Source: Candidatus Gastranaerophilales bacterium
GTDB taxonomy: Bacteria > Cyanobacteriota > Vampirovibrionia > Gastranaerophilales > Gastranaerophilaceae
Length of the DNA: 64,000 nt
Direction of reading: 5' to 3'
Assembly (NCBI GenBank): GCA_944325105.1
Contig: CALUYW010000002.1
Coordinates: 1 to 64,000, forward strand
Position numbers and translations under genes: made by a program. The notes under the pieces are model-generated. The model was not told the origin of the DNA. It saw nothing but the letters and a program-made list of their open reading frames with translations, and made no database searches. This document shows positions 1 to 64,000 of the stretch, piece by piece. How positions within the stretch are numbered: the stretch's first letter is position 1; each line of letters begins with the position of its first letter.

Positions 1-113
1 AAAAAGAGAAGGAATATGACGTTATAAGTTGGCTTAATCAAGAATTGGAAAATTGCAATGTGCAACTTGAAAGAGAGTTGGAATTAGAAGAAAGAAATCC
101 ATTTTATAATTAA
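1..113 (+). CDS. C-terminal end of an unidentified protein (partial)
   Basis: An open frame enters the window from the left and ends at TAA 111-113. The visible 36 residues are rich in Glu, Leu and Asn and end in NPFYN. It converges on the minus-strand transposition genes with only 12 bp between the stop codons. It may be a cargo gene of the transposon or the chromosomal flank; too little is visible to decide or to name it. Confidence 0.5.
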   Translation, partial: KEKEYDVISWLNQELENCNVQLERELELEERNPFYN

Positions 114-125
114 AATCTCCACTGG

Positions 126-830
126 CTATATTATTTCACTTAATGATAAATATCTCTCCTCAAAAGACTTTCCGTGCTTCCATATCTCCTCAACCAAGTG
201 AAGGTGAAATTTATGAGAATATGAACGACTTAATACCTTCCTATAACTCCTCAAATAAATATTTTTAATCTCTAGTCGCTCTTGTTCTTTGTGTTTTTTA
301 GCATCCTTGTTTACAAGATACTTTTCAGATACATATAATTTATGATTGTATAAGTATAAATAAACTTTAGTATTCATATACACTCTCTCTTGTGGTAATT
401 TCGGACATTTGTCAAAGTACTTTAAAAGTTCCTTGTATTGTCTATCATAAATCACAGTCCTCAAATAAGCATAAAAATTATTCATAACATGTTTTGAAAA
501 TCCAAATAAATAAATCATTTTTAAAACTTCAATATCTGTGCAAAATCCCCTGATAATATATTCTATATCTTGTTTTTTATGAAATTCAAAAAATAATGGT
601 AATTTACTTGTTTGTTGTTTTTTACAAACTTTTTTATTGTAATAATAAGTTCCATCACAATATGTTAGCCGTTCTTCATGAATTAAACCATCAATTATTG
701 GCTTAAGTTCGCTTGAATCAATCTCTGATATTGTCTCAATCTCATCCAACGAGAACTTGTTTAAACGTTTGCATAGTTTTAATATTCGCTTCTCTTGGAT
801 TATTGACGGCTCAAAATCTTTGCACTTCAT
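126..830 (-). CDS. Third gene of a Mu-like transposition module, winged-helix-like hypothetical
   Basis: This 234-aa basic protein is not one I recognise. Residues about 15-65 (KRLNKFSLDEIETISEIDSS then HEERLTYCDGTYYY) look like a helix-turn-helix followed by a beta-wing, as in winged-helix domains. The rest is rich in Lys, Tyr and Leu. Its ATG shares one base with the TAA of the upstream ATPase gene (TAATG), so the two are translationally coupled and it belongs to the transposase-ATPase operon. By position it may be an accessory target-selection or regulatory protein; that role is inference. Confidence 0.6.
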   Translation of the reverse strand: MKCKDFEPSIIQEKRILKLCKRLNKFSLDEIETISEIDSSELKPIIDGLIHEERLTYCDGTYYYNKKVCKKQQTSKLPLFFEFHKKQDIEYIIRGFCTDIEVLKMIYLFGFSKHVMNNFYAYLRTVIYDRQYKELLKYFDKCPKLPQERVYMNTKVYLYLYNHKLYVSEKYLVNKDAKKHKEQERLEIKNIYLRSYRKVLSRSYSHKFHLHLVEEIWKHGKSFEERYLSLSEII

Positions 831-1606
831 TACGATTTACCTCCGGCAAATCTCCATTCAGACAGATTTTTCACAGGGACAAGCTCGCTCGCTTCGCTCG
901 ACTCCGCTCTTGTCAAAATCCGCCTTTCATTTAATAATCCTCTCATTGTGTATTCGTCTAATTCTTCAATTTGATTTGTTATCATCAATTTTTCAATTCT
1001 ATTGATAAGTTTAACTAATTGCCTGAATTGGTTTGTACGAGTCGCAAGGTATTCAATAGCATCATCCTTGAACTTTAAATCCGTTAATTCTGTGAGAATT
1101 TCTTTAATATCATCTGAATTAAATTTTTCAAATTTCAGCTTTTTGTAAATTCGATCCATTAAATGAGGATAACGTGCAAGTTTTTTGTCTATTGCTCCCA
1201 TCCCAACAAGAACCACAGGACAACCCGTTTTATCGTGTAAATCTCTTAAGGTTTCAATAATACTTTTATCAATTAAATAATCAACCTCATCAACAATAAT
1301 TACCTTGTTATTCTGTCTTAAATTATTCTCAATTAATGTAAAAGTTTCTTGGGAATGATAAAAAGCCTCTTCTCCAAGCTCCTCTGCGATTTCAGATAAA
1401 AGCCATCTGCTTGTCATTCCTTGTGTTGCTCTTACATAAACCGAATCGTTTTTATCAGCCCACCACTGAATCGTCTGCGATTTTCCTAGCCCATGTTCTC
1501 CATAAACTAATGCCATCTTAGGAATATTAGGTGGCACTTTTTGTAATTCATCCATCAACGATACAAATTGTTTAACATTTTTTGTCCTAATAAAAGTTTT
1601 TTTCAT
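830..1606 (-). CDS. AAA ATPase, MuB/TniB/ExeA-like transposition helper
   Basis: This 258-aa P-loop ATPase has Walker A GEHGLGKS (residues 36-43) and Walker B KVIIVDEVDY (about 101-110), followed by a sensor-like VVLVGMG segment. MuB, TniB and TnsC-type ATPases bind target DNA and stimulate a DDE transposase. Context supports that role: it starts 3 bp after the transposase stop. The C-terminal 30 residues or so (LTRAESSEASEL onward) are encoded by a GC-rich purine/pyrimidine-biased palindromic stretch (878-914) unlike the AT-rich remainder, so the original C-terminus may have been altered by a small insertion. Confidence 0.85.
   Translation of the reverse strand: MKKTFIRTKNVKQFVSLMDELQKVPPNIPKMALVYGEHGLGKSQTIQWWADKNDSVYVRATQGMTSRWLLSEIAEELGEEAFYHSQETFTLIENNLRQNNKVIIVDEVDYLIDKSIIETLRDLHDKTGCPVVLVGMGAIDKKLARYPHLMDRIYKKLKFEKFNSDDIKEILTELTDLKFKDDAIEYLATRTNQFRQLVKLINRIEKLMITNQIEELDEYTMRGLLNERRILTRAESSEASELVPVKNLSEWRFAGGKS
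878..914. repeat. GC-rich palindrome-ended insert inside the ATPase gene
   Basis: Thirty-seven bases begin with GACAAG and end with CTTGTC, around a core of reiterated CGCT/GCTCG units. The segment is far more GC-rich than its surroundings, stays in frame, and encodes low-complexity residues such as RAESSEASEL. It may be a small mobile palindrome similar in idea to in-gene palindromic elements of other bacteria. That comparison is inference. Confidence 0.45.
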
Positions 1607-1609
1607 AAT

Positions 1610-3601
1610 TTAATCTCCATATAAATTGTAGTATTCATCACTTCGAATGTAGTTTGTAAGCCATTTTCTATCTTCAGGATTAGTGCATCCATTTGTCATT
1701 AACCACTCGTATTTTTCATAATCTGTATTAAAAATAGGTCTATACATCTGAAGTTCACGAGGGCTTAATTTTCTTTCCCGTTTTGGTTTTTCAATTATTT
1801 GTTGCTCAGCCATAATCCTTTCTTGCGGTTCAATCTCAATAACTTCAGCCTGTTCTTTAGGGAAGTATTTCAAGAATTCTTTTTGAGCTTTTTTAAATTG
1901 TCTTTGTTGCTTTTGAATTTGTTGCTTAAATTGTTCCATATCTTTTACTGTGCCTAAATGATTTGCCATTGGGTGAACTTTTTCAACTTGTCTTGCGATA
2001 CATAAAAATTCACCTTTAGTTGAATAAACATGTATTTTAGTTAAATCAAATAGACTGTATCTAATGTAAACAGAATCTCTTAAACCTAAAATTGAATCAC
2101 TCCTGTAATGAAGTCCAAGGAATGTTATTCCGTGCTTATTAATAGTTCTAACTTCAGTTTTCATCATTAAATCATTTAAGATATTTTTATCGATTTGATG
2201 GCGTTGAACACTGTTTAAACATTGTTTAATTGATATTTGAGGAGCGTTCGGACAAGGTTTTGAATTGTGAAAATCTAGGTAACAATCAATGTATTTTATT
2301 AATTCTTGTACAGTTGGGATGTAATTATTAGTGAGTTTTTTATGCATCTCTCTATGAAGTTTCTCTCCTCGTTTCATCCACGCAGGCTTGTTTTCAATAC
2401 TTGTTCCAATGTAGCTTGGCATCATTTTTTCAAATTCTTCTTGAAATTCTCTAAAGAACCTCTCTATTACTTTTGCTCTTGCATTGTATGGTTTTGCAAA
2501 TACTGATTTTATTCCGAGATTGGCATATACTCCATTAAACCCTTCTTCATCAAAATCACAAGATTGAAAATATTTTGCTTTAAATGCCCTACCGTTATCT
2601 TGGTAAACTACCTTCGGAATCATACCTAAATTAATGATTGCATTTCTTAATGCCGAAGCTATACATTGAGTGTTTTCGCTCATCATAATTTCATATCCAA
2701 CCAGTGCTGTTGATTTCCAATCTAAAAAGCCGACCAAAGTTGCTCTGGTCGGCTTTCCTGTAAAAGGGTTAATTACTTGAAAGTTTAAAGTATGCCCATC
2801 AGCAATAAGTACATCTCCAACTTCCAATTTTGAAATATCCCTTTCAATATATGCTTCCACTTTATCGTGGTATGCTTTTTCACCTTCTCTAAATAAAACC
2901 CATTGTGCAAAATTATGTTTTTTATAATGTTCTGCGTATCTTCTAAAAGTTAAATCACAAGGAATATTCTCGTATCCTCTTTTTTCTAAAATATGCTTCG
3001 TAAGATTTATTGCTTTTCCAATACTAAATTTATTAGGATGCATAAGATATTTGAAAAATACTTCCTTCATTTCGTTATTTAATATTGAATTATATTCTCC
3101 TTGTTTTCTAACTTTATAACCCGGCAATAGAGATTTATAACTACTATTTTCTTTATATAGATGTAGCCATTGATAAAGTGTTGTCTTACTTATTGAACCT
3201 ATAAAATTATATACTTTAGGAAGTAACATTCCTGAATTATATAAATCCAAGAATACTGAATCAGCCTCTTTTTTAGTTGAATATTTACCACGAATATTTA
3301 ACAAGGCGTGTAAAATATCAACTCTTGCTAAGGCTGTCATTTTTGCCTTTTCAGAAATAAAAGTTGGTTCTTGGTTTAAAATTGGAACAAGAGATGTTCC
3401 TCTGATTTCTTCATCTTCAAGTTTTTCTTGAACTTCTGCCTCTAAACTTGAATAAAGTATTTCATAGGATTTACCACCTCTAACCTCAACTTCTCTTGCG
3501 ATATATTTACCTTTTTGTATTGCAAGTCTGATTGAACGGTTACTATTTAACCCTTTTATCTTTGCTACTTCATTTATATTTATGTATTTTTCCATACTCA
3601 C
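1610..3601 (-). CDS. Mu/Tn552-like DDE transposase
   Basis: This 663-aa transposase catalyses strand transfer of the mobile element. The N-terminus (residues 5-50, ININEVAKIKGL, SNRSIRLAIQKGKYI) resembles the MuA winged-helix DNA-binding domain. The integrase-fold core has a DDE triad at D268 (IADGH), D335 (VYQDNGRAF) and E380 (KVIERFF). A basic Gln/Lys-rich C-terminal segment follows (about residues 570-640), where Mu-type transposases contact their ATPase. Length is normal for the family and no frameshift is seen, so it could be active. It leads a three-gene minus-strand operon, and the region upstream holds repeated motifs likely to be its binding sites. Confidence 0.9.
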   Translation of the reverse strand: MSMEKYININEVAKIKGLNSNRSIRLAIQKGKYIAREVEVRGGKSYEILYSSLEAEVQEKLEDEEIRGTSLVPILNQEPTFISEKAKMTALARVDILHALLNIRGKYSTKKEADSVFLDLYNSGMLLPKVYNFIGSISKTTLYQWLHLYKENSSYKSLLPGYKVRKQGEYNSILNNEMKEVFFKYLMHPNKFSIGKAINLTKHILEKRGYENIPCDLTFRRYAEHYKKHNFAQWVLFREGEKAYHDKVEAYIERDISKLEVGDVLIADGHTLNFQVINPFTGKPTRATLVGFLDWKSTALVGYEIMMSENTQCIASALRNAIINLGMIPKVVYQDNGRAFKAKYFQSCDFDEEGFNGVYANLGIKSVFAKPYNARAKVIERFFREFQEEFEKMMPSYIGTSIENKPAWMKRGEKLHREMHKKLTNNYIPTVQELIKYIDCYLDFHNSKPCPNAPQISIKQCLNSVQRHQIDKNILNDLMMKTEVRTINKHGITFLGLHYRSDSILGLRDSVYIRYSLFDLTKIHVYSTKGEFLCIARQVEKVHPMANHLGTVKDMEQFKQQIQKQQRQFKKAQKEFLKYFPKEQAEVIEIEPQERIMAEQQIIEKPKRERKLSPRELQMYRPIFNTDYEKYEWLMTNGCTNPEDRKWLTNYIRSDEYYNLYGD

Positions 3602-4247
3602 ACAATAACTCGGAAGTTTGGAAATGGAACACCGTTTCCGACTTATTGTGTCGCTTTCGTATCAATTATAATTATTGTTTTTTATGAATAATAAATATAT
3701 TTATCTACTCTCTGAAGAAAAAAACAAATAACAAATAAAATTTACTTATGAAAAATATGAGATTCCGAGTTTCTTTAAAAAACTTCCAACTTATATAATT
3801 TAAATTTTATTAAATTTTATTAAACTTTGTTTAATTTTTATTTAAAAAGTTCCTCTTAAATTTCAACAAATTTTCAACACTGTCCTGTCCCAAAAATCCT
3901 GAACTGTCCCAAAATTCCTGAACTGTGCCTAAATTCCCGCCATTTAAGGTTTTGAGACACTGTCCTGTTTTAGACATTGACGGACAGTAATCGGACTTTT
4001 TTGACAGTTCAGGAATCTTATTTTTAGCAAATTCCGACTAAAAAAATCAAGATATATTTGAAACACAGCCCCATTGGTTCAAAAAAATCAAATTCCGACA
4101 ATGTCTGTTCAATGGCACCCTCGCAGAGCGGGCTGTCCAAAATAATCAAAGTATCCGTACAAATAAAACCGGTCGTTAAATTACAGTTTGGATGTTTATA
4201 TAAGGACTAAAAACTGGAAGCTTCTAAGTTTGAAACTTCCAGTGAAA
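3602..4247. other. Non-coding transposon end with repeated motifs
   Basis: No credible gene lies here. The stretch is AT-rich and contains an array of short repeats. CCTGAACTGT occurs at 3898 and 3917 and inverted at 4004-4013. ACACTGTCCTGT occurs at 3877 and 3957. AAATTCCGAC occurs at 4029 and 4090, with related TTCCGACTTA near 3636. Arrays like this are typical of transposase-binding end sequences of Mu and Tn7-type elements. The exact terminal dinucleotides cannot be placed from this window because the opposite end is not visible. Confidence 0.55.
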
Positions 4248-4326
<79 letters not shown>

Positions 4327-4329
4327 ATT

Positions 4330-4358
4330 AAATTATCATATCGAGCGAACACGCTCAA
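4330..4358 (-). promoter_or_regulatory. Promoter of tRNA-fMet, lying in element DNA
   Basis: Reading the minus strand, TTGAGC (4358-4353), a 17-bp spacer, and TAATTT (4335-4330) lie immediately before the tRNA 5' end. The expected start point is about at the mature 5' base. An inverted repeat GAGCG-n4-CGCTC (4343-4356) overlaps the -35 side. The sequence lies outside the shared 41-bp repeat on the element side. Confidence 0.55.
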
Positions 4359-4739
4359 CAATTATATTATCAAATGCTGAATATGAAAAATCAACCCCAT
4401 GATTTTTTATTTAAAAATTCATATTCCCTACAATTATTATCAGGGAAATTGTAAGTACAGCGGATTCAGATGTTTTTAAGGATACCTGCGGCGGTGAAAA
4501 TAAACCTACGGCAGCAAATAAAATCTGTATTTAACTATAAATATAATATTAAGTATTCTATAAATACCAATAACGCTTATTATATCAAGCATGGAAGTAA
4601 ATCTAAAAAGACCCTTATGAGCCGACAAGCTACCATGTAATCTTAAATGCAATAAATAAATAAATAATAATTAAAATTTCAAAGATAATCTTATCAATAT
4701 GATATTATTATCATGTTTACAAATATGAAAAGGAGTTTT
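4359..4739. other. Non-coding left end of the element
   Basis: No gene is seen. The stretch contains the degraded copy of the element's right end (4548-4635) and, just before the OLD gene, an AT-rich run with several possible -10 boxes. In-frame ATGs at 4713 and 4725 precede the chosen start of the nuclease gene but lack a ribosome-binding site. Confidence 0.5.
4548..4635. repeat. Degraded copy of the element's right end plus tRNA fragment
   Basis: This matches 11584-11672 with only about eight differences. It runs from ATTAAGTATTCTATAAATAC through AAGTAAATCTAAAA into TTATGAGCC-GACAAGCTACC, a worn piece of the same tRNA half. It looks like the right end of an earlier related element left behind when a second copy integrated, or the product of an internal deletion between tandem copies. 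Confidence 0.7.
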
Positions 4740-6665
4740 ATGACATTAGCATTAAGTGAAATAAAAATTTTAAACTACAAATCTATAAACGATGTTACTT
4801 TAAACATAAAAAAACAAGATGATAGCTATACAACGGTTTTTGTTGGGAAAAATGAAACTGGAAAATCTAATTTACTTGATGCTATTGCATTTATTTCTCG
4901 ACCTGAAAAAGAATTTAGCTATGAAGAATTAAAAAATTCACAAAATGATGCCGCTAGTTATGTTGACTTTTATTTCGTTTTCAAATTTCTTAATGAAGAA
5001 GATTGGAAATCAGTCTTAAAAACAAAAATCAAAGCACCAAGTGAAATTATTGAAAAAATCAGCATTCAAGGTTACGAAAATAATACTTATCTTCATAAAG
5101 ACAAAAATAAGTTTGTAGGAGCAAATAACATACAGTTTAGCTGCCCAAAAGATGAAGAACTAAAAAAATATGCTTTTAAAAAATCTTCAAAGACGAATGA
5201 TAGTGAAGAAGAATGTGAGTATGAGTATGAAATTTTATATTCAAGAGGTCTTGGAACTCAAAATGCCGATGAAAATGTAGAAAGTTCAACAGCATATAAA
5301 ATATTAACAGAAGATAATTTGCAAGAAATATTAAACCATATATTTAAAGAAACAATTGAAGAAAATAAATTACATGTTTCAAAATGGAAGTATTCTAAAG
5401 AATATTTAATTACTGAAACAATTGATTTGAATACATTTAAAACTGATAATAATATATGTTATCCTTTGAAAAATATATTTAATTTAGCTGGCTATAAAAC
5501 CCCCAAAGAGATTGAAACAAAAATCAACACTTTAATAAACAGTCCTAAAAGTATTAACAAGTTGGCAAGTCAATTAGAAAATAAAACTACTGAATATATA
5601 AATAAAATCTGGGCAGAATGTAAAATCAAAGTCAAAATTGATATTCAAAAAGACTTGCATTTAGATGTTTATATTGCTGATGAAACTGACGATGAAAATA
5701 CTTACTATATGTCTGATAGAAGTGAAGGTTTTAAACAATTTGTATCCCTAATTTTAAGTATATCAGCAGCCAATGAAACTGATAAATTAAAAAATAATAT
5801 TATTTTGATAGACGAACCAGAAGTTCATATGCACCCTTCTGGTATTAGATTTATGCGTAATGAATTATTGCGTATTGGCGAAAATAACTATGTCTTTTTA
5901 GCTACGCACTCACAATTTATGATTGATACGAAAAATAGGGAAAGGCACTACATAGTAACAAAACCAAACAATAACACATGTGTAAAATTATGGGATTCTA
6001 CAAAAGATTTAGCTGATGATGAAATTTTAAGACAAGCTTTTGGGATAAATGTTTTAAATGATTTGTTAGCAAAAAATAGAATACTTGTTGAGGGGTATTC
6101 TGATTGTATTTTATTAGAAAATGCTATTAGTATATTGGCACCTAATAACTGTATAACTATAACTAACGGAACAGGCTCAAATATTGTTCCAGTTGCAAGC
6201 ATGCTAAAAATGTATAATGTTTCAGTTTTAACAATTGTAGATGCTGATAAAGATGGTGAAAAATATAAAAAGGAAATTTTAAAATTAGGAAATCCTTTTG
6301 AAGAAAAATCAGTTAAAACAATAAGAGATTTAGATACTGAAGTTATTGATTATGGAACAATCGAAGATACATTAGATATAGCTTATGTTACTAAATACTT
6401 AAAAAAAGCATATTCTGATATTACTGGTACAACAACTTGTAATTATACTTATTCTAATGAAAAACCTATAATAGAAGATTTTAAAATTTATATGTTACAA
6501 GAAAATATTGCAAAAAGTACAAGTTGCGAAGTTATAGAAAATGCAAAAATTTTAATTGCTCAAAACTTTAAACCAACATCGAGTTCATTAAGAAATAAAC
6601 ACGCTAAACTATTTAATATTTGTAATAAAATTTTAGAATATTTTAAACCTAAAATTGATGAATAA
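4740..6665 (+). CDS. OLD-family ATPase/TOPRIM endonuclease
   Basis: This 641-aa protein joins an ABC-type ATPase to a TOPRIM nuclease. It has Walker A GKNETGKS (residues about 36-43), a long insert, a late ATPase block with Walker B ILIDEPEVHMHP and the switch histidine in ATHSQFMID, then a TOPRIM domain with the glutamate in ILVEGYSD (about 449-456) and the acidic pair in VDADKDGE (about 500). I start it at ATG 4740 because AAAGGAG precedes it; ATG 4713 is in frame but has no such site. OLD proteins act in phage exclusion, alone or as the Gabija GajA, PARIS or retron-linked subunit. No UvrD-type partner is adjacent, so this is closest to a stand-alone class 1 OLD. Defence function is inference from family and from its place on a mobile element. 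Confidence 0.88.
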   Translation: MTLALSEIKILNYKSINDVTLNIKKQDDSYTTVFVGKNETGKSNLLDAIAFISRPEKEFSYEELKNSQNDAASYVDFYFVFKFLNEEDWKSVLKTKIKAPSEIIEKISIQGYENNTYLHKDKNKFVGANNIQFSCPKDEELKKYAFKKSSKTNDSEEECEYEYEILYSRGLGTQNADENVESSTAYKILTEDNLQEILNHIFKETIEENKLHVSKWKYSKEYLITETIDLNTFKTDNNICYPLKNIFNLAGYKTPKEIETKINTLINSPKSINKLASQLENKTTEYINKIWAECKIKVKIDIQKDLHLDVYIADETDDENTYYMSDRSEGFKQFVSLILSISAANETDKLKNNIILIDEPEVHMHPSGIRFMRNELLRIGENNYVFLATHSQFMIDTKNRERHYIVTKPNNNTCVKLWDSTKDLADDEILRQAFGINVLNDLLAKNRILVEGYSDCILLENAISILAPNNCITITNGTGSNIVPVASMLKMYNVSVLTIVDADKDGEKYKKEILKLGNPFEEKSVKTIRDLDTEVIDYGTIEDTLDIAYVTKYLKKAYSDITGTTTCNYTYSNEKPIIEDFKIYMLQENIAKSTSCEVIENAKILIAQNFKPTSSSLRNKHAKLFNICNKILEYFKPKIDE

Positions 6666-6925
6666 AATTTATTACCACCCCATACAGCCCCTCTCATTGC
6701 GTGATAAGCTTTCTTGGTCGAAGAAACAAGTTTTCCCGTTCTGAGATTGCTTGGTTGCTCGCGATGAACGGCATTGCGGTCTTGCTCATCGCAAGCCCTC
6801 AGCCTCCGCTCGCAATCCGCTTTTCTCGGCTTGAAAAACCCCGCCTTGATAAATTCAGATGAGAGCATTCTCGGGCGAATGATGAAATGTTTTACGGCGG
6901 TGAGGTATAAAGTTACCCTCAAAAA
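6666..6925. repeat. GC-rich palindromic intergenic segment
   Basis: It lies between two convergent genes and is far more GC-rich than both. It contains nested inverted repeats: GATTGC at 6745 with GCAATC at 6812, and inside them GCGATGA at 6761 with TCATCGC at 6786. A long open frame on the minus strand here is best seen as a by-product of the palindrome. It could act as a bidirectional transcription stop or be a dispersed repeat. Confidence 0.45.
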
Positions 6926-7249
6926 TTAAAGTAATGATTTTAGCAAAGTATCAACGACTACAAGTTTTGCCCTATCTGATTTTATAGTTTCTAAATTTTT
7001 TAAAATATTTTTATGCAGTTCATCATTCGTTTTTATTCCGCCAAATGAAAATAACTCATCAGGCTCTAAATTTAATTTTTCTAAAATCTTTTCCAATGTT
7101 TCAGCGGTTAGAAAACCGTTGCCTGTTTCAATAATACTTAGCGCATTAGTCGATAAACCCAACATTTCCGCAAATTTAATTTGTGAAAAACCTCGTTCCT
7201 TGCGTATTTGGCTAATTTTAGCCCCTAGTAATTTTTTTATATTTGTCAT
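6926..7249 (-). CDS. XRE-family transcriptional regulator
   Basis: This 107-aa protein has a lambda-repressor-type helix-turn-helix at residues about 9-62 (ISQIRKERGFSQIKFAEMLG, then STNALSIIETG) and a helical tail of about 40 residues that probably dimerises. AAGGAAAGG precedes its ATG. It is divergent from the glycosylase operon with 101 bp between the start codons, so it is the likely repressor of that operon and of itself. It is not close in length to phage CI; it resembles small regulators of defence and toxin-antitoxin loci. Confidence 0.88.
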   Translation of the reverse strand: MTNIKKLLGAKISQIRKERGFSQIKFAEMLGLSTNALSIIETGNGFLTAETLEKILEKLNLEPDELFSFGGIKTNDELHKNILKNLETIKSDRAKLVVVDTLLKSLL

Positions 7250-7309
7250 AGATTACCTTTCCTTACATGTTAATTGGCATATCCACGCAAAAGAACAAAA
7301 CTAAACTGG

Positions 7310-7338
7310 TTGACATAATAAGTTTAATTTGATATTGT
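7310..7338 (+). promoter_or_regulatory. Promoter of the HhH-GPD operon
   Basis: A perfect TTGACA (7310-7315), a 17-bp spacer, and TATTGT (7333-7338). The expected start point is only about 6 nt before ATG 7351, so the message would be nearly leaderless. It lies in the XRE/HhH intergenic region, where the regulator is expected to bind. Confidence 0.65.
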
Positions 7339-7350
7339 TTGAATGGAAGA

Positions 7351-8109
7351 ATGGAAAAAGATTATAAGGAAATGTTCAATATTCTTGACGGCTACTTAAA
7401 AGATAAAGTGCCCGATATTGACCTAACTATTATAGAAGCAGTTAATAACCGTAAAAACGGCAAAATCTTTACTTTTAAAGAACATTTAAAAGGTTTTATT
7501 TACGCTCAATTAAGCGCATTGGTTTCTTGGAAAAAGATTAAAGACAATCAAACAAAGTTTGATGAACTGTTTTGTAATTTTGAGCGCAACGCATTAAAAG
7601 AACAATCCGCAGATTTTTTAATTGAAGAAATTAAAAAACTCAAATGTTATAGCCCCTATACTACAAAAAATCAAATGCAGTCATTAAAAGCAAATATTGA
7701 AACTTTTGAGAAAATCGAGCAGGATTTTGGAAGCCTTGAAAAATTTGTAACCCACACAACGCCTATAAACATTATCAAATTACTTAGCCATTATAATAGC
7801 ACCTACAAATTAAGGTATTCAGGCGTTGCTCTTGTGTGTGAGTATCTTAGAAATGTTGGTATTGATGTAATTAAACCCGATGTACATATAAAAAGAATTT
7901 TAGGGGCGGAAAGATTAAACATTGTAAAAAGTAAATCTGATTATGCAATTATAAGAGAATGCAAAAAACTTTCTGATAAAATCGGAATCAGTCAAGTAAA
8001 AATGGATTATTTATTGTGGAATTACTGCTCAAAAGGTTATGGCGAAGTTTGCACTGCAAAACCAAAATGCGCAAAGTGCGTTATTAAAGAATATTGTAAT
8101 AAAGGGTAA
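7351..8109 (+). CDS. HhH-GPD DNA glycosylase-like protein with iron-sulphur motif
   Basis: This 252-aa protein has the endonuclease III/MutY fold signature. The helix-hairpin-helix region is LRYSGVALVCEYLRNVGIDV, followed by the catalytic-aspartate motif KPDVHIKRIL. The C-terminus carries four cysteines, C-x5-C-x2-C-x5-C (CTAKPKC, AKC, VIKEYC), close to the 4Fe-4S loop of EndoIII (C-x6-C-x2-C-x5-C). The lysine of bifunctional EndoIII (LPGVGRK) is absent, so a monofunctional glycosylase or altered chemistry is likely. Start is ATG 7351; an in-frame TTG at 7339 would lie at the transcription start. Its stop abuts the next gene. The N-terminal 90 residues or so match no house-keeping relative I know. 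On a mobile element a role against modified phage DNA is possible but unproven. Confidence 0.75.
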   Translation: MEKDYKEMFNILDGYLKDKVPDIDLTIIEAVNNRKNGKIFTFKEHLKGFIYAQLSALVSWKKIKDNQTKFDELFCNFERNALKEQSADFLIEEIKKLKCYSPYTTKNQMQSLKANIETFEKIEQDFGSLEKFVTHTTPINIIKLLSHYNSTYKLRYSGVALVCEYLRNVGIDVIKPDVHIKRILGAERLNIVKSKSDYAIIRECKKLSDKIGISQVKMDYLLWNYCSKGYGEVCTAKPKCAKCVIKEYCNKG

Positions 8110-8394
8110 ATGTTGATTATAGAAGAAATTGAAAAATTTACTGAATCAATGCCGCTAGGTTATGAGTTTTCAACAAAGTGGTTTAAAACAGAATTAAGCA
8201 AGCAATATAATAGGTCTGCTGAAAGCTACATACCTTCTGATTACTGTTATAACAGGAAAAACAAAGGCATAAATTACAATAAACAACCTCACTATTTTTT
8301 GCATTTAGGGCGAGGTAAATATAAGTATGTTGGCAAAGATTATATTTTTACAGGTGAAGTTGAAGAAAAGCCAAGAATAAAAAAGGGCTTGTAA
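8110..8394 (+). CDS. Small conserved-looking protein with SDYCYNR motif, unknown function
   Basis: A 94-aa protein whose ATG follows directly after the stop of the HhH-GPD gene, so the pair is translationally coupled. The middle reads SYIPSDYCYNRKNKG and the end HLGRGKYKYVGKDYIFTGEV, which suggests a compact alpha/beta domain. I recall similar stretches as a small domain attached to or beside nucleases, but cannot name the family with confidence. The tight coupling suggests it works with the glycosylase. Confidence 0.65.
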   Translation: MLIIEEIEKFTESMPLGYEFSTKWFKTELSKQYNRSAESYIPSDYCYNRKNKGINYNKQPHYFLHLGRGKYKYVGKDYIFTGEVEEKPRIKKGL

Positions 8395-8438
8395 ACATTT
8401 CTCATTGTGCATAAATAAAAAATAAAGGAATTATTTAG

Positions 8439-8699
8439 TTGCAAATAGTATATGTAATACTTATCGGATTAATATTAGCAGAGATTATTAAGTTGTTAGA
8501 GCCAACGGGTATTTTGTTTGTATGGATATTTCAACATATCTCAAGCATAATTGTTGCAGCGATAATGTTTATAGTCTTATTTGCGCTTGCAATAGTAACT
8601 ATAAATTATTTCAAGTATAAAGATGAAACGGAAAAAGAACGAGCAGAAAGATTAAAGCGACAAGAAATGTTGGATAAGTGGCGCAAGCAGTTTAAATAA
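8439..8699 (+). CDS. Small membrane protein
   Basis: An 86-aa protein with two hydrophobic stretches (residues about 3-17 and 24-55) and a highly charged C-terminal tail (KDETEKERAERLKRQEML) predicted to be cytoplasmic. It starts with TTG 8439, preceded by AAAGGAA 8 nt upstream; no in-frame ATG fits. It is probably in the operon of the two genes before it (44-bp gap). Many defence cassettes end with a small membrane effector; that role here is only a suggestion. Confidence 0.55.
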   Translation: MQIVYVILIGLILAEIIKLLEPTGILFVWIFQHISSIIVAAIMFIVLFALAIVTINYFKYKDETEKERAERLKRQEMLDKWRKQFK

Positions 8700-9582
8700 A
8701 AAAACAACCGGCGGGGAAGAAAAATAAAAATAGAACAAATGTTGTTATAAAATTCCTACATATAGAAGCATAAGAAGTAGTAAGCTATAAAATCCTTATA
8801 TGATAATATCGAAAAGTATGCTATAAGTATTTTTTAGTAGTATAAAATATTCAATTTTAACCTCAATTAAATAGAGAGTCTGGTCGAGGCAAGCAAAAAT
8901 TTTTGTGCATTTTACACATCTTCATAATTTATCAAAAATAAAAAGTCAATAATAATGGCTATTTTAGACCTGCTAAAAAATTTATTGTATAACAAAATTC
9001 AAGTATAATAAGCGTTTACAGAGATTTATATTTGACACATTACAAAAAGTCGTATACCATGAAAACATACAATTAATAGGTAGTGACGATTCACCTTTAT
9101 TTCTCGTCCCCAGCGTGAGCCTCCGCTATGGTTATAATATCTAGGCTCAAAGGTAGAGATTATAAGTTAAAAAAGGAGAAAACCGCACCGCAAAGACATA
9201 AGTATTAGATAAGCGAAGGAGCATTATCATGAAAACACTTATGTTATTATTACAAACGCCCGCTAGTAAGGATACTGGCAAAAAATGTAACAACTGTATA
9301 AGACTGGTGCACTTTATGCGCTTGTTACAAACAAAATCAAATAGAGATAAAAAACAGGAGGAACACTACCTAAGAGAAAATTCAGCGATTTACAAATTAC
9401 CGGTCAACTTGATAAAACTTGATAAAGTAATGTCAAGCGATAGGGTATACTCTAATTACGCACTCTCGTGGCATTTAAAAAGCCTTTGTTTAGGGTTGGT
9501 TTTTGCTTTTTCACTCAATTCAGTGATTAAGTCTTTACATCTAACAATCGTTATCCTAAAACAAAACAAAAAGGGGGAAACG
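8700..9582 (+). other. Long leader region before the recombinases
   Basis: The first 330 bp are AT-rich with no gene seen. A clean promoter follows (9032-9060). From 9080 to 9170 comes a GC-richer piece where GAGCCTCCGC is followed by GGCTCAAAGG, a possible stem-loop or attenuator. From ATG 9229 (preceded by GAAGGAG) a frame of 118 codons runs without stop into the serine recombinase gene. Its product has no recognisable domain, and the region may also hold recombination sites for that enzyme. Confidence 0.4.
9032..9060 (+). promoter_or_regulatory. Sigma70-type promoter upstream of the recombinase genes
   Basis: TTGACA (9032-9037), 17-bp spacer, TACCAT (9055-9060). It is the only strong promoter-like match between the membrane protein and the recombinases and would give a transcript with a leader of about 160 nt before ATG 9229. 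Confidence 0.5.
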
Positions 9583-10260
9583 ATGACAGGACAGAGCGTT
9601 GCGTACATTAGAGTAAGTGCCGTTGACCAAAATTTGGAAAGCCAAAAAGAACTATTACAAAAATGCGCCATCAACAAATGGTTTGAAGAAAAAATCAGCG
9701 GTAAGAACACAGACCGTCCACAATTACAGGCTATGTTAGAGTATGTTAGAGAGGGTGACACAGTATATATTAAAGACCTTTCAAGACTTGCTCGCAACAC
9801 AAAAGATTTGTTAAACATTGTGGAATATCTTGCCAATAAAGGCGTTGCTCTAAAAAGTATCAAAGAAAATATTGATACTTCAAGCAATTTTGGCAAATTA
9901 ATGATTACATTCCTCGCTGCCATTTACGAATTTGAGCGTGCAAATCTTTTAGAAAGACAAAAGGACGGTATTGCAGTTGCTAAAAAGTTAGGCAAGTACA
10001 AGGGGCGAAAGAAAGTTCCAAAGCCTGATAACTTTAAAGAGGTTTATCAAAAATGGCTAAAACGTGAAATTAAATCAATAGCAGCAATTCGCGAGTTGAA
10101 TATTAGCGAATACGCATTCTACAAGTTCGTTAAGGAAAGCGGCAGCCGATGTGGAGTTGGCGGAAACGGTCAGTTTTCGACAACGCAACTGTACGATGGC
10201 GACATAGGAACGCAGGCTCTGCCGAGTACCACAGGAGCAGAGGAGAATGCAAATGGCTAA
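9583..10260 (+). CDS. Small serine recombinase (resolvase/invertase type)
   Basis: This 225-aa enzyme has the catalytic serine in YIRVSAVDQ (Ser12), the conserved DLSRLARN block, the FERANLLERQKDGIA helix and a C-terminal helix-turn-helix (AIRELNISEYAFYKFVKES). It resolves or inverts DNA at paired sites. I choose ATG 9583 because AAGGGGGAAACG precedes it and the protein then begins at the family's usual point; the frame is open upstream to ATG 9229. The last 40 residues or so (from GSRCGVGG) are not family-like and overlap the integrase start by 14 bp, suggesting an extended C-terminus created when the two genes were joined. Confidence 0.9.
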   Translation: MTGQSVAYIRVSAVDQNLESQKELLQKCAINKWFEEKISGKNTDRPQLQAMLEYVREGDTVYIKDLSRLARNTKDLLNIVEYLANKGVALKSIKENIDTSSNFGKLMITFLAAIYEFERANLLERQKDGIAVAKKLGKYKGRKKVPKPDNFKEVYQKWLKREIKSIAAIRELNISEYAFYKFVKESGSRCGVGGNGQFSTTQLYDGDIGTQALPSTTGAEENANG

Positions 10261-11515
10261 AAGAAGACGTAACGGCGAAGGCTGTTTTCAGAAAAGCACT
10301 TGCGGCAGATATATTGAATATCGAGTTACATATTATGATGAACTTGGTAAAAGAAAGCTAAAAACATTCTCTCGCAAGACAAAAGAAGAATGTTTGCAAG
10401 CGTACAAAGAATGGAAAGCAGAGCAAGAGGGTAAATGTCCTGATGAGATAAGCGAAAATATTACAGTTGCACAATGGGCAAATACTTGGTTTGAAAATTA
10501 TGTTGTAAATCATGTAAAAGAAACTACCGTTAACGACGATAGAAGCATTTTAGATAGGCACATTATTCCTGATTTAGGACATTTATTACTAAAAAAGCTA
10601 ACTCCTCACTTATTAACAAAATTTTATAACGCTTGCTTAAAAAAGAGTAACGGCAAAGGCGGAACACTTGACCCCAAAACTGTGAAAAATATTAGAGCAG
10701 TAATGAATAGAATGCTCAAATGTGCTTGCATAATTGGTATTTTAAAAGATAACCCGAACACCCTAGCTCTTTATCCAAAATGTACCAAGAAAGAAACCGA
10801 AATTTTAAATTCGGAAGATTATGACAAACTCATAAAACATTGTATTGACCAAGCTACTCAATGGGATATGTTAATCATTTTTCTCTTATGTGTAGGCGCA
10901 AGATTAGGTGAGGCACTAGGATTGCAATGGTCAAAGGTTAATTTTGAAAAGCAAACTATTAGAATTAACCAGCAAATGCAATCAGTACCAAACAAAGATA
11001 AGAACTCAAAATACAAATACACAAAGAAGATTATAGATTCCACAAAGACAAAAAGCTCTAACAGAACTTTGCCAATGTCAAGTGATATTGAACATATACT
11101 ACGCTATGTCAGAAAGTTGCAAGCTATAAACAAAATGGCGCAAGGAGCAAAATATCATAGAGATTTAGACCTCGTGTTTGCACGTGAGGACGGATATTTT
11201 ATTTGCGATACTACTTTTAGAGCTTTTGTTAATAAACGGTTAGCAGAGGCAGGAATCGAACATCATAAAATACATTCATTTCGCCATTCTTGCGCTACAA
11301 GTTTCTTTGAACAAAAAGCTGATATCAAGAAAGTGTCAAAGTGGCTCGGACACAGTTGTATTGGAATTACTTTAGATACTTATACGCACGTTCAACCTCA
11401 ACATCTGGAAGAACTTGCAGAGTTGCAAAATAACAGATTTAAAAAAATCTTCAACAGTAACGAAAAAGATATTCCAGATGAAATGCTACCAAATAAAGAC
11501 GATTGGGGTGCATAA
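10247..11515 (+). CDS. Tyrosine integrase of the element
   Basis: This 422-aa phage/Tn916-type integrase has an N-terminal AP2-like arm-binding domain (residues 1-60, KRRRNGEGCFQKS then TFSRKTKEECLQAY), a SAM-like core-binding domain (70-170) and a catalytic domain with R219 (GARLGE), K269, H343-x2-R346 (HSFRHS), H369 (WLGHS) and nucleophile Y379 (LDTYTHV). All catalytic residues are present, so it may be active. It may also start at ATG 10253. It lies 68 bp before the right-end repeat and 135 bp before the attachment core, the classic position for an integrase next to its att site. Confidence 0.95.
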   Translation: MQMAKRRRNGEGCFQKSTCGRYIEYRVTYYDELGKRKLKTFSRKTKEECLQAYKEWKAEQEGKCPDEISENITVAQWANTWFENYVVNHVKETTVNDDRSILDRHIIPDLGHLLLKKLTPHLLTKFYNACLKKSNGKGGTLDPKTVKNIRAVMNRMLKCACIIGILKDNPNTLALYPKCTKKETEILNSEDYDKLIKHCIDQATQWDMLIIFLLCVGARLGEALGLQWSKVNFEKQTIRINQQMQSVPNKDKNSKYKYTKKIIDSTKTKSSNRTLPMSSDIEHILRYVRKLQAINKMAQGAKYHRDLDLVFAREDGYFICDTTFRAFVNKRLAEAGIEHHKIHSFRHSCATSFFEQKADIKKVSKWLGHSCIGITLDTYTHVQPQHLEELAELQNNRFKKIFNSNEKDIPDEMLPNKDDWGA

Positions 11516-11538
11516 AAAATGATAAGTTGCAAGGAAAA

Positions 11539-11563
11539 AAGACCTATAATTATTGTAGGTCTT
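11539..11563. terminator. Hairpin after the integrase gene
   Basis: AAGACCTA and TAGGTCTT are separated by 9 nt. On the minus strand the stem is followed by TTTTTT, so it is a better terminator for transcripts entering from the right (for example from the orphan tRNA promoter) than for the integrase gene. Confidence 0.5.
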
Positions 11564-11583
11564 CCCTACAATTTAAAACAAGA

Positions 11584-11691
<108 letters not shown>

Positions 11692-11709
11692 GTCATCGCT
11701 TACACCTTA

Positions 11710-11737
11710 TTATTAAACGCTAAAAAACAAAAATCAA
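11710..11737 (-). promoter_or_regulatory. Probable ancestral promoter of tRNA-fMet, now orphaned
   Basis: On the minus strand TTGATT (11737-11732), 16-bp spacer, TAATAA (11715-11710), with a leader of about 14 nt before the orphan tRNA half. If still active it would transcribe a 5' tRNA half and then read toward the integrase gene in antisense. Confidence 0.35.
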
Positions 11738-11825
11738 GTCCCAAGGTTTTATATATAAAATTCACATTAACCCTTTACAAAAAAATATTTTGCAGTTTAA
11801 TAATTGGTATAGAGAGTTACCGCAT

Positions 11826-12623
11826 ATGAGAATAGAAGCATTTACAACATACATGCCTGTTGGCATGAGTTTTTGTGTCGAAAAACCACAAAGACAAACA
11901 TTTGGACATCGTTTTGTCCCTGACCACAAAAAGTCATTGAGGTTAAAAGGCGTATTAACAAAATGCAAAATATAACCTCAACAACTGGAAGAAAATTTTT
12001 TAGCCAAACATCTTCCCAGAGCATTTATAAGCAAATATGGAAGCAAGAAAGCATTACAAAAAATTGCAGCCGAGAACCCTGATATCAAACTTGCGCGTTC
12101 TCGATTCTCAAAAATAATATTTCCTGAAAATATATCAAGTGAAATATACGATCATTTTATCCCCACAAGGAATATAGCCCTAAAATTAATGCAGGCATCG
12201 AGCGAAAGTTACACGAAAATCGACTTTTAAACAATGCAAAAGGCCGCACTTTTACATGATTTGGGCAAAGCATATATACCCGAACAAATCATAAATAAAG
12301 CAGGAAAACTTACTCCTGAAGAAAGACAAATTGTAGACGAACACGCCAGAATAGGATACGAAATCCTTAAGGCACTGGGCTTTAAGGGCAAAATTCTTGA
12401 ACTTGTGAAAATGCACCATACTTATTCAAATATAAACCCTCCTACAACACAAATTCTGCAGATAGCAGACATATGGAGCGCATTAAAAGAAAAGCGTTCA
12501 TACAAAAAAGCTTTTGACGACGATATTGCGCTTGAAATATTGCTGCAAAAAATGCAAAATGGAGATTTTGACAAAAAATACATTGAACTGCTTGAAAAGA
12601 TAATAAGGTCAGAGGGTAAATAA
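11826..12623 (+). pseudogene. HD-GYP-type phosphohydrolase gene with two in-frame stops
   Basis: One reading frame of 265 codons is interrupted by TAA at 11973-11975 (codon 50) and TAA at 12228-12230 (codon 135), with no frame change. Before the first stop is a short leader (MRIEAF, then FGHRF). The middle part holds a histidine-bearing helix (IYDHFIPTRNIALKLM), and the last part has the metal-binding HD motif (ALLHDLGKAYIPEQII), HARIGYEIL, MHHTY and QIADIWSALKEKRSYKKA, all as in HD-GYP domains, although the GYP loop itself is replaced. HD-GYP enzymes often cleave cyclic di-GMP. The last segment (ATG 12234) could still be made as a 129-aa protein but would lack the first histidine helix. Confidence 0.7.
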
Positions 12624-12725
12624 ATTATTTTTCAAATTCAAAAGTAAAATTTAAGCCTTAATTTTCCTTAATTTTTGCCAAATTTCATTAAACTTTTTTA
12701 TCCACTTTATGTTAAAATACAGCTT

Positions 12726-13343
12726 ATGAAAGGCTTGAGTAAGAAAAAGATTTACTTCATAGTATTCCTATCCATAGCACTTTTGTGCACTTGTGGTTTT
12801 CTCTGGGCGTGGTTTGTTACTCGCGATATAAGAAAAAACGTAGCAGGGGCGCTTAATCAAGCCCAAAAAGTTGAAGTAAAAAACCTTATTCTGACCGAAA
12901 CTAAAAACCAAAAAAAATACTGGGAACTCTATGCCAAAACAGGCAGCTACGACAGTTCAATGCAAACTGTAGTTCTCACAGGCATTATAGGCAATTTTTA
13001 CGATGAAAACAAAAACGTCGCTCTAAGCTTTGAATCTCCAAAAGGAACTTACCGTGACAGTGACAAAAACGTAACTCTAGAGGGCGAAACACTAATAGTA
13101 TCAAAAGACGGCTCCTCTATTCTTGCCGATAAAATCGAATGGGGAGGCAAAAACACCGACATTATTGCCTCGGGTAACGTAAGAATTGCAAAAGATGAGG
13201 ACTTTTCAACCGTGAGCGAAAAAGCCGTTTTCAACTCTGATTTTACTTTCTTTAAAATAATCGGAGACTCTCAGGTTAAAATATTTGCCAAACAAGGCGA
13301 AAGCCAAGAAAAAGTAAACCTATTCAACACTAAAGGAAAATAA
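12726..13343 (+). CDS. lptC: LPS export protein LptC
   Basis: A 205-aa bitopic inner-membrane protein. A hydrophobic anchor (residues about 7-28, IYFIVFLSIALLCTCGFLWA) is followed by a periplasmic beta-rich domain (YAKTGSYD, VVLTGIIGNFYD, LEGETLIVS) of the LptC/OstA type. LptC passes lipopolysaccharide from the LptBFG extractor to LptA. I use ATG 12726, since TAAAAT ends 7 nt before it, implying a leaderless message; a TTG at 12675 would lie upstream of that promoter. It leads a seven-gene operon with gaps of 0-4 nt. Confidence 0.85.
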   Translation: MKGLSKKKIYFIVFLSIALLCTCGFLWAWFVTRDIRKNVAGALNQAQKVEVKNLILTETKNQKKYWELYAKTGSYDSSMQTVVLTGIIGNFYDENKNVALSFESPKGTYRDSDKNVTLEGETLIVSKDGSSILADKIEWGGKNTDIIASGNVRIAKDEDFSTVSEKAVFNSDFTFFKIIGDSQVKIFAKQGESQEKVNLFNTKGK

Positions 13344-14303
13344 ATGAAGAAAATATTTCTTACAATAGTACTAATAGCTTTTACAACATTGTACGCAAAT
13401 AGCGCCAATGTTGTAATTGAAGCTAAAAAACAAACAATAAAAATGGACCAGAACAAAGGCTTTTTTGAAGGCAATGTTCAAGTCAGTGTAGGTGACATAA
13501 AAGTAAAAAGTCCCCGCGCAGAGCTTGACTTAGACCCTGTGAGCAAAAAGCCCTCACTTGCGACATTTTTTGACAACCCATACGCTTTTCAAAATAAAGA
13601 AAACAAAAAACACGAAATTAAAGCCGACATAATAAAAGTATCACTAATCAAAAAAAGCGTTCTGGCACAAGGTAATTCACAATCCATAATGATGGAAAAC
13701 CGCCAGCCCATTATGACAATTAACGCAGACTCTCAAGAATACGACACAAATACAAAACTTATGAAAGCTAACGGCTCTGTTGTTATTCACTACCAAGACC
13801 TCGAAACTTTCTCAAACAAAGCAAGCGCCATTGTCGATAAATCAGGCAACATCCAAAATTTAAAACTAATCGGCAATGTTGTTATGAAAGAAAAAGCAAA
13901 TGTCATAAAGGGCAATATGTTTGAATATGTTCCGCAAAGAGAAGAGTTTCAAGTATCAGGTAACACCTCATCTGATGTAACTTTTGAGGATGGCACAAGA
14001 GTTTATGTAGAGGCCAGATACCAGCAGTTCAACAAGCTCACAAGCGCACTTGTTGCAGGCGGTAATGTAAAAGTAAAATACAAAGACTACTTTGCCCAAG
14101 GGCCAAAGGCTCAGCTTTTTGTTGACCCAAAAACCAATAAGCCTAACACGGTAATTTTCACGGGACGCTCTAAAATCACAAGCGAAGGTTCAACTGTTGA
14201 AGCCGACAGAATAAAAATGACACTCAATCCAAAAGCGTTTTTTGCTGACGGAAACGTAAAAACAAGTATTTCTCAAGACGGTAATATGGAGATTATGCCT
14301 TAA
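13344..14303 (+). CDS. lptA: LPS transport periplasmic protein LptA (OstA-like)
   Basis: This 319-aa protein has an N-terminal signal peptide (KKIFLTIVLIAFTTLYANS) and repeated OstA beta-jellyroll strands (KMDQNKGFFEGNVQVS, MKANGSVVIHY, LVAGGNVKVKY, FFADGNVKTS). At about twice the usual LptA length it carries two or more OstA modules, so it may span more of the periplasm. It builds the bridge that carries lipopolysaccharide from LptC to the outer membrane. Its ATG follows the lptC stop directly. Confidence 0.85.
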   Translation: MKKIFLTIVLIAFTTLYANSANVVIEAKKQTIKMDQNKGFFEGNVQVSVGDIKVKSPRAELDLDPVSKKPSLATFFDNPYAFQNKENKKHEIKADIIKVSLIKKSVLAQGNSQSIMMENRQPIMTINADSQEYDTNTKLMKANGSVVIHYQDLETFSNKASAIVDKSGNIQNLKLIGNVVMKEKANVIKGNMFEYVPQREEFQVSGNTSSDVTFEDGTRVYVEARYQQFNKLTSALVAGGNVKVKYKDYFAQGPKAQLFVDPKTNKPNTVIFTGRSKITSEGSTVEADRIKMTLNPKAFFADGNVKTSISQDGNMEIMP

Positions 14304-14306
14304 ATT

Positions 14307-15125
14307 ATGAACATAACACTTGAAAACAAACAATGCTTAATAGCAGGCGACGGGTTACTGCCCGTTAAAATGGCTCAAAGTGCTAAAGAAAACGGATTTG
14401 AAGTTATTGCAATTTCGCTTTCTTCAGACAACTGCAAAGAACTTCAAAAGCACTGTTCAAAAGTCGTTTCGCTTGGTTTCGGGCAAGTTGAAACAATAGA
14501 AAAATTGCTTAAAGACGAGGGTATAAAACAACTCACTTTCTTGGGCAAAGTTTCAAAAACTATGCTCCTAAAGCGCCCCAAGCTTGAACCTAAAGCAATA
14601 GAGTATATTAAAGAAGCTTTTAAATTAAACGATGACGCCATTATGCTAAGGATTGTGGAAGAGCTTGAAAAAATCGGCGTCAGTGTGCTTGACCAGACAA
14701 TATTTATCAAAAATCTTATGGTGCAAAAAGGCGTTCTTACAAAATGTTCACCGACCCAAGAAGAGCTCTATGACATAGAATACGGCTATAAAACTGCCAA
14801 AGAAATGGGCAAACTCGACATCGGTCAATCTGTTGTTATGAAAAACCGCATGATTATGGCAGTTGAGGCGATTGAAGGAACGGATAAGTGCATTAAAAGA
14901 GGGGCAAAACTTGCGCGCGGTAAAGGCGCCGTTGTGGTAAAAGTTGCAAAACCCAATCAAGACAAAAGATTTGATATACCTACAGTTGGTATCAGAACCC
15001 TTAAAACTATGCGCAGATACGGTGCAAACGTGCTTGCACTTGAGGCGGGAGAAACAATTATAGTAAATCAAAAGGAAATGATTGATTACGCTAATAAGCA
15101 CAAAATATCAATCATAGCGGTTTAA
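14307..15125 (+). CDS. lpxI: UDP-2,3-diacylglucosamine pyrophosphatase LpxI
   Basis: A 272-aa enzyme of the LpxI family (start AGDGLLPVKMAQSAKENGFE, end GIRTLKTMRRYGANVLALEAGETI). It hydrolyses UDP-2,3-diacylglucosamine to lipid X and UMP in lipid A synthesis. LpxI replaces LpxH in alphaproteobacteria, cyanobacterial relatives and several other phyla. It is followed one base later by lpxB, the enzyme that uses its product. Confidence 0.92.
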   Translation: MNITLENKQCLIAGDGLLPVKMAQSAKENGFEVIAISLSSDNCKELQKHCSKVVSLGFGQVETIEKLLKDEGIKQLTFLGKVSKTMLLKRPKLEPKAIEYIKEAFKLNDDAIMLRIVEELEKIGVSVLDQTIFIKNLMVQKGVLTKCSPTQEELYDIEYGYKTAKEMGKLDIGQSVVMKNRMIMAVEAIEGTDKCIKRGAKLARGKGAVVVKVAKPNQDKRFDIPTVGIRTLKTMRRYGANVLALEAGETIIVNQKEMIDYANKHKISIIAV

Positions 15126-15126
15126 T

Positions 15127-16242
15127 ATGGCAAAAAAAATATTTATTATTACGGGTGAATCATCAGGGGACAAGCACGCCTCAGGCGTTGTAAGAGAACT
15201 AAAAAGACTCAATCCTGATGTAATCATAGAAGGTATAGGCGGTCAAAATCTTAAAGAGCAGGGCGTAAAGCTATTTTCCGACCATTCTAAAATGGGCGGC
15301 ATAGGGCTTACACCAAAGCTCATAATTGACCACTTTACTTTAGGTAAAAGAATAGTAGATTATCTTAAAAACTCCTTTAAGCCTGATTTAGTGCTGCTTG
15401 TAGACTATGGAACATTCAACCTTGCAATTTCAAAATTCCTTAAAAAAGAAGGCTTTAGGGCGTTTTACTTTATCCCGCCTCAAATTTGGGCATCAAGAAA
15501 ATGGCGTATTCATACAATTAAAAAAAATATCGATAAGGTCTTTACAATCTTTCCTTTCGAAGAAAAAATGTATGAAAAAGAGGGCATAAACTCCACTTTT
15601 GTCGGTCATCCTCTGAATTTTGAACTGCCCGAGGCAGCTGATAGAGAAGAGTTTTTCACTCGCCATGGGCTTGATAAAAACAAGCGCCTTGTAAGCGTTT
15701 TCCCCGGTTCAAGAATGTTTGAGATAAAATATCTCCTCAAAATATTTACGGGTGCGGTAAAAATAATAGAGAAAATCTGCCCTGATGTGCAGTTTGTATT
15801 TTCTCATGCAAAAAACCTTAAAGATGACGCATTTAGCGTGGATTACAAAACAATAAAAGGCGAAAATCAAGCGCTTTTAAGTGTTTCAGACGCTCTTATT
15901 CTGGCATCGGGCACTGTAGCACTTGAAGCGGCACTATACAACACTCCTATGATAATTGCTTACCGCGGGCCTTTATTTTTCTACTTGATATATCTGATTG
16001 TAAGAAGTATTAAAAACGCCTGCCTTGTAAATATAATTACAGGAAAAGACATAGTAAAAGAGTTTTTAATGTATGATGCTAAATCAAAAGATATAGCGGA
16101 TGAAATAGTTAAACTCTTAAATGACAACAACTACAGAGAAAAACAAATACAGGGTTTAAAAGAAGTAAGCTCAATGCTTGGCGATAAGCACTGTGTTGAA
16201 GAAGTAGCAAAATTAATAAATACGGAACTTATGGGGGAATAA
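15127..16242 (+). CDS. lpxB: Lipid-A-disaccharide synthase LpxB
   Basis: This 371-aa GT19 glycosyltransferase joins lipid X to UDP-diacylglucosamine at the inner membrane. Family marks are GESSGDKHASG near the N-terminus, FIPPQIWASRKWR, VFPGSR (start of the nucleotide-binding half) and LASGTVALEAALYNTPMI. Length is normal. It is coupled to lpxI upstream and pgsA downstream by gaps of one base. Confidence 0.95.
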   Translation: MAKKIFIITGESSGDKHASGVVRELKRLNPDVIIEGIGGQNLKEQGVKLFSDHSKMGGIGLTPKLIIDHFTLGKRIVDYLKNSFKPDLVLLVDYGTFNLAISKFLKKEGFRAFYFIPPQIWASRKWRIHTIKKNIDKVFTIFPFEEKMYEKEGINSTFVGHPLNFELPEAADREEFFTRHGLDKNKRLVSVFPGSRMFEIKYLLKIFTGAVKIIEKICPDVQFVFSHAKNLKDDAFSVDYKTIKGENQALLSVSDALILASGTVALEAALYNTPMIIAYRGPLFFYLIYLIVRSIKNACLVNIITGKDIVKEFLMYDAKSKDIADEIVKLLNDNNYREKQIQGLKEVSSMLGDKHCVEEVAKLINTELMGE

Positions 16243-16243
16243 A

Positions 16244-16831
16244 ATGGCGAACATAATAACTCTTTCAAGAATTTTTATGGTCTTTATTGTTGTTGCGCTT
16301 TTATTTATGCACAACAATAACGCAACACTTTGGGCCGTTATTTTAACGGTTTTTGTAATGTGGTTTGACGGACTTGACGGCTATGTTGCAAGAAAGTTCA
16401 ATGAAACCTCAAAACTCGGCGCTGTTCTTGATATTATGGGCGATAGAATTGTAGAAAATGTTTTCTGGATAGCATTTTGCGCTATGGGCTGGATAAATGT
16501 CGCTATACCGATAATTGTCCTTACAAGAGGAATAGTAACGGATTCAATCCGCTCGCTTGCACTTGCACAAGGCTACACTGCCTTTGGTGAAAAAACAATG
16601 ATGCAGGGTAAAATTGCAAAATTTATCGTTGCTTCAAACTTCTCAAGATTCACATACGCACTATGCAAAGCAGTAGCGTTTTTGTTTATTATCGCAGGAC
16701 ATCTGTCTTTTAACTATGACCACAGCGTGCTTGCAATAGGTATAATCTGCGCTTGGATTGCAGTAGCATTTTGTGTTTTAAGGGGAATACCCGTTATAAT
16801 CGAGAGCAAGAGATTTTTTGAAGTAAAATAA
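16244..16831 (+). CDS. pgsA: CDP-alcohol phosphatidyltransferase (PgsA-like)
   Basis: This 195-aa polytopic membrane enzyme carries the family motif D-x2-DG-x2-AR-x8-G-x3-D-x3-D (in DGLDGYVARK, then GAVLDIMGD). It most likely makes phosphatidylglycerophosphate from CDP-diacylglycerol and glycerol-3-phosphate. Other CDP-alcohol transferases share the motif, so the substrate is inferred. Confidence 0.8.
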   Translation: MANIITLSRIFMVFIVVALLFMHNNNATLWAVILTVFVMWFDGLDGYVARKFNETSKLGAVLDIMGDRIVENVFWIAFCAMGWINVAIPIIVLTRGIVTDSIRSLALAQGYTAFGEKTMMQGKIAKFIVASNFSRFTYALCKAVAFLFIIAGHLSFNYDHSVLAIGIICAWIAVAFCVLRGIPVIIESKRFFEVK

Positions 16832-16832
16832 A

Positions 16833-17309
16833 ATGCAAAAAAAGTTCCTTAACATAGTAATGGTAGAACCTGAAATACCTCAAAACACGGGCAACGTGGC
16901 ACGTCTTTGCGCCTGCTGCGGAGCAAAGTTGTTTTTGTGCGGAAGATTAGGATTTTCTATGTCAAACAAATACCTCAAGCGCTCGGGGCTTGATTACTGG
17001 GATAAAGTAGAAATTGAGCACCTTGTAAGTTTTGAGGAACTTGCAAAGGAATTTCCCATCCAAGATAATAATTACTATTTTTTCACCACAAAAGGAGAAA
17101 AAAACTACACGCAAGTAAGCTATAAAGACGGTGATTTTATCGTCTTTGGGCCTGAAACAAGAGGTCTTAGCGATGAGATTTTAAACAAATACAAAAATAA
17201 TCTTGTAACAATTCCAATGATGGAAAACACAAGGAGTTTAAATCTTTCAAATTCAATAGCAATAGGAGCATACGAAGTCATAAGACAGCTCGGGCATTTA
17301 GGAGAATAA
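16833..17309 (+). CDS. trmL: tRNA (cytidine/uridine-34 2'-O)-methyltransferase TrmL
   Basis: A 158-aa SPOUT methyltransferase of minimal TrmL length. It has EPEIPQNTGNVARLCACCG at the N-terminus and the trefoil-knot AdoMet motifs VFGPETRGL and IPMMENTRSLNLSNSIAIGA. It methylates the wobble ribose of tRNA-Leu isoacceptors. It is the sixth gene of the lpt-lpx operon and unrelated in function to the envelope genes. Confidence 0.93.
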   Translation: MQKKFLNIVMVEPEIPQNTGNVARLCACCGAKLFLCGRLGFSMSNKYLKRSGLDYWDKVEIEHLVSFEELAKEFPIQDNNYYFFTTKGEKNYTQVSYKDGDFIVFGPETRGLSDEILNKYKNNLVTIPMMENTRSLNLSNSIAIGAYEVIRQLGHLGE

Positions 17310-17310
17310 A

Positions 17311-18201
17311 ATGGATAATAATATTTCAATAACAAAACTTTCAAAAGAAATAGTATCTAAATTTTTGCCTCAAAGGGTACAGGTGTCTAACAAAGGAACA
17401 TACGGCAATGTACTAAATATTGCAGGTTCTATGTTCTACCCCGGAGCTGCCTATTTAAGCTCAATTTCCGCCCTTAAAATCGGTGCGGGAGCAGTCATGC
17501 TTGCAAGTGCAAGCGATGTAATACCCCTTGTTGCCGCAAACTCGCCTGATATAACATTTCTTGACTTAGGTCAAAGCCCCGTGGGCACTATTCCAAAAGA
17601 CGGCATAAAATACTTAGACGGGGTTGCAAACTCTCATGCGGTATCAATCGGCTGCGGTCTATCCACCCTTGGCGGCACAAAAAACTTTGTGTTGAGCTTT
17701 TTGCAAAAACACATTGAATCTCAAACACCCATTATAATCGACGCCGATGCGATAAATATTTTATCGGGCACTAATAAAAAACTCTTCCCGCTAAATTCTA
17801 TAATCACGCCTCACCCGCTTGAACTTTCAAGACTTCTTGAGGTTGATGTAAAAGAAATTCAGTCCAATAGAACAAAATGGGCTTGGGAGGCGAGTAAGTA
17901 TTTTGACTGCATAGTACTTCTAAAAGGTCATGAAAGTGTGATTGCAGTACCTAACGGAAAAATATTTATAAATCCGACAGGAAATTCCGCACTGTCAAAA
18001 GCAGGTGCGGGCGATGTCCTAACGGGTATGATTGCAGGACTTTGTGCTCAAGGTGCAACGCTTGAAAATGCCGCTTGCCTTGGAGCATATCTGCATGGGC
18101 TATGCGGTGAAATTGCAAGCAAGACTCAAGGTGAGTACTCCGTCCTTGCATCAAACTTGCCAAATATAATACCTATGGCAATTAAAGAGATATTAAAATA
18201 G
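17311..18201 (+). CDS. nnrD: ADP/ATP-dependent NAD(P)H-hydrate dehydratase
   Basis: A 296-aa ribokinase-fold enzyme that repairs hydrated NADH and NADPH. Marks are KGTYGNVLNIAGS, IIDADAINIL, ITPHPLELSRLL and the phosphate-binding SKAGAGDVLTGMIAGL. It has only the dehydratase (NnrD) half; the epimerase (NnrE) domain often fused at the N-terminus is missing. It ends the operon begun by lptC. Confidence 0.93.
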   Translation: MDNNISITKLSKEIVSKFLPQRVQVSNKGTYGNVLNIAGSMFYPGAAYLSSISALKIGAGAVMLASASDVIPLVAANSPDITFLDLGQSPVGTIPKDGIKYLDGVANSHAVSIGCGLSTLGGTKNFVLSFLQKHIESQTPIIIDADAINILSGTNKKLFPLNSIITPHPLELSRLLEVDVKEIQSNRTKWAWEASKYFDCIVLLKGHESVIAVPNGKIFINPTGNSALSKAGAGDVLTGMIAGLCAQGATLENAACLGAYLHGLCGEIASKTQGEYSVLASNLPNIIPMAIKEILK

Positions 18202-18208
18202 ACACATA

Positions 18209-18583
18209 CTATCGACAGAAAAGCATATAATATGACTCAATTTTTGTATCTGGCACAATATCATCAAAATTAGTGTAATTAAAATTTTGGGAATCAATAC
18301 ACTCTTCTTTCAAATTATACACATAGAATGATTTGCTCTTATAAGTTCGCTTTGAACAATCAATTTCTAAATTATGCAATATATACCATAATTTGTCTTT
18401 ATAAAACTTGGAAAATTCCCAAGAACCCGCATTTAAAGACTTTACCCAAAAAGAAACTTTTGAATCTTTAAATTTAACAGAAGACCTATCTATATAATCT
18501 TTATCAAATACCTGAATCCAATCAGCAGAAAATACAGGCAAGGTATAAAATAAAATTAAACACAATATAAATATTCTTTTCAT
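18209..18583 (-). CDS. Secreted protein, surface-adhesin E-like
   Basis: A 124-aa protein with a clear signal peptide (MKRIFILCLILFYTLPVFSA). The mature part starts DWIQVFDKDYIDRSSV and contains WVKSL, then DCSKRTYKSKSFYVYN, the layout of the small surface-adhesin E family (a DW start, a YID motif and a late DC). Start is ATG 18583, directly before the signal peptide. It is convergent with nnrD, with 7 bp between stops. Function in this organism is unknown. Confidence 0.7.
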   Translation of the reverse strand: MKRIFILCLILFYTLPVFSADWIQVFDKDYIDRSSVKFKDSKVSFWVKSLNAGSWEFSKFYKDKLWYILHNLEIDCSKRTYKSKSFYVYNLKEECIDSQNFNYTNFDDIVPDTKIESYYMLFCR

Positions 18584-18879
18584 ATAAATCATTTTTATAT
18601 AAAAAGAATAAAAAATAACGGAAAACACAGTGTATTTTTACACTACTTAATAATTATTTTAAGAACTATCTACTTAGACTCGCTTGCTCTCATTGGACGC
18701 ATCGCGTCACAATTCGAGCTGCGCTCGTAAAAAAAACGGCTCGATGCGTTCGCATTGAAGCCGTGATGGATAGAATTAGTATTACGGAGTTTATAGAGGA
18801 GTTTACATCTGCATTAAAGCATGTAAATTTTTCAATTTGTTAGTTTTTTCCATTTTTTGTCAATTAATTTTACAAAAAT
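18584..18879. other. Intergenic region with several short palindromes
   Basis: No gene is seen. Besides the rmuC terminator it holds GACGC-atc-GCGTC near 18695 and CGAG-n5-CTCG near 18712, giving a GC-rich island in AT-rich surroundings. Confidence 0.5.
18729..18764 (-). terminator. Terminator after rmuC
   Basis: Reading the minus strand, a stem ACGGCT/AGCCGT encloses an inner stem ATGCG-tt-CGCAT, followed by eight T. It lies about 115 bp after the rmuC stop. Confidence 0.75.
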
Positions 18880-20094
18880 TTACATAGATGTTTCTATAAG
18901 CTCTTCGTTTTCTTCTTCAAGATACTTCTGCTCTATTGCCCCAGTTGGCGATACGCCAAAATCTTTCAATTTATTTGTACTTGAGAACAATCCACCCTTA
19001 CCGCTAAGTGACTTTAGCACAGAATCAAAGTTTTTCTGCACGGTTGCAAAACTTGTCTTTAACTTTTCCATATGAGAAATTAGCGTTACAACTTTTGAGA
19101 AAATATTATCCCCTAGTTTTATTATCTCTCTTACGTTTTTCTCCTGATTTTTCTGTGCCCAAGAGTATTTAATCACCCTTAAAGTGGCAATAAGTGAGGC
19201 AGGGCCTACTATTATAACTTTCTTTTTATACGCATCCTCAACAATTTTAGGGTTTGAATAGATATAGTTAATACATGCTTCAACAGGTACAAACATTAGT
19301 GTAAAATCAGGTGTAGCAAGCCCTTCAAGATTATCATACTTTCCGCCAAGTTCGTTTATTCTATCTTCAATCGCACTGTAGAACTGCTTTAAATACCTGT
19401 TTTTCTCCTCTTCATCTTCACTGTTTACAAGCTCTATGAAGTCCACAAGCGACATTTTTGAATCTATAACTATGTTTTTATTGTTGTCAGGATAGTAAAC
19501 AACAGCATCAGGGGTAATTTTATTGCTATCGGGGTCAATATTTGAGCGAAAGCCCTTTTGTGTAACATAAATGCCGTTTGGATTATCAGCCTTATTTTCA
19601 AGCCCTGATGATTTTAAAATATTTTCTAAAATCATCTCCCCTAAAAGCCCTCTTGTCTTTGAATTTTCCTTAAAAGCACGCGCAAGTTCCTGAGCTTGAG
19701 TTCTTATAAGATTATTTTCATTCGTTAGAGATTTTATCTGCTCTCTTATAATATTTGTATTTTGCACGCCTGAAATGTTAAACTCTTCAACTTTCTTTTG
19801 AAACTCGCTCATACGCTCCTTTAGCGGTGCAAGTTGAGTGTCAAGTCGCTTTAGATTTTGTTCTTCAAGCATTTGCTGCTTATCTAAAAGCGCAGAATTT
19901 GCAAGGTTAACAAACTCTTCTTTTATGGTATTACACAACTCTTGAGTAGTTTTTTGCCCCTCAAGAGAACTCTCAAGTTGCGCTTCAAGCTTTGCCCTAT
20001 CAAGTTCGTATTTTAATTTTACATACCTTCCCGCAAGAAAATATGTAATAATACAACCTGATAAAAAACATAAAATATTAATTAAAACTGACAT
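18880..20094 (-). CDS. rmuC: DNA recombination protein RmuC
   Basis: A 404-aa protein with an N-terminal membrane anchor (residues 4-22, LINILCFLSGCIITYFLAG), a long coiled coil (about 30-150) and the RmuC nuclease-like domain (NGIYVTQKGFRSNIDPD, VVYYPDNNKNIVIDSKMSL, FMFVPVEACINYIYS-type block). RmuC limits inversions at short inverted repeats. Start is ATG 20094 with AAGGGGG before it; the upstream in-frame extension would run through the tRNA gene. It starts 16 bp after tRNA-Arg on the same strand and is probably co-transcribed with it. Confidence 0.93.
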   Translation of the reverse strand: MSVLINILCFLSGCIITYFLAGRYVKLKYELDRAKLEAQLESSLEGQKTTQELCNTIKEEFVNLANSALLDKQQMLEEQNLKRLDTQLAPLKERMSEFQKKVEEFNISGVQNTNIIREQIKSLTNENNLIRTQAQELARAFKENSKTRGLLGEMILENILKSSGLENKADNPNGIYVTQKGFRSNIDPDSNKITPDAVVYYPDNNKNIVIDSKMSLVDFIELVNSEDEEEKNRYLKQFYSAIEDRINELGGKYDNLEGLATPDFTLMFVPVEACINYIYSNPKIVEDAYKKKVIIVGPASLIATLRVIKYSWAQKNQEKNVREIIKLGDNIFSKVVTLISHMEKLKTSFATVQKNFDSVLKSLSGKGGLFSSTNKLKDFGVSPTGAIEQKYLEEENEELIETSM

Positions 20095-20110
20095 AATCCC
20101 CCTTTTATAC

Positions 20111-20184
20111 TGCGTCCGATGGGAGTCGAACCCATGACCTCTGGCTTCGGAGACCAACGCTCTATCCGACTGAGCTACGGACGC
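20111..20184 (-). tRNA. tRNA-Arg (CCG)
   Basis: A 74-nt cloverleaf starting GCGTCCGTAGCTCAG, with anticodon loop CTCCGAA (anticodon CCG, codon CGG), T-arm GGGTTCGACTCCC and acceptor CGGACGC plus A. The 3' CCA is not encoded, in contrast to tRNA-fMet in this window. Confidence 0.93.
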
Positions 20185-20192
20185 ACAAACTA

Positions 20193-20286
20193 TCTTATTA
20201 AACTGTCAAACCGCCCAGAGCTCAGTCGGATATATTTGAACTCTCGCAAACTTCGTTCACTCGGTGAGCTACGGACGCACAAACTA
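20193..20286. repeat. tRNA-Arg 5'-end scar
   Basis: Twenty-two bases at 20265-20286 (tRNA 5' end plus flank) exactly repeat 20171-20192 in the same orientation. Between them, near 20220, lies a 14-base inverted piece of the same tRNA (AGCTCAGTCGGATA). This resembles a leftover attachment repeat after loss of an integrated element, as seen intact at tRNA-fMet. Confidence 0.55.
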
Positions 20287-20310
20287 AACACTACAATCAT
20301 ATCACAAATT

Positions 20311-20342
20311 AAAAAAGCGGTCTTTGCCTAAACAAAGACCGC
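20311..20342 (-). terminator. Terminator of the oad operon
   Basis: Reading the minus strand, GCGGTCTTTG and CAAAGACCGC form a perfect 10-bp stem followed by TTTTTT. It lies 19 bp after the oadB stop. Confidence 0.85.
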
Positions 20343-20360
20343 AAATTTATAGTTCTACAA

Positions 20361-21530
20361 CTATTGGCAGATTGAAAGCAGAACACCTGCAGCAACAGCT
20401 GAACCGATAACACCTGCTACGTTTGGACCCATAGCGTGCATTAAAAGGTAGTTGTTAGGATTAAACTCAAGACCTACCTTGTTAACTACACGAGCAGCCA
20501 TAGGAACCGCACTAACACCAGCCGCACCGATAAGAGGGTTGATAGGTGTTTTTGAGAATTTGTTCATAATCTTACCAAATATTACACCCATACCTGTTGC
20601 AAAGCTGAAAGCTAACAAGCCAAGTACAAGGATATATAGAGTTTGAACAGTTAAGAACTGACTTGCTTGAAGTTTTGAACCAACTGACAAACCGAGTAAT
20701 ATTGTAACGATATTGATAAATTCATTTTGCAGAGTTTTAGAAAGTCTTTCAACAACGCCTGATTCTTTACATAAATTACCAAATGCAAGAGCACCGACAA
20801 GCGGACAAGCATCCGGAAGAAGAATTATGCAAAGACCGAGTACCAAAAGCGGGAACACGATTTTTTCACGTTGTGAAACTTCCCTCATTTGAGTCATTTC
20901 AATTAGTCGTTCATTTTTAGTTGTAAGCATTTTCATAATAGGAGGTTGAATAATCGGAACAAGAGCCATATATGAATATGCAGCAACTGCGATTGCACCT
21001 AACAATTCAGGAGCAAGTCTTGAAGTAACGAAAATTGATGTAGGGCCGTCAGCACCGCCTATGATACCGATAGATGCTGCCTGAGGGAGTGTAAAGCCAA
21101 GAAGCAGTGCAAAAAGCAAAGTTGAGAAAATACCAAACTGAGCTGCACCACCCAACAAGGCAGTTTTAGGGTTAGCGATAAGAGGACCAAAATCAGTCAT
21201 AGCGCCGACACCCATAAAGATAAACAGCGGGAATAATCCTGCGTGAATACCTGCTTCATAAACTATGCCCAAAAAGCCTTTAGGGCCTGCTATATCGCAC
21301 ACGGGAATGTTTGCCAAAATACCGCCGAATGCAATAGGTACAAGCAAAAGAGGTTCAAATTCTTTTTTAATACCTAAGTACAAAAGTACAAGACAAACAA
21401 GGAACATAATAGGCGCACCGTACATATGCATTATCTGTTCTGCACCCGAGAGGTTAGGGTCAGCAGGGAGTATCATGTTGTATATCCCTGTTGACTTCCA
21501 TAAGTTTGCAAAAATATCTACAAAGTTCAT
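20361..21530 (-). CDS. oadB: Na+-translocating decarboxylase beta subunit (OadB)
   Basis: A 389-aa polytopic membrane protein, the sodium pump of biotin-dependent decarboxylases. It has the family blocks [56 protein letters not shown] with the Na+-binding aspartate (GGADGPT), and [14 protein letters not shown] near the end. It decarboxylates carboxybiotin and exports Na+. It is last of the ldcA-birA-oadG-oadA-oadB series. Confidence 0.94.
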
Positions 21531-21541
21531 CTAATACCTCC

Positions 21542-23335
21542 TTAACCCAATGTAACCAGAACTTGGCCGTTTTTAACCTGTTCGCCTACATTTACGTCAA
21601 TTGAAGCAACTTTACCTGATTTAGGTGATTTGATTTCAGTTTCCATTTTCATAGCTTCAAGTACCAAAAGTACATCGCCTTCTTCAATCATATCGCCTTC
21701 AGATACATTGATTTTAAGAACTGCACCCGGTAGAGCTGCTTTAATAGGAGTAGCATCAGATGAGCTAACGCCTTCTTTTGCTTCGATACCATCTTTAACG
21801 GAGATATCGTAAGTTTTTCCGTTAACAACAGCTTTATTACCTTCAATTCTGACTGCATATTTTTTGTTATTAACGCTAACTGTGTAACCTTCAGGTTTAT
21901 CTTCCATATCACAAGCGGCTTTCATGTTCGGGTCAATTTTTCTTACGCCGATTTGGCCTTTGCCTTGTAGGAACATAATACCTTTTTCTTTACAAGCAGC
22001 TGCGATAAAGATATTTTCTTCAGTTTCTTCAAGATTTGCTTCTTTAAGCATTTTCTTAGCAGCTTCGATACCTTTGTTGGGGTCTTTGTCGTTAAGGTCA
22101 ACAACAAGTTCTTTCGTAGGTTGAAGTCCTAGTTGTTCTTCAGCCATTTTTACAACTTCTGGGTCAGGTTCGCAAGGAGTTTTACCAAAGTAACCAAGAA
22201 CCATTTTGCCATAGCCCTCAGTCATTTTCTTCCAAGCGCCAAACATTACGTTAGAGTATGCTTGTTGGAAATAGAACTGAGAAACCGGAGTAACAGATGT
22301 TGCAAAACCGCCTTTTTCAACAACTTCTTTCATAGCTGCAACAACTTCAGGGAATTTATCCATTGTGCCGTTATCTCTCATCATTTGAGTGTTAGCGGTA
22401 AGCGCACCACCCGGCAGAGGAGATGAAATAATAACAGGGTTAACTGCCATAGCTTCAGGAGGCAGGAAGTAGTCTTTCATACATTCTTTGAAAATTTCTT
22501 CAGTTTCAAGAATTTTTTCTACGTCAATACCCAAATCGTACTCAGTACCTTTTAGGGCATGCCACATAGAAACGATGTCAGGTTGAGCAGTACCGCCTGA
22601 AACAGGTTTCATAGAAAGGTCAATACCGTCAGCACCACCGTCAAGTGCAGCAAGGTAAGCGGCAAGACCTGTACCTGCTGTTTCATGAGAGTGGAAACGA
22701 ATGTGAGCATCAGGGCCTAAAATTTCTCTTGTTCTCTTGATTGTTTCATATACTTTTCTTGGTGAAGATGTACCTGATGCATCTTTGAATGCTAAAGATG
22801 TGAAAGGAATGCCAGCATCTAATATAGAGCGAAGAACTCTTTCATAAAACTCAACATCATGAGCGCCGCTGCAGCCTATGGGAAGTTCCATCATAGTAAT
22901 TGTAACTTCGTGATTCAGGCCGTTATCAACGATACATTGACCTGAGTAGATAAGGTTATTTACATCGTTTAGTGCGTCAAAGTTACGGATTGTTGTCATA
23001 CCGTGTTTTTTGAACATTTTAGCGTGAAGGTTGATGATATCACGAGGTTGAGAATCAAGACCTACCACGTTAACACCACGTGCAAGTGTTTGAAGATTAA
23101 CATCAGGACCAACAGTTTTTCTGATTGTGTCCATCATATCAAAAGCATTTTCATTGCAGTAGAAAATAGGTGATTGGAAACGAGCGCCGCCACCTACTTC
23201 AAAGTGTCTTAAACCTGCATTTACGGCAGATTCAAGAGCAGGCAAAAAATCTTTTGTGAAAACTCTTGCGCCGTATACGGATTGAAAACCGTCACGGAAC
23301 GAGGTATCCATAACTTTAATTTGTTTTTTTGTCAT
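21542..23335 (-). CDS. oadA: Oxaloacetate decarboxylase alpha subunit / carboxyltransferase with biotin domain
   Basis: A 597-aa protein. Residues about 1-280 are an HMGL-like TIM barrel (DTSFRDGFQS, RFHSHETAGTG with the metal histidines), then the conserved PYC_OADA domain, a Pro/Ala-poor linker, and a biotinyl domain with the acceptor lysine in VLEAMKMETE. It moves CO2 from oxaloacetate (or methylmalonyl/glutaconyl-type substrate) to biotin. With oadB and oadG beside it, oxaloacetate decarboxylase is the best reading, but pyruvate carboxylase-B and related pumps share this architecture. An AAAGAGGA site precedes the ATG. Confidence 0.9.
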   Translation of the reverse strand: MTKKQIKVMDTSFRDGFQSVYGARVFTKDFLPALESAVNAGLRHFEVGGGARFQSPIFYCNENAFDMMDTIRKTVGPDVNLQTLARGVNVVGLDSQPRDIINLHAKMFKKHGMTTIRNFDALNDVNNLIYSGQCIVDNGLNHEVTITMMELPIGCSGAHDVEFYERVLRSILDAGIPFTSLAFKDASGTSSPRKVYETIKRTREILGPDAHIRFHSHETAGTGLAAYLAALDGGADGIDLSMKPVSGGTAQPDIVSMWHALKGTEYDLGIDVEKILETEEIFKECMKDYFLPPEAMAVNPVIISSPLPGGALTANTQMMRDNGTMDKFPEVVAAMKEVVEKGGFATSVTPVSQFYFQQAYSNVMFGAWKKMTEGYGKMVLGYFGKTPCEPDPEVVKMAEEQLGLQPTKELVVDLNDKDPNKGIEAAKKMLKEANLEETEENIFIAAACKEKGIMFLQGKGQIGVRKIDPNMKAACDMEDKPEGYTVSVNNKKYAVRIEGNKAVVNGKTYDISVKDGIEAKEGVSSSDATPIKAALPGAVLKINVSEGDMIEEGDVLLVLEAMKMETEIKSPKSGKVASIDVNVGEQVKNGQVLVTLG

Positions 23336-23366
23336 AATTTTATCCTCTTTTTAATAACTACTAAAA

Positions 23367-23621
23367 TTAACGCTTGTTTAAAACCGCGGCAATCGCTACG
23401 GCAATTTCATCTACACCGCTTATGGCAGGTTTTTTACCAGAAGCAGCCTGAGGAACAACCGTAGGGAAGAGCTGGTTTAATTTTTTAACAATTGCGCCCA
23501 TCACAAACATAGCAGCAACGAGTATTATAAGAAATGTAAATACTACGGCCATGCCTGCGAGCATAACTATAACGCCCTCTTCAAGAAGATGAGCGAGGTT
23601 TTGCACTAAACTCTCTAACAT
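23367..23621 (-). CDS. oadG: Decarboxylase gamma subunit (OadG)
   Basis: An 84-aa protein with one transmembrane helix (residues about 15-42, GVIVMLAGMAVVFTFLIILVA) and a short cytoplasmic tail, as in OadG, which assembles the alpha and beta subunits. Its start overlaps the end of birA by 7 bp. Confidence 0.85.
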   Translation of the reverse strand: MLESLVQNLAHLLEEGVIVMLAGMAVVFTFLIILVAAMFVMGAIVKKLNQLFPTVVPQAASGKKPAISGVDEIAVAIAAVLNKR

Positions 23622-24181
23622 ATCATTTCTCCTTTGTTTCCGTTAAGTAAAAAATCTTCCCAATCGTTTTTGAAATTGTCTAAAAGTTTATTCAAAAACT
23701 CATTTTTATCTACTCTTAAACCTGTTTCAATATACACCGAAGTAGCTGGAATATCAATATTTTTAACTTCATCTTCATCAAGGTTTAAGTTAGTTCCTAT
23801 ACCTACTATCACACCTTTAAAGTCATTGCCCGAGAAAACCGATTCCGCAAGTATGCCGGAGATTTTCTTACCGTTTATTAAAACATCGTTGGGGTATTTA
23901 AAAGCGGGCTTAAGTCCGTACTGTTCAAGAGTTTGAGCAACTTTAAAACTGCTATAGCGTGTAAGTTCGTTTAAGTGCTCAATATTTTGGGGCTTTAAGA
24001 CAATAGAAATATAAATATTCCCACCGTTATTTAAACTTGAATACCACTTGCGCTCAAACTGACCATGACCTGAAGTTTGAATGTCGGCACTTACTACCTC
24101 AAAATCATTAAGGGTTTGAAGGTTTTTTCTTGCCCAAGCGCTTGTAGAATCTATCTCATCCAAGTGTATAATTTTATGCAT
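23615..24181 (-). CDS. birA: Biotin-protein ligase (catalytic domain only)
   Basis: A 188-aa ligase that charges biotin onto the OadA acceptor lysine. It has EIDSTSAWAR near the start, the biotinyl-AMP loop GHGQFERKW (GRGRxxR-type) and YPNDVLINGKKISGIL. No N-terminal helix-turn-helix, so it is a non-regulatory group I enzyme. Its place just before oadG links enzyme and substrate in one transcript. Confidence 0.93.
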   Translation of the reverse strand: MHKIIHLDEIDSTSAWARKNLQTLNDFEVVSADIQTSGHGQFERKWYSSLNNGGNIYISIVLKPQNIEHLNELTRYSSFKVAQTLEQYGLKPAFKYPNDVLINGKKISGILAESVFSGNDFKGVIVGIGTNLNLDEDEVKNIDIPATSVYIETGLRVDKNEFLNKLLDNFKNDWEDFLLNGNKGEMIC

Positions 24182-24190
24182 GACTTTATC

Positions 24191-25045
24191 TTACAACAAA
24201 CAAATTTTTGAGCCAAACAATTTTGCACTCACTCCAAAAGGTACGGCAATGTTGTTTTTCCCATGGGTTATATCAAACCCGTAAACACAAGGTACACCTA
24301 TCTTTTGCGCAAAGTCACAGAGTGTTTTTTCAACCTCTTTTAATTCCTGTTTTGAAATTCCTAAAAACTCGCCAAAAACTACGCCTTTAATTTTTTCTTT
24401 CAAATCAGAATTTCTGTAAATCTCAACAAGCATTCTGTCAATCTTATAAGGAGGCTCGCAAATATCTTCAAGAAAAAGTATTATATCACCCTTTGGCAAG
24501 TAATTTTTTGCACCGAACAGTGAAACAATAGTGGCTAAATTCCCTCCCCACAACACACCTTGCGCTTCGCCCTCAAATAAGACCTTATGTTTCTTTTTAG
24601 GTTCGATTGTTTTTTGATTGTTTATTTTTTCAATATCTAAATCACAAAAACCGTTTAAAAGCATTGGCGCATGCAGGCTTATAAGTTCTGCTCGAGAATA
24701 AAAAGCCGCAAGAAAAGCGCTTGAATCAGAGCTTCCGATAAATAACTTTTTGTTATTTTTTATGATGTCATAGTCTATAAAATCCAAAAGTCTAATCGCC
24801 CCGTAACCGCCTCTGGAGCAGAGTATAGCATTAACTTCATTATCTAAAAAAGCGGCGTGCAAATCATCCAGTCTTTCTTTGTCGCTGCCTGCAAGAAAAC
24901 CCTCGTTATTTAGAGCATTTGGAAAAACTTTTACTCTAAAGCCCTTTTGCTTTAAGGTTTCTATGTTTTTAAAAAAAGACTCCTTGTCCAAAACCGGCCC
25001 CGAGGGCGATATAATACCTATAGTGCCATTATATTTAAGTTTCAT
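24191..25045 (-). CDS. ldcA: LD-carboxypeptidase (peptidase S66)
   Basis: A 284-aa serine peptidase of the MccF/LdcA family, which trims tetrapeptides during murein recycling. Marks are IGIISPSGPV at the N-terminus, LCSRGGYGAIRLLD, the nucleophile region FIGSSDSSAFL and WGGNLATI. TATAAT ends exactly 6 nt before ATG 25045 and there is no SD site, so it is probably translated from a leaderless message that continues into birA and the oad genes. Confidence 0.9.
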   Translation of the reverse strand: MKLKYNGTIGIISPSGPVLDKESFFKNIETLKQKGFRVKVFPNALNNEGFLAGSDKERLDDLHAAFLDNEVNAILCSRGGYGAIRLLDFIDYDIIKNNKKLFIGSSDSSAFLAAFYSRAELISLHAPMLLNGFCDLDIEKINNQKTIEPKKKHKVLFEGEAQGVLWGGNLATIVSLFGAKNYLPKGDIILFLEDICEPPYKIDRMLVEIYRNSDLKEKIKGVVFGEFLGISKQELKEVEKTLCDFAQKIGVPCVYGFDITHGKNNIAVPFGVSAKLFGSKICLL

Positions 25046-25100
25046 AAATTTATTATAGATTAAAATGAAACAAGAGGCATTTTTGTAATATAATCTTACT

Positions 25101-26822
25101 ATGAGTGAAAATTATTTGCCGCTTTTTAGAAAATATCGTCCTCAGTCTTTTAAAGACTTAGTAGGGCAGGAAAACTTGGTTAAAGCCTTAACTAACGCTA
25201 TTGAACTTAACCGCATAGCCCATGCATATCTTTTCTGCGGCCCGAGAGGCACAGGAAAAACTTCAAGTGCAAGGATTTTTGCAAAATCACTCAACTGTGT
25301 GGAGGGTCCGACTGTTGAGCCCTGCCAAAAGTGCGCAAGCTGTGTAGATATAACAAACGCTACGGGTATGGATGTTATAGAAATTGACGCCGCTACAAAC
25401 AGAGGTGTTGAAGGGGCGGAGGATTTAATCGCTCAGGTTCACTACGCACCTGTCAGCGGCAAGTATAAAATCTTTATCATAGATGAAGTTCATATGCTCA
25501 CTGCAACGGCGTTTAACGCTCTTTTAAAAACATTTGAAGAGCCGCCTGAAAATGTAATTTTCATCCTTGCAACAACAGAGCCTCACAAAGTTCTTGAAAC
25601 AATTGTAAGCCGCTGCCAGAGATTTGACTTTAGAAGAATAACCGTTGATGACATCACAAAAAGATTAAGAGAAATTTCTGACATAGAAAACATTAAAATA
25701 ACAGATGACGCTCTTTTTTGCATTGCAAAAAATGTATCGGGCGGTTTGAGGGATTCTCTTGCACTTTTAGACCAGGTAAGTATTTTAGGTGCAAAAGAAG
25801 AAATAACAAAAGATACAATTGAAGAGCTTTTAGGCAAAGTCACATTTGACAGATTGATGAAATTGCTTGATTTAATTATCGAAGGCGATATTGAAAAATC
25901 TCTTGAGCTTATTGATGATATTTACCTTAAAGGCTCTGAACCTCGCAACTTGTGCGAAAACTTTATGGAATTTTTAAGGAATATAATTATCACTCTAAGC
26001 GCCAAAGAGCCTCAAAATGTCACTAAATTCAGCGCTTTAACAAAAGAAGACATTCAAACAATTGTTGCTAAAAACTACGATAAAAACCTAGTTAGCGATG
26101 TTTTAAACACGGCTATTGAATATTTTAAAGAAGTTAAATTTGCAACCAACCCCTACTTATGGGTAGAGCTTATGGTAATTGAGGCTGCAAGAATTAAAAA
26201 CGCACCTAAAAAAGTTGAAATTCAGCCTGAAATAAAAGTGCAAAAACAAGAAGTAAAAACAGTTGTACAACCTCAAGAACCTAAAAAAGAAGTTATACAA
26301 GAGCCTAAAGAAATTGTACAAGGACAGCCCCAAGAAACTAAAGAGCAAGTACAAATACAAGCACAGAGCGGCTCGGAGCTTGATATTTGGAGCGCTATAG
26401 TAAATTCAATAGAGAGCGTCCCTGCTAAATTTTTCTATTCGGGAATGGCAAAACTTGTTGAGATAGATGACAACAGAATTATTCTCGGTTTTATTAATCA
26501 AAATGTTATAACTCAGGCAAAATCAGAACTAAAACACAAAGCTTTAATTGATGGAGAAAAAAGAGCCTTCGGCGGCAAATATATATTTGAGTTTGTTCAA
26601 CTTGGAGGAGATATTAAACCTCTTGAAGGCGCTGTGGTTAAACCTGTTGTTAAGCCGCAGGTAAAACCTCAAATACAAAAAGAAGAAAAACCTGTTGAAC
26701 ATAGTACACAGGAAGACAGTGAACCTGTTGAGCAAAAAGCGCAAAGCAAAGTAAATATGTCAACTTACAGCCCGAAAGTTCAAGAGATGCTTGAAGCTTT
26801 CAGCGGTAAAATTATTGATTAA
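25101..26822 (+). CDS. dnaX: DNA polymerase III gamma/tau subunit
   Basis: A 573-aa clamp-loader subunit. It has Walker A GPRGTGKTS (residues 47-55), four zinc cysteines (NCVEG, PCQKCASC), Walker B FIIDEVHML and the SRC arginine finger (IVSRCQRFDFR). Domain III follows, then a Pro/Glu/Gln-rich low-complexity linker (about 370-425) and a tau-like C-terminal domain. TATAAT ends 6 nt before the ATG, implying a leaderless message; it is divergent from ldcA with 55 bp between starts. Confidence 0.95.
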   Translation: MSENYLPLFRKYRPQSFKDLVGQENLVKALTNAIELNRIAHAYLFCGPRGTGKTSSARIFAKSLNCVEGPTVEPCQKCASCVDITNATGMDVIEIDAATNRGVEGAEDLIAQVHYAPVSGKYKIFIIDEVHMLTATAFNALLKTFEEPPENVIFILATTEPHKVLETIVSRCQRFDFRRITVDDITKRLREISDIENIKITDDALFCIAKNVSGGLRDSLALLDQVSILGAKEEITKDTIEELLGKVTFDRLMKLLDLIIEGDIEKSLELIDDIYLKGSEPRNLCENFMEFLRNIIITLSAKEPQNVTKFSALTKEDIQTIVAKNYDKNLVSDVLNTAIEYFKEVKFATNPYLWVELMVIEAARIKNAPKKVEIQPEIKVQKQEVKTVVQPQEPKKEVIQEPKEIVQGQPQETKEQVQIQAQSGSELDIWSAIVNSIESVPAKFFYSGMAKLVEIDDNRIILGFINQNVITQAKSELKHKALIDGEKRAFGGKYIFEFVQLGGDIKPLEGAVVKPVVKPQVKPQIQKEEKPVEHSTQEDSEPVEQKAQSKVNMSTYSPKVQEMLEAFSGKIID

Positions 26823-26867
26823 GTGTAACAAATTGACTAAATATTTATTTTTTATACAATAGGTTAT

Positions 26868-27557
26868 ATGGCAAGAACATTTACAGAAACAAAAACCCAT
26901 GAGGTTACAGTCGACGTTGTTATTTTAACTATCCACAACGGAAAGTTAAAAGTCTTGCTTGTTAAACGTGCAAACGAGCCTTTTCGCGGAAAATGGTCAA
27001 TCCCCGGCGGTTTTATAAGATTATCGGAAAACCTTGACGACGCGGCTCTTCGTGTTTTGAAAGAAAAAACAAATGTTCAAAACATCTACCTTGAGCAGCT
27101 CTACACATTCGGCGACCCGCTTCGTTACCCCAACACAAGGGTTATCACCTGTGCTTACTTTGCACTTCTTCGTGCGGAAGACATCAAACTTGAAGTTTCA
27201 AACAAAGATGAAGTATCCGAAGTTCAATGGCACAGTGTAGAAAAACTTCCCCCGCTTGCGTTTGACCACAAAGAGATTATTGAATACTCTCTTAAAAGAA
27301 CGCGCGAAAGACTAGAACTGTGCCCGATAGCTTTTCAGCTCTTACCTAAAAAATTCACTCTCACTGAACTTCAACAATCATACGAGTTGATTTTGAAAAA
27401 AAGTCTTGATAAAAGAAACTTTAGGAAAAAAATGCTCACATCAAACATTCTTGTTGAAACAAAAGAATTTTCAAAACAAGGTTCAAAGCGCCCTGCGGCA
27501 CTTTATTCGTTTGATACAATTACCCTTGATTCAAAAAGAGGGCATTTCTTCTCTTAA
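26868..27557 (+). CDS. NrtR-like Nudix-related transcriptional regulator
   Basis: A 229-aa protein with an N-terminal Nudix fold (VVILTIHNGKLKVLLVKR, WSIPGGFIRLSENLDD) whose Nudix box is degenerate (RVLKEKTN where REUxEExG is expected), followed by a winged-helix domain (residues about 155-215, FTLTELQQSYELILKKSLDK and NFRKKMLTSNILVE). This is the NrtR layout: a repressor of NAD or sugar genes that senses ADP-ribose. TACAAT ends 7 nt before ATG, with TTGACT 16 bp further up. Its target genes are not visible nearby. Confidence 0.82.
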   Translation: MARTFTETKTHEVTVDVVILTIHNGKLKVLLVKRANEPFRGKWSIPGGFIRLSENLDDAALRVLKEKTNVQNIYLEQLYTFGDPLRYPNTRVITCAYFALLRAEDIKLEVSNKDEVSEVQWHSVEKLPPLAFDHKEIIEYSLKRTRERLELCPIAFQLLPKKFTLTELQQSYELILKKSLDKRNFRKKMLTSNILVETKEFSKQGSKRPAALYSFDTITLDSKRGHFFS

Positions 27558-28852
27558 ATTCCTAAGAGGAATTTTTTAATCCATTTAATTGCAACATCAG
27601 CTTCATACGGTTTTGGCAGATAAAAATCAGCACCTGCGCTTAAGATTTCTTTTTTATCATGCACCGATGAAGAAAAAATAATCTTTGCACTCTGGTTTTG
27701 TTGTTGTTTTAATTCTTTTGATAATCTGACACCCTCTTTTGTATCAATATCACCATAATCTATTAAAACTACATCGGGACAAAAGTCGCGGTAAGTATCA
27801 AAAAATTCTTCATAATTAACACAAACCCTAACTTCAATCGAGTTAAGCCTGCAGAGTGTTTCAAGCAAAAGAGAAAGGGCGTCATCTTTTTCCATTATCA
27901 AAACTTTATTTTTCTTAGTGCCCCTTTTCACTTCACCATACAACTTTGGCCTGTCTATTACATAAGAAGATTCGTTTTTGTTGCGGCAGAGTTTTATAAG
28001 TTCAAAAAGCGCATTTATTATCTGCTCGTATCCGCTAAATTTGCCCTCGCTCACTTCAAGTGCGCATACTTCAAGTTTCATAAGTGTTTCACGCTCTTCT
28101 TCTTTAATATCGGAGCTCAGTAGTGTAAATTTATTTTCAAAATCCCTCTCGCTATAGAAACGATTTAGTACGTTATCAAAAGCAAAAGTCAAAAACGAAG
28201 CCACTTTTTCAGCCTTTTGCATGGTTGTTATTATAATAAATTCATCATCAAAAAAATGCCCCGCAAAGTCCTGTGCACTAAGTGCAGAGTTTGCTATAGC
28301 ACCTATTGTCTGAAGCACTTTTTGATAAGCAATCTCACCGTATATTTCGCGATAAATCCCTATATTTGCTATTTTTGCAAACATAACCGCAGAACTTTTT
28401 GAGCTTATGCAGAGTTTTTTTAGGGCACGGACAGTAAGACTTTTTTGTGCAAAAAAGGTAACAGGGTTAAAAGAATTTTCCAGATACCTCCTTAAATGCG
28501 CCTTTATTCTTGCTTGAAACTCTTTTGCCGAAACAGATTCATCCATAAAATCATCTGCCCCCGATTCAAGAATAGCCAGTCTGTCCTCAATATCAGATGA
28601 CTTTGAAACGGCAATAATTACAGGTCTTACATTAAAAGTAAGTGCTCGCATTTTTGCACAAAAGTCGGGCAGATTTTCATCTATTGTATCAGATACTATA
28701 AGAAGCTCGGGCTCAATTTTTTGGATTTGTCCTAAAGCATCACTTAGAGAGGGTATAACATAGACATCCTGCTCAAGCGCTTCAATAAGTTTTTTATATT
28801 TTATTGAGAGCTCTTTTCTTTTGCTTATTATAAAAACAGTTGCGCTATACAT
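27554..28852 (-). CDS. REC - degenerate GGDEF - REC protein
   Basis: A 432-aa signalling protein. The first receiver-like domain (1-115) lacks the acidic pair and the conserved lysine, so it is probably a pseudo-receiver. The middle (about 130-270) is a GGDEF-like domain with the active loop altered to FFDDEF. The last domain (about 310-430) is a receiver with MEKDD, phospho-acceptor Asp in VVLIDYGD and LPKPYE. It starts one base after the kinase gene stop and overlaps the end of nrtR by 4 bp in convergent order. It probably receives phosphate from the adjacent kinase; diguanylate cyclase activity is doubtful. Confidence 0.8.
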   Translation of the reverse strand: MYSATVFIISKRKELSIKYKKLIEALEQDVYVIPSLSDALGQIQKIEPELLIVSDTIDENLPDFCAKMRALTFNVRPVIIAVSKSSDIEDRLAILESGADDFMDESVSAKEFQARIKAHLRRYLENSFNPVTFFAQKSLTVRALKKLCISSKSSAVMFAKIANIGIYREIYGEIAYQKVLQTIGAIANSALSAQDFAGHFFDDEFIIITTMQKAEKVASFLTFAFDNVLNRFYSERDFENKFTLLSSDIKEEERETLMKLEVCALEVSEGKFSGYEQIINALFELIKLCRNKNESSYVIDRPKLYGEVKRGTKKNKVLIMEKDDALSLLLETLCRLNSIEVRVCVNYEEFFDTYRDFCPDVVLIDYGDIDTKEGVRLSKELKQQQNQSAKIIFSSSVHDKKEILSAGADFYLPKPYEADVAIKWIKKFLLGI

Positions 28853-28853
28853 T

Positions 28854-29573
28854 TTAACCCTTTCTCAAAGCCGCTTTTGTAGCACTTTCTACTTCGTATA
28901 AGGGTATGTAAATAACAAACTCGCAGAAGTTTTCATCTTTTGAACTGTTAAGTTCGATTTTTCCGCCCATATCATCTAAGAGATGTTTTGTTATATAAAG
29001 CCCCAATCCGCTACCTTGAGCGGTGCTTTTAAGATAGGTATCAATCCTGTAAAATTTATCAAAGATTTTTTCGTAGTGTTCTTTTTCAATGTATGTCCCG
29101 TAGTTTTTGATACTTATTATTGCAGAGTTTTTATCGTTTTTTAGCGAAACATCGATTTTTTTACTGTCTTTTGAATACTTAGCAGCATTATCCAAAACAT
29201 TTATCAAAACCTGTTGAAGCTTATTAACATCAGCCAGTACAGGCTCTTTTGAGCAAAGAGAAATATTAAAATCAAAATCCTTATAGTTACCTTTAACAAG
29301 AGCAACACATGAGTTTAATAAAGATACGATATCTACCTTTTTTAGCACCGTATCGCTAAGACCCGAGTCAATTTTAGACACGTTTAAAACATTTTCCACA
29401 AGGTCAATAAGTCTTTGAGACTGTTGAGAAATTATGTTTAAAAACTTTTTTTTCTGCTCATCACTCAACAAATCCCAACTCTCAAGCATAGTTTTTGAAA
29501 AGCCTTTTATACTTGTAAGGGGTGTTCTTATTTCATGAGATAGAGTTGAGATAAATTCTTCTTTTATATTCAT
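28854..29573 (-). CDS. Histidine kinase without a sensor domain
   Basis: A 239-aa soluble kinase core. The H-box is at the very N-terminus (FISTLSHEIRTPLTSIKGF, His about 13), then DHp helices, N-box NVLDNAAKYS, F-box region and G-box GSGLGLYITKHLLDDMGG. TATAAT ends 6 nt before the ATG, so the short start appears genuine and not a truncation. It must take its signal from another protein. Coupled with the receiver-GGDEF-receiver gene. Confidence 0.9.
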   Translation of the reverse strand: MNIKEEFISTLSHEIRTPLTSIKGFSKTMLESWDLLSDEQKKKFLNIISQQSQRLIDLVENVLNVSKIDSGLSDTVLKKVDIVSLLNSCVALVKGNYKDFDFNISLCSKEPVLADVNKLQQVLINVLDNAAKYSKDSKKIDVSLKNDKNSAIISIKNYGTYIEKEHYEKIFDKFYRIDTYLKSTAQGSGLGLYITKHLLDDMGGKIELNSSKDENFCEFVIYIPLYEVESATKAALRKG

Positions 29574-29605
29574 AAATGAATTATAACCTTTCTTGCATCC
29601 TGTTA

Positions 29606-29968
29606 TTAAGGATTTAAGTATTTTTTAACAATTTCAAAAAACTCATCCAGTCTTTTTTTGTCATTTATATAAAAATACCCGACAAGCACCTCAAAAGCCG
29701 TTGCAAGAGAGTGGATTTGAGGATTATTTTTTTTGCCTACGGAAATTTTTAAATTTCTGCCGCGGCGAGTTATTTCTTTTTCATCTTCAGTTAAAAAACT
29801 CTCCAACTCAGCCAGCAAATGCGCTTGAAAAGAGGCATTTACGTACTTTACGCTAAAGTTATGCATAGCTTTTTGAGTTTTTGCATTTTTAATACAAATT
29901 TCTCTTACAAAAAGCTCCCAAACGGCATCACCGATATAGGCACATTGTTTTATATCGCACTGAACCAT
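29606..29968 (-). CDS. mrnC: Mini-ribonuclease 3
   Basis: A 120-aa RNase III catalytic domain without the double-stranded-RNA-binding domain. It has AYIGDAVWELFVRE with the catalytic acids, GRNLKI and LATAFEVLVGYFY. Mini-III matures 23S rRNA ends in Firmicutes, cyanobacteria and chloroplasts. TAAAAT ends 6 nt before the ATG, so it too looks leaderless. Confidence 0.9.
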   Translation of the reverse strand: MVQCDIKQCAYIGDAVWELFVREICIKNAKTQKAMHNFSVKYVNASFQAHLLAELESFLTEDEKEITRRGRNLKISVGKKNNPQIHSLATAFEVLVGYFYINDKKRLDEFFEIVKKYLNP

Positions 29969-30087
29969 AAAGCCATTTTAGCACAATATTTGTTTAATAT
30001 TTCTTAACAATAGGCTAAAACATGTAAATTGTCACAAAAAATATAACTTTATTTAAGTATAGGAAGTTTATACAGGAAGATAATGCT

Positions 30088-31491
30088 ATGGTAAATCAAG
30101 TATCATCGTACAATAGTGCATTTGTAAGCGACGCTATGAAATATCTGCAGCATACCGCGGTTGTCGAGCACAAAGACAGTATAAGCGAAGATATTAAATC
30201 ATCACTTACTATGGCGCCTTTAATAGCCGTGCCAAGCGCTTGGGGAGCATATAACAGTGCAAAAATAGCAAACGGTGCAGAAGTAAAACAAAAAGTTAAA
30301 ACAACTTTTGGTCAAAAAATAGGCAATCTGGGTCAAAAAATAAAAAATATACCGACATCGCTTTCTAACTTATGGAACGGAATTAAAAGTGTACCGTCAA
30401 ATGTATCAACAATAGCACATAACGTAACTGACGGACAGGCTCTTACAAGAGCGGCAAATGTCTTTAAAAGCGGTGATGGCGTATTATATCTTGACGACTT
30501 ATCAAGCGCTATAACAAATGCCAAAAAAGCAGGTCAAAACGCAGATGAACTAATAAGCCTGAGAAACACTTTAACAAAAGCCATACAAAACGGCGAAAAA
30601 ACAGACGACATTATAAAAAGCGTAGATAAAGCACTTAAAGAAACTGCGCAAACTGCGGGCAAGAAAGGTTTGTTCTCAAAAATAGGAGGACTTGTATCTA
30701 AACCCTTTAAATGGCTTGGAGGAAAAATAACCACATCCGGCGCTTATAATGCAACAAAAAGCACTGAAAAAAGTGCTGCAGCAATATCAAAACTTGGTAA
30801 TTTTGCTAAAGTTGCAAAAAAAAGCGGAGCAATATTTGACCTTGTTATCGAGGGAGGCATGCAACTATTTGGAGAAATTATTCCCGCCTTTAAAAACGGA
30901 GGCATAGACTCAGGTATAAAACAAATAGGTAAATCAGGTCTTCAGGTAGCAGGTTCGGTAGGAGGTTGGGCACTTGGTGCGAGCTTAGGCACAAAAGCAG
31001 GCGCAGCCATTGGTACAGCGATTTGCCCCGGTATAGGAACAGCAGCAGGAGCTGTAATAGGAGCAGTCGGAGGTATTGTCGGCGGTCTTTTAGGTTCAAG
31101 TTTATTCTCGGGCATTGCTAAGAAAATTACAGGAAAATCAGAAAACGAAATAATTCAGGAAGAACAACTTGAGCAACAGGCAAATATGCTTGCAAATGAT
31201 TCAAACACTGTTGCACAACTGCAAAGTGCGGTAGCCCAGCAGGTACAATACGATATTCAAAGCGGGAATGTAACCGAAGATACGGAAAAAATGGCCGAAT
31301 ATCTTCAAAACATACAAACAAGTACAACAACTCAACCATCTTTTGGAAGCTTAACAACAAACCAAAGCTGGATTGCAACAAATCCTGACGGCACATATGA
31401 CTTCAGTGTTCCACAAGATGCACTTTTGCAGATGGATTACACTCTTGGTGCAACCGCTAATAATCAGGAAGAACAAACACAGTTAATATAA
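30088..31491 (+). CDS. Large glycine-rich protein of unknown function
   Basis: I do not recognise this 467-aa protein. The N-terminal 60 residues are polar; residues about 65-200 are Lys-rich and helical; residues about 285-355 hold Gly/Ala-rich repeats (GGWALGASLGTKAGAAIGTA, then GAAVGAVGGIVGGLL-like) that resemble a glycine zipper able to insert into membranes. The C-terminus is Gln/Asn/Thr-rich. There is no signal peptide. AGGAAG precedes the ATG. It stands alone between mrnC and a small minus-strand gene. Membrane-active or secreted-effector roles are possible but unsupported. Confidence 0.6.
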   Translation: MVNQVSSYNSAFVSDAMKYLQHTAVVEHKDSISEDIKSSLTMAPLIAVPSAWGAYNSAKIANGAEVKQKVKTTFGQKIGNLGQKIKNIPTSLSNLWNGIKSVPSNVSTIAHNVTDGQALTRAANVFKSGDGVLYLDDLSSAITNAKKAGQNADELISLRNTLTKAIQNGEKTDDIIKSVDKALKETAQTAGKKGLFSKIGGLVSKPFKWLGGKITTSGAYNATKSTEKSAAAISKLGNFAKVAKKSGAIFDLVIEGGMQLFGEIIPAFKNGGIDSGIKQIGKSGLQVAGSVGGWALGASLGTKAGAAIGTAICPGIGTAAGAVIGAVGGIVGGLLGSSLFSGIAKKITGKSENEIIQEEQLEQQANMLANDSNTVAQLQSAVAQQVQYDIQSGNVTEDTEKMAEYLQNIQTSTTTQPSFGSLTTNQSWIATNPDGTYDFSVPQDALLQMDYTLGATANNQEEQTQLI

Positions 31492-31495
31492 AATA

Positions 31496-31720
31496 TTAAT
31501 CAATAATTGACTCGAGTGCCTTTATGTTTTCATAGGGCACTCCTGCTTCTGATAATTCCTCTGCAGAAAGTCCAAAAAGAGTTATTAAATCAAGAGCTTG
31601 AACACGAGCTTCTCTTTTTGGTTTTTTAATCATGGAGAAAACCTCATTAAGCGCACCTTCGCGCGTCATATAAAGTGAGGAATTTGTTTTATGCAGTATT
31701 CTTTTCTTTGCTTTACCCAT
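31496..31720 (-). CDS. Small hypothetical protein
   Basis: A 74-aa basic protein from ATG 31720 (an upstream TTG at 31741 is possible). It has MTREGALNEVFSMIKKPKRE and a C-terminal stretch (ALDLITLFGLSAEELSEAGV) that resembles a small three-helix domain. It ends 4 bp from the stop of the glycine-rich gene. Function unknown. Confidence 0.5.
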   Translation of the reverse strand: MGKAKKRILHKTNSSLYMTREGALNEVFSMIKKPKREARVQALDLITLFGLSAEELSEAGVPYENIKALESIID

Positions 31721-31781
31721 TTGAAAAATATTCTGCTCCAAAACTTAGAACTTGTAAAGGCGTTGTATAATTTTGTAAAAA

Positions 31782-33191
31782 TTAATTTTTTCCCTTGACA
31801 ACCTTGTCTGAGTCCCTGTAGGCGATAAATGAGAGAACTACGCAACAAAAAGCAAAAAACATACCGCATGCCATTGTATATCTGTACGCTTTTAAAAATG
31901 AAATACTATACTCGAGCCCTAAATTTTGAAATATATCTCTAAAACTTGCAAAAAGGGTAATTGTTATTGCAACGCCCAAGATATTTCCCATATTCCTTGA
32001 CAGAGCCAAAATCCCGCTTGCTATGCCAAGCTGCTCCTTATCAACACTTGAAATGATTGCAGTGTTGGAAGGAGATTGAAAAAGCCCGTTACCAAGCCCC
32101 ATCATGCCTGATAAAAGCATAATAAGAAAAACAGGCGTCTTTTCATCAAACAGTATAAAAATTGAAAGCGCCACAAATGTTACAATAGGCCCTGCTAATG
32201 TCAGATACTTGCTGCCGTATTTTCCTGCAGCAGACCCGCTTAAGGGGGCCGTTACCATTAATACTATAGAATAAGGCAAAATAATAAGTGCCGTTATAAA
32301 AGGTTTAAATTTTAAAATATCCTGAAGATAAAAAGGCAGCAATATAGTATTTGTAAACATTGCCATGTAAGATGTCATAACCGCAAGGTTCCCAAAGGTG
32401 AAAGGTTTTATGGAAAAAAGATTAAAATTAATCATAGGATAGCTTATCTTGTGGTCACGATAATAGAAAAGAAAACCAAAACCAAGACATATGACCCCTA
32501 AAGCCATTATCTTAAGCGAACTCCAGCCCCAATGATACCCCTCTGATATTGCAAGCAAAAGGGCAAAAAGGCTTATTGTAAAATAGATAAACCCCGGGTA
32601 GTCAAATTTTATCTTTTCTTTTTGTGAAACTATGGAGGGAACCATTTTATAAGAGTAATAAACCCCAAATAGCGCTATTGGAATTGAGGGCAGAAAAATC
32701 GCATGCCAGTTAAAAACCTGTATCAGCATACCGCCTAAAGACGGCCCTAAAAGCCCGCCTACAGCAACTAAACACCCGTTTAGACCAAGTGCCTTGCCTC
32801 TTTCTTTACCCTTAAACAAAGATGCAATAACAGATGAGGCATTTGATATTACAATTGAAGCACCAAGAGCTTCAATACACCTGTAAGTTATTAAAAGAGG
32901 CAAAGATTGAGCGGTAGAGTTTAAAAAAGAACCAAGAGCAAAAAGTAAAAAACCTCCTGCATAGAGTTTATTTTTAGGTACTAAATCGCCTATTTTACCC
33001 CAAAAAGGCAAAAAGACCGTCAAAACGAGAGTGTATGCAATTATTGCCCATTGTACATTAGAGATACTTACCCCTAAATCCCTTGCCATAGGAAAAAGTG
33101 CAAGGTTAACAATGGAGGAATCCAGCATACCAAGGAAATTCCCCGTTGCAATAATGGTAAAAATTACCCATTTGACGTTATTAAGCTTCAT
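31782..33191 (-). CDS. MFS drug exporter, DHA2/EmrB-QacA type
   Basis: A 469-aa transporter with about 14 hydrophobic segments. It has the family start GMLDSSIVNLALFPMARDLG, motif A FWGKIGDLVPKNKLY and motif C GGLLGPSLGGMLI. It probably exports drugs or metabolites by proton antiport. TAAGTT ends 6 nt before the ATG, so the message is probably leaderless. It is divergent from the decarboxylase-like gene with 121 bp between starts, so the two may share regulation. Confidence 0.88.
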   Translation of the reverse strand: MKLNNVKWVIFTIIATGNFLGMLDSSIVNLALFPMARDLGVSISNVQWAIIAYTLVLTVFLPFWGKIGDLVPKNKLYAGGFLLFALGSFLNSTAQSLPLLITYRCIEALGASIVISNASSVIASLFKGKERGKALGLNGCLVAVGGLLGPSLGGMLIQVFNWHAIFLPSIPIALFGVYYSYKMVPSIVSQKEKIKFDYPGFIYFTISLFALLLAISEGYHWGWSSLKIMALGVICLGFGFLFYYRDHKISYPMINFNLFSIKPFTFGNLAVMTSYMAMFTNTILLPFYLQDILKFKPFITALIILPYSIVLMVTAPLSGSAAGKYGSKYLTLAGPIVTFVALSIFILFDEKTPVFLIMLLSGMMGLGNGLFQSPSNTAIISSVDKEQLGIASGILALSRNMGNILGVAITITLFASFRDIFQNLGLEYSISFLKAYRYTMACGMFFAFCCVVLSFIAYRDSDKVVKGKN

Positions 33192-33312
33192 ACAAATAAC
33201 TTAGCACAAAAATGCACCCTCTTTTAAAAATCTTTATATCTTTATGTATATGCACAAAAGGTAAAATTCGCTATAATACAAAACGTAAAACATACTAAAA
33301 GGAGCAACAACA

Positions 33313-34947
33313 GTGGGTATCAGTATTTCAGACTACCTTATTTTAAGGCTGCAAAAATTAGGAGTTAGTGAATTTTTCGGGCTTCCGGGCGATTACAACT
33401 TTAACATTATAAAATCCGTTGAAAATAACCCTGATGCCAACTGGATAGGCTGCACAAACGAGCTAAACGCAGGCTATGCTGCAGACGGATACGCCAGAAT
33501 TAAAGGCTACGGCGCGCTTATAACCACATACGGCGTTGGAGAGCTTAGTGCAATAAACGCCATAGCAGGCTCTATGAGCGAATTTGTTCCCGTTATGAAA
33601 ATAACAGGTATCCCCTCAACTAAACATATCAGGCAAAATACTCTAATTCATCACAACTTAAACACACCTGATTATCACGCTTTTATTAACGCCTACTCTA
33701 ATATCGTTGAGGCTGCGGCTTTTTTGACAAAAGAAAACGCAAAAGATGAAATAGACAGGCTCATAAACATAATGATAAAGGAAAAAAAGCCCGTCTACTT
33801 AGCACTTCCAATGGATATATGCAATGAAATAATTGATGAAAACTATATTGAATACACTCAAAAAAGTGATGAAAATTCGCTAAACTCAGCACTTGAGGCT
33901 GCACTTGATTTAATAAAAAAAGCAAAAAGCCCTGCAATTTTAGCAGATGTAATGATAAAAAGATTTGAAGCAAGGGAAGAATTTTATACCTTGGCTAAAA
34001 AGTCCAACTACCCCACAAGCACTCTTCTTATGGGTAAAGACTTACTAAACTGTGAATTCCCTAACTTTTCGGGCACATATGTCGGAAAATTTGACAACCC
34101 AATCGCATACAAAAGCATTAACAACTCCGACTGCCCGATTTTTATAGGGACTGTAATATCCGATATTAACACTCAAGGCTTCAGCCTTGAAGTTAACCCC
34201 AATGATTTTATAAACATACAAGGCAACTATACAATTGTAAAAAACATCATGTATAAAAATGTCCTTATGAAAGATATTTTGGAAAAACTTGCACAAAATA
34301 TAGAAAAATCAGAATCTAAAACAAGCTTTGAATACTACTATAAAGATGCTCAAGCAAATAAAGAAAAACTGAGCTATGACTATTTTTGCGAAAAATTGCA
34401 GGATTTTCTAAATGAGGGGGACAACCTTGTTTGCGAAACAGGGCTTATTAACCTTGCACTTGCAAAGTTAAAACTAAAGAAAAATATAAGCGTAAACAAC
34501 CAAGTCCTCTGGGGTTCAATAGGCTGGGCAACAGGAGCAACACTTGGTGTTAGTATTGCCGATAAAAATAAAAGGACAATACTTCTAACAGGAGAAGGCT
34601 CTCATCAGCTAAGTGCAACAGAGATAAGTACAATGATAAGAAACAAGCTTAAACCCGTAATTTTTGTAATTAACAATAACGGCTACACGATTGAAAGAAT
34701 ATTATCAGATGACCCGATGGATGAATTTAACGATATAGCAAAATGGGATTATCTGAAACTTCCTTACGTTTTTGGCTCAAATATATACAGCGCAAGCGTA
34801 AAAAATGACCTTGAGCTTGATAATGTACTAAATAAAATTCAAGATGAACAAAAAGATAAAATGTGCTACATAGAACTTTGCATGGATACATTTGAAATGC
34901 CTGAGCTTGCAAAGAAAGCCTGGGGTCATATTGAGATTAAAAAATAG
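33313..34947 (+). CDS. Thiamine-diphosphate decarboxylase of the pyruvate/indolepyruvate decarboxylase family
   Basis: A 544-aa enzyme starting with GTG after AAAGGAG. It has the cofactor-activating glutamate (TNELNAGYAADGYAR), the HH motif (HHNLNTPDYHAF) typical of pyruvate and indolepyruvate decarboxylases, and the ThDP-binding block TGEGSHQ to INNNGYTIE. It converts a 2-oxo acid to an aldehyde and CO2. Substrate (pyruvate, phenylpyruvate or indolepyruvate) cannot be decided by eye. A PDC route to ethanol would be uncommon in bacteria. Confidence 0.85.
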   Translation: MGISISDYLILRLQKLGVSEFFGLPGDYNFNIIKSVENNPDANWIGCTNELNAGYAADGYARIKGYGALITTYGVGELSAINAIAGSMSEFVPVMKITGIPSTKHIRQNTLIHHNLNTPDYHAFINAYSNIVEAAAFLTKENAKDEIDRLINIMIKEKKPVYLALPMDICNEIIDENYIEYTQKSDENSLNSALEAALDLIKKAKSPAILADVMIKRFEAREEFYTLAKKSNYPTSTLLMGKDLLNCEFPNFSGTYVGKFDNPIAYKSINNSDCPIFIGTVISDINTQGFSLEVNPNDFINIQGNYTIVKNIMYKNVLMKDILEKLAQNIEKSESKTSFEYYYKDAQANKEKLSYDYFCEKLQDFLNEGDNLVCETGLINLALAKLKLKKNISVNNQVLWGSIGWATGATLGVSIADKNKRTILLTGEGSHQLSATEISTMIRNKLKPVIFVINNNGYTIERILSDDPMDEFNDIAKWDYLKLPYVFGSNIYSASVKNDLELDNVLNKIQDEQKDKMCYIELCMDTFEMPELAKKAWGHIEIKK

Positions 34948-34988
34948 TTTTATGCTATAATATTCTTCAGGTAAGTAGTGGAGAATGT

Positions 34989-35903
34989 ATGAAAACACTT
35001 GATGTAGTTGTACCTGTTTACAATGAAGAAGAATGTATTGAAAAAACTCTTGAAAGACTTCTTAAACTTAAAGAGGCCTTTAAGGGGAAATTAAAGGTAA
35101 ATTTTATTTTCGTAAATGACGGCTCAAAAGACTCAAGCGCTTACATACTTGAAAAACACGCAAAAGAAGACAAAAGCATAAAACTAATTAACTTCTCAAG
35201 AAACTTTGGCCACCAAATGGCACTAAGCGCAGGGCTTGATTACTCTAAAGGCGACTACATTGCAATAATAGATGCAGATTTACAAGACCCGCCCGAGCTT
35301 ATCTACAATATGTATGAAAAATGCCTTGAGGGATATGATATTGTCTATGGTAAAAGGCTAAAGAGAAAAAGTGAAACAGTATTTAAAAAACTCACCGCAT
35401 GGGGATTTTACAGAACGCTTAAATCCATGTGCAATCTTGATATACCAACAGATACGGGCGATTTTAGATTTATTACAAAAGACGTTAGGGACGCTTTTAA
35501 TTCAATGAGAGAAAAACACCGCTTTATAAGGGGTATGATACCTTGGACAGGATTTAAAAGCGCACCGTTGCCATATAATCGCGATGAAAGAGCAGCGGGA
35601 GTTACTAAATACCCTCTTTCAAAAATGCTTAAACTGGCATTTGATGGTATATTTTCTTTTTCAACAAAACCTGTAGAGTTTCTATTTGCACTGAGTGCGG
35701 TTTTATTTATAGCAAGTATTTTTGTCTTAATTGGTTTATTTATAAGCGAATTTGAAGAAGAGTGGATAATAAGCTTTGTACTGACATTTTTAAGCTCTAT
35801 TCATATGCTCGCGTTTGGAATTTTAGGGCAATACATAAGCAGGATTTATGATGAAACAAGAGACAGGCCCTTATACATCGTAAAAGATGCAATAAATTTT
35901 TAA
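34989..35903 (+). CDS. Polyprenyl-phosphate glycosyltransferase (GT2, GtrB/ArnC-like)
   Basis: A 304-aa enzyme. A GT-A domain carries VVPVYNEEECI, DGSKDSS and the metal motif IIDADLQDPPELI. Then come the signature TGDFRFITKD, an RDERAAGVTKYPLSKM motif, and two C-terminal transmembrane helices (about 232-255 and 265-290). Such enzymes load a sugar onto undecaprenyl phosphate for surface polysaccharide or LPS decoration. TATAAT lies near 34956 and a GGAG site precedes the ATG. Confidence 0.9.
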   Translation: MKTLDVVVPVYNEEECIEKTLERLLKLKEAFKGKLKVNFIFVNDGSKDSSAYILEKHAKEDKSIKLINFSRNFGHQMALSAGLDYSKGDYIAIIDADLQDPPELIYNMYEKCLEGYDIVYGKRLKRKSETVFKKLTAWGFYRTLKSMCNLDIPTDTGDFRFITKDVRDAFNSMREKHRFIRGMIPWTGFKSAPLPYNRDERAAGVTKYPLSKMLKLAFDGIFSFSTKPVEFLFALSAVLFIASIFVLIGLFISEFEEEWIISFVLTFLSSIHMLAFGILGQYISRIYDETRDRPLYIVKDAINF

Positions 35904-35949
35904 ATTTGAGGCAATTTTTATTCTTTAGTTGTTTTAAATAATTTACATT

Positions 35950-37071
35950 ATGATTAAAACAGTTGGAAATATGAATATGATTAACTTTAGAGGTACTTCT
36001 GCGCAAAGAAATGAAGATATCGATTTTTACGATATTGAACAAATGTTTAGAAACAGAGACAAACAAAACCTCAGAAAACAAGTAACTTCACAACCTTCTA
36101 CACACAGAACATCTGTAAGAAGTCATACTCATAATAGCGAAAAAGTTTTTGTAAAAAACTCAAACGGAGATATTCTGGAATATACTCCAAGAGTAAGACA
36201 ATCAGCTAAAAAGAAACATAAAAAAAGAATATCACCGCTTGCTCCAATGGCACTCACAGCTGCAATATTTCTTTCATCAGTCGGAATAAGCACTTGTGGA
36301 GGCAGGGAAGAAGACAAACCCGTTCAAACAGTCGAACCTACGACTATAATAATCAGCGACCCCGATATCTTATCAAATTCAGCGGAAGGTATTATAGATA
36401 TCCAAACAACAGAAACGCTAAACACTGAAACAGATGGCATTGCAGAATTTGAAACATCAAAAGCGCCATACAGTGAAGCAGAAATAGCTAATGCGGTTGA
36501 GGCAATAAAATCAGACACAACACTGAGTAATGTTTTTTACAACCTCATAGCCACAAAAAACAACATGGAAGCATGTCTTGATAACCCTATAGAAACATTG
36601 GAAGAACTACTTTGCGAGCCTTGGGCCAAAGGTGTGGAAATTGAGCTTTTGCTACCGCAAATTTTCTTCGAATCATCCGGTCTGCATTACAGAGAAGACG
36701 GTACAGTAAGGTCAAGCTCGGCGAATTGTAACGGATTTGCCCAAATCAGCGAAGGAGTTGAACATGATATGAATCAAAATCATTTCAGTGATAACCCTCA
36801 AGACAGAGACGACCCGTTGGGAAACATAATGCTTGGCATAGCTTTTGACAGTGAACTGTTGAACAAATATTTTGAAGGCGATATGTTTAACGCACTTGCA
36901 GGGTACAACTGCGGCCCCAGAAATGCCAGAAACGGCAATTACTATGGTGCAGATGAATATGCAAAAGATATTATAGGTTATTATAATATCCTAAAAAATA
37001 ACCCTCAATACACACAAATGCTCCTTGACGGAGCACTTGACGAATATCAAAACGGATTTTTTGTCGGTTAA
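35950..37071 (+). CDS. SLT-domain (lytic transglycosylase-like) protein with central membrane anchor
   Basis: A 373-aa protein. The N-terminus contains INFRGTSAQRNEDIDF, a polar region rich in Lys and Arg follows, then one hydrophobic helix (about 95-116, PLAPMALTAAIFLSSVGIST), a Thr/Glu-rich linker, and an SLT domain from about 220 with catalytic Glu in FFESSGL, NGFAQIS and ALAGYNCGPRNAR. It probably cleaves murein while anchored with its N-terminal 95 residues inside the cell. ATG 35950 or 35971 may be the start; a GGAAAT site favours the second. It is convergent with flgC with no gap. Confidence 0.75.
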   Translation: MIKTVGNMNMINFRGTSAQRNEDIDFYDIEQMFRNRDKQNLRKQVTSQPSTHRTSVRSHTHNSEKVFVKNSNGDILEYTPRVRQSAKKKHKKRISPLAPMALTAAIFLSSVGISTCGGREEDKPVQTVEPTTIIISDPDILSNSAEGIIDIQTTETLNTETDGIAEFETSKAPYSEAEIANAVEAIKSDTTLSNVFYNLIATKNNMEACLDNPIETLEELLCEPWAKGVEIELLLPQIFFESSGLHYREDGTVRSSSANCNGFAQISEGVEHDMNQNHFSDNPQDRDDPLGNIMLGIAFDSELLNKYFEGDMFNALAGYNCGPRNARNGNYYGADEYAKDIIGYYNILKNNPQYTQMLLDGALDEYQNGFFVG

Positions 37072-37515
37072 TTATTTTCCTATCTCAAGAGCACGGCTCG
37101 CCATGGCTTTTGTTATTGACATAACACCTAAAGACGCTTCATAAGCTCTTTGAGCCAAAGTTGCATCCGCTATATCTACCATAGGGTTAACATTTGACAT
37201 TCTGACATACCCCTCACTGTCAGCATCAGGATGTCCGGGGCGATAAACCTTCTCAGCAGGTGTAGGGTCTTCTACAACACCTGTAAATTTAACCCCGCCT
37301 TCTAAAAAAGGTATTGTCCCTACACCAAAAACATCTTCTTTCATGGTGTTTAACAATCCTGCAAAAGATATATCCTCGGTCGCATTAAGTACGGGTATTT
37401 TTCTTACATAGTTAGGTGTATCCATATTTGCGACGTTTCTTGCCGCAACTTCAATCCTTTTACCGTGGGCTCTAAGACCGCCCGCACCTACATCAAAAGC
37501 ATCCATTATGCTCAT
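37072..37515 (-). CDS. flgC: Flagellar basal-body rod protein FlgC
   Basis: A 147-aa rod protein. The N-terminus AFDVGAGGLRAHGKRIEVAA then RNVANMDTPNYVRK and the C-terminal coil (PMVDIADATLAQRAYEASLG) are typical. With FlgB it forms the proximal rod. The ATG has AAAGGCATATAAT before it, similar to the site before the FliK-like gene. Confidence 0.92.
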   Translation of the reverse strand: MSIMDAFDVGAGGLRAHGKRIEVAARNVANMDTPNYVRKIPVLNATEDISFAGLLNTMKEDVFGVGTIPFLEGGVKFTGVVEDPTPAEKVYRPGHPDADSEGYVRMSNVNPMVDIADATLAQRAYEASLGVMSITKAMASRALEIGK

Positions 37516-37531
37516 ATTATATGCCTTTCAA

Positions 37532-37876
37532 TTACTTACCTACGTTAATTACCGTTTTTATCTCGGTTATGGTATTTGACATCTGACGAGCAGCAACCGC
37601 AAAAAGAATTGAGTTTTTCTGCATGAGTGCAAGCTCATCTTCAGCGCTTAGCGCTTGACTTTGAGGCTCCATAACTCCTGAAGGGCCGAGTTTCTGGCTT
37701 AATTTTGTCTCTAAATCAGAGTTCATAGTGTTTAGATACTGAGAAAACTCAATATCTTTTCTGACATAATTAGGCGTGTCCATATTAGCGATGTTACCTG
37801 ACACAGCCTCTTGTCTTGCTGCTATCAAATCCAGAAAAAGTTGTGATTTTTGAATAGGGTCAATCGGTGAATACAT
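37532..37876 (-). CDS. flgB: Flagellar basal-body rod protein FlgB
   Basis: A 114-aa protein with QKSQLFLDLIAARQEAVSGN, then IANMDTPNYVRKDIEF and a C-terminal helix (FAVAARQMSNTITEIKTVI). It precedes flgC by 16 bp and follows the flgG-like gene by 6 bp. The shared IANMDTPNYVRK segment with FlgC shows common ancestry. Confidence 0.9.
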   Translation of the reverse strand: MYSPIDPIQKSQLFLDLIAARQEAVSGNIANMDTPNYVRKDIEFSQYLNTMNSDLETKLSQKLGPSGVMEPQSQALSAEDELALMQKNSILFAVAARQMSNTITEIKTVINVGK

Positions 37877-37882
37877 ATTTTA

Positions 37883-38605
37883 CTATTCCCTTATGTTAAT
37901 TGCTTTGTCGTACATATCTCCAACTGCTTTCATCAGCGTTGTTGAAGCCAAAAGTGAAGTGTTAAGACGCATAATCTCATCTACTGTTGCAAAAATATCA
38001 ACATTAGAGCGCTCTATACCGTATTGAGCAATTCTGTTATGGTCTTGTATAAGAACGGTTTCTCCCGATTCTTCAGTTGCTGCAAAGCGGTTATTACCAA
38101 CTTCTTTAAGCCCCTCGGGGTTTGCAAACTGCACAAGAGGAATTGTACCGCAGTATGTGCCTTCTCCTGCGGGGTCTTTGTATGTGTAAACTTCCCCGTT
38201 AGGTCTTATTTCCGTTTTCACGCTTGTAGCATCAATTCTTATGCCGCCGCCGACTAAATCACCCGTTGTTGTAACAAGATAACCGTCTTTATTTAGCGTA
38301 AAAGAACCGTCACGAGTGTAGTATATTTCCCCGCCGACTGATGTAACAGGCATATATCCTGCGCCTTTTATACCTACATCAAGAGGGTTTTGAGTCAATT
38401 GAAAAGACCCTTGAGCATGGTTTGTGCGAATAGCACCCGAAACATAACCTTGTTCATCTAAAACATCATCAAAGCGCATAGCCTTGTAGCCATGGGTATT
38501 TGCGTTACCTATGTTTTGAGAGTAATATCCGAATTTTTCAAACTGGTGAAGCGTGTTTATTGTGCTTCGCCTCATTATTCCCTGTAAATTATAACCGCTA
38601 TACAT
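37883..38605 (-). CDS. flgG: Flagellar hook-basal body protein, FlgG-like
   Basis: A 240-aa rod/hook-family protein. It begins MYSGYNLQGIMRRSTINTLH, then IGNANTHGYKAMRF, has the flagellar beta-domain (YTRDGSFTLNKDGYLVTTTG) and the C-terminal NVDIFATVDEIMRLNTSLLA coil. Length and position favour FlgG (distal rod), but FlgF and FlgG are hard to tell apart. Confidence 0.85.
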   Translation of the reverse strand: MYSGYNLQGIMRRSTINTLHQFEKFGYYSQNIGNANTHGYKAMRFDDVLDEQGYVSGAIRTNHAQGSFQLTQNPLDVGIKGAGYMPVTSVGGEIYYTRDGSFTLNKDGYLVTTTGDLVGGGIRIDATSVKTEIRPNGEVYTYKDPAGEGTYCGTIPLVQFANPEGLKEVGNNRFAATEESGETVLIQDHNRIAQYGIERSNVDIFATVDEIMRLNTSLLASTTLMKAVGDMYDKAINIRE

Positions 38606-38609
38606 TTAT

Positions 38610-39308
38610 CTACGCACTTCCTAATTCTTGTATTGCCCTTGAGAGTTTACTGTTTTGCAGCATAAAAAGCTGCCTGTTGGCATCAAAATTTCTTTTAACC
38701 GGCACAAGCTCCATAAACTCCTGCTGCAAAGATACGTTTGAGTACTCTAAGCACTGCTGCTCAACGCAAGGCTCCGTTACTATAGCACCCTCGGAAGATA
38801 CAACGGCAATTTTACCGGCGTCTGTCATTTTTCTTGTTTGAGGGTCAAAAATACTTATACTGCCGTCTTTTGAAATTTTTACATCTTTAAGTTCAGCAGG
38901 CATTATAGGAAAAACTATGGGCTGACCGCCTGCGGATAAGACACTGTGACCTTTAACGCTTAATAAATTTCCGTCTTTATCAAGGTGAAATCTTCCGTCA
39001 CGAGTGAGCTCAATTGTCCCGTCTTTATGTAAAAGCTGGAAATAGCCCTTTTCGCTAAGCGCACAGTCAAGGGGGCTTTGTGATACTATAATTCTTCCGA
39101 CCTGATCATCAACTGCGGTAGATAGAGCGTGAACTCCTATATACTGGGCAAAAGATGACACAACAGCTTCTTTTCTTTGATATCCTACTTTATCTGAGCC
39201 GGTAACATTTTCCGAGCCTATGCCCATCATCTCCATACCGAGGTGCATGGCTGAAATTGACATCCCAAGCCCTGACTTGGATAAACTTACACCGCCTTGT
39301 AATCTCAT
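38610..39308 (-). CDS. flgF: Flagellar basal-body rod protein, FlgF-like
   Basis: A 232-aa paralogue of the next gene, with SKSGLGMSISAMHLGMEMMG, IVSQSPLDCALSEKGYFQLL, TRDGRFHLDKDGNLLSVKG and the C-terminal NVSLQQEFMELVPVKRNFDA coil. The N-terminal ANxxTxGYK-type motif is altered to GSENVTGSDKVGYQRK. A GGAG site precedes the ATG. Confidence 0.82.
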   Translation of the reverse strand: MRLQGGVSLSKSGLGMSISAMHLGMEMMGIGSENVTGSDKVGYQRKEAVVSSFAQYIGVHALSTAVDDQVGRIIVSQSPLDCALSEKGYFQLLHKDGTIELTRDGRFHLDKDGNLLSVKGHSVLSAGGQPIVFPIMPAELKDVKISKDGSISIFDPQTRKMTDAGKIAVVSSEGAIVTEPCVEQQCLEYSNVSLQQEFMELVPVKRNFDANRQLFMLQNSKLSRAIQELGSA

Positions 39309-39405
39309 TTTTGAGCTGCTCCTTTTTTACGTCACGTCGGCAATATATGGGGCTTATACAGGGAAACCTTCAAAAAATACTCTATATGACCCAGATATTT
39401 TTTAA

Positions 39406-40374
39406 TTATTTTTTTTCAAAAGTCAAATTAGAAAAATCTTTATCTATCTTAAAGACAATTTTTATAACCGCATGTGCCATAAGCATAAGCTGAGGAGATA
39501 TTGCAGATGAGGCAGAAATTTCCGCGCGGGCTTTTTTGACCGTATCTTTTGGAATTTCTTTTTTTGTTGTTTCAACAATCAAACCTGCTTGAATATTTAA
39601 GTCTTGAGATTCTTTCTTTAGAACTGCAAGCACCTTTTCGCGCGGAAAGTCCTCAATACAGTTAATCATAATTTCAACTTTATTGTCCTGAGTCATCTCA
39701 AGTAGAGCTTTCACATTTGAAAAATTCATCGTTTCAATAAGTATAGTGACGCTTTGCGCCTCATCATCCCCACCTGAAGATGTTTTATCAAAAACATCTA
39801 TATCAAAATCAAGGCTCTCGCCTTTAGCGTTAAGAGGCAGCCAGGGCAGATATAGAAGAATAAAGTTTTTTAGAGCGGCGGTTGTGTCATTTGTTGAAAC
39901 ACTCACAAGACCTAAGGTATTTATCAAATCTTTTAGCTGCTGAGTGTCACTTACTCCCATTTTTGCAGCCTGTGACATAGTCTGCACAAGCTTTTGCAGT
40001 GCAGCTTTTGAATTATCACTCAACAGTTGCGCCAGAGCATTGAGGTCAATTTTACCGCTTGATAACATCAATAAAAGCTGCATATTCTGCGCGGTTGTAA
40101 CGGTATTATTTGCACTAAGCTGCGATACAACCTGTGCAACATCTTTTGGCATATTAAGCAGCTCTTTTACGTATTTTGCAGTCTGCTCAACTTCCATAGG
40201 AGTCATTTTAAGCTCAGGGGAGAGAGTTTGTTTTTGCGTACTTTGAGCACTGTTTTGCATGACAGAATTTGCAAAATCTCCTGAAGTTTTAGGAGTTGTG
40301 CGTACATTAACCTGATTGTTAATGATATTTGTAATAAGTCTGTTTAAATACCCTGACGGGTTAAAATTATTCAT
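39406..40374 (-). CDS. FliK-like flagellar hook-length control candidate
   Basis: A 322-aa protein with a Thr/Gln/Ser-rich N-terminus, a helical middle (about 60-170) and a C-terminal domain (about 205-300) with SVTILIETMNFSNVKALLEM, then VEIMINCIEDFPREKVLAVL and LNIQAGLIVE, reminiscent of the FliK C-terminal core. It sits just upstream of the flgF-flgG-flgB-flgC series on the same strand. FliK is the best guess from layout and position; sequence match alone is weak. Confidence 0.5.
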   Translation of the reverse strand: MNNFNPSGYLNRLITNIINNQVNVRTTPKTSGDFANSVMQNSAQSTQKQTLSPELKMTPMEVEQTAKYVKELLNMPKDVAQVVSQLSANNTVTTAQNMQLLLMLSSGKIDLNALAQLLSDNSKAALQKLVQTMSQAAKMGVSDTQQLKDLINTLGLVSVSTNDTTAALKNFILLYLPWLPLNAKGESLDFDIDVFDKTSSGGDDEAQSVTILIETMNFSNVKALLEMTQDNKVEIMINCIEDFPREKVLAVLKKESQDLNIQAGLIVETTKKEIPKDTVKKARAEISASSAISPQLMLMAHAVIKIVFKIDKDFSNLTFEKK

Positions 40375-40394
40375 TATATGCCTTTAATGATTTT

Positions 40395-41527
40395 TCAGAC
40401 TATTTCAAGCCATTTTTGTACAATATCGCTTACATAGGTAAAAGATGGCAATGTACCTATATCTTCGCCCTGCAGATTTTTATTATACACTAAAATCGGC
40501 ACCATTTCACGCGTGTGGTCAGTACCTCGAAAAGTAGGGTCACACCCATGGTCAGCCGTTATTATAAGTAAATCATCTTCATCAAGCACATCTAAAATAT
40601 CTTTTAAATAACAATCAATCTGCTCAATAGCTTGTTTATACCCCTTAGAATCACGCCTGTGCCCAAAGAGCATATCGGTATCCACAAGATTTGTAAAAAT
40701 CAAATCCCATTTCTTTTCTTTTAAAGATTTAAGAGTAGCCTCCAGCCCTTCTTTATTTGAGCCTGTAGGTATTGCTTCGCTGACGCCTGAGTTTACAAAT
40801 ATGTCTTTTATTTTGCCTATAGATAAAACTTTTTTATTGGCGTCTTGGACTTTATTCAATAATGTAGGCTCAGGCGGAGGAACAGAGTAATCATGCCTGA
40901 ACTTGCCTATTCTTGTAGGTTTACCCTCAACCATTTGATAAGGGCGGGCTATTACTCTTGAAACGCCCCAAGTACCGTCATCAAGGATTTTTCTTGCAAT
41001 TTTACACCAGTCATACAAGGTCTCAAGCGGGATTATATCTACATCAACGGCAATTTGAAAAACACTGTCCGCACTTGTGTAGATTATCGGGAATTTTGTT
41101 TTTTTGTGTTCATCGTGCAAATCCTCAATAATTTTTGTTCCCGATGCGGGAATATTGCCTAAAATCCCCTTGCATCCAGTTTGTTTAATAAATTCATCGA
41201 TAATTTCAGGCGGAAATTTTTTATAAGTTCTAAAAGGGTTTTTAAGCACAAGCCCTGCTATCTCCCAGTGGCCCGTTGTTGTGTCTTTACCCTTGGATTT
41301 CATTTTCATAATGCCGTATTTAGCCGTTGGGGTATCTGTTTTTTTAACACCTTGGATATCTTTAATGTTACCGAGCCCCAATTTTTCAAAGTTTGGCACA
41401 TTCAAGCCGCCCTCTTTTTTTGCAAGGTTGCATAGGGTATTACAGGTTAAATCATCCCCATACTCACAAGCGTCCTCAATAGCGCCTATGCCCATAGAAT
41501 CTATTACAATAATTGCAGCTCTTTTCA

Positions 41528-41528
<1 letters not shown>
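40395..41528 (-). CDS. deoB: Phosphopentomutase
   Basis: A 377-aa alkaline-phosphatase-fold enzyme that interconverts ribose-1- and ribose-5-phosphate. It has the metal aspartate IVIDSMGIGAIEDA, the phospho-acceptor threonine region KDTTTGHWEIAG and the C-terminal metal motif TADHGCDPTFRGTDHTRE. Its ATG overlaps the stop of the upstream decarboxylase gene by one base. Confidence 0.94.
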
Positions 41529-45636
<4,108 letters not shown>

Positions 45637-45647
45637 ATACCTTTCTT

Positions 45648-45677
45648 TAGGGTATGCAATTTGCATACCCTATTTTT
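45648..45677 (+). terminator. Terminator after the SIMPL gene
   Basis: TAGGGTATGCAAT and its near-perfect complement form a long stem followed by TTTTT. It lies 12 bp after the stop and just before the convergent 70-aa gene, so it may serve both directions. Confidence 0.85.
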
Positions 45678-45888
45678 ACACAATTTCTTTTAATTCACAA
45701 AAAAGTGCCTTTGATATTGATATCTTCTCTGCAATAAGTTCACAAATACTATATATTTCTCTGCTTTTAAATTCTCTTTCATCAGACAGAGCACATTGAA
45801 GCATTTTAGATATTGAACAGGCATCAAAAAGTTCTTTTTCAAGAACAGAAAGCAGCTCGCTCAACTCGTTAGAACTATTATTTTGCAT
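45676..45888 (-). CDS. Small helical protein paired with an XRE regulator
   Basis: A 70-aa acidic, probably two- to three-helix protein (SELLSVLEKELFDACSISKM, EIYSICELIAEKISISKAL). I do not recognise it. An AAGGAGG site precedes the ATG. The gene has a near-consensus promoter inside an inverted-repeat operator shared with the divergent XRE gene. It resembles in size and composition the 60-aa protein at 49505-49687. Confidence 0.6.
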   Translation of the reverse strand: MQNNSSNELSELLSVLEKELFDACSISKMLQCALSDEREFKSREIYSICELIAEKISISKALFCELKEIV

Positions 45889-45912
45889 AATTCCTCCTTA
45901 TAATAGTTTTTT

Positions 45913-45963
45913 AACCATTATAATAGTTTGTATATTTAATGTCAATAAACTATTATAATGGTT
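45913..45963. promoter_or_regulatory. Operator with 17-bp inverted repeat over a consensus promoter
   Basis: A 17-bp sequence (AACCATTATAATAGTTT, 45913-45929) is repeated perfectly inverted at 45947-45963. On the minus strand TTGACA (45945-45940), 17-bp spacer, TATAAT (45922-45917) drive the 70-aa gene, with the -10 inside one arm. The other arm contains TATAAT (45954-45959) just before the XRE start. A further partial copy of the arm lies at 45898-45908. Confidence 0.75.
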
Positions 45964-46194
45964 ATGGACTACAATGAAATAGTTTTAAAATTTGGACTTA
46001 AAGTAAAGTTTGAAAGAGAGAAAAAAGGTCTTTCACAAAGTGAACTTGCTGATATTGCTGGATTAAATACAAATTCCATAGGAAAAATCGAGCGCGCGGA
46101 GGTCACTCCCAATTTAAAAACCGTGCACGCCATTGCCAATGCTCTTCAAATTCCTGTTGAAGAACTTGTCAATCCCATTAAGATAGATTTATAA
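45964..46194 (+). CDS. Small XRE-family regulator
   Basis: A 76-aa protein that is almost only a helix-turn-helix domain (KVKFEREKKGLSQSELADIA, LNTNSIGKIERAE, VTPNLKTVHAIANALQIPVE). ATG 45964 follows the operator arm and lies 4 nt after TATAAT; an ATG at 45958 is in frame inside the arm. No SD site is present, so it is probably leaderless and autorepressed, and it likely represses the divergent 70-aa gene. Confidence 0.85.
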   Translation: MDYNEIVLKFGLKVKFEREKKGLSQSELADIAGLNTNSIGKIERAEVTPNLKTVHAIANALQIPVEELVNPIKIDL

Positions 46195-46347
46195 TTTTTA
46201 CTTGCTTTTTTATAAAATTAATGCTATTTTATCAGTGTGGTTGTTAAGCGATTAGATAACCTTACAGAGAATAGGTTTTACGGTTTAGCTTAATGATTTG
46301 GATGTTAGTTGAAGTGAAGTTTAGCTTTTTAGCATTTTAGGCATTTC

Positions 46348-49300
46348 GTGAAGTATATATTCAACAATAAGTATTTAAAAGATAACTCTAAACCCGGCAG
46401 CTGGCGCCGAGGATACGAGTATTTTCAAAAAGGACAAGTAGAAGAAATCTCTCTTAAAGATACAACAGTTAAGGGAAAAATCAAAGGCAACTACAAGTCA
46501 TACTATGAAACATCCATAAAATTCAACAAAACAAGCGCTAAACCCTCATGCTCCTGCCCTCTTGATGAACCTTGGTGCAAACACGCTGTTGCACTTGGTC
46601 TTACGGCGCTTAAAAACCACTTGTGGGATGAATTTTTATACGAAAAACACGACATAACACCTGTTTTTGAAGATGAAGATTTGCCGATGTGCGAAAACCC
46701 TCAAGGCGGATATATTTTCCACTTTAACCCCAAAAGAAGGCAAAATTTCTTCTCCATTCTTGTTATGGACAGAAATACAAAAAGGGTTATAAGGGATTTA
46801 GAGGGGATATTTAAAGCCGTTCTTGAAGCACAAAAAAATGACCCCGATTTTCAGTTAAATAACGCTCAAAAGCTTGAAGCAATGATGTTTAAAATGCTTC
46901 TTAAACAGTCAAGGCTGGATAAAAAATCCGGCTGGTATGATGTTCAGATAAACAAATTTGATGAGTTCTTTAAAATGCTCTCCAAAATGGAAGATGTAAT
47001 TGACGCCAAAACTCACAAAAAAATAAGATTTGACAATGAAATCTGGAAACTCTGTCTTGCGGTAAATATTTCATATGTTGGTAATGTTCTTTTGTCCCTG
47101 TACTGGGAAAGGCCTGACGGAAGCGAAGTTTACCCCTTTGAAGAAATTCGCTATTTCTCAAGACAACTAAAATGGGGCAGATATAAGGATGTAATTTTCC
47201 AAACAGACGCTCAGGTGTCAATTTTACCTCAGTATTTGACAAAAGCATCTTTTACGGACATTAAAGACGCTGAGGGCGGAAAGTTTATATACGAAGAATT
47301 ACCCAAATTAAGAAAAATGATGAGCGTATATTTAAGCGAAGAAATGGAAAAGCTCGCATTTGAAAAACGTCCGCCAAAGTGCATAGTAGAGTTAAGTATT
47401 GACTATGACCTCTCGCTTAAAGCATCTTTAGACTTTGAATACGACGGAGTGAGAGTTCCATACTCAAAAACTCCAAAATCGCCCTACGTAACAGTTAAAC
47501 AACCCGAGAAAGATTTACTCTACTGGGTCAAAAGGGATACACAATTTGAAGAAAGAGCCTATCAAATGCTCCTTGCATGCCGCTTTGCACCCATGCAGAC
47601 AAACAACCTTGCACTTGAAAAAGAATACGCTATAGATTTTTACAACTACTACATAAATAAAGCGGGCGAGGGCTGGGAGTTTATCGAAAAAGATGATATG
47701 AGTCTGTATAAGCTCAACAACAAAGGTTTTGAACTTAAAGCAACAATTGACTTTATAGAAGAATCAACCGATAAATTTGAAATCGAGCTCCATGGCGAGG
47801 TTGACGGCGAGACAATTGAATTTGAAAAAATCCAAGACTTAGTCTATGAGGGTGCAAAATACTACAACACCAAAGGCAAAGGGCAGGCTGCAATTCCCGC
47901 GGATGACATTTTATCTTTACTTAAATCTTTTAACACATACGACGTTTATAAAAACGAAGAAGATAAATTTATAGTTAAAACATACCGTGCAGGCGTGGTT
48001 TCAGAAATGGAATCAATGGGCGTAAAGCTCAAAATGTCAAGGAAGTTCTCTAAATTTTGGAAAGAAATTTCAACTTTTTCAAACATGGAAAACACTCCCC
48101 TGCCAAAATCCACTGTTGCAACGCTTCGCGAGTACCAAACAAAAGGCTACAGCTGGCTTTGGTTCTTGTATAAATACGGCCTAAACGGCATTTTGGCAGA
48201 CGATATGGGTCTTGGTAAAACACTTCAAACACTTACACTTTTACAAAAAGCAAAAGAAAAGGACGGCAAAGAGCCGACTTTGGTTATTTGCCCGACATCT
48301 GTTGTATTTAACTGGGAAAATGAAATAGAAAAATTTGCCCCGAATTTAAAATTTCTTGTATTATCGGGAGTTGAGAGAAAAACACAGTTTAAAAATATAC
48401 CCAAATATGACATTGTAATAACCTCATACGCGCTTGTAAGAAGAGACATTGAGCAGCTTAAAAAACATGAGTTTCGCTATGTTATTTTAGATGAATCTCA
48501 AAACATCAAAAACGCAACCTCGCAAACTTCAAAAGCCGTAAAAGAACTAAACGCCAAACACAAACTGGCACTTAGCGGTACACCTATTGAAAACAGGCTG
48601 GAAGAACTCTGGAGTATTTTTGACTTTCTTATGCCAGGTTTTCTTTTTGATGCAAATGAATTTAACTACAGATACGTTAATCCTATCGTTGAAAAAGGCG
48701 ATAAAGCCGTTGAAAGACGACTTAAAGGGCAAATATTCCCGTTCATTTTGCGCCGTATGAAAAGAGATGTTGCAAAAGATTTGCCGGATAAAATCGAATC
48801 AGTTGCATACTGTGAACTTACACCCGAGCAAAAAGACTTGTACTTACAGGTTCTTGACTCTACAAAAGAAGAATTGTTTAAATCAATTGAAACAGTGGGA
48901 CTTGAAAAGTCCAGAATGTCTATTTTCTCGGCACTTCTGCGCTTAAGACAAATCTGCTGCCACCCGAGGTTATACGACAAAGAGGGAACTTTGGGCATAA
49001 ATGAATCGGGTAAATTTGAACATTTGCAGGAAATGCTCGAAGAAATTATCTCAGAAGGGCACAGAATACTACTTTTCAGCCAGTTTGTCGGTATGCTTGA
49101 TATTATTAAACAATGGCTTGAAACAAAAGGAATTAAACACGAATACTTATCAGGCGCTACAAAAAATCGTCAGGAAGTTGTCGAGCGCTTCAATACCGAC
49201 CCGACTATTCCTATTTTCCTTGTATCACTCAAAGCAGGCGGTACGGGGCTTAACCTTACGGGTGCTGATTATGTTATTCACTATGACCCGTGGTGGAACC

Positions 49301-49515
49301 CCGCTGTTGAGGACCAAGCAACAGACAGAGCTTATCGTATCGGCCAGACAAAGAAAGTTTTTGTATACCGCTTAATTACAAAAGGCACGGTAGAAGAAAA
49401 AATCCAAAGACTCAAGTCCAAAAAACGCTCGCTTGTGGATAGTGTTATTTCAATTGACAGAAACATTGCAAAAACACTTACATATCAGGATATCAAAGAT
49501 ATCTTCAGTGTTTAG
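46348..49515 (+). CDS. SNF2/HepA-family helicase with SWIM zinc finger
   Basis: This 1055-aa protein starts at GTG 46348. It has an N-terminal SWIM zinc finger (SCSCPLDEPWCKH, residues about 68-80), a bacterial SNF2-associated region, then a SWI2/SNF2 ATPase: motif I DDMGLGKTLQTL, motif II LDESQN (for DEAH), SGTPIENRLEELW, and motif VI QATDRAYRIGQTKKV. It translocates on double-stranded DNA. Bacterial members are mostly uncharacterised, and some lie in defence loci, but nothing nearby makes this a defence system. Confidence 0.93.
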   Translation: MKYIFNNKYLKDNSKPGSWRRGYEYFQKGQVEEISLKDTTVKGKIKGNYKSYYETSIKFNKTSAKPSCSCPLDEPWCKHAVALGLTALKNHLWDEFLYEKHDITPVFEDEDLPMCENPQGGYIFHFNPKRRQNFFSILVMDRNTKRVIRDLEGIFKAVLEAQKNDPDFQLNNAQKLEAMMFKMLLKQSRLDKKSGWYDVQINKFDEFFKMLSKMEDVIDAKTHKKIRFDNEIWKLCLAVNISYVGNVLLSLYWERPDGSEVYPFEEIRYFSRQLKWGRYKDVIFQTDAQVSILPQYLTKASFTDIKDAEGGKFIYEELPKLRKMMSVYLSEEMEKLAFEKRPPKCIVELSIDYDLSLKASLDFEYDGVRVPYSKTPKSPYVTVKQPEKDLLYWVKRDTQFEERAYQMLLACRFAPMQTNNLALEKEYAIDFYNYYINKAGEGWEFIEKDDMSLYKLNNKGFELKATIDFIEESTDKFEIELHGEVDGETIEFEKIQDLVYEGAKYYNTKGKGQAAIPADDILSLLKSFNTYDVYKNEEDKFIVKTYRAGVVSEMESMGVKLKMSRKFSKFWKEISTFSNMENTPLPKSTVATLREYQTKGYSWLWFLYKYGLNGILADDMGLGKTLQTLTLLQKAKEKDGKEPTLVICPTSVVFNWENEIEKFAPNLKFLVLSGVERKTQFKNIPKYDIVITSYALVRRDIEQLKKHEFRYVILDESQNIKNATSQTSKAVKELNAKHKLALSGTPIENRLEELWSIFDFLMPGFLFDANEFNYRYVNPIVEKGDKAVERRLKGQIFPFILRRMKRDVAKDLPDKIESVAYCELTPEQKDLYLQVLDSTKEELFKSIETVGLEKSRMSIFSALLRLRQICCHPRLYDKEGTLGINESGKFEHLQEMLEEIISEGHRILLFSQFVGMLDIIKQWLETKGIKHEYLSGATKNRQEVVERFNTDPTIPIFLVSLKAGGTGLNLTGADYVIHYDPWWNPAVEDQATDRAYRIGQTKKVFVYRLITKGTVEEKIQRLKSKKRSLVDSVISIDRNIAKTLTYQDIKDIFSV

Positions 49516-49687
49516 CAAGCTTTGCCATTACACTTAAAATTTCATTTTGTGCAGCGTTTAATATGTTATGTTCGCAAGATTCATCGTTGGTCTGCATAAT
49601 AACATTAAGTGAATTTTGAAGCTGCGAAAGACACTGAGAAGCAGTGTTGAGTTTTTCAAGAATAATAAATTGTTCGTCTTTATTCAT
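49505..49687 (-). CDS. Small helical protein divergent from an AbrB-type gene
   Basis: A 60-aa protein (KDEQFIILEKLNTASQCLSQ, NILNAAQNEILSVMAKLAK), probably a helical hairpin. I start it at ATG 49687, since TATAAT ends exactly 6 nt before it; a longer frame upstream would run through the promoter. It overlaps the end of the SNF2 gene by 11 bp in convergent order. Function unknown. Confidence 0.6.
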   Translation of the reverse strand: MNKDEQFIILEKLNTASQCLSQLQNSLNVIMQTNDESCEHNILNAAQNEILSVMAKLAKH

Positions 49688-49761
49688 GCTTATATTATAT
49701 ACATAAAATAAACATAATGCAATAACTTTATAATGATAATATAATTTGATATCATTTCTAT

Positions 49762-49926
49762 ATGATAAAAAAATTGCGCTTAACAGGGACAAGTTACTCA
49801 CTAACCATTACAAAAACAATGCTTGAAATACTTGGCATAGACCCAAAAAAGGACTTTGTCGAACTTCGTTTTGAGGGTGAAAAATTAATAGTAACAAAAG
49901 TAAAAAACACTCAGGAAAAAACCTAG
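49762..49926 (+). CDS. AbrB/MazE/SpoVT-type DNA-binding protein
   Basis: A 54-aa protein with the swapped-hairpin beta fold pattern: KLRLTGTSYSLTITKTMLEI, then LGIDPKKDFVELRFEGEKLI, then VTK. These are transition-state regulators or antitoxins. TATCAT ends 6 nt before the ATG. It is divergent from the 60-aa gene (74 bp between starts) and convergent with dnaE. No toxin gene follows, so an antitoxin role would have to involve the 60-aa protein. Confidence 0.75.
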   Translation: MIKKLRLTGTSYSLTITKTMLEILGIDPKKDFVELRFEGEKLIVTKVKNTQEKT

Positions 49927-49955
49927 AACTCGTTAAACGAAAATTAATTCAATAC

Positions 49956-52900
49956 CTAGCCAAGAGCGCTTACTTCAAATTCAAGTTTATCTTTAAATGC
50001 GCGTTTTAAATCATCTTCAAGCTGCGGGTCATTTTTTACCCAAAGATTTGAACTTGTTAACATCTGAACACGCTCATCATCGTCTGCAAAGTCAATAACC
50101 ACAGGGTCATCGCCTTTGTATTTTGCAAGAACTTCTTTAAGGTAAATATTTTCTTCAAACGCCAAATCTTTAATGTATTTAATTGTAACAAGATTTATGC
50201 CGCCTATGGGCTTGATGTCTTGTACAATCAAATTCACCTGCTCTTCACGGTTTTGAATTTTTGCTTTTATAATAACTCTTTCTTCAGAGTTCATATAATG
50301 TCCGCAGCTCTCAACGGTTTTTGGAAAAGCTACAACTTCCATTCTGCCCGTTAAATCTTCTATTATCCCTGTTTTTAAAAACTTAGAGGGGTCTTTACGG
50401 GTTGGCTTTTGTACAACTTGAGAGAGCAAACCGCAGATAGTAACCCCTTTATCATTTTCAGGGTTTTCTAAAATGTCGCTTACAGTATCTGTTGTAAGGT
50501 ATTTAAGAGTATCTCTGATTGATGAAAGCGGGTGAGATGTTACATATATTCCCAAAAGTTCTTTTTCAAACTGTTGAATTTCAGAATCGGAAAACTCATC
50601 ATCAGACGAGCCCAAAAGCTCAAATGTAGGTATATTAAGCTCTTGCGCCTCCTCGCCAAGAGAGGCAAACAAGCTTACCTGTCCGGTGCTTTGAGCTTTT
50701 TTGTCCTTATGGACATACTCTACAACATTATCAATATTATCTAAAAGCTGTTTTCTGCTCTTTTCAAGGGTAACAAACGCCCCTGCTTTTATTAAGCTTT
50801 CTAAAGTTTTCTTATTTAAGCATTTACTGTCAACTCTGGAGCAGAAGTCAAAAAAGCTTTCAAACTCTTTGTTTTGGCGCTCTTTTTCAATTTCATCAAT
50901 AACCGCGCCGCCCACGTTTTTAATTGAAGCAAGTCCAAAGCGGATATTGTCCCCATCAGGGAAAAACTGAGAAGAAGACTTATTTATGTCAGGGGGTAAA
51001 ACCTTGATGCCTAAAGCCTGACACTGCAGGATGTACTGTTGAGTTTTATCCTGATTATCCGCTTGAGAAGTCAAAATTGAGCACATATACTCAACAGGAT
51101 AATGCGCCTTCAGATATGCAGTCTGATATGCAACAAAAGCGTAAGCTGCACTGTGACTTCTGTTAAAGCAGTACTTTGCAAAGCTTTCTATCTGTTCAAA
51201 TAAAGCCGCAGCATCAGCGTTTGACATGCCGTTTTTTGCGGCACCCTCGATGAAAATGCCTTTTTGTTTAGCCATTTCATCGAGTTTTTTCTTACCCATC
51301 ATACGACGCACCATATCCGCGCCGCCAAGCGTATAGCCTGCAAGCGTCTGGAATATCTGCATAATTTGCTCTTGATAAACAATTGTGCCGTATGTGTCTT
51401 TTAGAATTTTTTCCAAAAGCGGATGAGCATATTCGATTTTTTGTCTGCCGTGCTTTCTGTCTACAAAGTCTTTTACCATGCCTGATTCAAGAGGCCCGGG
51501 GCGAAAGAGTGCAACTAAAGCGCCTAAATCTTCAAATACCGTCGGTTTCAAATCTTTTACAAGTTTTTTCATACCGCCTGATTCAAGCTGAAACACACCG
51601 TCTGTATCCCCTCTTTTTAAAAGGTCAAAGGTTTTAGGGTCATCCAAAGGTATTTTATTTATATCAAGGTCAATCCCATGGCGCATTTTAATAAGGTCAA
51701 GAGTATCTCTGATAATAGTCAGAGTTTCAAGTCCCAGAAAGTCCATTTTCAAAAGCCCGAGTTTTTCAATGTGCACCATAGGGTACTGGGTTGTCGTAGC
51801 TTTTTCTTTTGAAAGTGCTATAGGTATAATCTCATCAAGCGGTTTGTGCGAGATAATAACACCCGCCGCGTGCGTTCCCACTTGGTTTTTAAGCCCTTCA
51901 AGGTGACGGGCTTCATCTACCAGACGGCGCACCATATCATTTTCATCACAGAGTTTTTTAAGCTCCATACCGTCTTTTAGAGCATCATCAAGTTTTGTCC
52001 CCGGAGCAGAGGGTATCATACCCGCCCATTTGTTTGAATCCGAAAAAGGTATGTCATAAACCCTGCAAACTGCTTTAAGTGCAGCCTTTGCAGCAAGCGT
52101 ACCAAATGTAATAATCTGGCAAACGTGGTCTTCGCCGTATTTTTGAGTAACATAATCTATTACTTCACCTCTTCGGCGTTTGCAAAAGTCAATATCGACA
52201 TCGGGCATCGATATACGCTCGGGATTCAAAAACCTCTCAAACAAGAGATGGTGTCTTATCGGGTCAAGTTCCGTTATACCAAGGACATAAGCTACAATAC
52301 TTCCCGCCGCAGAACCACGACCGGGGCCTGTAGGTACACCGTGCTCTTTTGCCCAGTTTATAAAATCCCAAGTAATAAGGAAGTACGCAGGGAATCCCAT
52401 TTTCTCAATGACGCCGCGCTCATATTCATAGCGCTCTTCTATTTCTTTAGGATAATTTTCCCCGTATCTTTTCTTTAAACCCTCACGGCACAAATAATCA
52501 AAATAAGAGCTTATAGTGTACCCCTCAGGCACAGGGTATGAAGGCAAATGTGACTTACCAAGCTCAATGTGAACATCGCACTTATCGGCTATTTCTACCG
52601 TTGTTTCAATACAAGAGTTGAATGTCTCTTCATCCATCCACTCAAAAGAGCGTCTTAGCTCTTCAACAGTTTTTACATAAAACTCGTTATTTGAAAATTT
52701 AAACCTGTTTGTATCAGACTTTGAAGACTTTGTCTGCTCGCACAAAAGCGTATCATGCCAGAGGGCGTCTTGAGCGCGAAGATAGTGAGAGTCATTTGTA
52801 ATTACCATCTTTAAGTTAAGCTCTTTAGCTATTTCAATAAGCTTCGGGTTAGACTCTTTCTGCTCTTGCAGGCCGTGGTCTTGAAGCTCAATATAGAAAT

Positions 52901-53402
52901 CCTCACCAAATAAATTTTTATACCACTTTGCTTTCTCAAGGGCTTTTTGTTCGTTACCGTCAAGTATATTTCTTGCTACTTCTCCTTGAATACATGCACT
53001 CAGGCAAATAAGACCCGATGAGTACTTCTCAAGTATCTCATGGTTAATCCTTGGTTTATAGTAATACCCTTGAGTTGAGGCTATTGAATCAAGCTTGACA
53101 AGGTTTTGATACCCTTGATTGTCTTTTGCCAATAACACAAGGTGATAGAGGGTCTTTTTAGTACTTTTATCCTCTATTACATCTCCCTCACAAATATAGA
53201 ACTCGCAGCCTATAAGGGGTTTAACCTCGGGACATTCTTTTGCATTTAAGACCATATCAATAACGCCAAACATTACACCGTGGTCTGTTATTGCAACTGC
53301 GGGCATGTCATTTTCTTTGGCAAAGTTAAATAAATCTTTTACCTTAATTGCCCCATCCAAAAGTGAGTATTCCGTGTGTAAATGCAAAGGAACGTATTTC
53401 AT
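49956..53402 (-). CDS. dnaE: DNA polymerase III alpha subunit
   Basis: This 1148-aa replicative polymerase has an N-terminal PHP domain (PLHLHTEYSLLDGAIK, ITDHGVMFG), the palm with catalytic acids (GPGRGSAAGSIV, MPDVDIDFCKRRR), finger and thumb, tandem HhH, and a C-terminal OB fold (VTICGLLSQV). No intein or split is present. TAAATT ends 6 nt before the ATG, so the message is leaderless. Confidence 0.97.
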   Translation of the reverse strand: MKYVPLHLHTEYSLLDGAIKVKDLFNFAKENDMPAVAITDHGVMFGVIDMVLNAKECPEVKPLIGCEFYICEGDVIEDKSTKKTLYHLVLLAKDNQGYQNLVKLDSIASTQGYYYKPRINHEILEKYSSGLICLSACIQGEVARNILDGNEQKALEKAKWYKNLFGEDFYIELQDHGLQEQKESNPKLIEIAKELNLKMVITNDSHYLRAQDALWHDTLLCEQTKSSKSDTNRFKFSNNEFYVKTVEELRRSFEWMDEETFNSCIETTVEIADKCDVHIELGKSHLPSYPVPEGYTISSYFDYLCREGLKKRYGENYPKEIEERYEYERGVIEKMGFPAYFLITWDFINWAKEHGVPTGPGRGSAAGSIVAYVLGITELDPIRHHLLFERFLNPERISMPDVDIDFCKRRRGEVIDYVTQKYGEDHVCQIITFGTLAAKAALKAVCRVYDIPFSDSNKWAGMIPSAPGTKLDDALKDGMELKKLCDENDMVRRLVDEARHLEGLKNQVGTHAAGVIISHKPLDEIIPIALSKEKATTTQYPMVHIEKLGLLKMDFLGLETLTIIRDTLDLIKMRHGIDLDINKIPLDDPKTFDLLKRGDTDGVFQLESGGMKKLVKDLKPTVFEDLGALVALFRPGPLESGMVKDFVDRKHGRQKIEYAHPLLEKILKDTYGTIVYQEQIMQIFQTLAGYTLGGADMVRRMMGKKKLDEMAKQKGIFIEGAAKNGMSNADAAALFEQIESFAKYCFNRSHSAAYAFVAYQTAYLKAHYPVEYMCSILTSQADNQDKTQQYILQCQALGIKVLPPDINKSSSQFFPDGDNIRFGLASIKNVGGAVIDEIEKERQNKEFESFFDFCSRVDSKCLNKKTLESLIKAGAFVTLEKSRKQLLDNIDNVVEYVHKDKKAQSTGQVSLFASLGEEAQELNIPTFELLGSSDDEFSDSEIQQFEKELLGIYVTSHPLSSIRDTLKYLTTDTVSDILENPENDKGVTICGLLSQVVQKPTRKDPSKFLKTGIIEDLTGRMEVVAFPKTVESCGHYMNSEERVIIKAKIQNREEQVNLIVQDIKPIGGINLVTIKYIKDLAFEENIYLKEVLAKYKGDDPVVIDFADDDERVQMLTSSNLWVKNDPQLEDDLKRAFKDKLEFEVSALG

Positions 53403-53443
53403 ATTAACAATTTAGCACAAAAAGTGTCATGAAAAGTCAAATG

Positions 53444-53785
53444 TTACCATTTTTTAAATATGAAAAATACCGCAAGAATTATAAAAAAGAACCCGACAAG
53501 GTAGTTCCACTTGAACTGCTCTTTTAGATAAGTAACAGAGAATATACTAAATACCACAAGGGTTATGACCTCTTGAATTGTTTTTAGCTGAGCGGTTGAA
53601 TAAGCGTATGAACCTATGCGATTTGCAGGCACCTGAAAGCAATATTCAAAAAAGGCTATGCCCCAGCTCACCAGTATTACAAGCCACAATGCGCTGCTTT
53701 TAAAGCGCAAATGTCCATACCATGCAAATGTCATAAAAACATTTGATATAGTCAATAATACTATTGGTGCAAGCGATTTCATCAT
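53444..53785 (-). CDS. DMT/DUF486 membrane protein
   Basis: A 113-aa protein with four transmembrane helices (PIVLLTISNVFMTFAWYGHL, ALWLVILVSWGIAFFEYCFQ, a third around ITLVVFSIFSVTYL, and VGFFFIILAVFFIF) and the conserved VPANRIGSYAYSTAQLKTIQ loop of DUF486. It may be a small metabolite or drug exporter. TATAAT lies 9 nt before ATG 53785 and no SD site is seen. Confidence 0.85.
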   Translation of the reverse strand: MMKSLAPIVLLTISNVFMTFAWYGHLRFKSSALWLVILVSWGIAFFEYCFQVPANRIGSYAYSTAQLKTIQEVITLVVFSIFSVTYLKEQFKWNYLVGFFFIILAVFFIFKKW

Positions 53786-53886
53786 AACCGTTTCATTATA
53801 CAACGAAAAAAAATTATAAAAATATGTAAAATATATTTACATGTACTTGCTATTTACATATAATTTGAATATTGTATTTATATGTT

Positions 53887-53992
53887 TCAAATCTTAATTG
53901 AGATTTGAATTTAAAAAAAATTTGCCCGTCGTTCCAGACGTCTCAGGGCAAAGGAATCCGCCTCATTTTTTTTGAGGCGGATTTTCCCGCTT
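53887..53992 (-). terminator. Three consecutive hairpins after the DUF815 gene
   Basis: Reading the minus strand from the gene end: AATCCGCCTC/GAGGCGGATT (53983-53955) with an A8 loop, then TTTGCCC/GGGCAAA (53952-53921) with an inner stem, followed by T8 (53920-53913), then CAAATCT/AGATTTG (53908-53887). The middle one is a strong intrinsic terminator. Confidence 0.75.
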
Positions 53993-55192
53993 TTAATACT
54001 GATTTATAAACTGCTGCGCAACTCGAGGCGACCTTGAAGCCTTAAGCAATGCAAAACGCTCAGCCTTTATGTCAAAATCTTCTCTGATTGGTATATTTTT
54101 ATCTTGTGCAATTTTTCTTGCAATTTCAAGGAACTTATCTTTATTTGGCGCAAGGAACGTAAGAGTTACGCCAAACCTGTCCGAGAGCGATGCGTTTTCA
54201 TCAATAGTATCTGCCAGATGAACTTCATTTCCTTCGCGGGAAGAAAAAGTTTCTTTTACTATATTTCTTCTGTTTGTTGTGGCATAAATCACTATATTGT
54301 CGCTTCTTTTTGAAAGCGCACCCTCAAGAGCGGATTTTACCGCGCTTAGATTTTCATCATCTTGAGAAAAAGACAAATCATCTATAAAAACAATGAACTT
54401 AGCAGGGATTTTTGACAATTTATCCAATAGCTTATCAAGGTTATTTAAATTACTTTTTAAAATTTGTACAATTTTTAACCCTTGGCTTTTAAACTCGTTA
54501 TATACAGCTTTAACGCTTGAGGACTTACCGCAGCCTCTATCCCCATAGAGTAAAATATTGTTTGCAACTTTTCCGTTAAGCAAAAGTTTTGTATTTTCAA
54601 TGAGAGTATTTTGCTGGGTTTTATAGTCTTTTAAGTCGTTAAATGTTATGTCGTCAGTCTTTTCAACATACTCTAAAACATTATCTTTTGTATAAATAAA
54701 AGCGCCGTATTTAGCGTAAAGCCCGTAACAGTTAGCTTCAACGTATGAGCATAGTGCGCCATAGTCAACAACAGGAGTATCTGATGTAAAATCAGAGAGA
54801 AGATTTACTATTTCATCAGAATTTTCAAACTGTTTTTTCAAAACTTCTTTAATTTTTTGAGAGTTAATTTTTGACAGTTCAAAAAGTATCTCAAGCTCTT
54901 TTTTTGCAGCGTTTATAATATTTTCATTGAGCGGATTTTTTGCTGAAATATTTTTTGTAAAAACATTTTCGTCATGTTTAATTAAGTCATTTAAATAAAG
55001 AGAAAAATCTCCCTCAAAAGGGCTTTCGTAGAGCACTTTTAAAAATTTTGAATAATATAAAACAGCCTCACTAAGGGATTTAGCGCTGTATGAAAAAACA
55101 CCCAAAAGGTTTACTATTGCTTTATCTTTAAGAATATTTGAGAAGATACTCAAAGTAAAAAGTTTGTAATTTAAAATCAAAAGTTCATTCAT
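53993..55192 (-). CDS. DUF815-family AAA ATPase
   Basis: A 399-aa protein with a helical N-terminal half and an AAA domain: Walker A LLYGDRGCGKSSSVKAVYNE, Walker B FIVFIDDLSF, sensor 1 VIYATTNRRNIV and arginine finger region LADTIDENASLSDRFG. The family is widespread and poorly understood. TATATT ends 6 nt before the ATG (leaderless), and the gene is divergent from ilvC. Confidence 0.88.
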   Translation of the reverse strand: MNELLILNYKLFTLSIFSNILKDKAIVNLLGVFSYSAKSLSEAVLYYSKFLKVLYESPFEGDFSLYLNDLIKHDENVFTKNISAKNPLNENIINAAKKELEILFELSKINSQKIKEVLKKQFENSDEIVNLLSDFTSDTPVVDYGALCSYVEANCYGLYAKYGAFIYTKDNVLEYVEKTDDITFNDLKDYKTQQNTLIENTKLLLNGKVANNILLYGDRGCGKSSSVKAVYNEFKSQGLKIVQILKSNLNNLDKLLDKLSKIPAKFIVFIDDLSFSQDDENLSAVKSALEGALSKRSDNIVIYATTNRRNIVKETFSSREGNEVHLADTIDENASLSDRFGVTLTFLAPNKDKFLEIARKIAQDKNIPIREDFDIKAERFALLKASRSPRVAQQFINQY

Positions 55193-55264
55193 AGCTTAAA
55201 TATATCACAAAAAAGATTGACCGAAGTATTTTTTAAAGCTAAACTAAAGACAAATCCATTCTAA

Positions 55265-56275
<1,011 letters not shown>

Positions 56276-56296
56276 GTTCTAAATACAAATAAAAAA

Positions 56297-56322
56297 ACGC
56301 GCCTTAAAAAGCGCGTTTTTTT
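56297..56322. terminator. Bidirectional terminator between ilvC and fliN
   Basis: ACGCGC/GCGCGT stem with flanking A7 and T8 runs, so it can stop both strands. The T run overlaps the fliN stop codon. Confidence 0.8.
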
Positions 56323-56611
56323 ATTTAATATTTTCTATGATTTCAGTTATTTTAACACCGTAACAGTTATCAAGAGCAACAACCGCACCACGCGCTACAA
56401 GAACAGAGTCGACAAAAATATCGACGGGCTCTTCTTCTTTATTATCCAGCATAACAACAGTGCCTTTTTCGTAGCGCAAAATATCCCTCAGGGGAACTTT
56501 TGCCTTACCAAGTTGCGCAGTTAATTTAACCTCAACATTTGCAATCTTTGCAAGATTTTCAAAGTTAAAATCAGGATATGAATTTTTTAATTCTTTCAAA
56601 TTATCACTCAT
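56321..56611 (-). CDS. fliN: Flagellar switch protein FliN-like (SpoA domain)
   Basis: A 96-aa protein that is essentially one SpoA/FliN domain (NVEVKLTAQLGKAKVPLRDI, VDIFVDSVLVARGAVVALDN). FliN forms the C-ring with FliM and FliG. It is short, as FliN usually has an N-terminal extension. TAGAAT ends 6 nt before the ATG. It is separated from the other flagellar genes by about 16 kb. Confidence 0.85.
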   Translation of the reverse strand: MSDNLKELKNSYPDFNFENLAKIANVEVKLTAQLGKAKVPLRDILRYEKGTVVMLDNKEEEPVDIFVDSVLVARGAVVALDNCYGVKITEIIENIK

Positions 56612-56750
56612 AAAAATATTCTACAACAATTTTAAATGCTTTGTCTAACAGTGCATTGTAATTTACATTTTTTAATATAAAAAGCGCAAAAAATATTTTT
56701 CAGGTATGTTAAATAGGTAGTGTTGTTAGTTGTATGAAAATGAGGATATT

Positions 56751-59147
56751 ATGCTAAGAGTAAGCTCCTGCGATTTTAAGGGAAAAGTAAGTTTTGGCTC
56801 AATACAAAAGGAGTCTTTAAAAACCACACCCCATCAAGATGAAACTGTGCAAAGAGAAAGAAATATTTTAACTTCGGCTGATGCGCTTTTATTGTATTGT
56901 GCCACCATAAACTCAAAAACAAGAGAGATGTTGCAAGAACTTCAAGCCATTGCAGCTAAGGGCTACCCCCAAAATGAACTGAGTGAACTTGAATACAAAG
57001 CAATGGAAGCACTTAAAAACATACCGGTGCCGGTTGAATTTCCAAACCATCCTCTTAGTATATGGGGCGGGCTATATCTTGATTTACAGGACGACTTAAA
57101 ACTCCCGTCTTCTACAAAAGCAATGATGACAAGAGATATTGCAAAAGTCCTAAACGGTGAGACGAAGCCCGATGAAATTACAGACCCTAATGTCTGGTCT
57201 ATAAGTTATGAATACACTAACCCTGTCGGCGGACAAACCGACATTGCCCGTGAAGCTCCCGTAGCACTGAATAAAGCCGGAGTAAATACAATCGCTATTT
57301 CACCGATGTTTAAAATGAGCGTAAACTCAAAACCTGTTAACTACCTAAAAGAAGAAGACGGCAAACTCTATTACATAACTCCAAACAATAAAACTCAAGT
57401 TGAAAAAGTATATGAGGGAGAACTAAAAACCGGTGATAGAGTTGACAAATTCAGTGTGTACTACGGTGAATTCGGCCCTGACAGACAAAAGACACTGTTT
57501 TTATATGACGATGATATGTTTAACTTTGGCGACACAAATAGTGCCATGGTATATCAAGACTTGCCTCACAGCCCCGAGAGAGTTCGCATGGCACAGTTTA
57601 ATAATATGACATATGAACTTTTGGCAAAAGCAAAAGATGGGGAAATTAAACTGCCCGACGGGCAAGAACTCCCCGCGCCCGATAAACTTATAGCCCATGA
57701 GGCTTGGCAGTCAGCGGGTCTTTTGTGCAAAATGCGCCTGTACTCGCGCGCCGAGGATTCCATACACACAAGAAGAAAGGCAACTACTGATTACTTAAGA
57801 AATCTTGCAAACAACACTTCTGTTGTTGTTCATAACCTGGGAGACGGTTATCAGGGTCAAAGTTGGGATAAAAATGTTATGCAGGGCTACTTTAATATCC
57901 TGTACAATGACTTTGCAAGAGACATAGTTCAAAACAGCTGCATAGCAGATGTCGGCAACAGACAGTTTTTGCTTTTCGGTTCACCCTCTCAAAGAATAGG
58001 CTTCTATGAAGATGTGCTAAATCCGGCTCATGCTGCAACGGTTCTCTCCACAAGCATTGGCCCTGTCTCTCAAGGATACAGATTTGAACTTGCAAACAAA
58101 GGGATTTCATCAAAACTTGATACCATAATAAAAATAAAAGACAAAAAAGGCTCGCTTGATGTTTATCCTAACGGTGTTGATAAAAAACCGCTTGCAGCAA
58201 CAAGAGAAAATGTACAAAAAGTTAACGACGACTTGGGCCAAAGACTGGAAGAAATATTCGGTAAAAAGGTAAAAGTTCAACCCTATCTTGAAACATACGA
58301 CCAAGATGTTGATACAATTGATAAAACCTCTTTTGCAAGAAAAAAACACTACAATGCAAGGCTTACAAGAGGCTTATTGCTTGACGCTGCAAAAAACAAC
58401 TCTATGCCTACTCCTCTAATCCACGGCCTAAAAGCTCCTGATTTTTATGAAGGAGAGTATGGAATTGACATTGATAATATCAATGCAACAACCCCCATAT
58501 TTACCATGGCAAGCCGTCTTGATAATCAAAAAGGCTTTGACACAATGATTGATGCGTATTCAAAACTTGTAAAAAATTACCCAGAAGATGACCCAAAAAT
58601 GCCCGTGCTTTTAATATCAGGCGGCGGAGATAAAAACCTTGCAAACTACATTCAAACAAAAAAAGATGAGCTTGGTGCACTCGGTAAGAGAATTTTATTC
58701 ACACAAAACCGCATTTCAAATTCAGGACTGCTTTTGTTAAATATGACAACAAGAAACTGTATGCCATCTGACTTTGAACCTTATGGAATATCAGAACTCA
58801 AAGGACTCTACGCAGGCTCTCATGTCATAGCAACAGAAGTGGGCGGTATGAAATCTGACGGAGAAATATCCAGGAAAATATACTCCTACGATGACTACGG
58901 TGCAGATAAGGCTAACGCCATAACCGTCAAAGATTATGAGTTTATGTGTATAGCACCCGAATGGGAAAAGGCAACAATAAGAGAACGTAACGCGCAAAAA
59001 CTCTGTGAAGCTATGCAAAAAGACATCAATTTAAGCTCGGATGAATCAATCTCAATGGACTTAAACGCACTTAAAACAGATGTCAGCTGGGACAAGGGTG
59101 CAATTCAAAATTATATGGATAAAATGAAAATAAAAATAAGCAAATAA
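56751..59147 (+). CDS. Glycogen/starch synthase-like glycosyltransferase (GT5 type)
   Basis: This 798-aa protein is much longer than the usual 480 aa GlgA. The first 150 residues (MLRVSSCDFKGKVSFG, helical Leu/Glu-rich part) are not family-like. The catalytic part follows: NPVGGQTDIAREAPVALNKA (the KxGG-like loop has GGQTD), HEAWQSAGLLCKM, IFTMASRLDNQKGFD and CMPSDFEPYGISELKGLYAG (C-terminal substrate site). A GAGGATATT site fixes ATG 56751. It likely makes alpha-glucan from ADP- or UDP-glucose; the altered donor loop leaves some doubt. Confidence 0.82.
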   Translation: MLRVSSCDFKGKVSFGSIQKESLKTTPHQDETVQRERNILTSADALLLYCATINSKTREMLQELQAIAAKGYPQNELSELEYKAMEALKNIPVPVEFPNHPLSIWGGLYLDLQDDLKLPSSTKAMMTRDIAKVLNGETKPDEITDPNVWSISYEYTNPVGGQTDIAREAPVALNKAGVNTIAISPMFKMSVNSKPVNYLKEEDGKLYYITPNNKTQVEKVYEGELKTGDRVDKFSVYYGEFGPDRQKTLFLYDDDMFNFGDTNSAMVYQDLPHSPERVRMAQFNNMTYELLAKAKDGEIKLPDGQELPAPDKLIAHEAWQSAGLLCKMRLYSRAEDSIHTRRKATTDYLRNLANNTSVVVHNLGDGYQGQSWDKNVMQGYFNILYNDFARDIVQNSCIADVGNRQFLLFGSPSQRIGFYEDVLNPAHAATVLSTSIGPVSQGYRFELANKGISSKLDTIIKIKDKKGSLDVYPNGVDKKPLAATRENVQKVNDDLGQRLEEIFGKKVKVQPYLETYDQDVDTIDKTSFARKKHYNARLTRGLLLDAAKNNSMPTPLIHGLKAPDFYEGEYGIDIDNINATTPIFTMASRLDNQKGFDTMIDAYSKLVKNYPEDDPKMPVLLISGGGDKNLANYIQTKKDELGALGKRILFTQNRISNSGLLLLNMTTRNCMPSDFEPYGISELKGLYAGSHVIATEVGGMKSDGEISRKIYSYDDYGADKANAITVKDYEFMCIAPEWEKATIRERNAQKLCEAMQKDINLSSDESISMDLNALKTDVSWDKGAIQNYMDKMKIKISK

Positions 59148-59151
59148 CAAA

Positions 59152-59180
59152 AAACCCGCCCTAAAAAGCGGGTTTAATTT
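59152..59180 (+). terminator. Terminator after the glycogen-synthase-like gene
   Basis: AAACCCGC and GCGGGTTT form an 8-bp stem followed by a T-rich run. It lies 5 bp after the stop codon and may also serve the convergent 69-aa gene. Confidence 0.8.
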
Positions 59181-59389
59181 TATCTTAAGACACGACGAAC
59201 ATCCGCACAGGGCATTGCTGTTGTGTAGATTACAAAGTCATTGAGAGGGGTCATGTATTTTCTTAAAAATTCTTTGTTTTTAATGGGTTCATAACAAACA
59301 GTTGAGGGTAGAATTCCTTTCAAATACTCAACCAGTTCTCTCTGCTCATCCGTTTTGGAATAATCATCGAGTACTTTTACAATATTCAT
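59180..59389 (-). CDS. Small hypothetical protein
   Basis: A 69-aa protein (KVLDDYSKTDEQRELVEYLK, PLNDFVIYTTAMPCADVRRV) with no family I recognise. It is a plausible gene because it fills the gap between two well-placed units on its strand, but coding evidence is limited to the frame. Confidence 0.45.
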   Translation of the reverse strand: MNIVKVLDDYSKTDEQRELVEYLKGILPSTVCYEPIKNKEFLRKYMTPLNDFVIYTTAMPCADVRRVLR

Positions 59390-59481
59390 AACATGCTGAG
59401 TTTAACGCTTTTTTAAGCCAAACTCACCATGTTTTATTTAAATTTTTACACAACTTTATAAAAAATTACAAAAGTATATAT

Positions 59482-59853
59482 TTAGTTAATAACAACTATA
59501 ACCGTGGCAGCTGCAAAAATGTCCGTATGCGACAGTGAAACCTTAAAAGAGAGATTGTCCCCTCTTTTTTTACCTATAAGGTTAATTTTAGGCGCTCCCG
59601 AGGGAAGATTTTCCACCTCAAAATCACGACAAAAATACCCATCCACCCCAAGAGAGTGCAGAGCCTTAACGCAGGCTTCTTTAGCACAGTATCTGGCGCA
59701 CAGATGCTGGGCAAAATTTTTTGTCCTGTAGGAATACTCTATTTCTTTTTTGGTAAAAATTTTATTTATGAAAGGGTCGTCCTTTTGGGTATATTTTTTG
59801 AAACGCTCGACATTTTCAACATCTATGCCAAGACCTAAGTTTTCTAACTTCAT
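59482..59853 (-). CDS. acpS: Holo-[acyl-carrier-protein] synthase
   Basis: A 123-aa phosphopantetheinyl transferase with GLGIDVENVERFKK (metal aspartate), FTKKEIEYSY and CARYCAKEACVKAL (metal glutamate). It activates ACP for fatty-acid synthesis. It starts 9 bp after the isocitrate-dehydrogenase-like gene, so it belongs to the same transcript. Confidence 0.93.
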   Translation of the reverse strand: MKLENLGLGIDVENVERFKKYTQKDDPFINKIFTKKEIEYSYRTKNFAQHLCARYCAKEACVKALHSLGVDGYFCRDFEVENLPSGAPKINLIGKKRGDNLSFKVSLSHTDIFAAATVIVVIN

Positions 59854-59862
59854 AATATACTC

Positions 59863-60867
59863 TTACCCGAGATTTTTAATTATTTCATCCCTAAATTCGG
59901 TAGTTTTTGCACTTCCACCCAAATCAGAAGTTAAAACCTTACCCTCGCGAAGTGTTTTAAAAAGAGCATCCTCAAGTTTTTTTGCAATTTCAAACTCGCC
60001 TAAGTGCTTTGTCATCTCAATAGCACTCAACAAAAGCGCAGTAGGGTTAGCTAAATTTTTACCTTTAATATCAGGAGCACTGCCATGTACAGGTTCAAAA
60101 ACAGCACAGTCAAGCCCGATATTAGCCCCCTGAGCTACGCCCAAGCCGCCTATTAAACCGGCGCAAAGATCAGAAACTATATCGCCATACAGGTTGGGCA
60201 GAACCAAAACATCAAACTGCGAAGGATTTTGCACAAGCTGCATACAAAGGTTATCCACAAGAATTTCTCTTGGAGTAATGTCGGGGTATTCTTTTGCAAC
60301 TTCTCTAAAACATTCTAAAAACAACCCGTCAGCAAGCTTGCAGATATTCGCCTTGGTAACTGCGCAAACTTCGCTTCTGTTGTTTTTAACCGCATAGTCA
60401 AATGCCCATTTGCATATTCTTGTTGAGCCTTGACGGGTGATTAGCTTTATACCCTCAACCCTGTCATCGTTTATTTTATTTTCTATACCTGCATATAAAT
60501 CTTCGGTATTTTCCCTAACTACTACTAAATCTACATCACTAAACGGTGTTTTTACACCGGGGAGATTTTTTGAGGGTCTTAAATTTGCAAACAAATCAAG
60601 TTCACGTCTTAATTGAACATTTACCGAGCGAAACCCCTTGCCGATAGGAGTTGTTACAGGAGCCTTGAGAGCAACTTTGTTTTTTCTTATTGATTCAAGC
60701 ACACGATTTGGCAGAGGAACACCCTCTTTTTGAACAACGTCAGCGCCTGCAGTTTGCAAGTCCCAGTTAATTTTTAAACCTGCAGCATCTAAAATTTTTA
60801 CAACCGCATCGGATATTTCAGGGCCAATGCCGTCCCCGTTAATTAAAGTTACATTATACAAGGTCAA
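59863..60867 (-). CDS. NAD-type isocitrate dehydrogenase (beta-decarboxylating family)
   Basis: A 334-aa enzyme. GDGIGPEI, the specificity segment VVRENTEDLYAGIE, KANICKLADGLFLECFREVA, VDNLCMQLVQNPSQFDVLVL and PNLYGDIVSDLCAGLIGGLG, and VFEPVHGSAPDIKGK. The RENTED-YAGIE form matches NAD-isocitrate or homoisocitrate dehydrogenases better than LeuB (RELTGGIYFG). It oxidises a 2-hydroxy-tricarboxylate to 2-oxoglutarate or a homologue. It overlaps the dehydratase small-subunit gene by 14 bp. Confidence 0.82.
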   Translation of the reverse strand: MTLYNVTLINGDGIGPEISDAVVKILDAAGLKINWDLQTAGADVVQKEGVPLPNRVLESIRKNKVALKAPVTTPIGKGFRSVNVQLRRELDLFANLRPSKNLPGVKTPFSDVDLVVVRENTEDLYAGIENKINDDRVEGIKLITRQGSTRICKWAFDYAVKNNRSEVCAVTKANICKLADGLFLECFREVAKEYPDITPREILVDNLCMQLVQNPSQFDVLVLPNLYGDIVSDLCAGLIGGLGVAQGANIGLDCAVFEPVHGSAPDIKGKNLANPTALLLSAIEMTKHLGEFEIAKKLEDALFKTLREGKVLTSDLGGSAKTTEFRDEIIKNLG

Positions 60868-61369
60868 AATCTCCGTGTTTTTTCAAGTGTTCTATTAATC
60901 CGCCGTCATTTAGAAGTTTAATCATAACATCGGGCAAAGGAGTGATTTTAAGGGTTTCACCTTTTGTAAGGTTCTTTAAAACACCGCCTTTTGCATCAAG
61001 CTCAAGCTCATCGCCCGCATCGATGTTATCTGTATTGCATTCAATAGCCAAAAGTCCTATGTTAATTGCATTTCTGTAGAAAATTCTTGCAAAGCTTTTT
61101 GCAATAACAGCACCTACACCTGCAATTTTAATAATCTGAGGGGCATGCTCACGAGATGAACCTAACCCAAAGTTATTTCCCGCTACAACAAAATCTCCTT
61201 TTTGCATTTTTGAGGCAAATTCAGGGTCAGCGTCCTCAAGCACATGTTTTGAAAACTCTTCAAGATTGCTTCTCAAATGAAACAATCTGCCGGGGGCGAT
61301 ATGGTCGGTTGAGATATTATCACCAAACTTAAAAGCGCGTCCTTTTTTTATTTCCCCGATATTTCCCAT
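60854..61369 (-). CDS. Aconitase-family dehydratase small subunit (LeuD-like)
   Basis: A 171-aa swivelling subunit with FGDNISTDHIAPGRLFHLRS, NFGLGSSREHAPQIIKIAGV and FARIFYRNAINIGL, as in 3-isopropylmalate, homoaconitate or dimethylmalate dehydratase small subunits. Start is ATG 61369 after GGAGGT. The large subunit gene is not in the window. Coupled to the NAD-isocitrate-type dehydrogenase. Confidence 0.85.
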   Translation of the reverse strand: MGNIGEIKKGRAFKFGDNISTDHIAPGRLFHLRSNLEEFSKHVLEDADPEFASKMQKGDFVVAGNNFGLGSSREHAPQIIKIAGVGAVIAKSFARIFYRNAINIGLLAIECNTDNIDAGDELELDAKGGVLKNLTKGETLKITPLPDVMIKLLNDGGLIEHLKKHGDFDLV

Positions 61370-61445
61370 TATTTTTACCTCCAAAATACTTCAATTTTCT
61401 TAACTATTATAATACAAACATTGAATTTTATACTATAATATTAAC

Positions 61446-62249
61446 ATGTTAAAAATCGCAGTTATTGGTTTAGGGTTGATAGGTGGTTCAATATTAAAAT
61501 CACTCAGTCAGAGTGATTGGGAAATTGCCGCTATTTCAAAATCGAGTTACAACAAAGCAAAAAGTTTCACGCCTTACGCTTCGGATATGATTGAAGATGT
61601 CAGGGGCGCAGATGTTGTTTTTGTCTGCTCGCCTATGAATGAGGCTAAAAATGTCTTAAAAAGACTTGAGGGCATAGTTTCGCCAAAGTGTATAGTGTGT
61701 GATGTATGCTCTTTGAAGGGTTTTCTTGAGGGCAATTACAAATTTAACTATATTGGAACACATCCTATGGCAGGTACGGAAGAATCGGGCTTTGACGCCT
61801 CAAGAGATGATTTGTTCCACGAGGCAAAATGGGTAATAACCAAGCATAATGCAATTTTAGAAGAAGTAATAAAGTTTATGGGCGCAGCACCTGTTTTAAT
61901 GGATGCAAAAGACCATGACGCAGCTGCAGCGCAAATATCACATATGCCCATGCTTTTATCTTTTGCTCTGTTTGACTCTGTTCGCTCGGATAGTGCAAAA
62001 ATAATTGCCGCAAGCGGTTTTCGCGACATGACACGTCTTGCCCTTACAAATGAGGTTTTGGCGTATGACATGCTTAAAATGAACAAAAAAAATATAGATA
62101 AAAGTATAGATTTGTTTATTAAATCTCTCACTTACTTGAAAAACCTTAACGATGATGAGAGAATAGAGGTGCTTAAAAACATAAGCCAAAAAAGAGCACT
62201 AATGTATGACAAAAAAGGTAAAAATAAATTCACTCCCAAGCTTGATTAA
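61446..62249 (+). CDS. tyrA: Prephenate/arogenate dehydrogenase
   Basis: A 267-aa enzyme of tyrosine synthesis with Rossmann motif VIGLGLIGGSILKSL, DVCSLKG, IGTHPMAGTEESGFDAS and HMPMLLSFALFD. No chorismate mutase or ACT domain is fused. TATAAT ends exactly 6 nt before the ATG, so it is leaderless. It overlaps the next gene by 44 bp. Confidence 0.92.
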   Translation: MLKIAVIGLGLIGGSILKSLSQSDWEIAAISKSSYNKAKSFTPYASDMIEDVRGADVVFVCSPMNEAKNVLKRLEGIVSPKCIVCDVCSLKGFLEGNYKFNYIGTHPMAGTEESGFDASRDDLFHEAKWVITKHNAILEEVIKFMGAAPVLMDAKDHDAAAAQISHMPMLLSFALFDSVRSDSAKIIAASGFRDMTRLALTNEVLAYDMLKMNKKNIDKSIDLFIKSLTYLKNLNDDERIEVLKNISQKRALMYDKKGKNKFTPKLD

Positions 62250-63381
62250 AGCTTTTATCTATAAAAAATACAAAGAAATGCCGCTTTTGGATAAATACAT
62301 CTTAAAGCAGCTTTTGGAGGTATTTTTAATGGGTGTAATAATATTCACATCCATCATCTTTGCCTCCGAGACTTTTACTCAGCTTATAAAACAAATCACG
62401 CTTTACGGCATACCTTTTAACATTGCCCTTATGATGATTGTACTTAACCTGCCTCAAGTATTTGTGCTTACAATACCAATCTCTACACTTTTTGCTACCG
62501 TTATGACAATAAACAGGCTAAGTCTAAACTCTGAAATTACAGTGCTTAAAGCCTGCGGCATAAGCATTTCAAGAATATCAAAGCCAATATTTGCATTTGC
62601 TATTGTTATGACATTTGTGAGCTTTTTTATAAGCGAGGTAATAGTCCCCACAACAAGCATGACATCAAAACACCTTGCTATTTATTCGCTGCAAAATAAA
62701 CACGTGCCCGAGGGCAGAATGAATTTTACCCTGAAAGATTCAGGTAAAGACGGTGTATTAAAAAGGCTTATATATGTTGAAAAATGCGAAGATAAGACCC
62801 TAAACAACATAACCCTTGTTGACTTATCCGATAAAGACGCAATACAGATAGTTCAGGCAAAAGCCGGTAGAACAGGAGCTTTAGGCTGGATATTTAACGG
62901 AGGTGTAATTTATACCATATCAAGGAGCGGAAAAATCTTTAACACAAGTCTTTTTGACGATTCAACAGTAAGTTTTGGCATTGAAAACGCAGACGGACTT
63001 GTTAAAGAAACCGCAAGTCAGTACAACTTCTTTAAGCTTTTAAAATACATAAACAAAAATAAACTGGATAAAGAGTTTGTTGAAAAACTGAAAGTCAAAT
63101 ACCAAGTTGACCTCTATGACAAGCTGGCACTGCCCGTTACAACGCTTGCGCTTACAATAGTTGGCATCCCGCTTGCAATTACACCTCCTCGCGTAAGGTA
63201 TAACAGGGGATTTTTGTTCAGTGTAATTATAATTTTTGTGTACTATTTAATTCGCGCGTTCTCGCTGAATTTAGGCGAAACAAAGGCAATATCGCCGTTT
63301 ATGGCGGCGTGGCTGCCCGTTATTTCCATATTTCTTATAGGCTCATACCTGTATTACAAAAAAGCCTATACGATAAGCTAG
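62206..63381 (+). CDS. LPS export permease LptF/LptG family
   Basis: A 391-aa inner-membrane permease. It has MPLLDKYILKQLLEVFLMGV, then IIFTSIIFASETFTQLIKQI, the coupling region (VFVLTIPISTLFATVMTINR), a periplasmic jellyroll domain (about 170-300) and three C-terminal helices. With an LptB ATPase it extracts LPS. Start may be ATG 62206 or ATG 62278 (MPLLDKY, the usual start of the family); the second would remove the overlap with tyrA. Only one such permease is seen here. Confidence 0.87.
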   Translation: MTKKVKINSLPSLIKAFIYKKYKEMPLLDKYILKQLLEVFLMGVIIFTSIIFASETFTQLIKQITLYGIPFNIALMMIVLNLPQVFVLTIPISTLFATVMTINRLSLNSEITVLKACGISISRISKPIFAFAIVMTFVSFFISEVIVPTTSMTSKHLAIYSLQNKHVPEGRMNFTLKDSGKDGVLKRLIYVEKCEDKTLNNITLVDLSDKDAIQIVQAKAGRTGALGWIFNGGVIYTISRSGKIFNTSLFDDSTVSFGIENADGLVKETASQYNFFKLLKYINKNKLDKEFVEKLKVKYQVDLYDKLALPVTTLALTIVGIPLAITPPRVRYNRGFLFSVIIIFVYYLIRAFSLNLGETKAISPFMAAWLPVISIFLIGSYLYYKKAYTIS

Positions 63382-64000
63382 AGCGCTATTTTTGACAAGA
63401 CATCGGGGAACTCGTCAATTAACACTTGTGCAAATACAATAGGGTCAATTTGCGTTGCCACTACCTGCAGCAAATCAGGCGGCAGCTCTTCTACCATAGG
63501 AATCAAAAACTCGGGGTCAAGCACTTCCATGGATTTTAAAATGTCGTGTTTTTCCATTGTGCGCATAGGGCGCGTTATATTTTCGGGGTTAATTTCTTCC
63601 ATAAGTTTGGGCTTTTCCTTGCACAAACCTACCATAAGGTCGATTTTATCAGTTCTTTTCATTCTTTGAAGCATTTTAGTAAAGTCATCGTCTTTCATAG
63701 CCTCAAGGAACTGCAGCTGTTCTTCCTGATTTTTTTCTTTCATTTGAACACCGAACTGTTCGACAAGAATCCTCTCAAGCTCGGTAGGGTCAAGGGATTC
63801 AAAATATTTCATGACATCTTTTCGCTCTACTTCGTCATTTTCAAGAAATTTATTCATCTCTTGAGTAGGCATAAGGGCAAAAATTTCCTTTAGTGTAAAG
63901 TTTTGCAAGACAACGCTTAAGAGCTCTTCTGTCTGGAGCTTGTTTAGCATTTCTATTATTTTATCTACCCTAAAATACTTTAAGCCCCAGAGCAAATCAT
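63378..64000 (-). CDS. FliG/MgtE-N-like helical protein (partial)
   Basis: At least 206 residues are visible and the frame runs off the right edge, so the start is missing. It is made of superhelical repeats (ALMPTQEMNKFLENDEVERK, KYFESLDPTELERILVEQFG, LDPEFLIPMVEELPPDLLQV) like the MgtE N-terminal and FliG middle domains. With fliN and rod genes in the same window a flagellar or motor-related role is possible. It overlaps the permease stop by 4 bp in convergent order. Confidence 0.55.
   Translation of the reverse strand, partial: DLLWGLKYFRVDKIIEMLNKLQTEELLSVVLQNFTLKEIFALMPTQEMNKFLENDEVERKDVMKYFESLDPTELERILVEQFGVQMKEKNQEEQLQFLEAMKDDDFTKMLQRMKRTDKIDLMVGLCKEKPKLMEEINPENITRPMRTMEKHDILKSMEVLDPEFLIPMVEELPPDLLQVVATQIDPIVFAQVLIDEFPDVLSKIAL

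Follow-up and report, generated by a model that had tools for sequence, protein, structure and literature searches.

In Zheng 2011 (PMC3160421), TA-led genes carry a TANNNT motif whose first T lies ~12 bp before the start codon and which is interpreted as the Pribnow box of a leaderless transcript. Leaderless genes were found there in Actinobacteria (about 20% of genes), Deinococcus-Thermus (40%) and other groups; Cyanobacteria were absent from these groups, and many of their genomes use neither SD-led nor leaderless signals. PMC9581028 summarises GeneMarkS-2 predictions of leaderless transcription in 21.6% of bacterial species, reaching up to 40% of transcripts. Among photosynthetic cyanobacteria, 51 leaderless mRNAs are recorded in Synechocystis 6803 (PMC9938897) and 19 in Synechococcus UTEX 2973 (PMC6091082), and at the cvkR/cas12k locus of Anabaena two leaderless genes are set apart by a short spacer (PMC9938897). 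Nakagawa 2017 (PMC5397173) mentions reported leaderless mRNAs in Cyanobacteria together with AT-rich upstream biases, which were deemed ambiguous. The leaderless class is known from other phyla; for the Gastranaerophilales lineage we found no earlier report, our search for leaderless genes in Melainabacteria, Gastranaerophilales and Vampirovibrio having returned none from a literature that mostly excluded subscription papers.

The window analyzed here runs from base 1 to base 64000 on contig 2 in a Gastranaerophilales genome of 1.76 Mb, with genes named via Pfam/NCBIfam. A sequence-only reading had listed eleven genes with a -10 box 6 nt before the ATG and four with a spacing of 7 nt. All of the former (11/11) were confirmed on the window sequence; of the latter, lptC, nrtR and ligA held up, but the Orn/Lys/Arg decarboxylase has TATAAA, leaving TAnnnT at exactly 6 or 7 nt from the ATG in 14/15 named genes. 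At dnaX, the start region reads ttgtaaTATAATcttactATG, in which the box is followed by cttact and then by the ATG. The boxes, together with the SD site of ilvC as a leadered contrast, are as follows:

12713-12718, plus strand: lptC, -10 box TAAAAT, 7 nt to the ATG (12726)
25052-25057, minus strand: ldcA (Peptidase_S66), -10 box TATAAT, 6 nt to the ATG (25045)
25089-25094, plus strand: dnaX, -10 box TATAAT, 6 nt to the ATG (25101)
26855-26860, plus strand: nrtR, -10 box TACAAT, 7 nt to the ATG (26868)
29580-29585, minus strand: histidine kinase (HisKA/HATPase), -10 box TATAAT, 6 nt to the ATG (29573)
29975-29980, minus strand: mrnC-like RNase III-domain gene, -10 box TAAAAT preceded by TGTGC, 6 nt to the ATG (29968)
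33198-33203, minus strand: MFS exporter, -10 box TAAGTT preceded by TGTGC, 6 nt to the ATG (33191)
42864-42869, minus strand: Orn/Lys/Arg decarboxylase (gene 41528-42856; Pfam OKR_DC_1), TATAAA, 7 nt to the ATG (42856), not matching TAnnnT
42871-42876, plus strand: ligA, -10 box TAAAAT, 7 nt to the ATG (42884)
49694-49699, minus strand: 60-aa ORF, -10 box TATAAT, 6 nt to the ATG (49687)
49750-49755, plus strand: 54-aa ORF, -10 box TATCAT, 6 nt to the ATG (49762)
53409-53414, minus strand: dnaE, -10 box TAAATT preceded by TGTGC, 6 nt to the ATG (53402)
55199-55204, minus strand: DUF815 ATPase, -10 box TATATT preceded by TGTGA, 6 nt to the ATG (55192)
55264-55269, plus strand: ilvC, SD site AGGAGG, start at 55277
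56618-56623, minus strand: fliN-like gene, -10 box TAGAAT, 6 nt to the ATG (56611)
61434-61439, plus strand: tyrA, -10 box TATAAT, 6 nt to the ATG (61446)

Two labels from that reading fared less well: 'operon-leading' is uncertain for the kinase, which lies on the same strand only 32 nt after mrnC, and the 54-aa gene called 'AbrB-type' has no Pfam match. The 60-aa ORF has no match in Pfam or NCBIfam; it and the 54-aa ORF (49505-49926) are divergent, with 74 nt between them and a leaderless-type promoter predicted at each. The left part of the window (830-11515) holds a TniB-like ATPase, a Mu-type transposase gene, an OLD-family AAA/TOPRIM gene, a resolvase and a phage-type integrase, and the clustering of such transposase/resolvase/integrase-type genes suggests mobile elements.

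Box distances were counted from gene starts set by a simple self-trained caller blind to any upstream signal, over 864 kb (49% of the genome, taken as stretches), and they peaked at 6 nt. Among 256 divergent first genes, TATAAT stood 6 nt from the start in 17 and 7 nt in 6, against 1.24 expected per position (p=2e-14 at 6 nt); with one mismatch allowed, the counts were 33 and 15 against 5.7 (p=1e-15 at 6 nt), and the excess by counting amounts to 14% of these genes. In the same sample, the peak was weak in genes that follow another on the same strand across 60 nt or more, and small in operon-internal genes; the sharp 6/7-nt peak lies essentially at first genes. Within the window, a near-consensus box at 6/7 nt was present in 12 of 40 first-type genes, compared with 1.2 in resampled sequence, where 1000 rounds gave 6 at most, and with 1.4 when other spacings were used, and the loose TAnnnT in 18 vs. 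3.8 expected. The whole genome contains 81 occurrences of TATAAT-N6-ATG vs. 41 expected from spacings 9-20, and a second genus (G001) also peaked in a gene-anchored sample (p=5e-6). Loose TAnnnT counted over every genomic ATG gave no clear peak; the signal emerges when the box is near-consensus or when counting is tied to gene starts. No spacing peak was seen in the genome scan for GTG or TTG starts. As with the TA-led genes of Zheng 2011, the first T of the peak class falls at -12.

When spacing was left free, expectation-maximization (EM) recovered TGnTATAAT, with a weight at 6/7 nt of 0.197 in divergent first genes and 0.143 in all first genes, and the distances fell into two groups, one sharply peaked at 6/7 nt and one spread broadly over 19-38 nt, with few boxes at 8-18 nt. 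In three runs on shuffled sequence the weight at 6/7 nt was 0.002-0.091, and other spacings reached as much as 0.133, so EM by itself is no proof. The sparse 8-18 nt zone is what would be expected of two classes, leaderless and leader-plus-SD.

We then considered 58 genes picked by the hexamer alone, using 358 other first genes for comparison. The claim that boxed genes lack an SD site is true (0/58 vs. 153/358, or 43%, by a strict SD 4-mer, which occurs in 54% of operon-internal genes), but this absence is partly forced, since a -10 box at -12 to -7 fills the SD position; 16S rRNA, sought for its anti-SD tail, was not found in the assembly. Other features lie outside the selection. A pyrimidine occupies -1 in 50/58 boxed genes (86%) vs. 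209/358 (58%; p=3e-5), and G occurs there in none of the 58. Ahead of the box, TGn is found in 20/58 (34%) vs. 6.9% for the same hexamers genome-wide (p=9e-10), and TRTGn in 11/58 (19%) vs. 0.8% (p=1e-12), while a -35-like element is weakly enriched (at most 2 mismatches in 23/58 vs. 26/174). Every boxed gene starts with ATG (58/58 vs. 328/358, p=0.013), which, with the missing SD, again resembles the TA-led genes. The share of the class also depends on the divergent gap, being 26/74 (35%) below 100 nt and 11/128 (9%) above 150 nt. Composition alone would not predict the -1 bias, the TGn/TRTGn extension, the -35-like element, the exclusive use of ATG or the gap dependence, and these give independent support to the promoter reading: by its TRTGn extension, -1 pyrimidine, weak -35 and gap dependence, the box behaves as a promoter element would.

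Orthologues of dnaX, dnaE, ligA and ilvC were compared at up to 33 loci, nearly all in the same family. The closest relatives of dnaX, 56-57% identical over the full length, come from a Candidatus Gastranaerophilales MAG and from the bin of an uncultured bacterium, which places the organism among the non-photosynthetic Cyanobacteriota. The leaderless-type layout of dnaX recurs at 16/33 loci, with ATG in 16/16, and 6 loci are SD-type, with TTG in 5/6 (start-codon contrast p=2e-4, at loci that are not fully independent, since they come from related genera and two of them share an identical upstream region). Five dnaX loci of the family, from several genera (L137, L142, L144, L150 and L153), place TATAAT 9 nt from the ATG, always with atc before it, predicting a 3-nt leader, AUC-AUG. 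For dnaE, 14/30 family loci are leaderless-type and 6 SD-type, so that both genes switch among relatives between the leaderless-type layout and a leader with SD. The ligA layout is leaderless-type at 5/14 loci where the gene is first in its unit and 0/14 where it follows another ORF, indicating that layout follows the need for a promoter. By comparison, ilvC has an SD in 18/24 family loci and the leaderless-type layout in none; many of its relatives (L285-L301) have a TGTGCTAAAAT-like box roughly 20-40 nt upstream with the SD in between, so that here the promoter element serves genes with a leader. At the level of sequence it is established where the putative promoters sit and which codons open the genes.

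The explanation that we consider very probable is that a minority of units are genuinely transcribed without a leader, from promoters of the sigma70 type whose -10 box is often extended. A sigma70-type promoter, often TRTGnTATAAT, would drive a defined minority of Gastranaerophilales transcription units; its normal start point, 7 nt past the -10 box, would fall on the A of the ATG, giving an mRNA that begins 5'-AUG, or one base earlier with 7-nt spacing. Initiation would then proceed by direct recognition of the AUG with initiator tRNA and no Shine-Dalgarno pairing, and in other units the same element, 19-38 nt upstream, would serve a leader with SD. We infer transcription starting at the ATG, and with it leaderless translation, from this geometry.

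An unlikely competitor keeps the promoters and starts transcription 1-5 nt before the AUG, on near-leaderless mRNAs with a leader too short for an SD. The 7-nt class, which predicts a 1-nt leader, and the five dnaX loci with atcATG both speak for it; however, the peak is sharpest at 6 nt, where T at -1 and A at +1 form the expected initiator pair, and few boxes occur at 8-18 nt. It is much less likely that these are leadered mRNAs lacking an SD, read from leaders that are long, rich in A+T and free of structure, a mode put forward for many genes of cyanobacteria, with the boxes a product of AT-rich composition. Although first-gene upstream regions are ~75% A+T (in a genome with 36% G+C in the first 464 kb sample) and many other genes lack a strict SD, composition cannot yield a peak at a single spacing, nor can it account for the -1 bias, for TRTG or for the way the class depends on the divergent gap. 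The divergent starts of dnaX and ldcA, 55 nt apart, and those of ligA and its neighbor, with a 27-nt gap (42857-42883) in which the two promoters would overlap, also leave scant space for leaders. Least probable of all are wrong start codons, with boxes inside leaders and the true starts at downstream codons: starts were called from the letters only and start errors are common, but in most family loci the alignment of dnaX orthologues begins with residue 1, on one and the same codon (offset 0), and the 6/7 peak survives a wider start search.

Leaderless initiation had been proposed as a main mode in this organism. The leaderless reading itself is well supported by features outside the gene selection, but the word 'main' is not: the leaderless type is a minority mode, accounting for ~14-20% of first genes (about one in six) and roughly 7-10% of all genes, and far from outnumbering the SD type, it is less common than SD, which is present in 43-54% of the others. 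As in Deinococcus and Actinobacteria, a -10 box abuts the ATG in a sizeable set of genes beside leadered SD genes; unlike in those groups, where the share is 20-40% of genes, the set is smaller here, and its box is near-consensus and often TRTGn-extended.

To place the signal in the phylum, we took counts of TATAAT-N6-ATG from 146 genomes of the order and from 117 of the phylum, and expressed them as a ratio to the mean of spacings 9-20, a spacing control that replaced a reversed-pattern control for the order-wide counts and was judged fairer. The excess in the genome's own family is solid: its 48 genomes pool to a ratio of 1.93 and span 1.34-2.67. Pooled ratios were 0.74-1.43 in the order's remaining families and 1.27 in another family of the class (f8). 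PsaA-bearing cyanobacteria as a group had no excess of TATAAT-N6-ATG (48 genomes, pooled ratio 0.88 vs. 1.93); leaderless mRNAs, with starts mapped at the start codon, are rare in photosynthetic cyanobacteria. Five deep families lacking PsaA (f9, f11, f15, f18 and f19) reached ratios of 2.1-6.8 on small counts, and two others (f22 and f25) had no excess. Of 30 TATAAT-N6-ATG sites sampled in deep lineages, 20 stand at the start of an ORF of 80 codons or more, an uncontrolled count. Gene-anchored samples were too small or had no clear peak in three deep genomes (G154, G174 and G152), one from another order of the class (G193), one from f7 (G007) and one PsaA-bearing genome (G182). It is thus a tentative and rather doubtful proposal that leaderless initiation on a substantial scale dates far back in the non-photosynthetic Cyanobacteriota (Gastranaerophilaceae plus several deep lineages) and was reduced to rarity in photosynthetic Cyanobacteriia, the phylum thereby being divided by its mode of initiation.

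The Gastranaerophilales are gut bacteria known almost only via metagenomes. On the present reading they have a real and conserved leaderless class, seemingly driven by extended -10 promoters, in which the RNA start and the mode of translation would follow from promoter position. If many genes are indeed leaderless, start-codon prediction in Gastranaerophilales should use the -10 box, promoters would be readable directly from genomes, and drugs that leave leaderless translation unaffected might act on these bacteria differently. The dnaX, dnaE and ligA orthologues, which switch layouts among related genera, offer a natural set for testing the interconversion of initiation modes.
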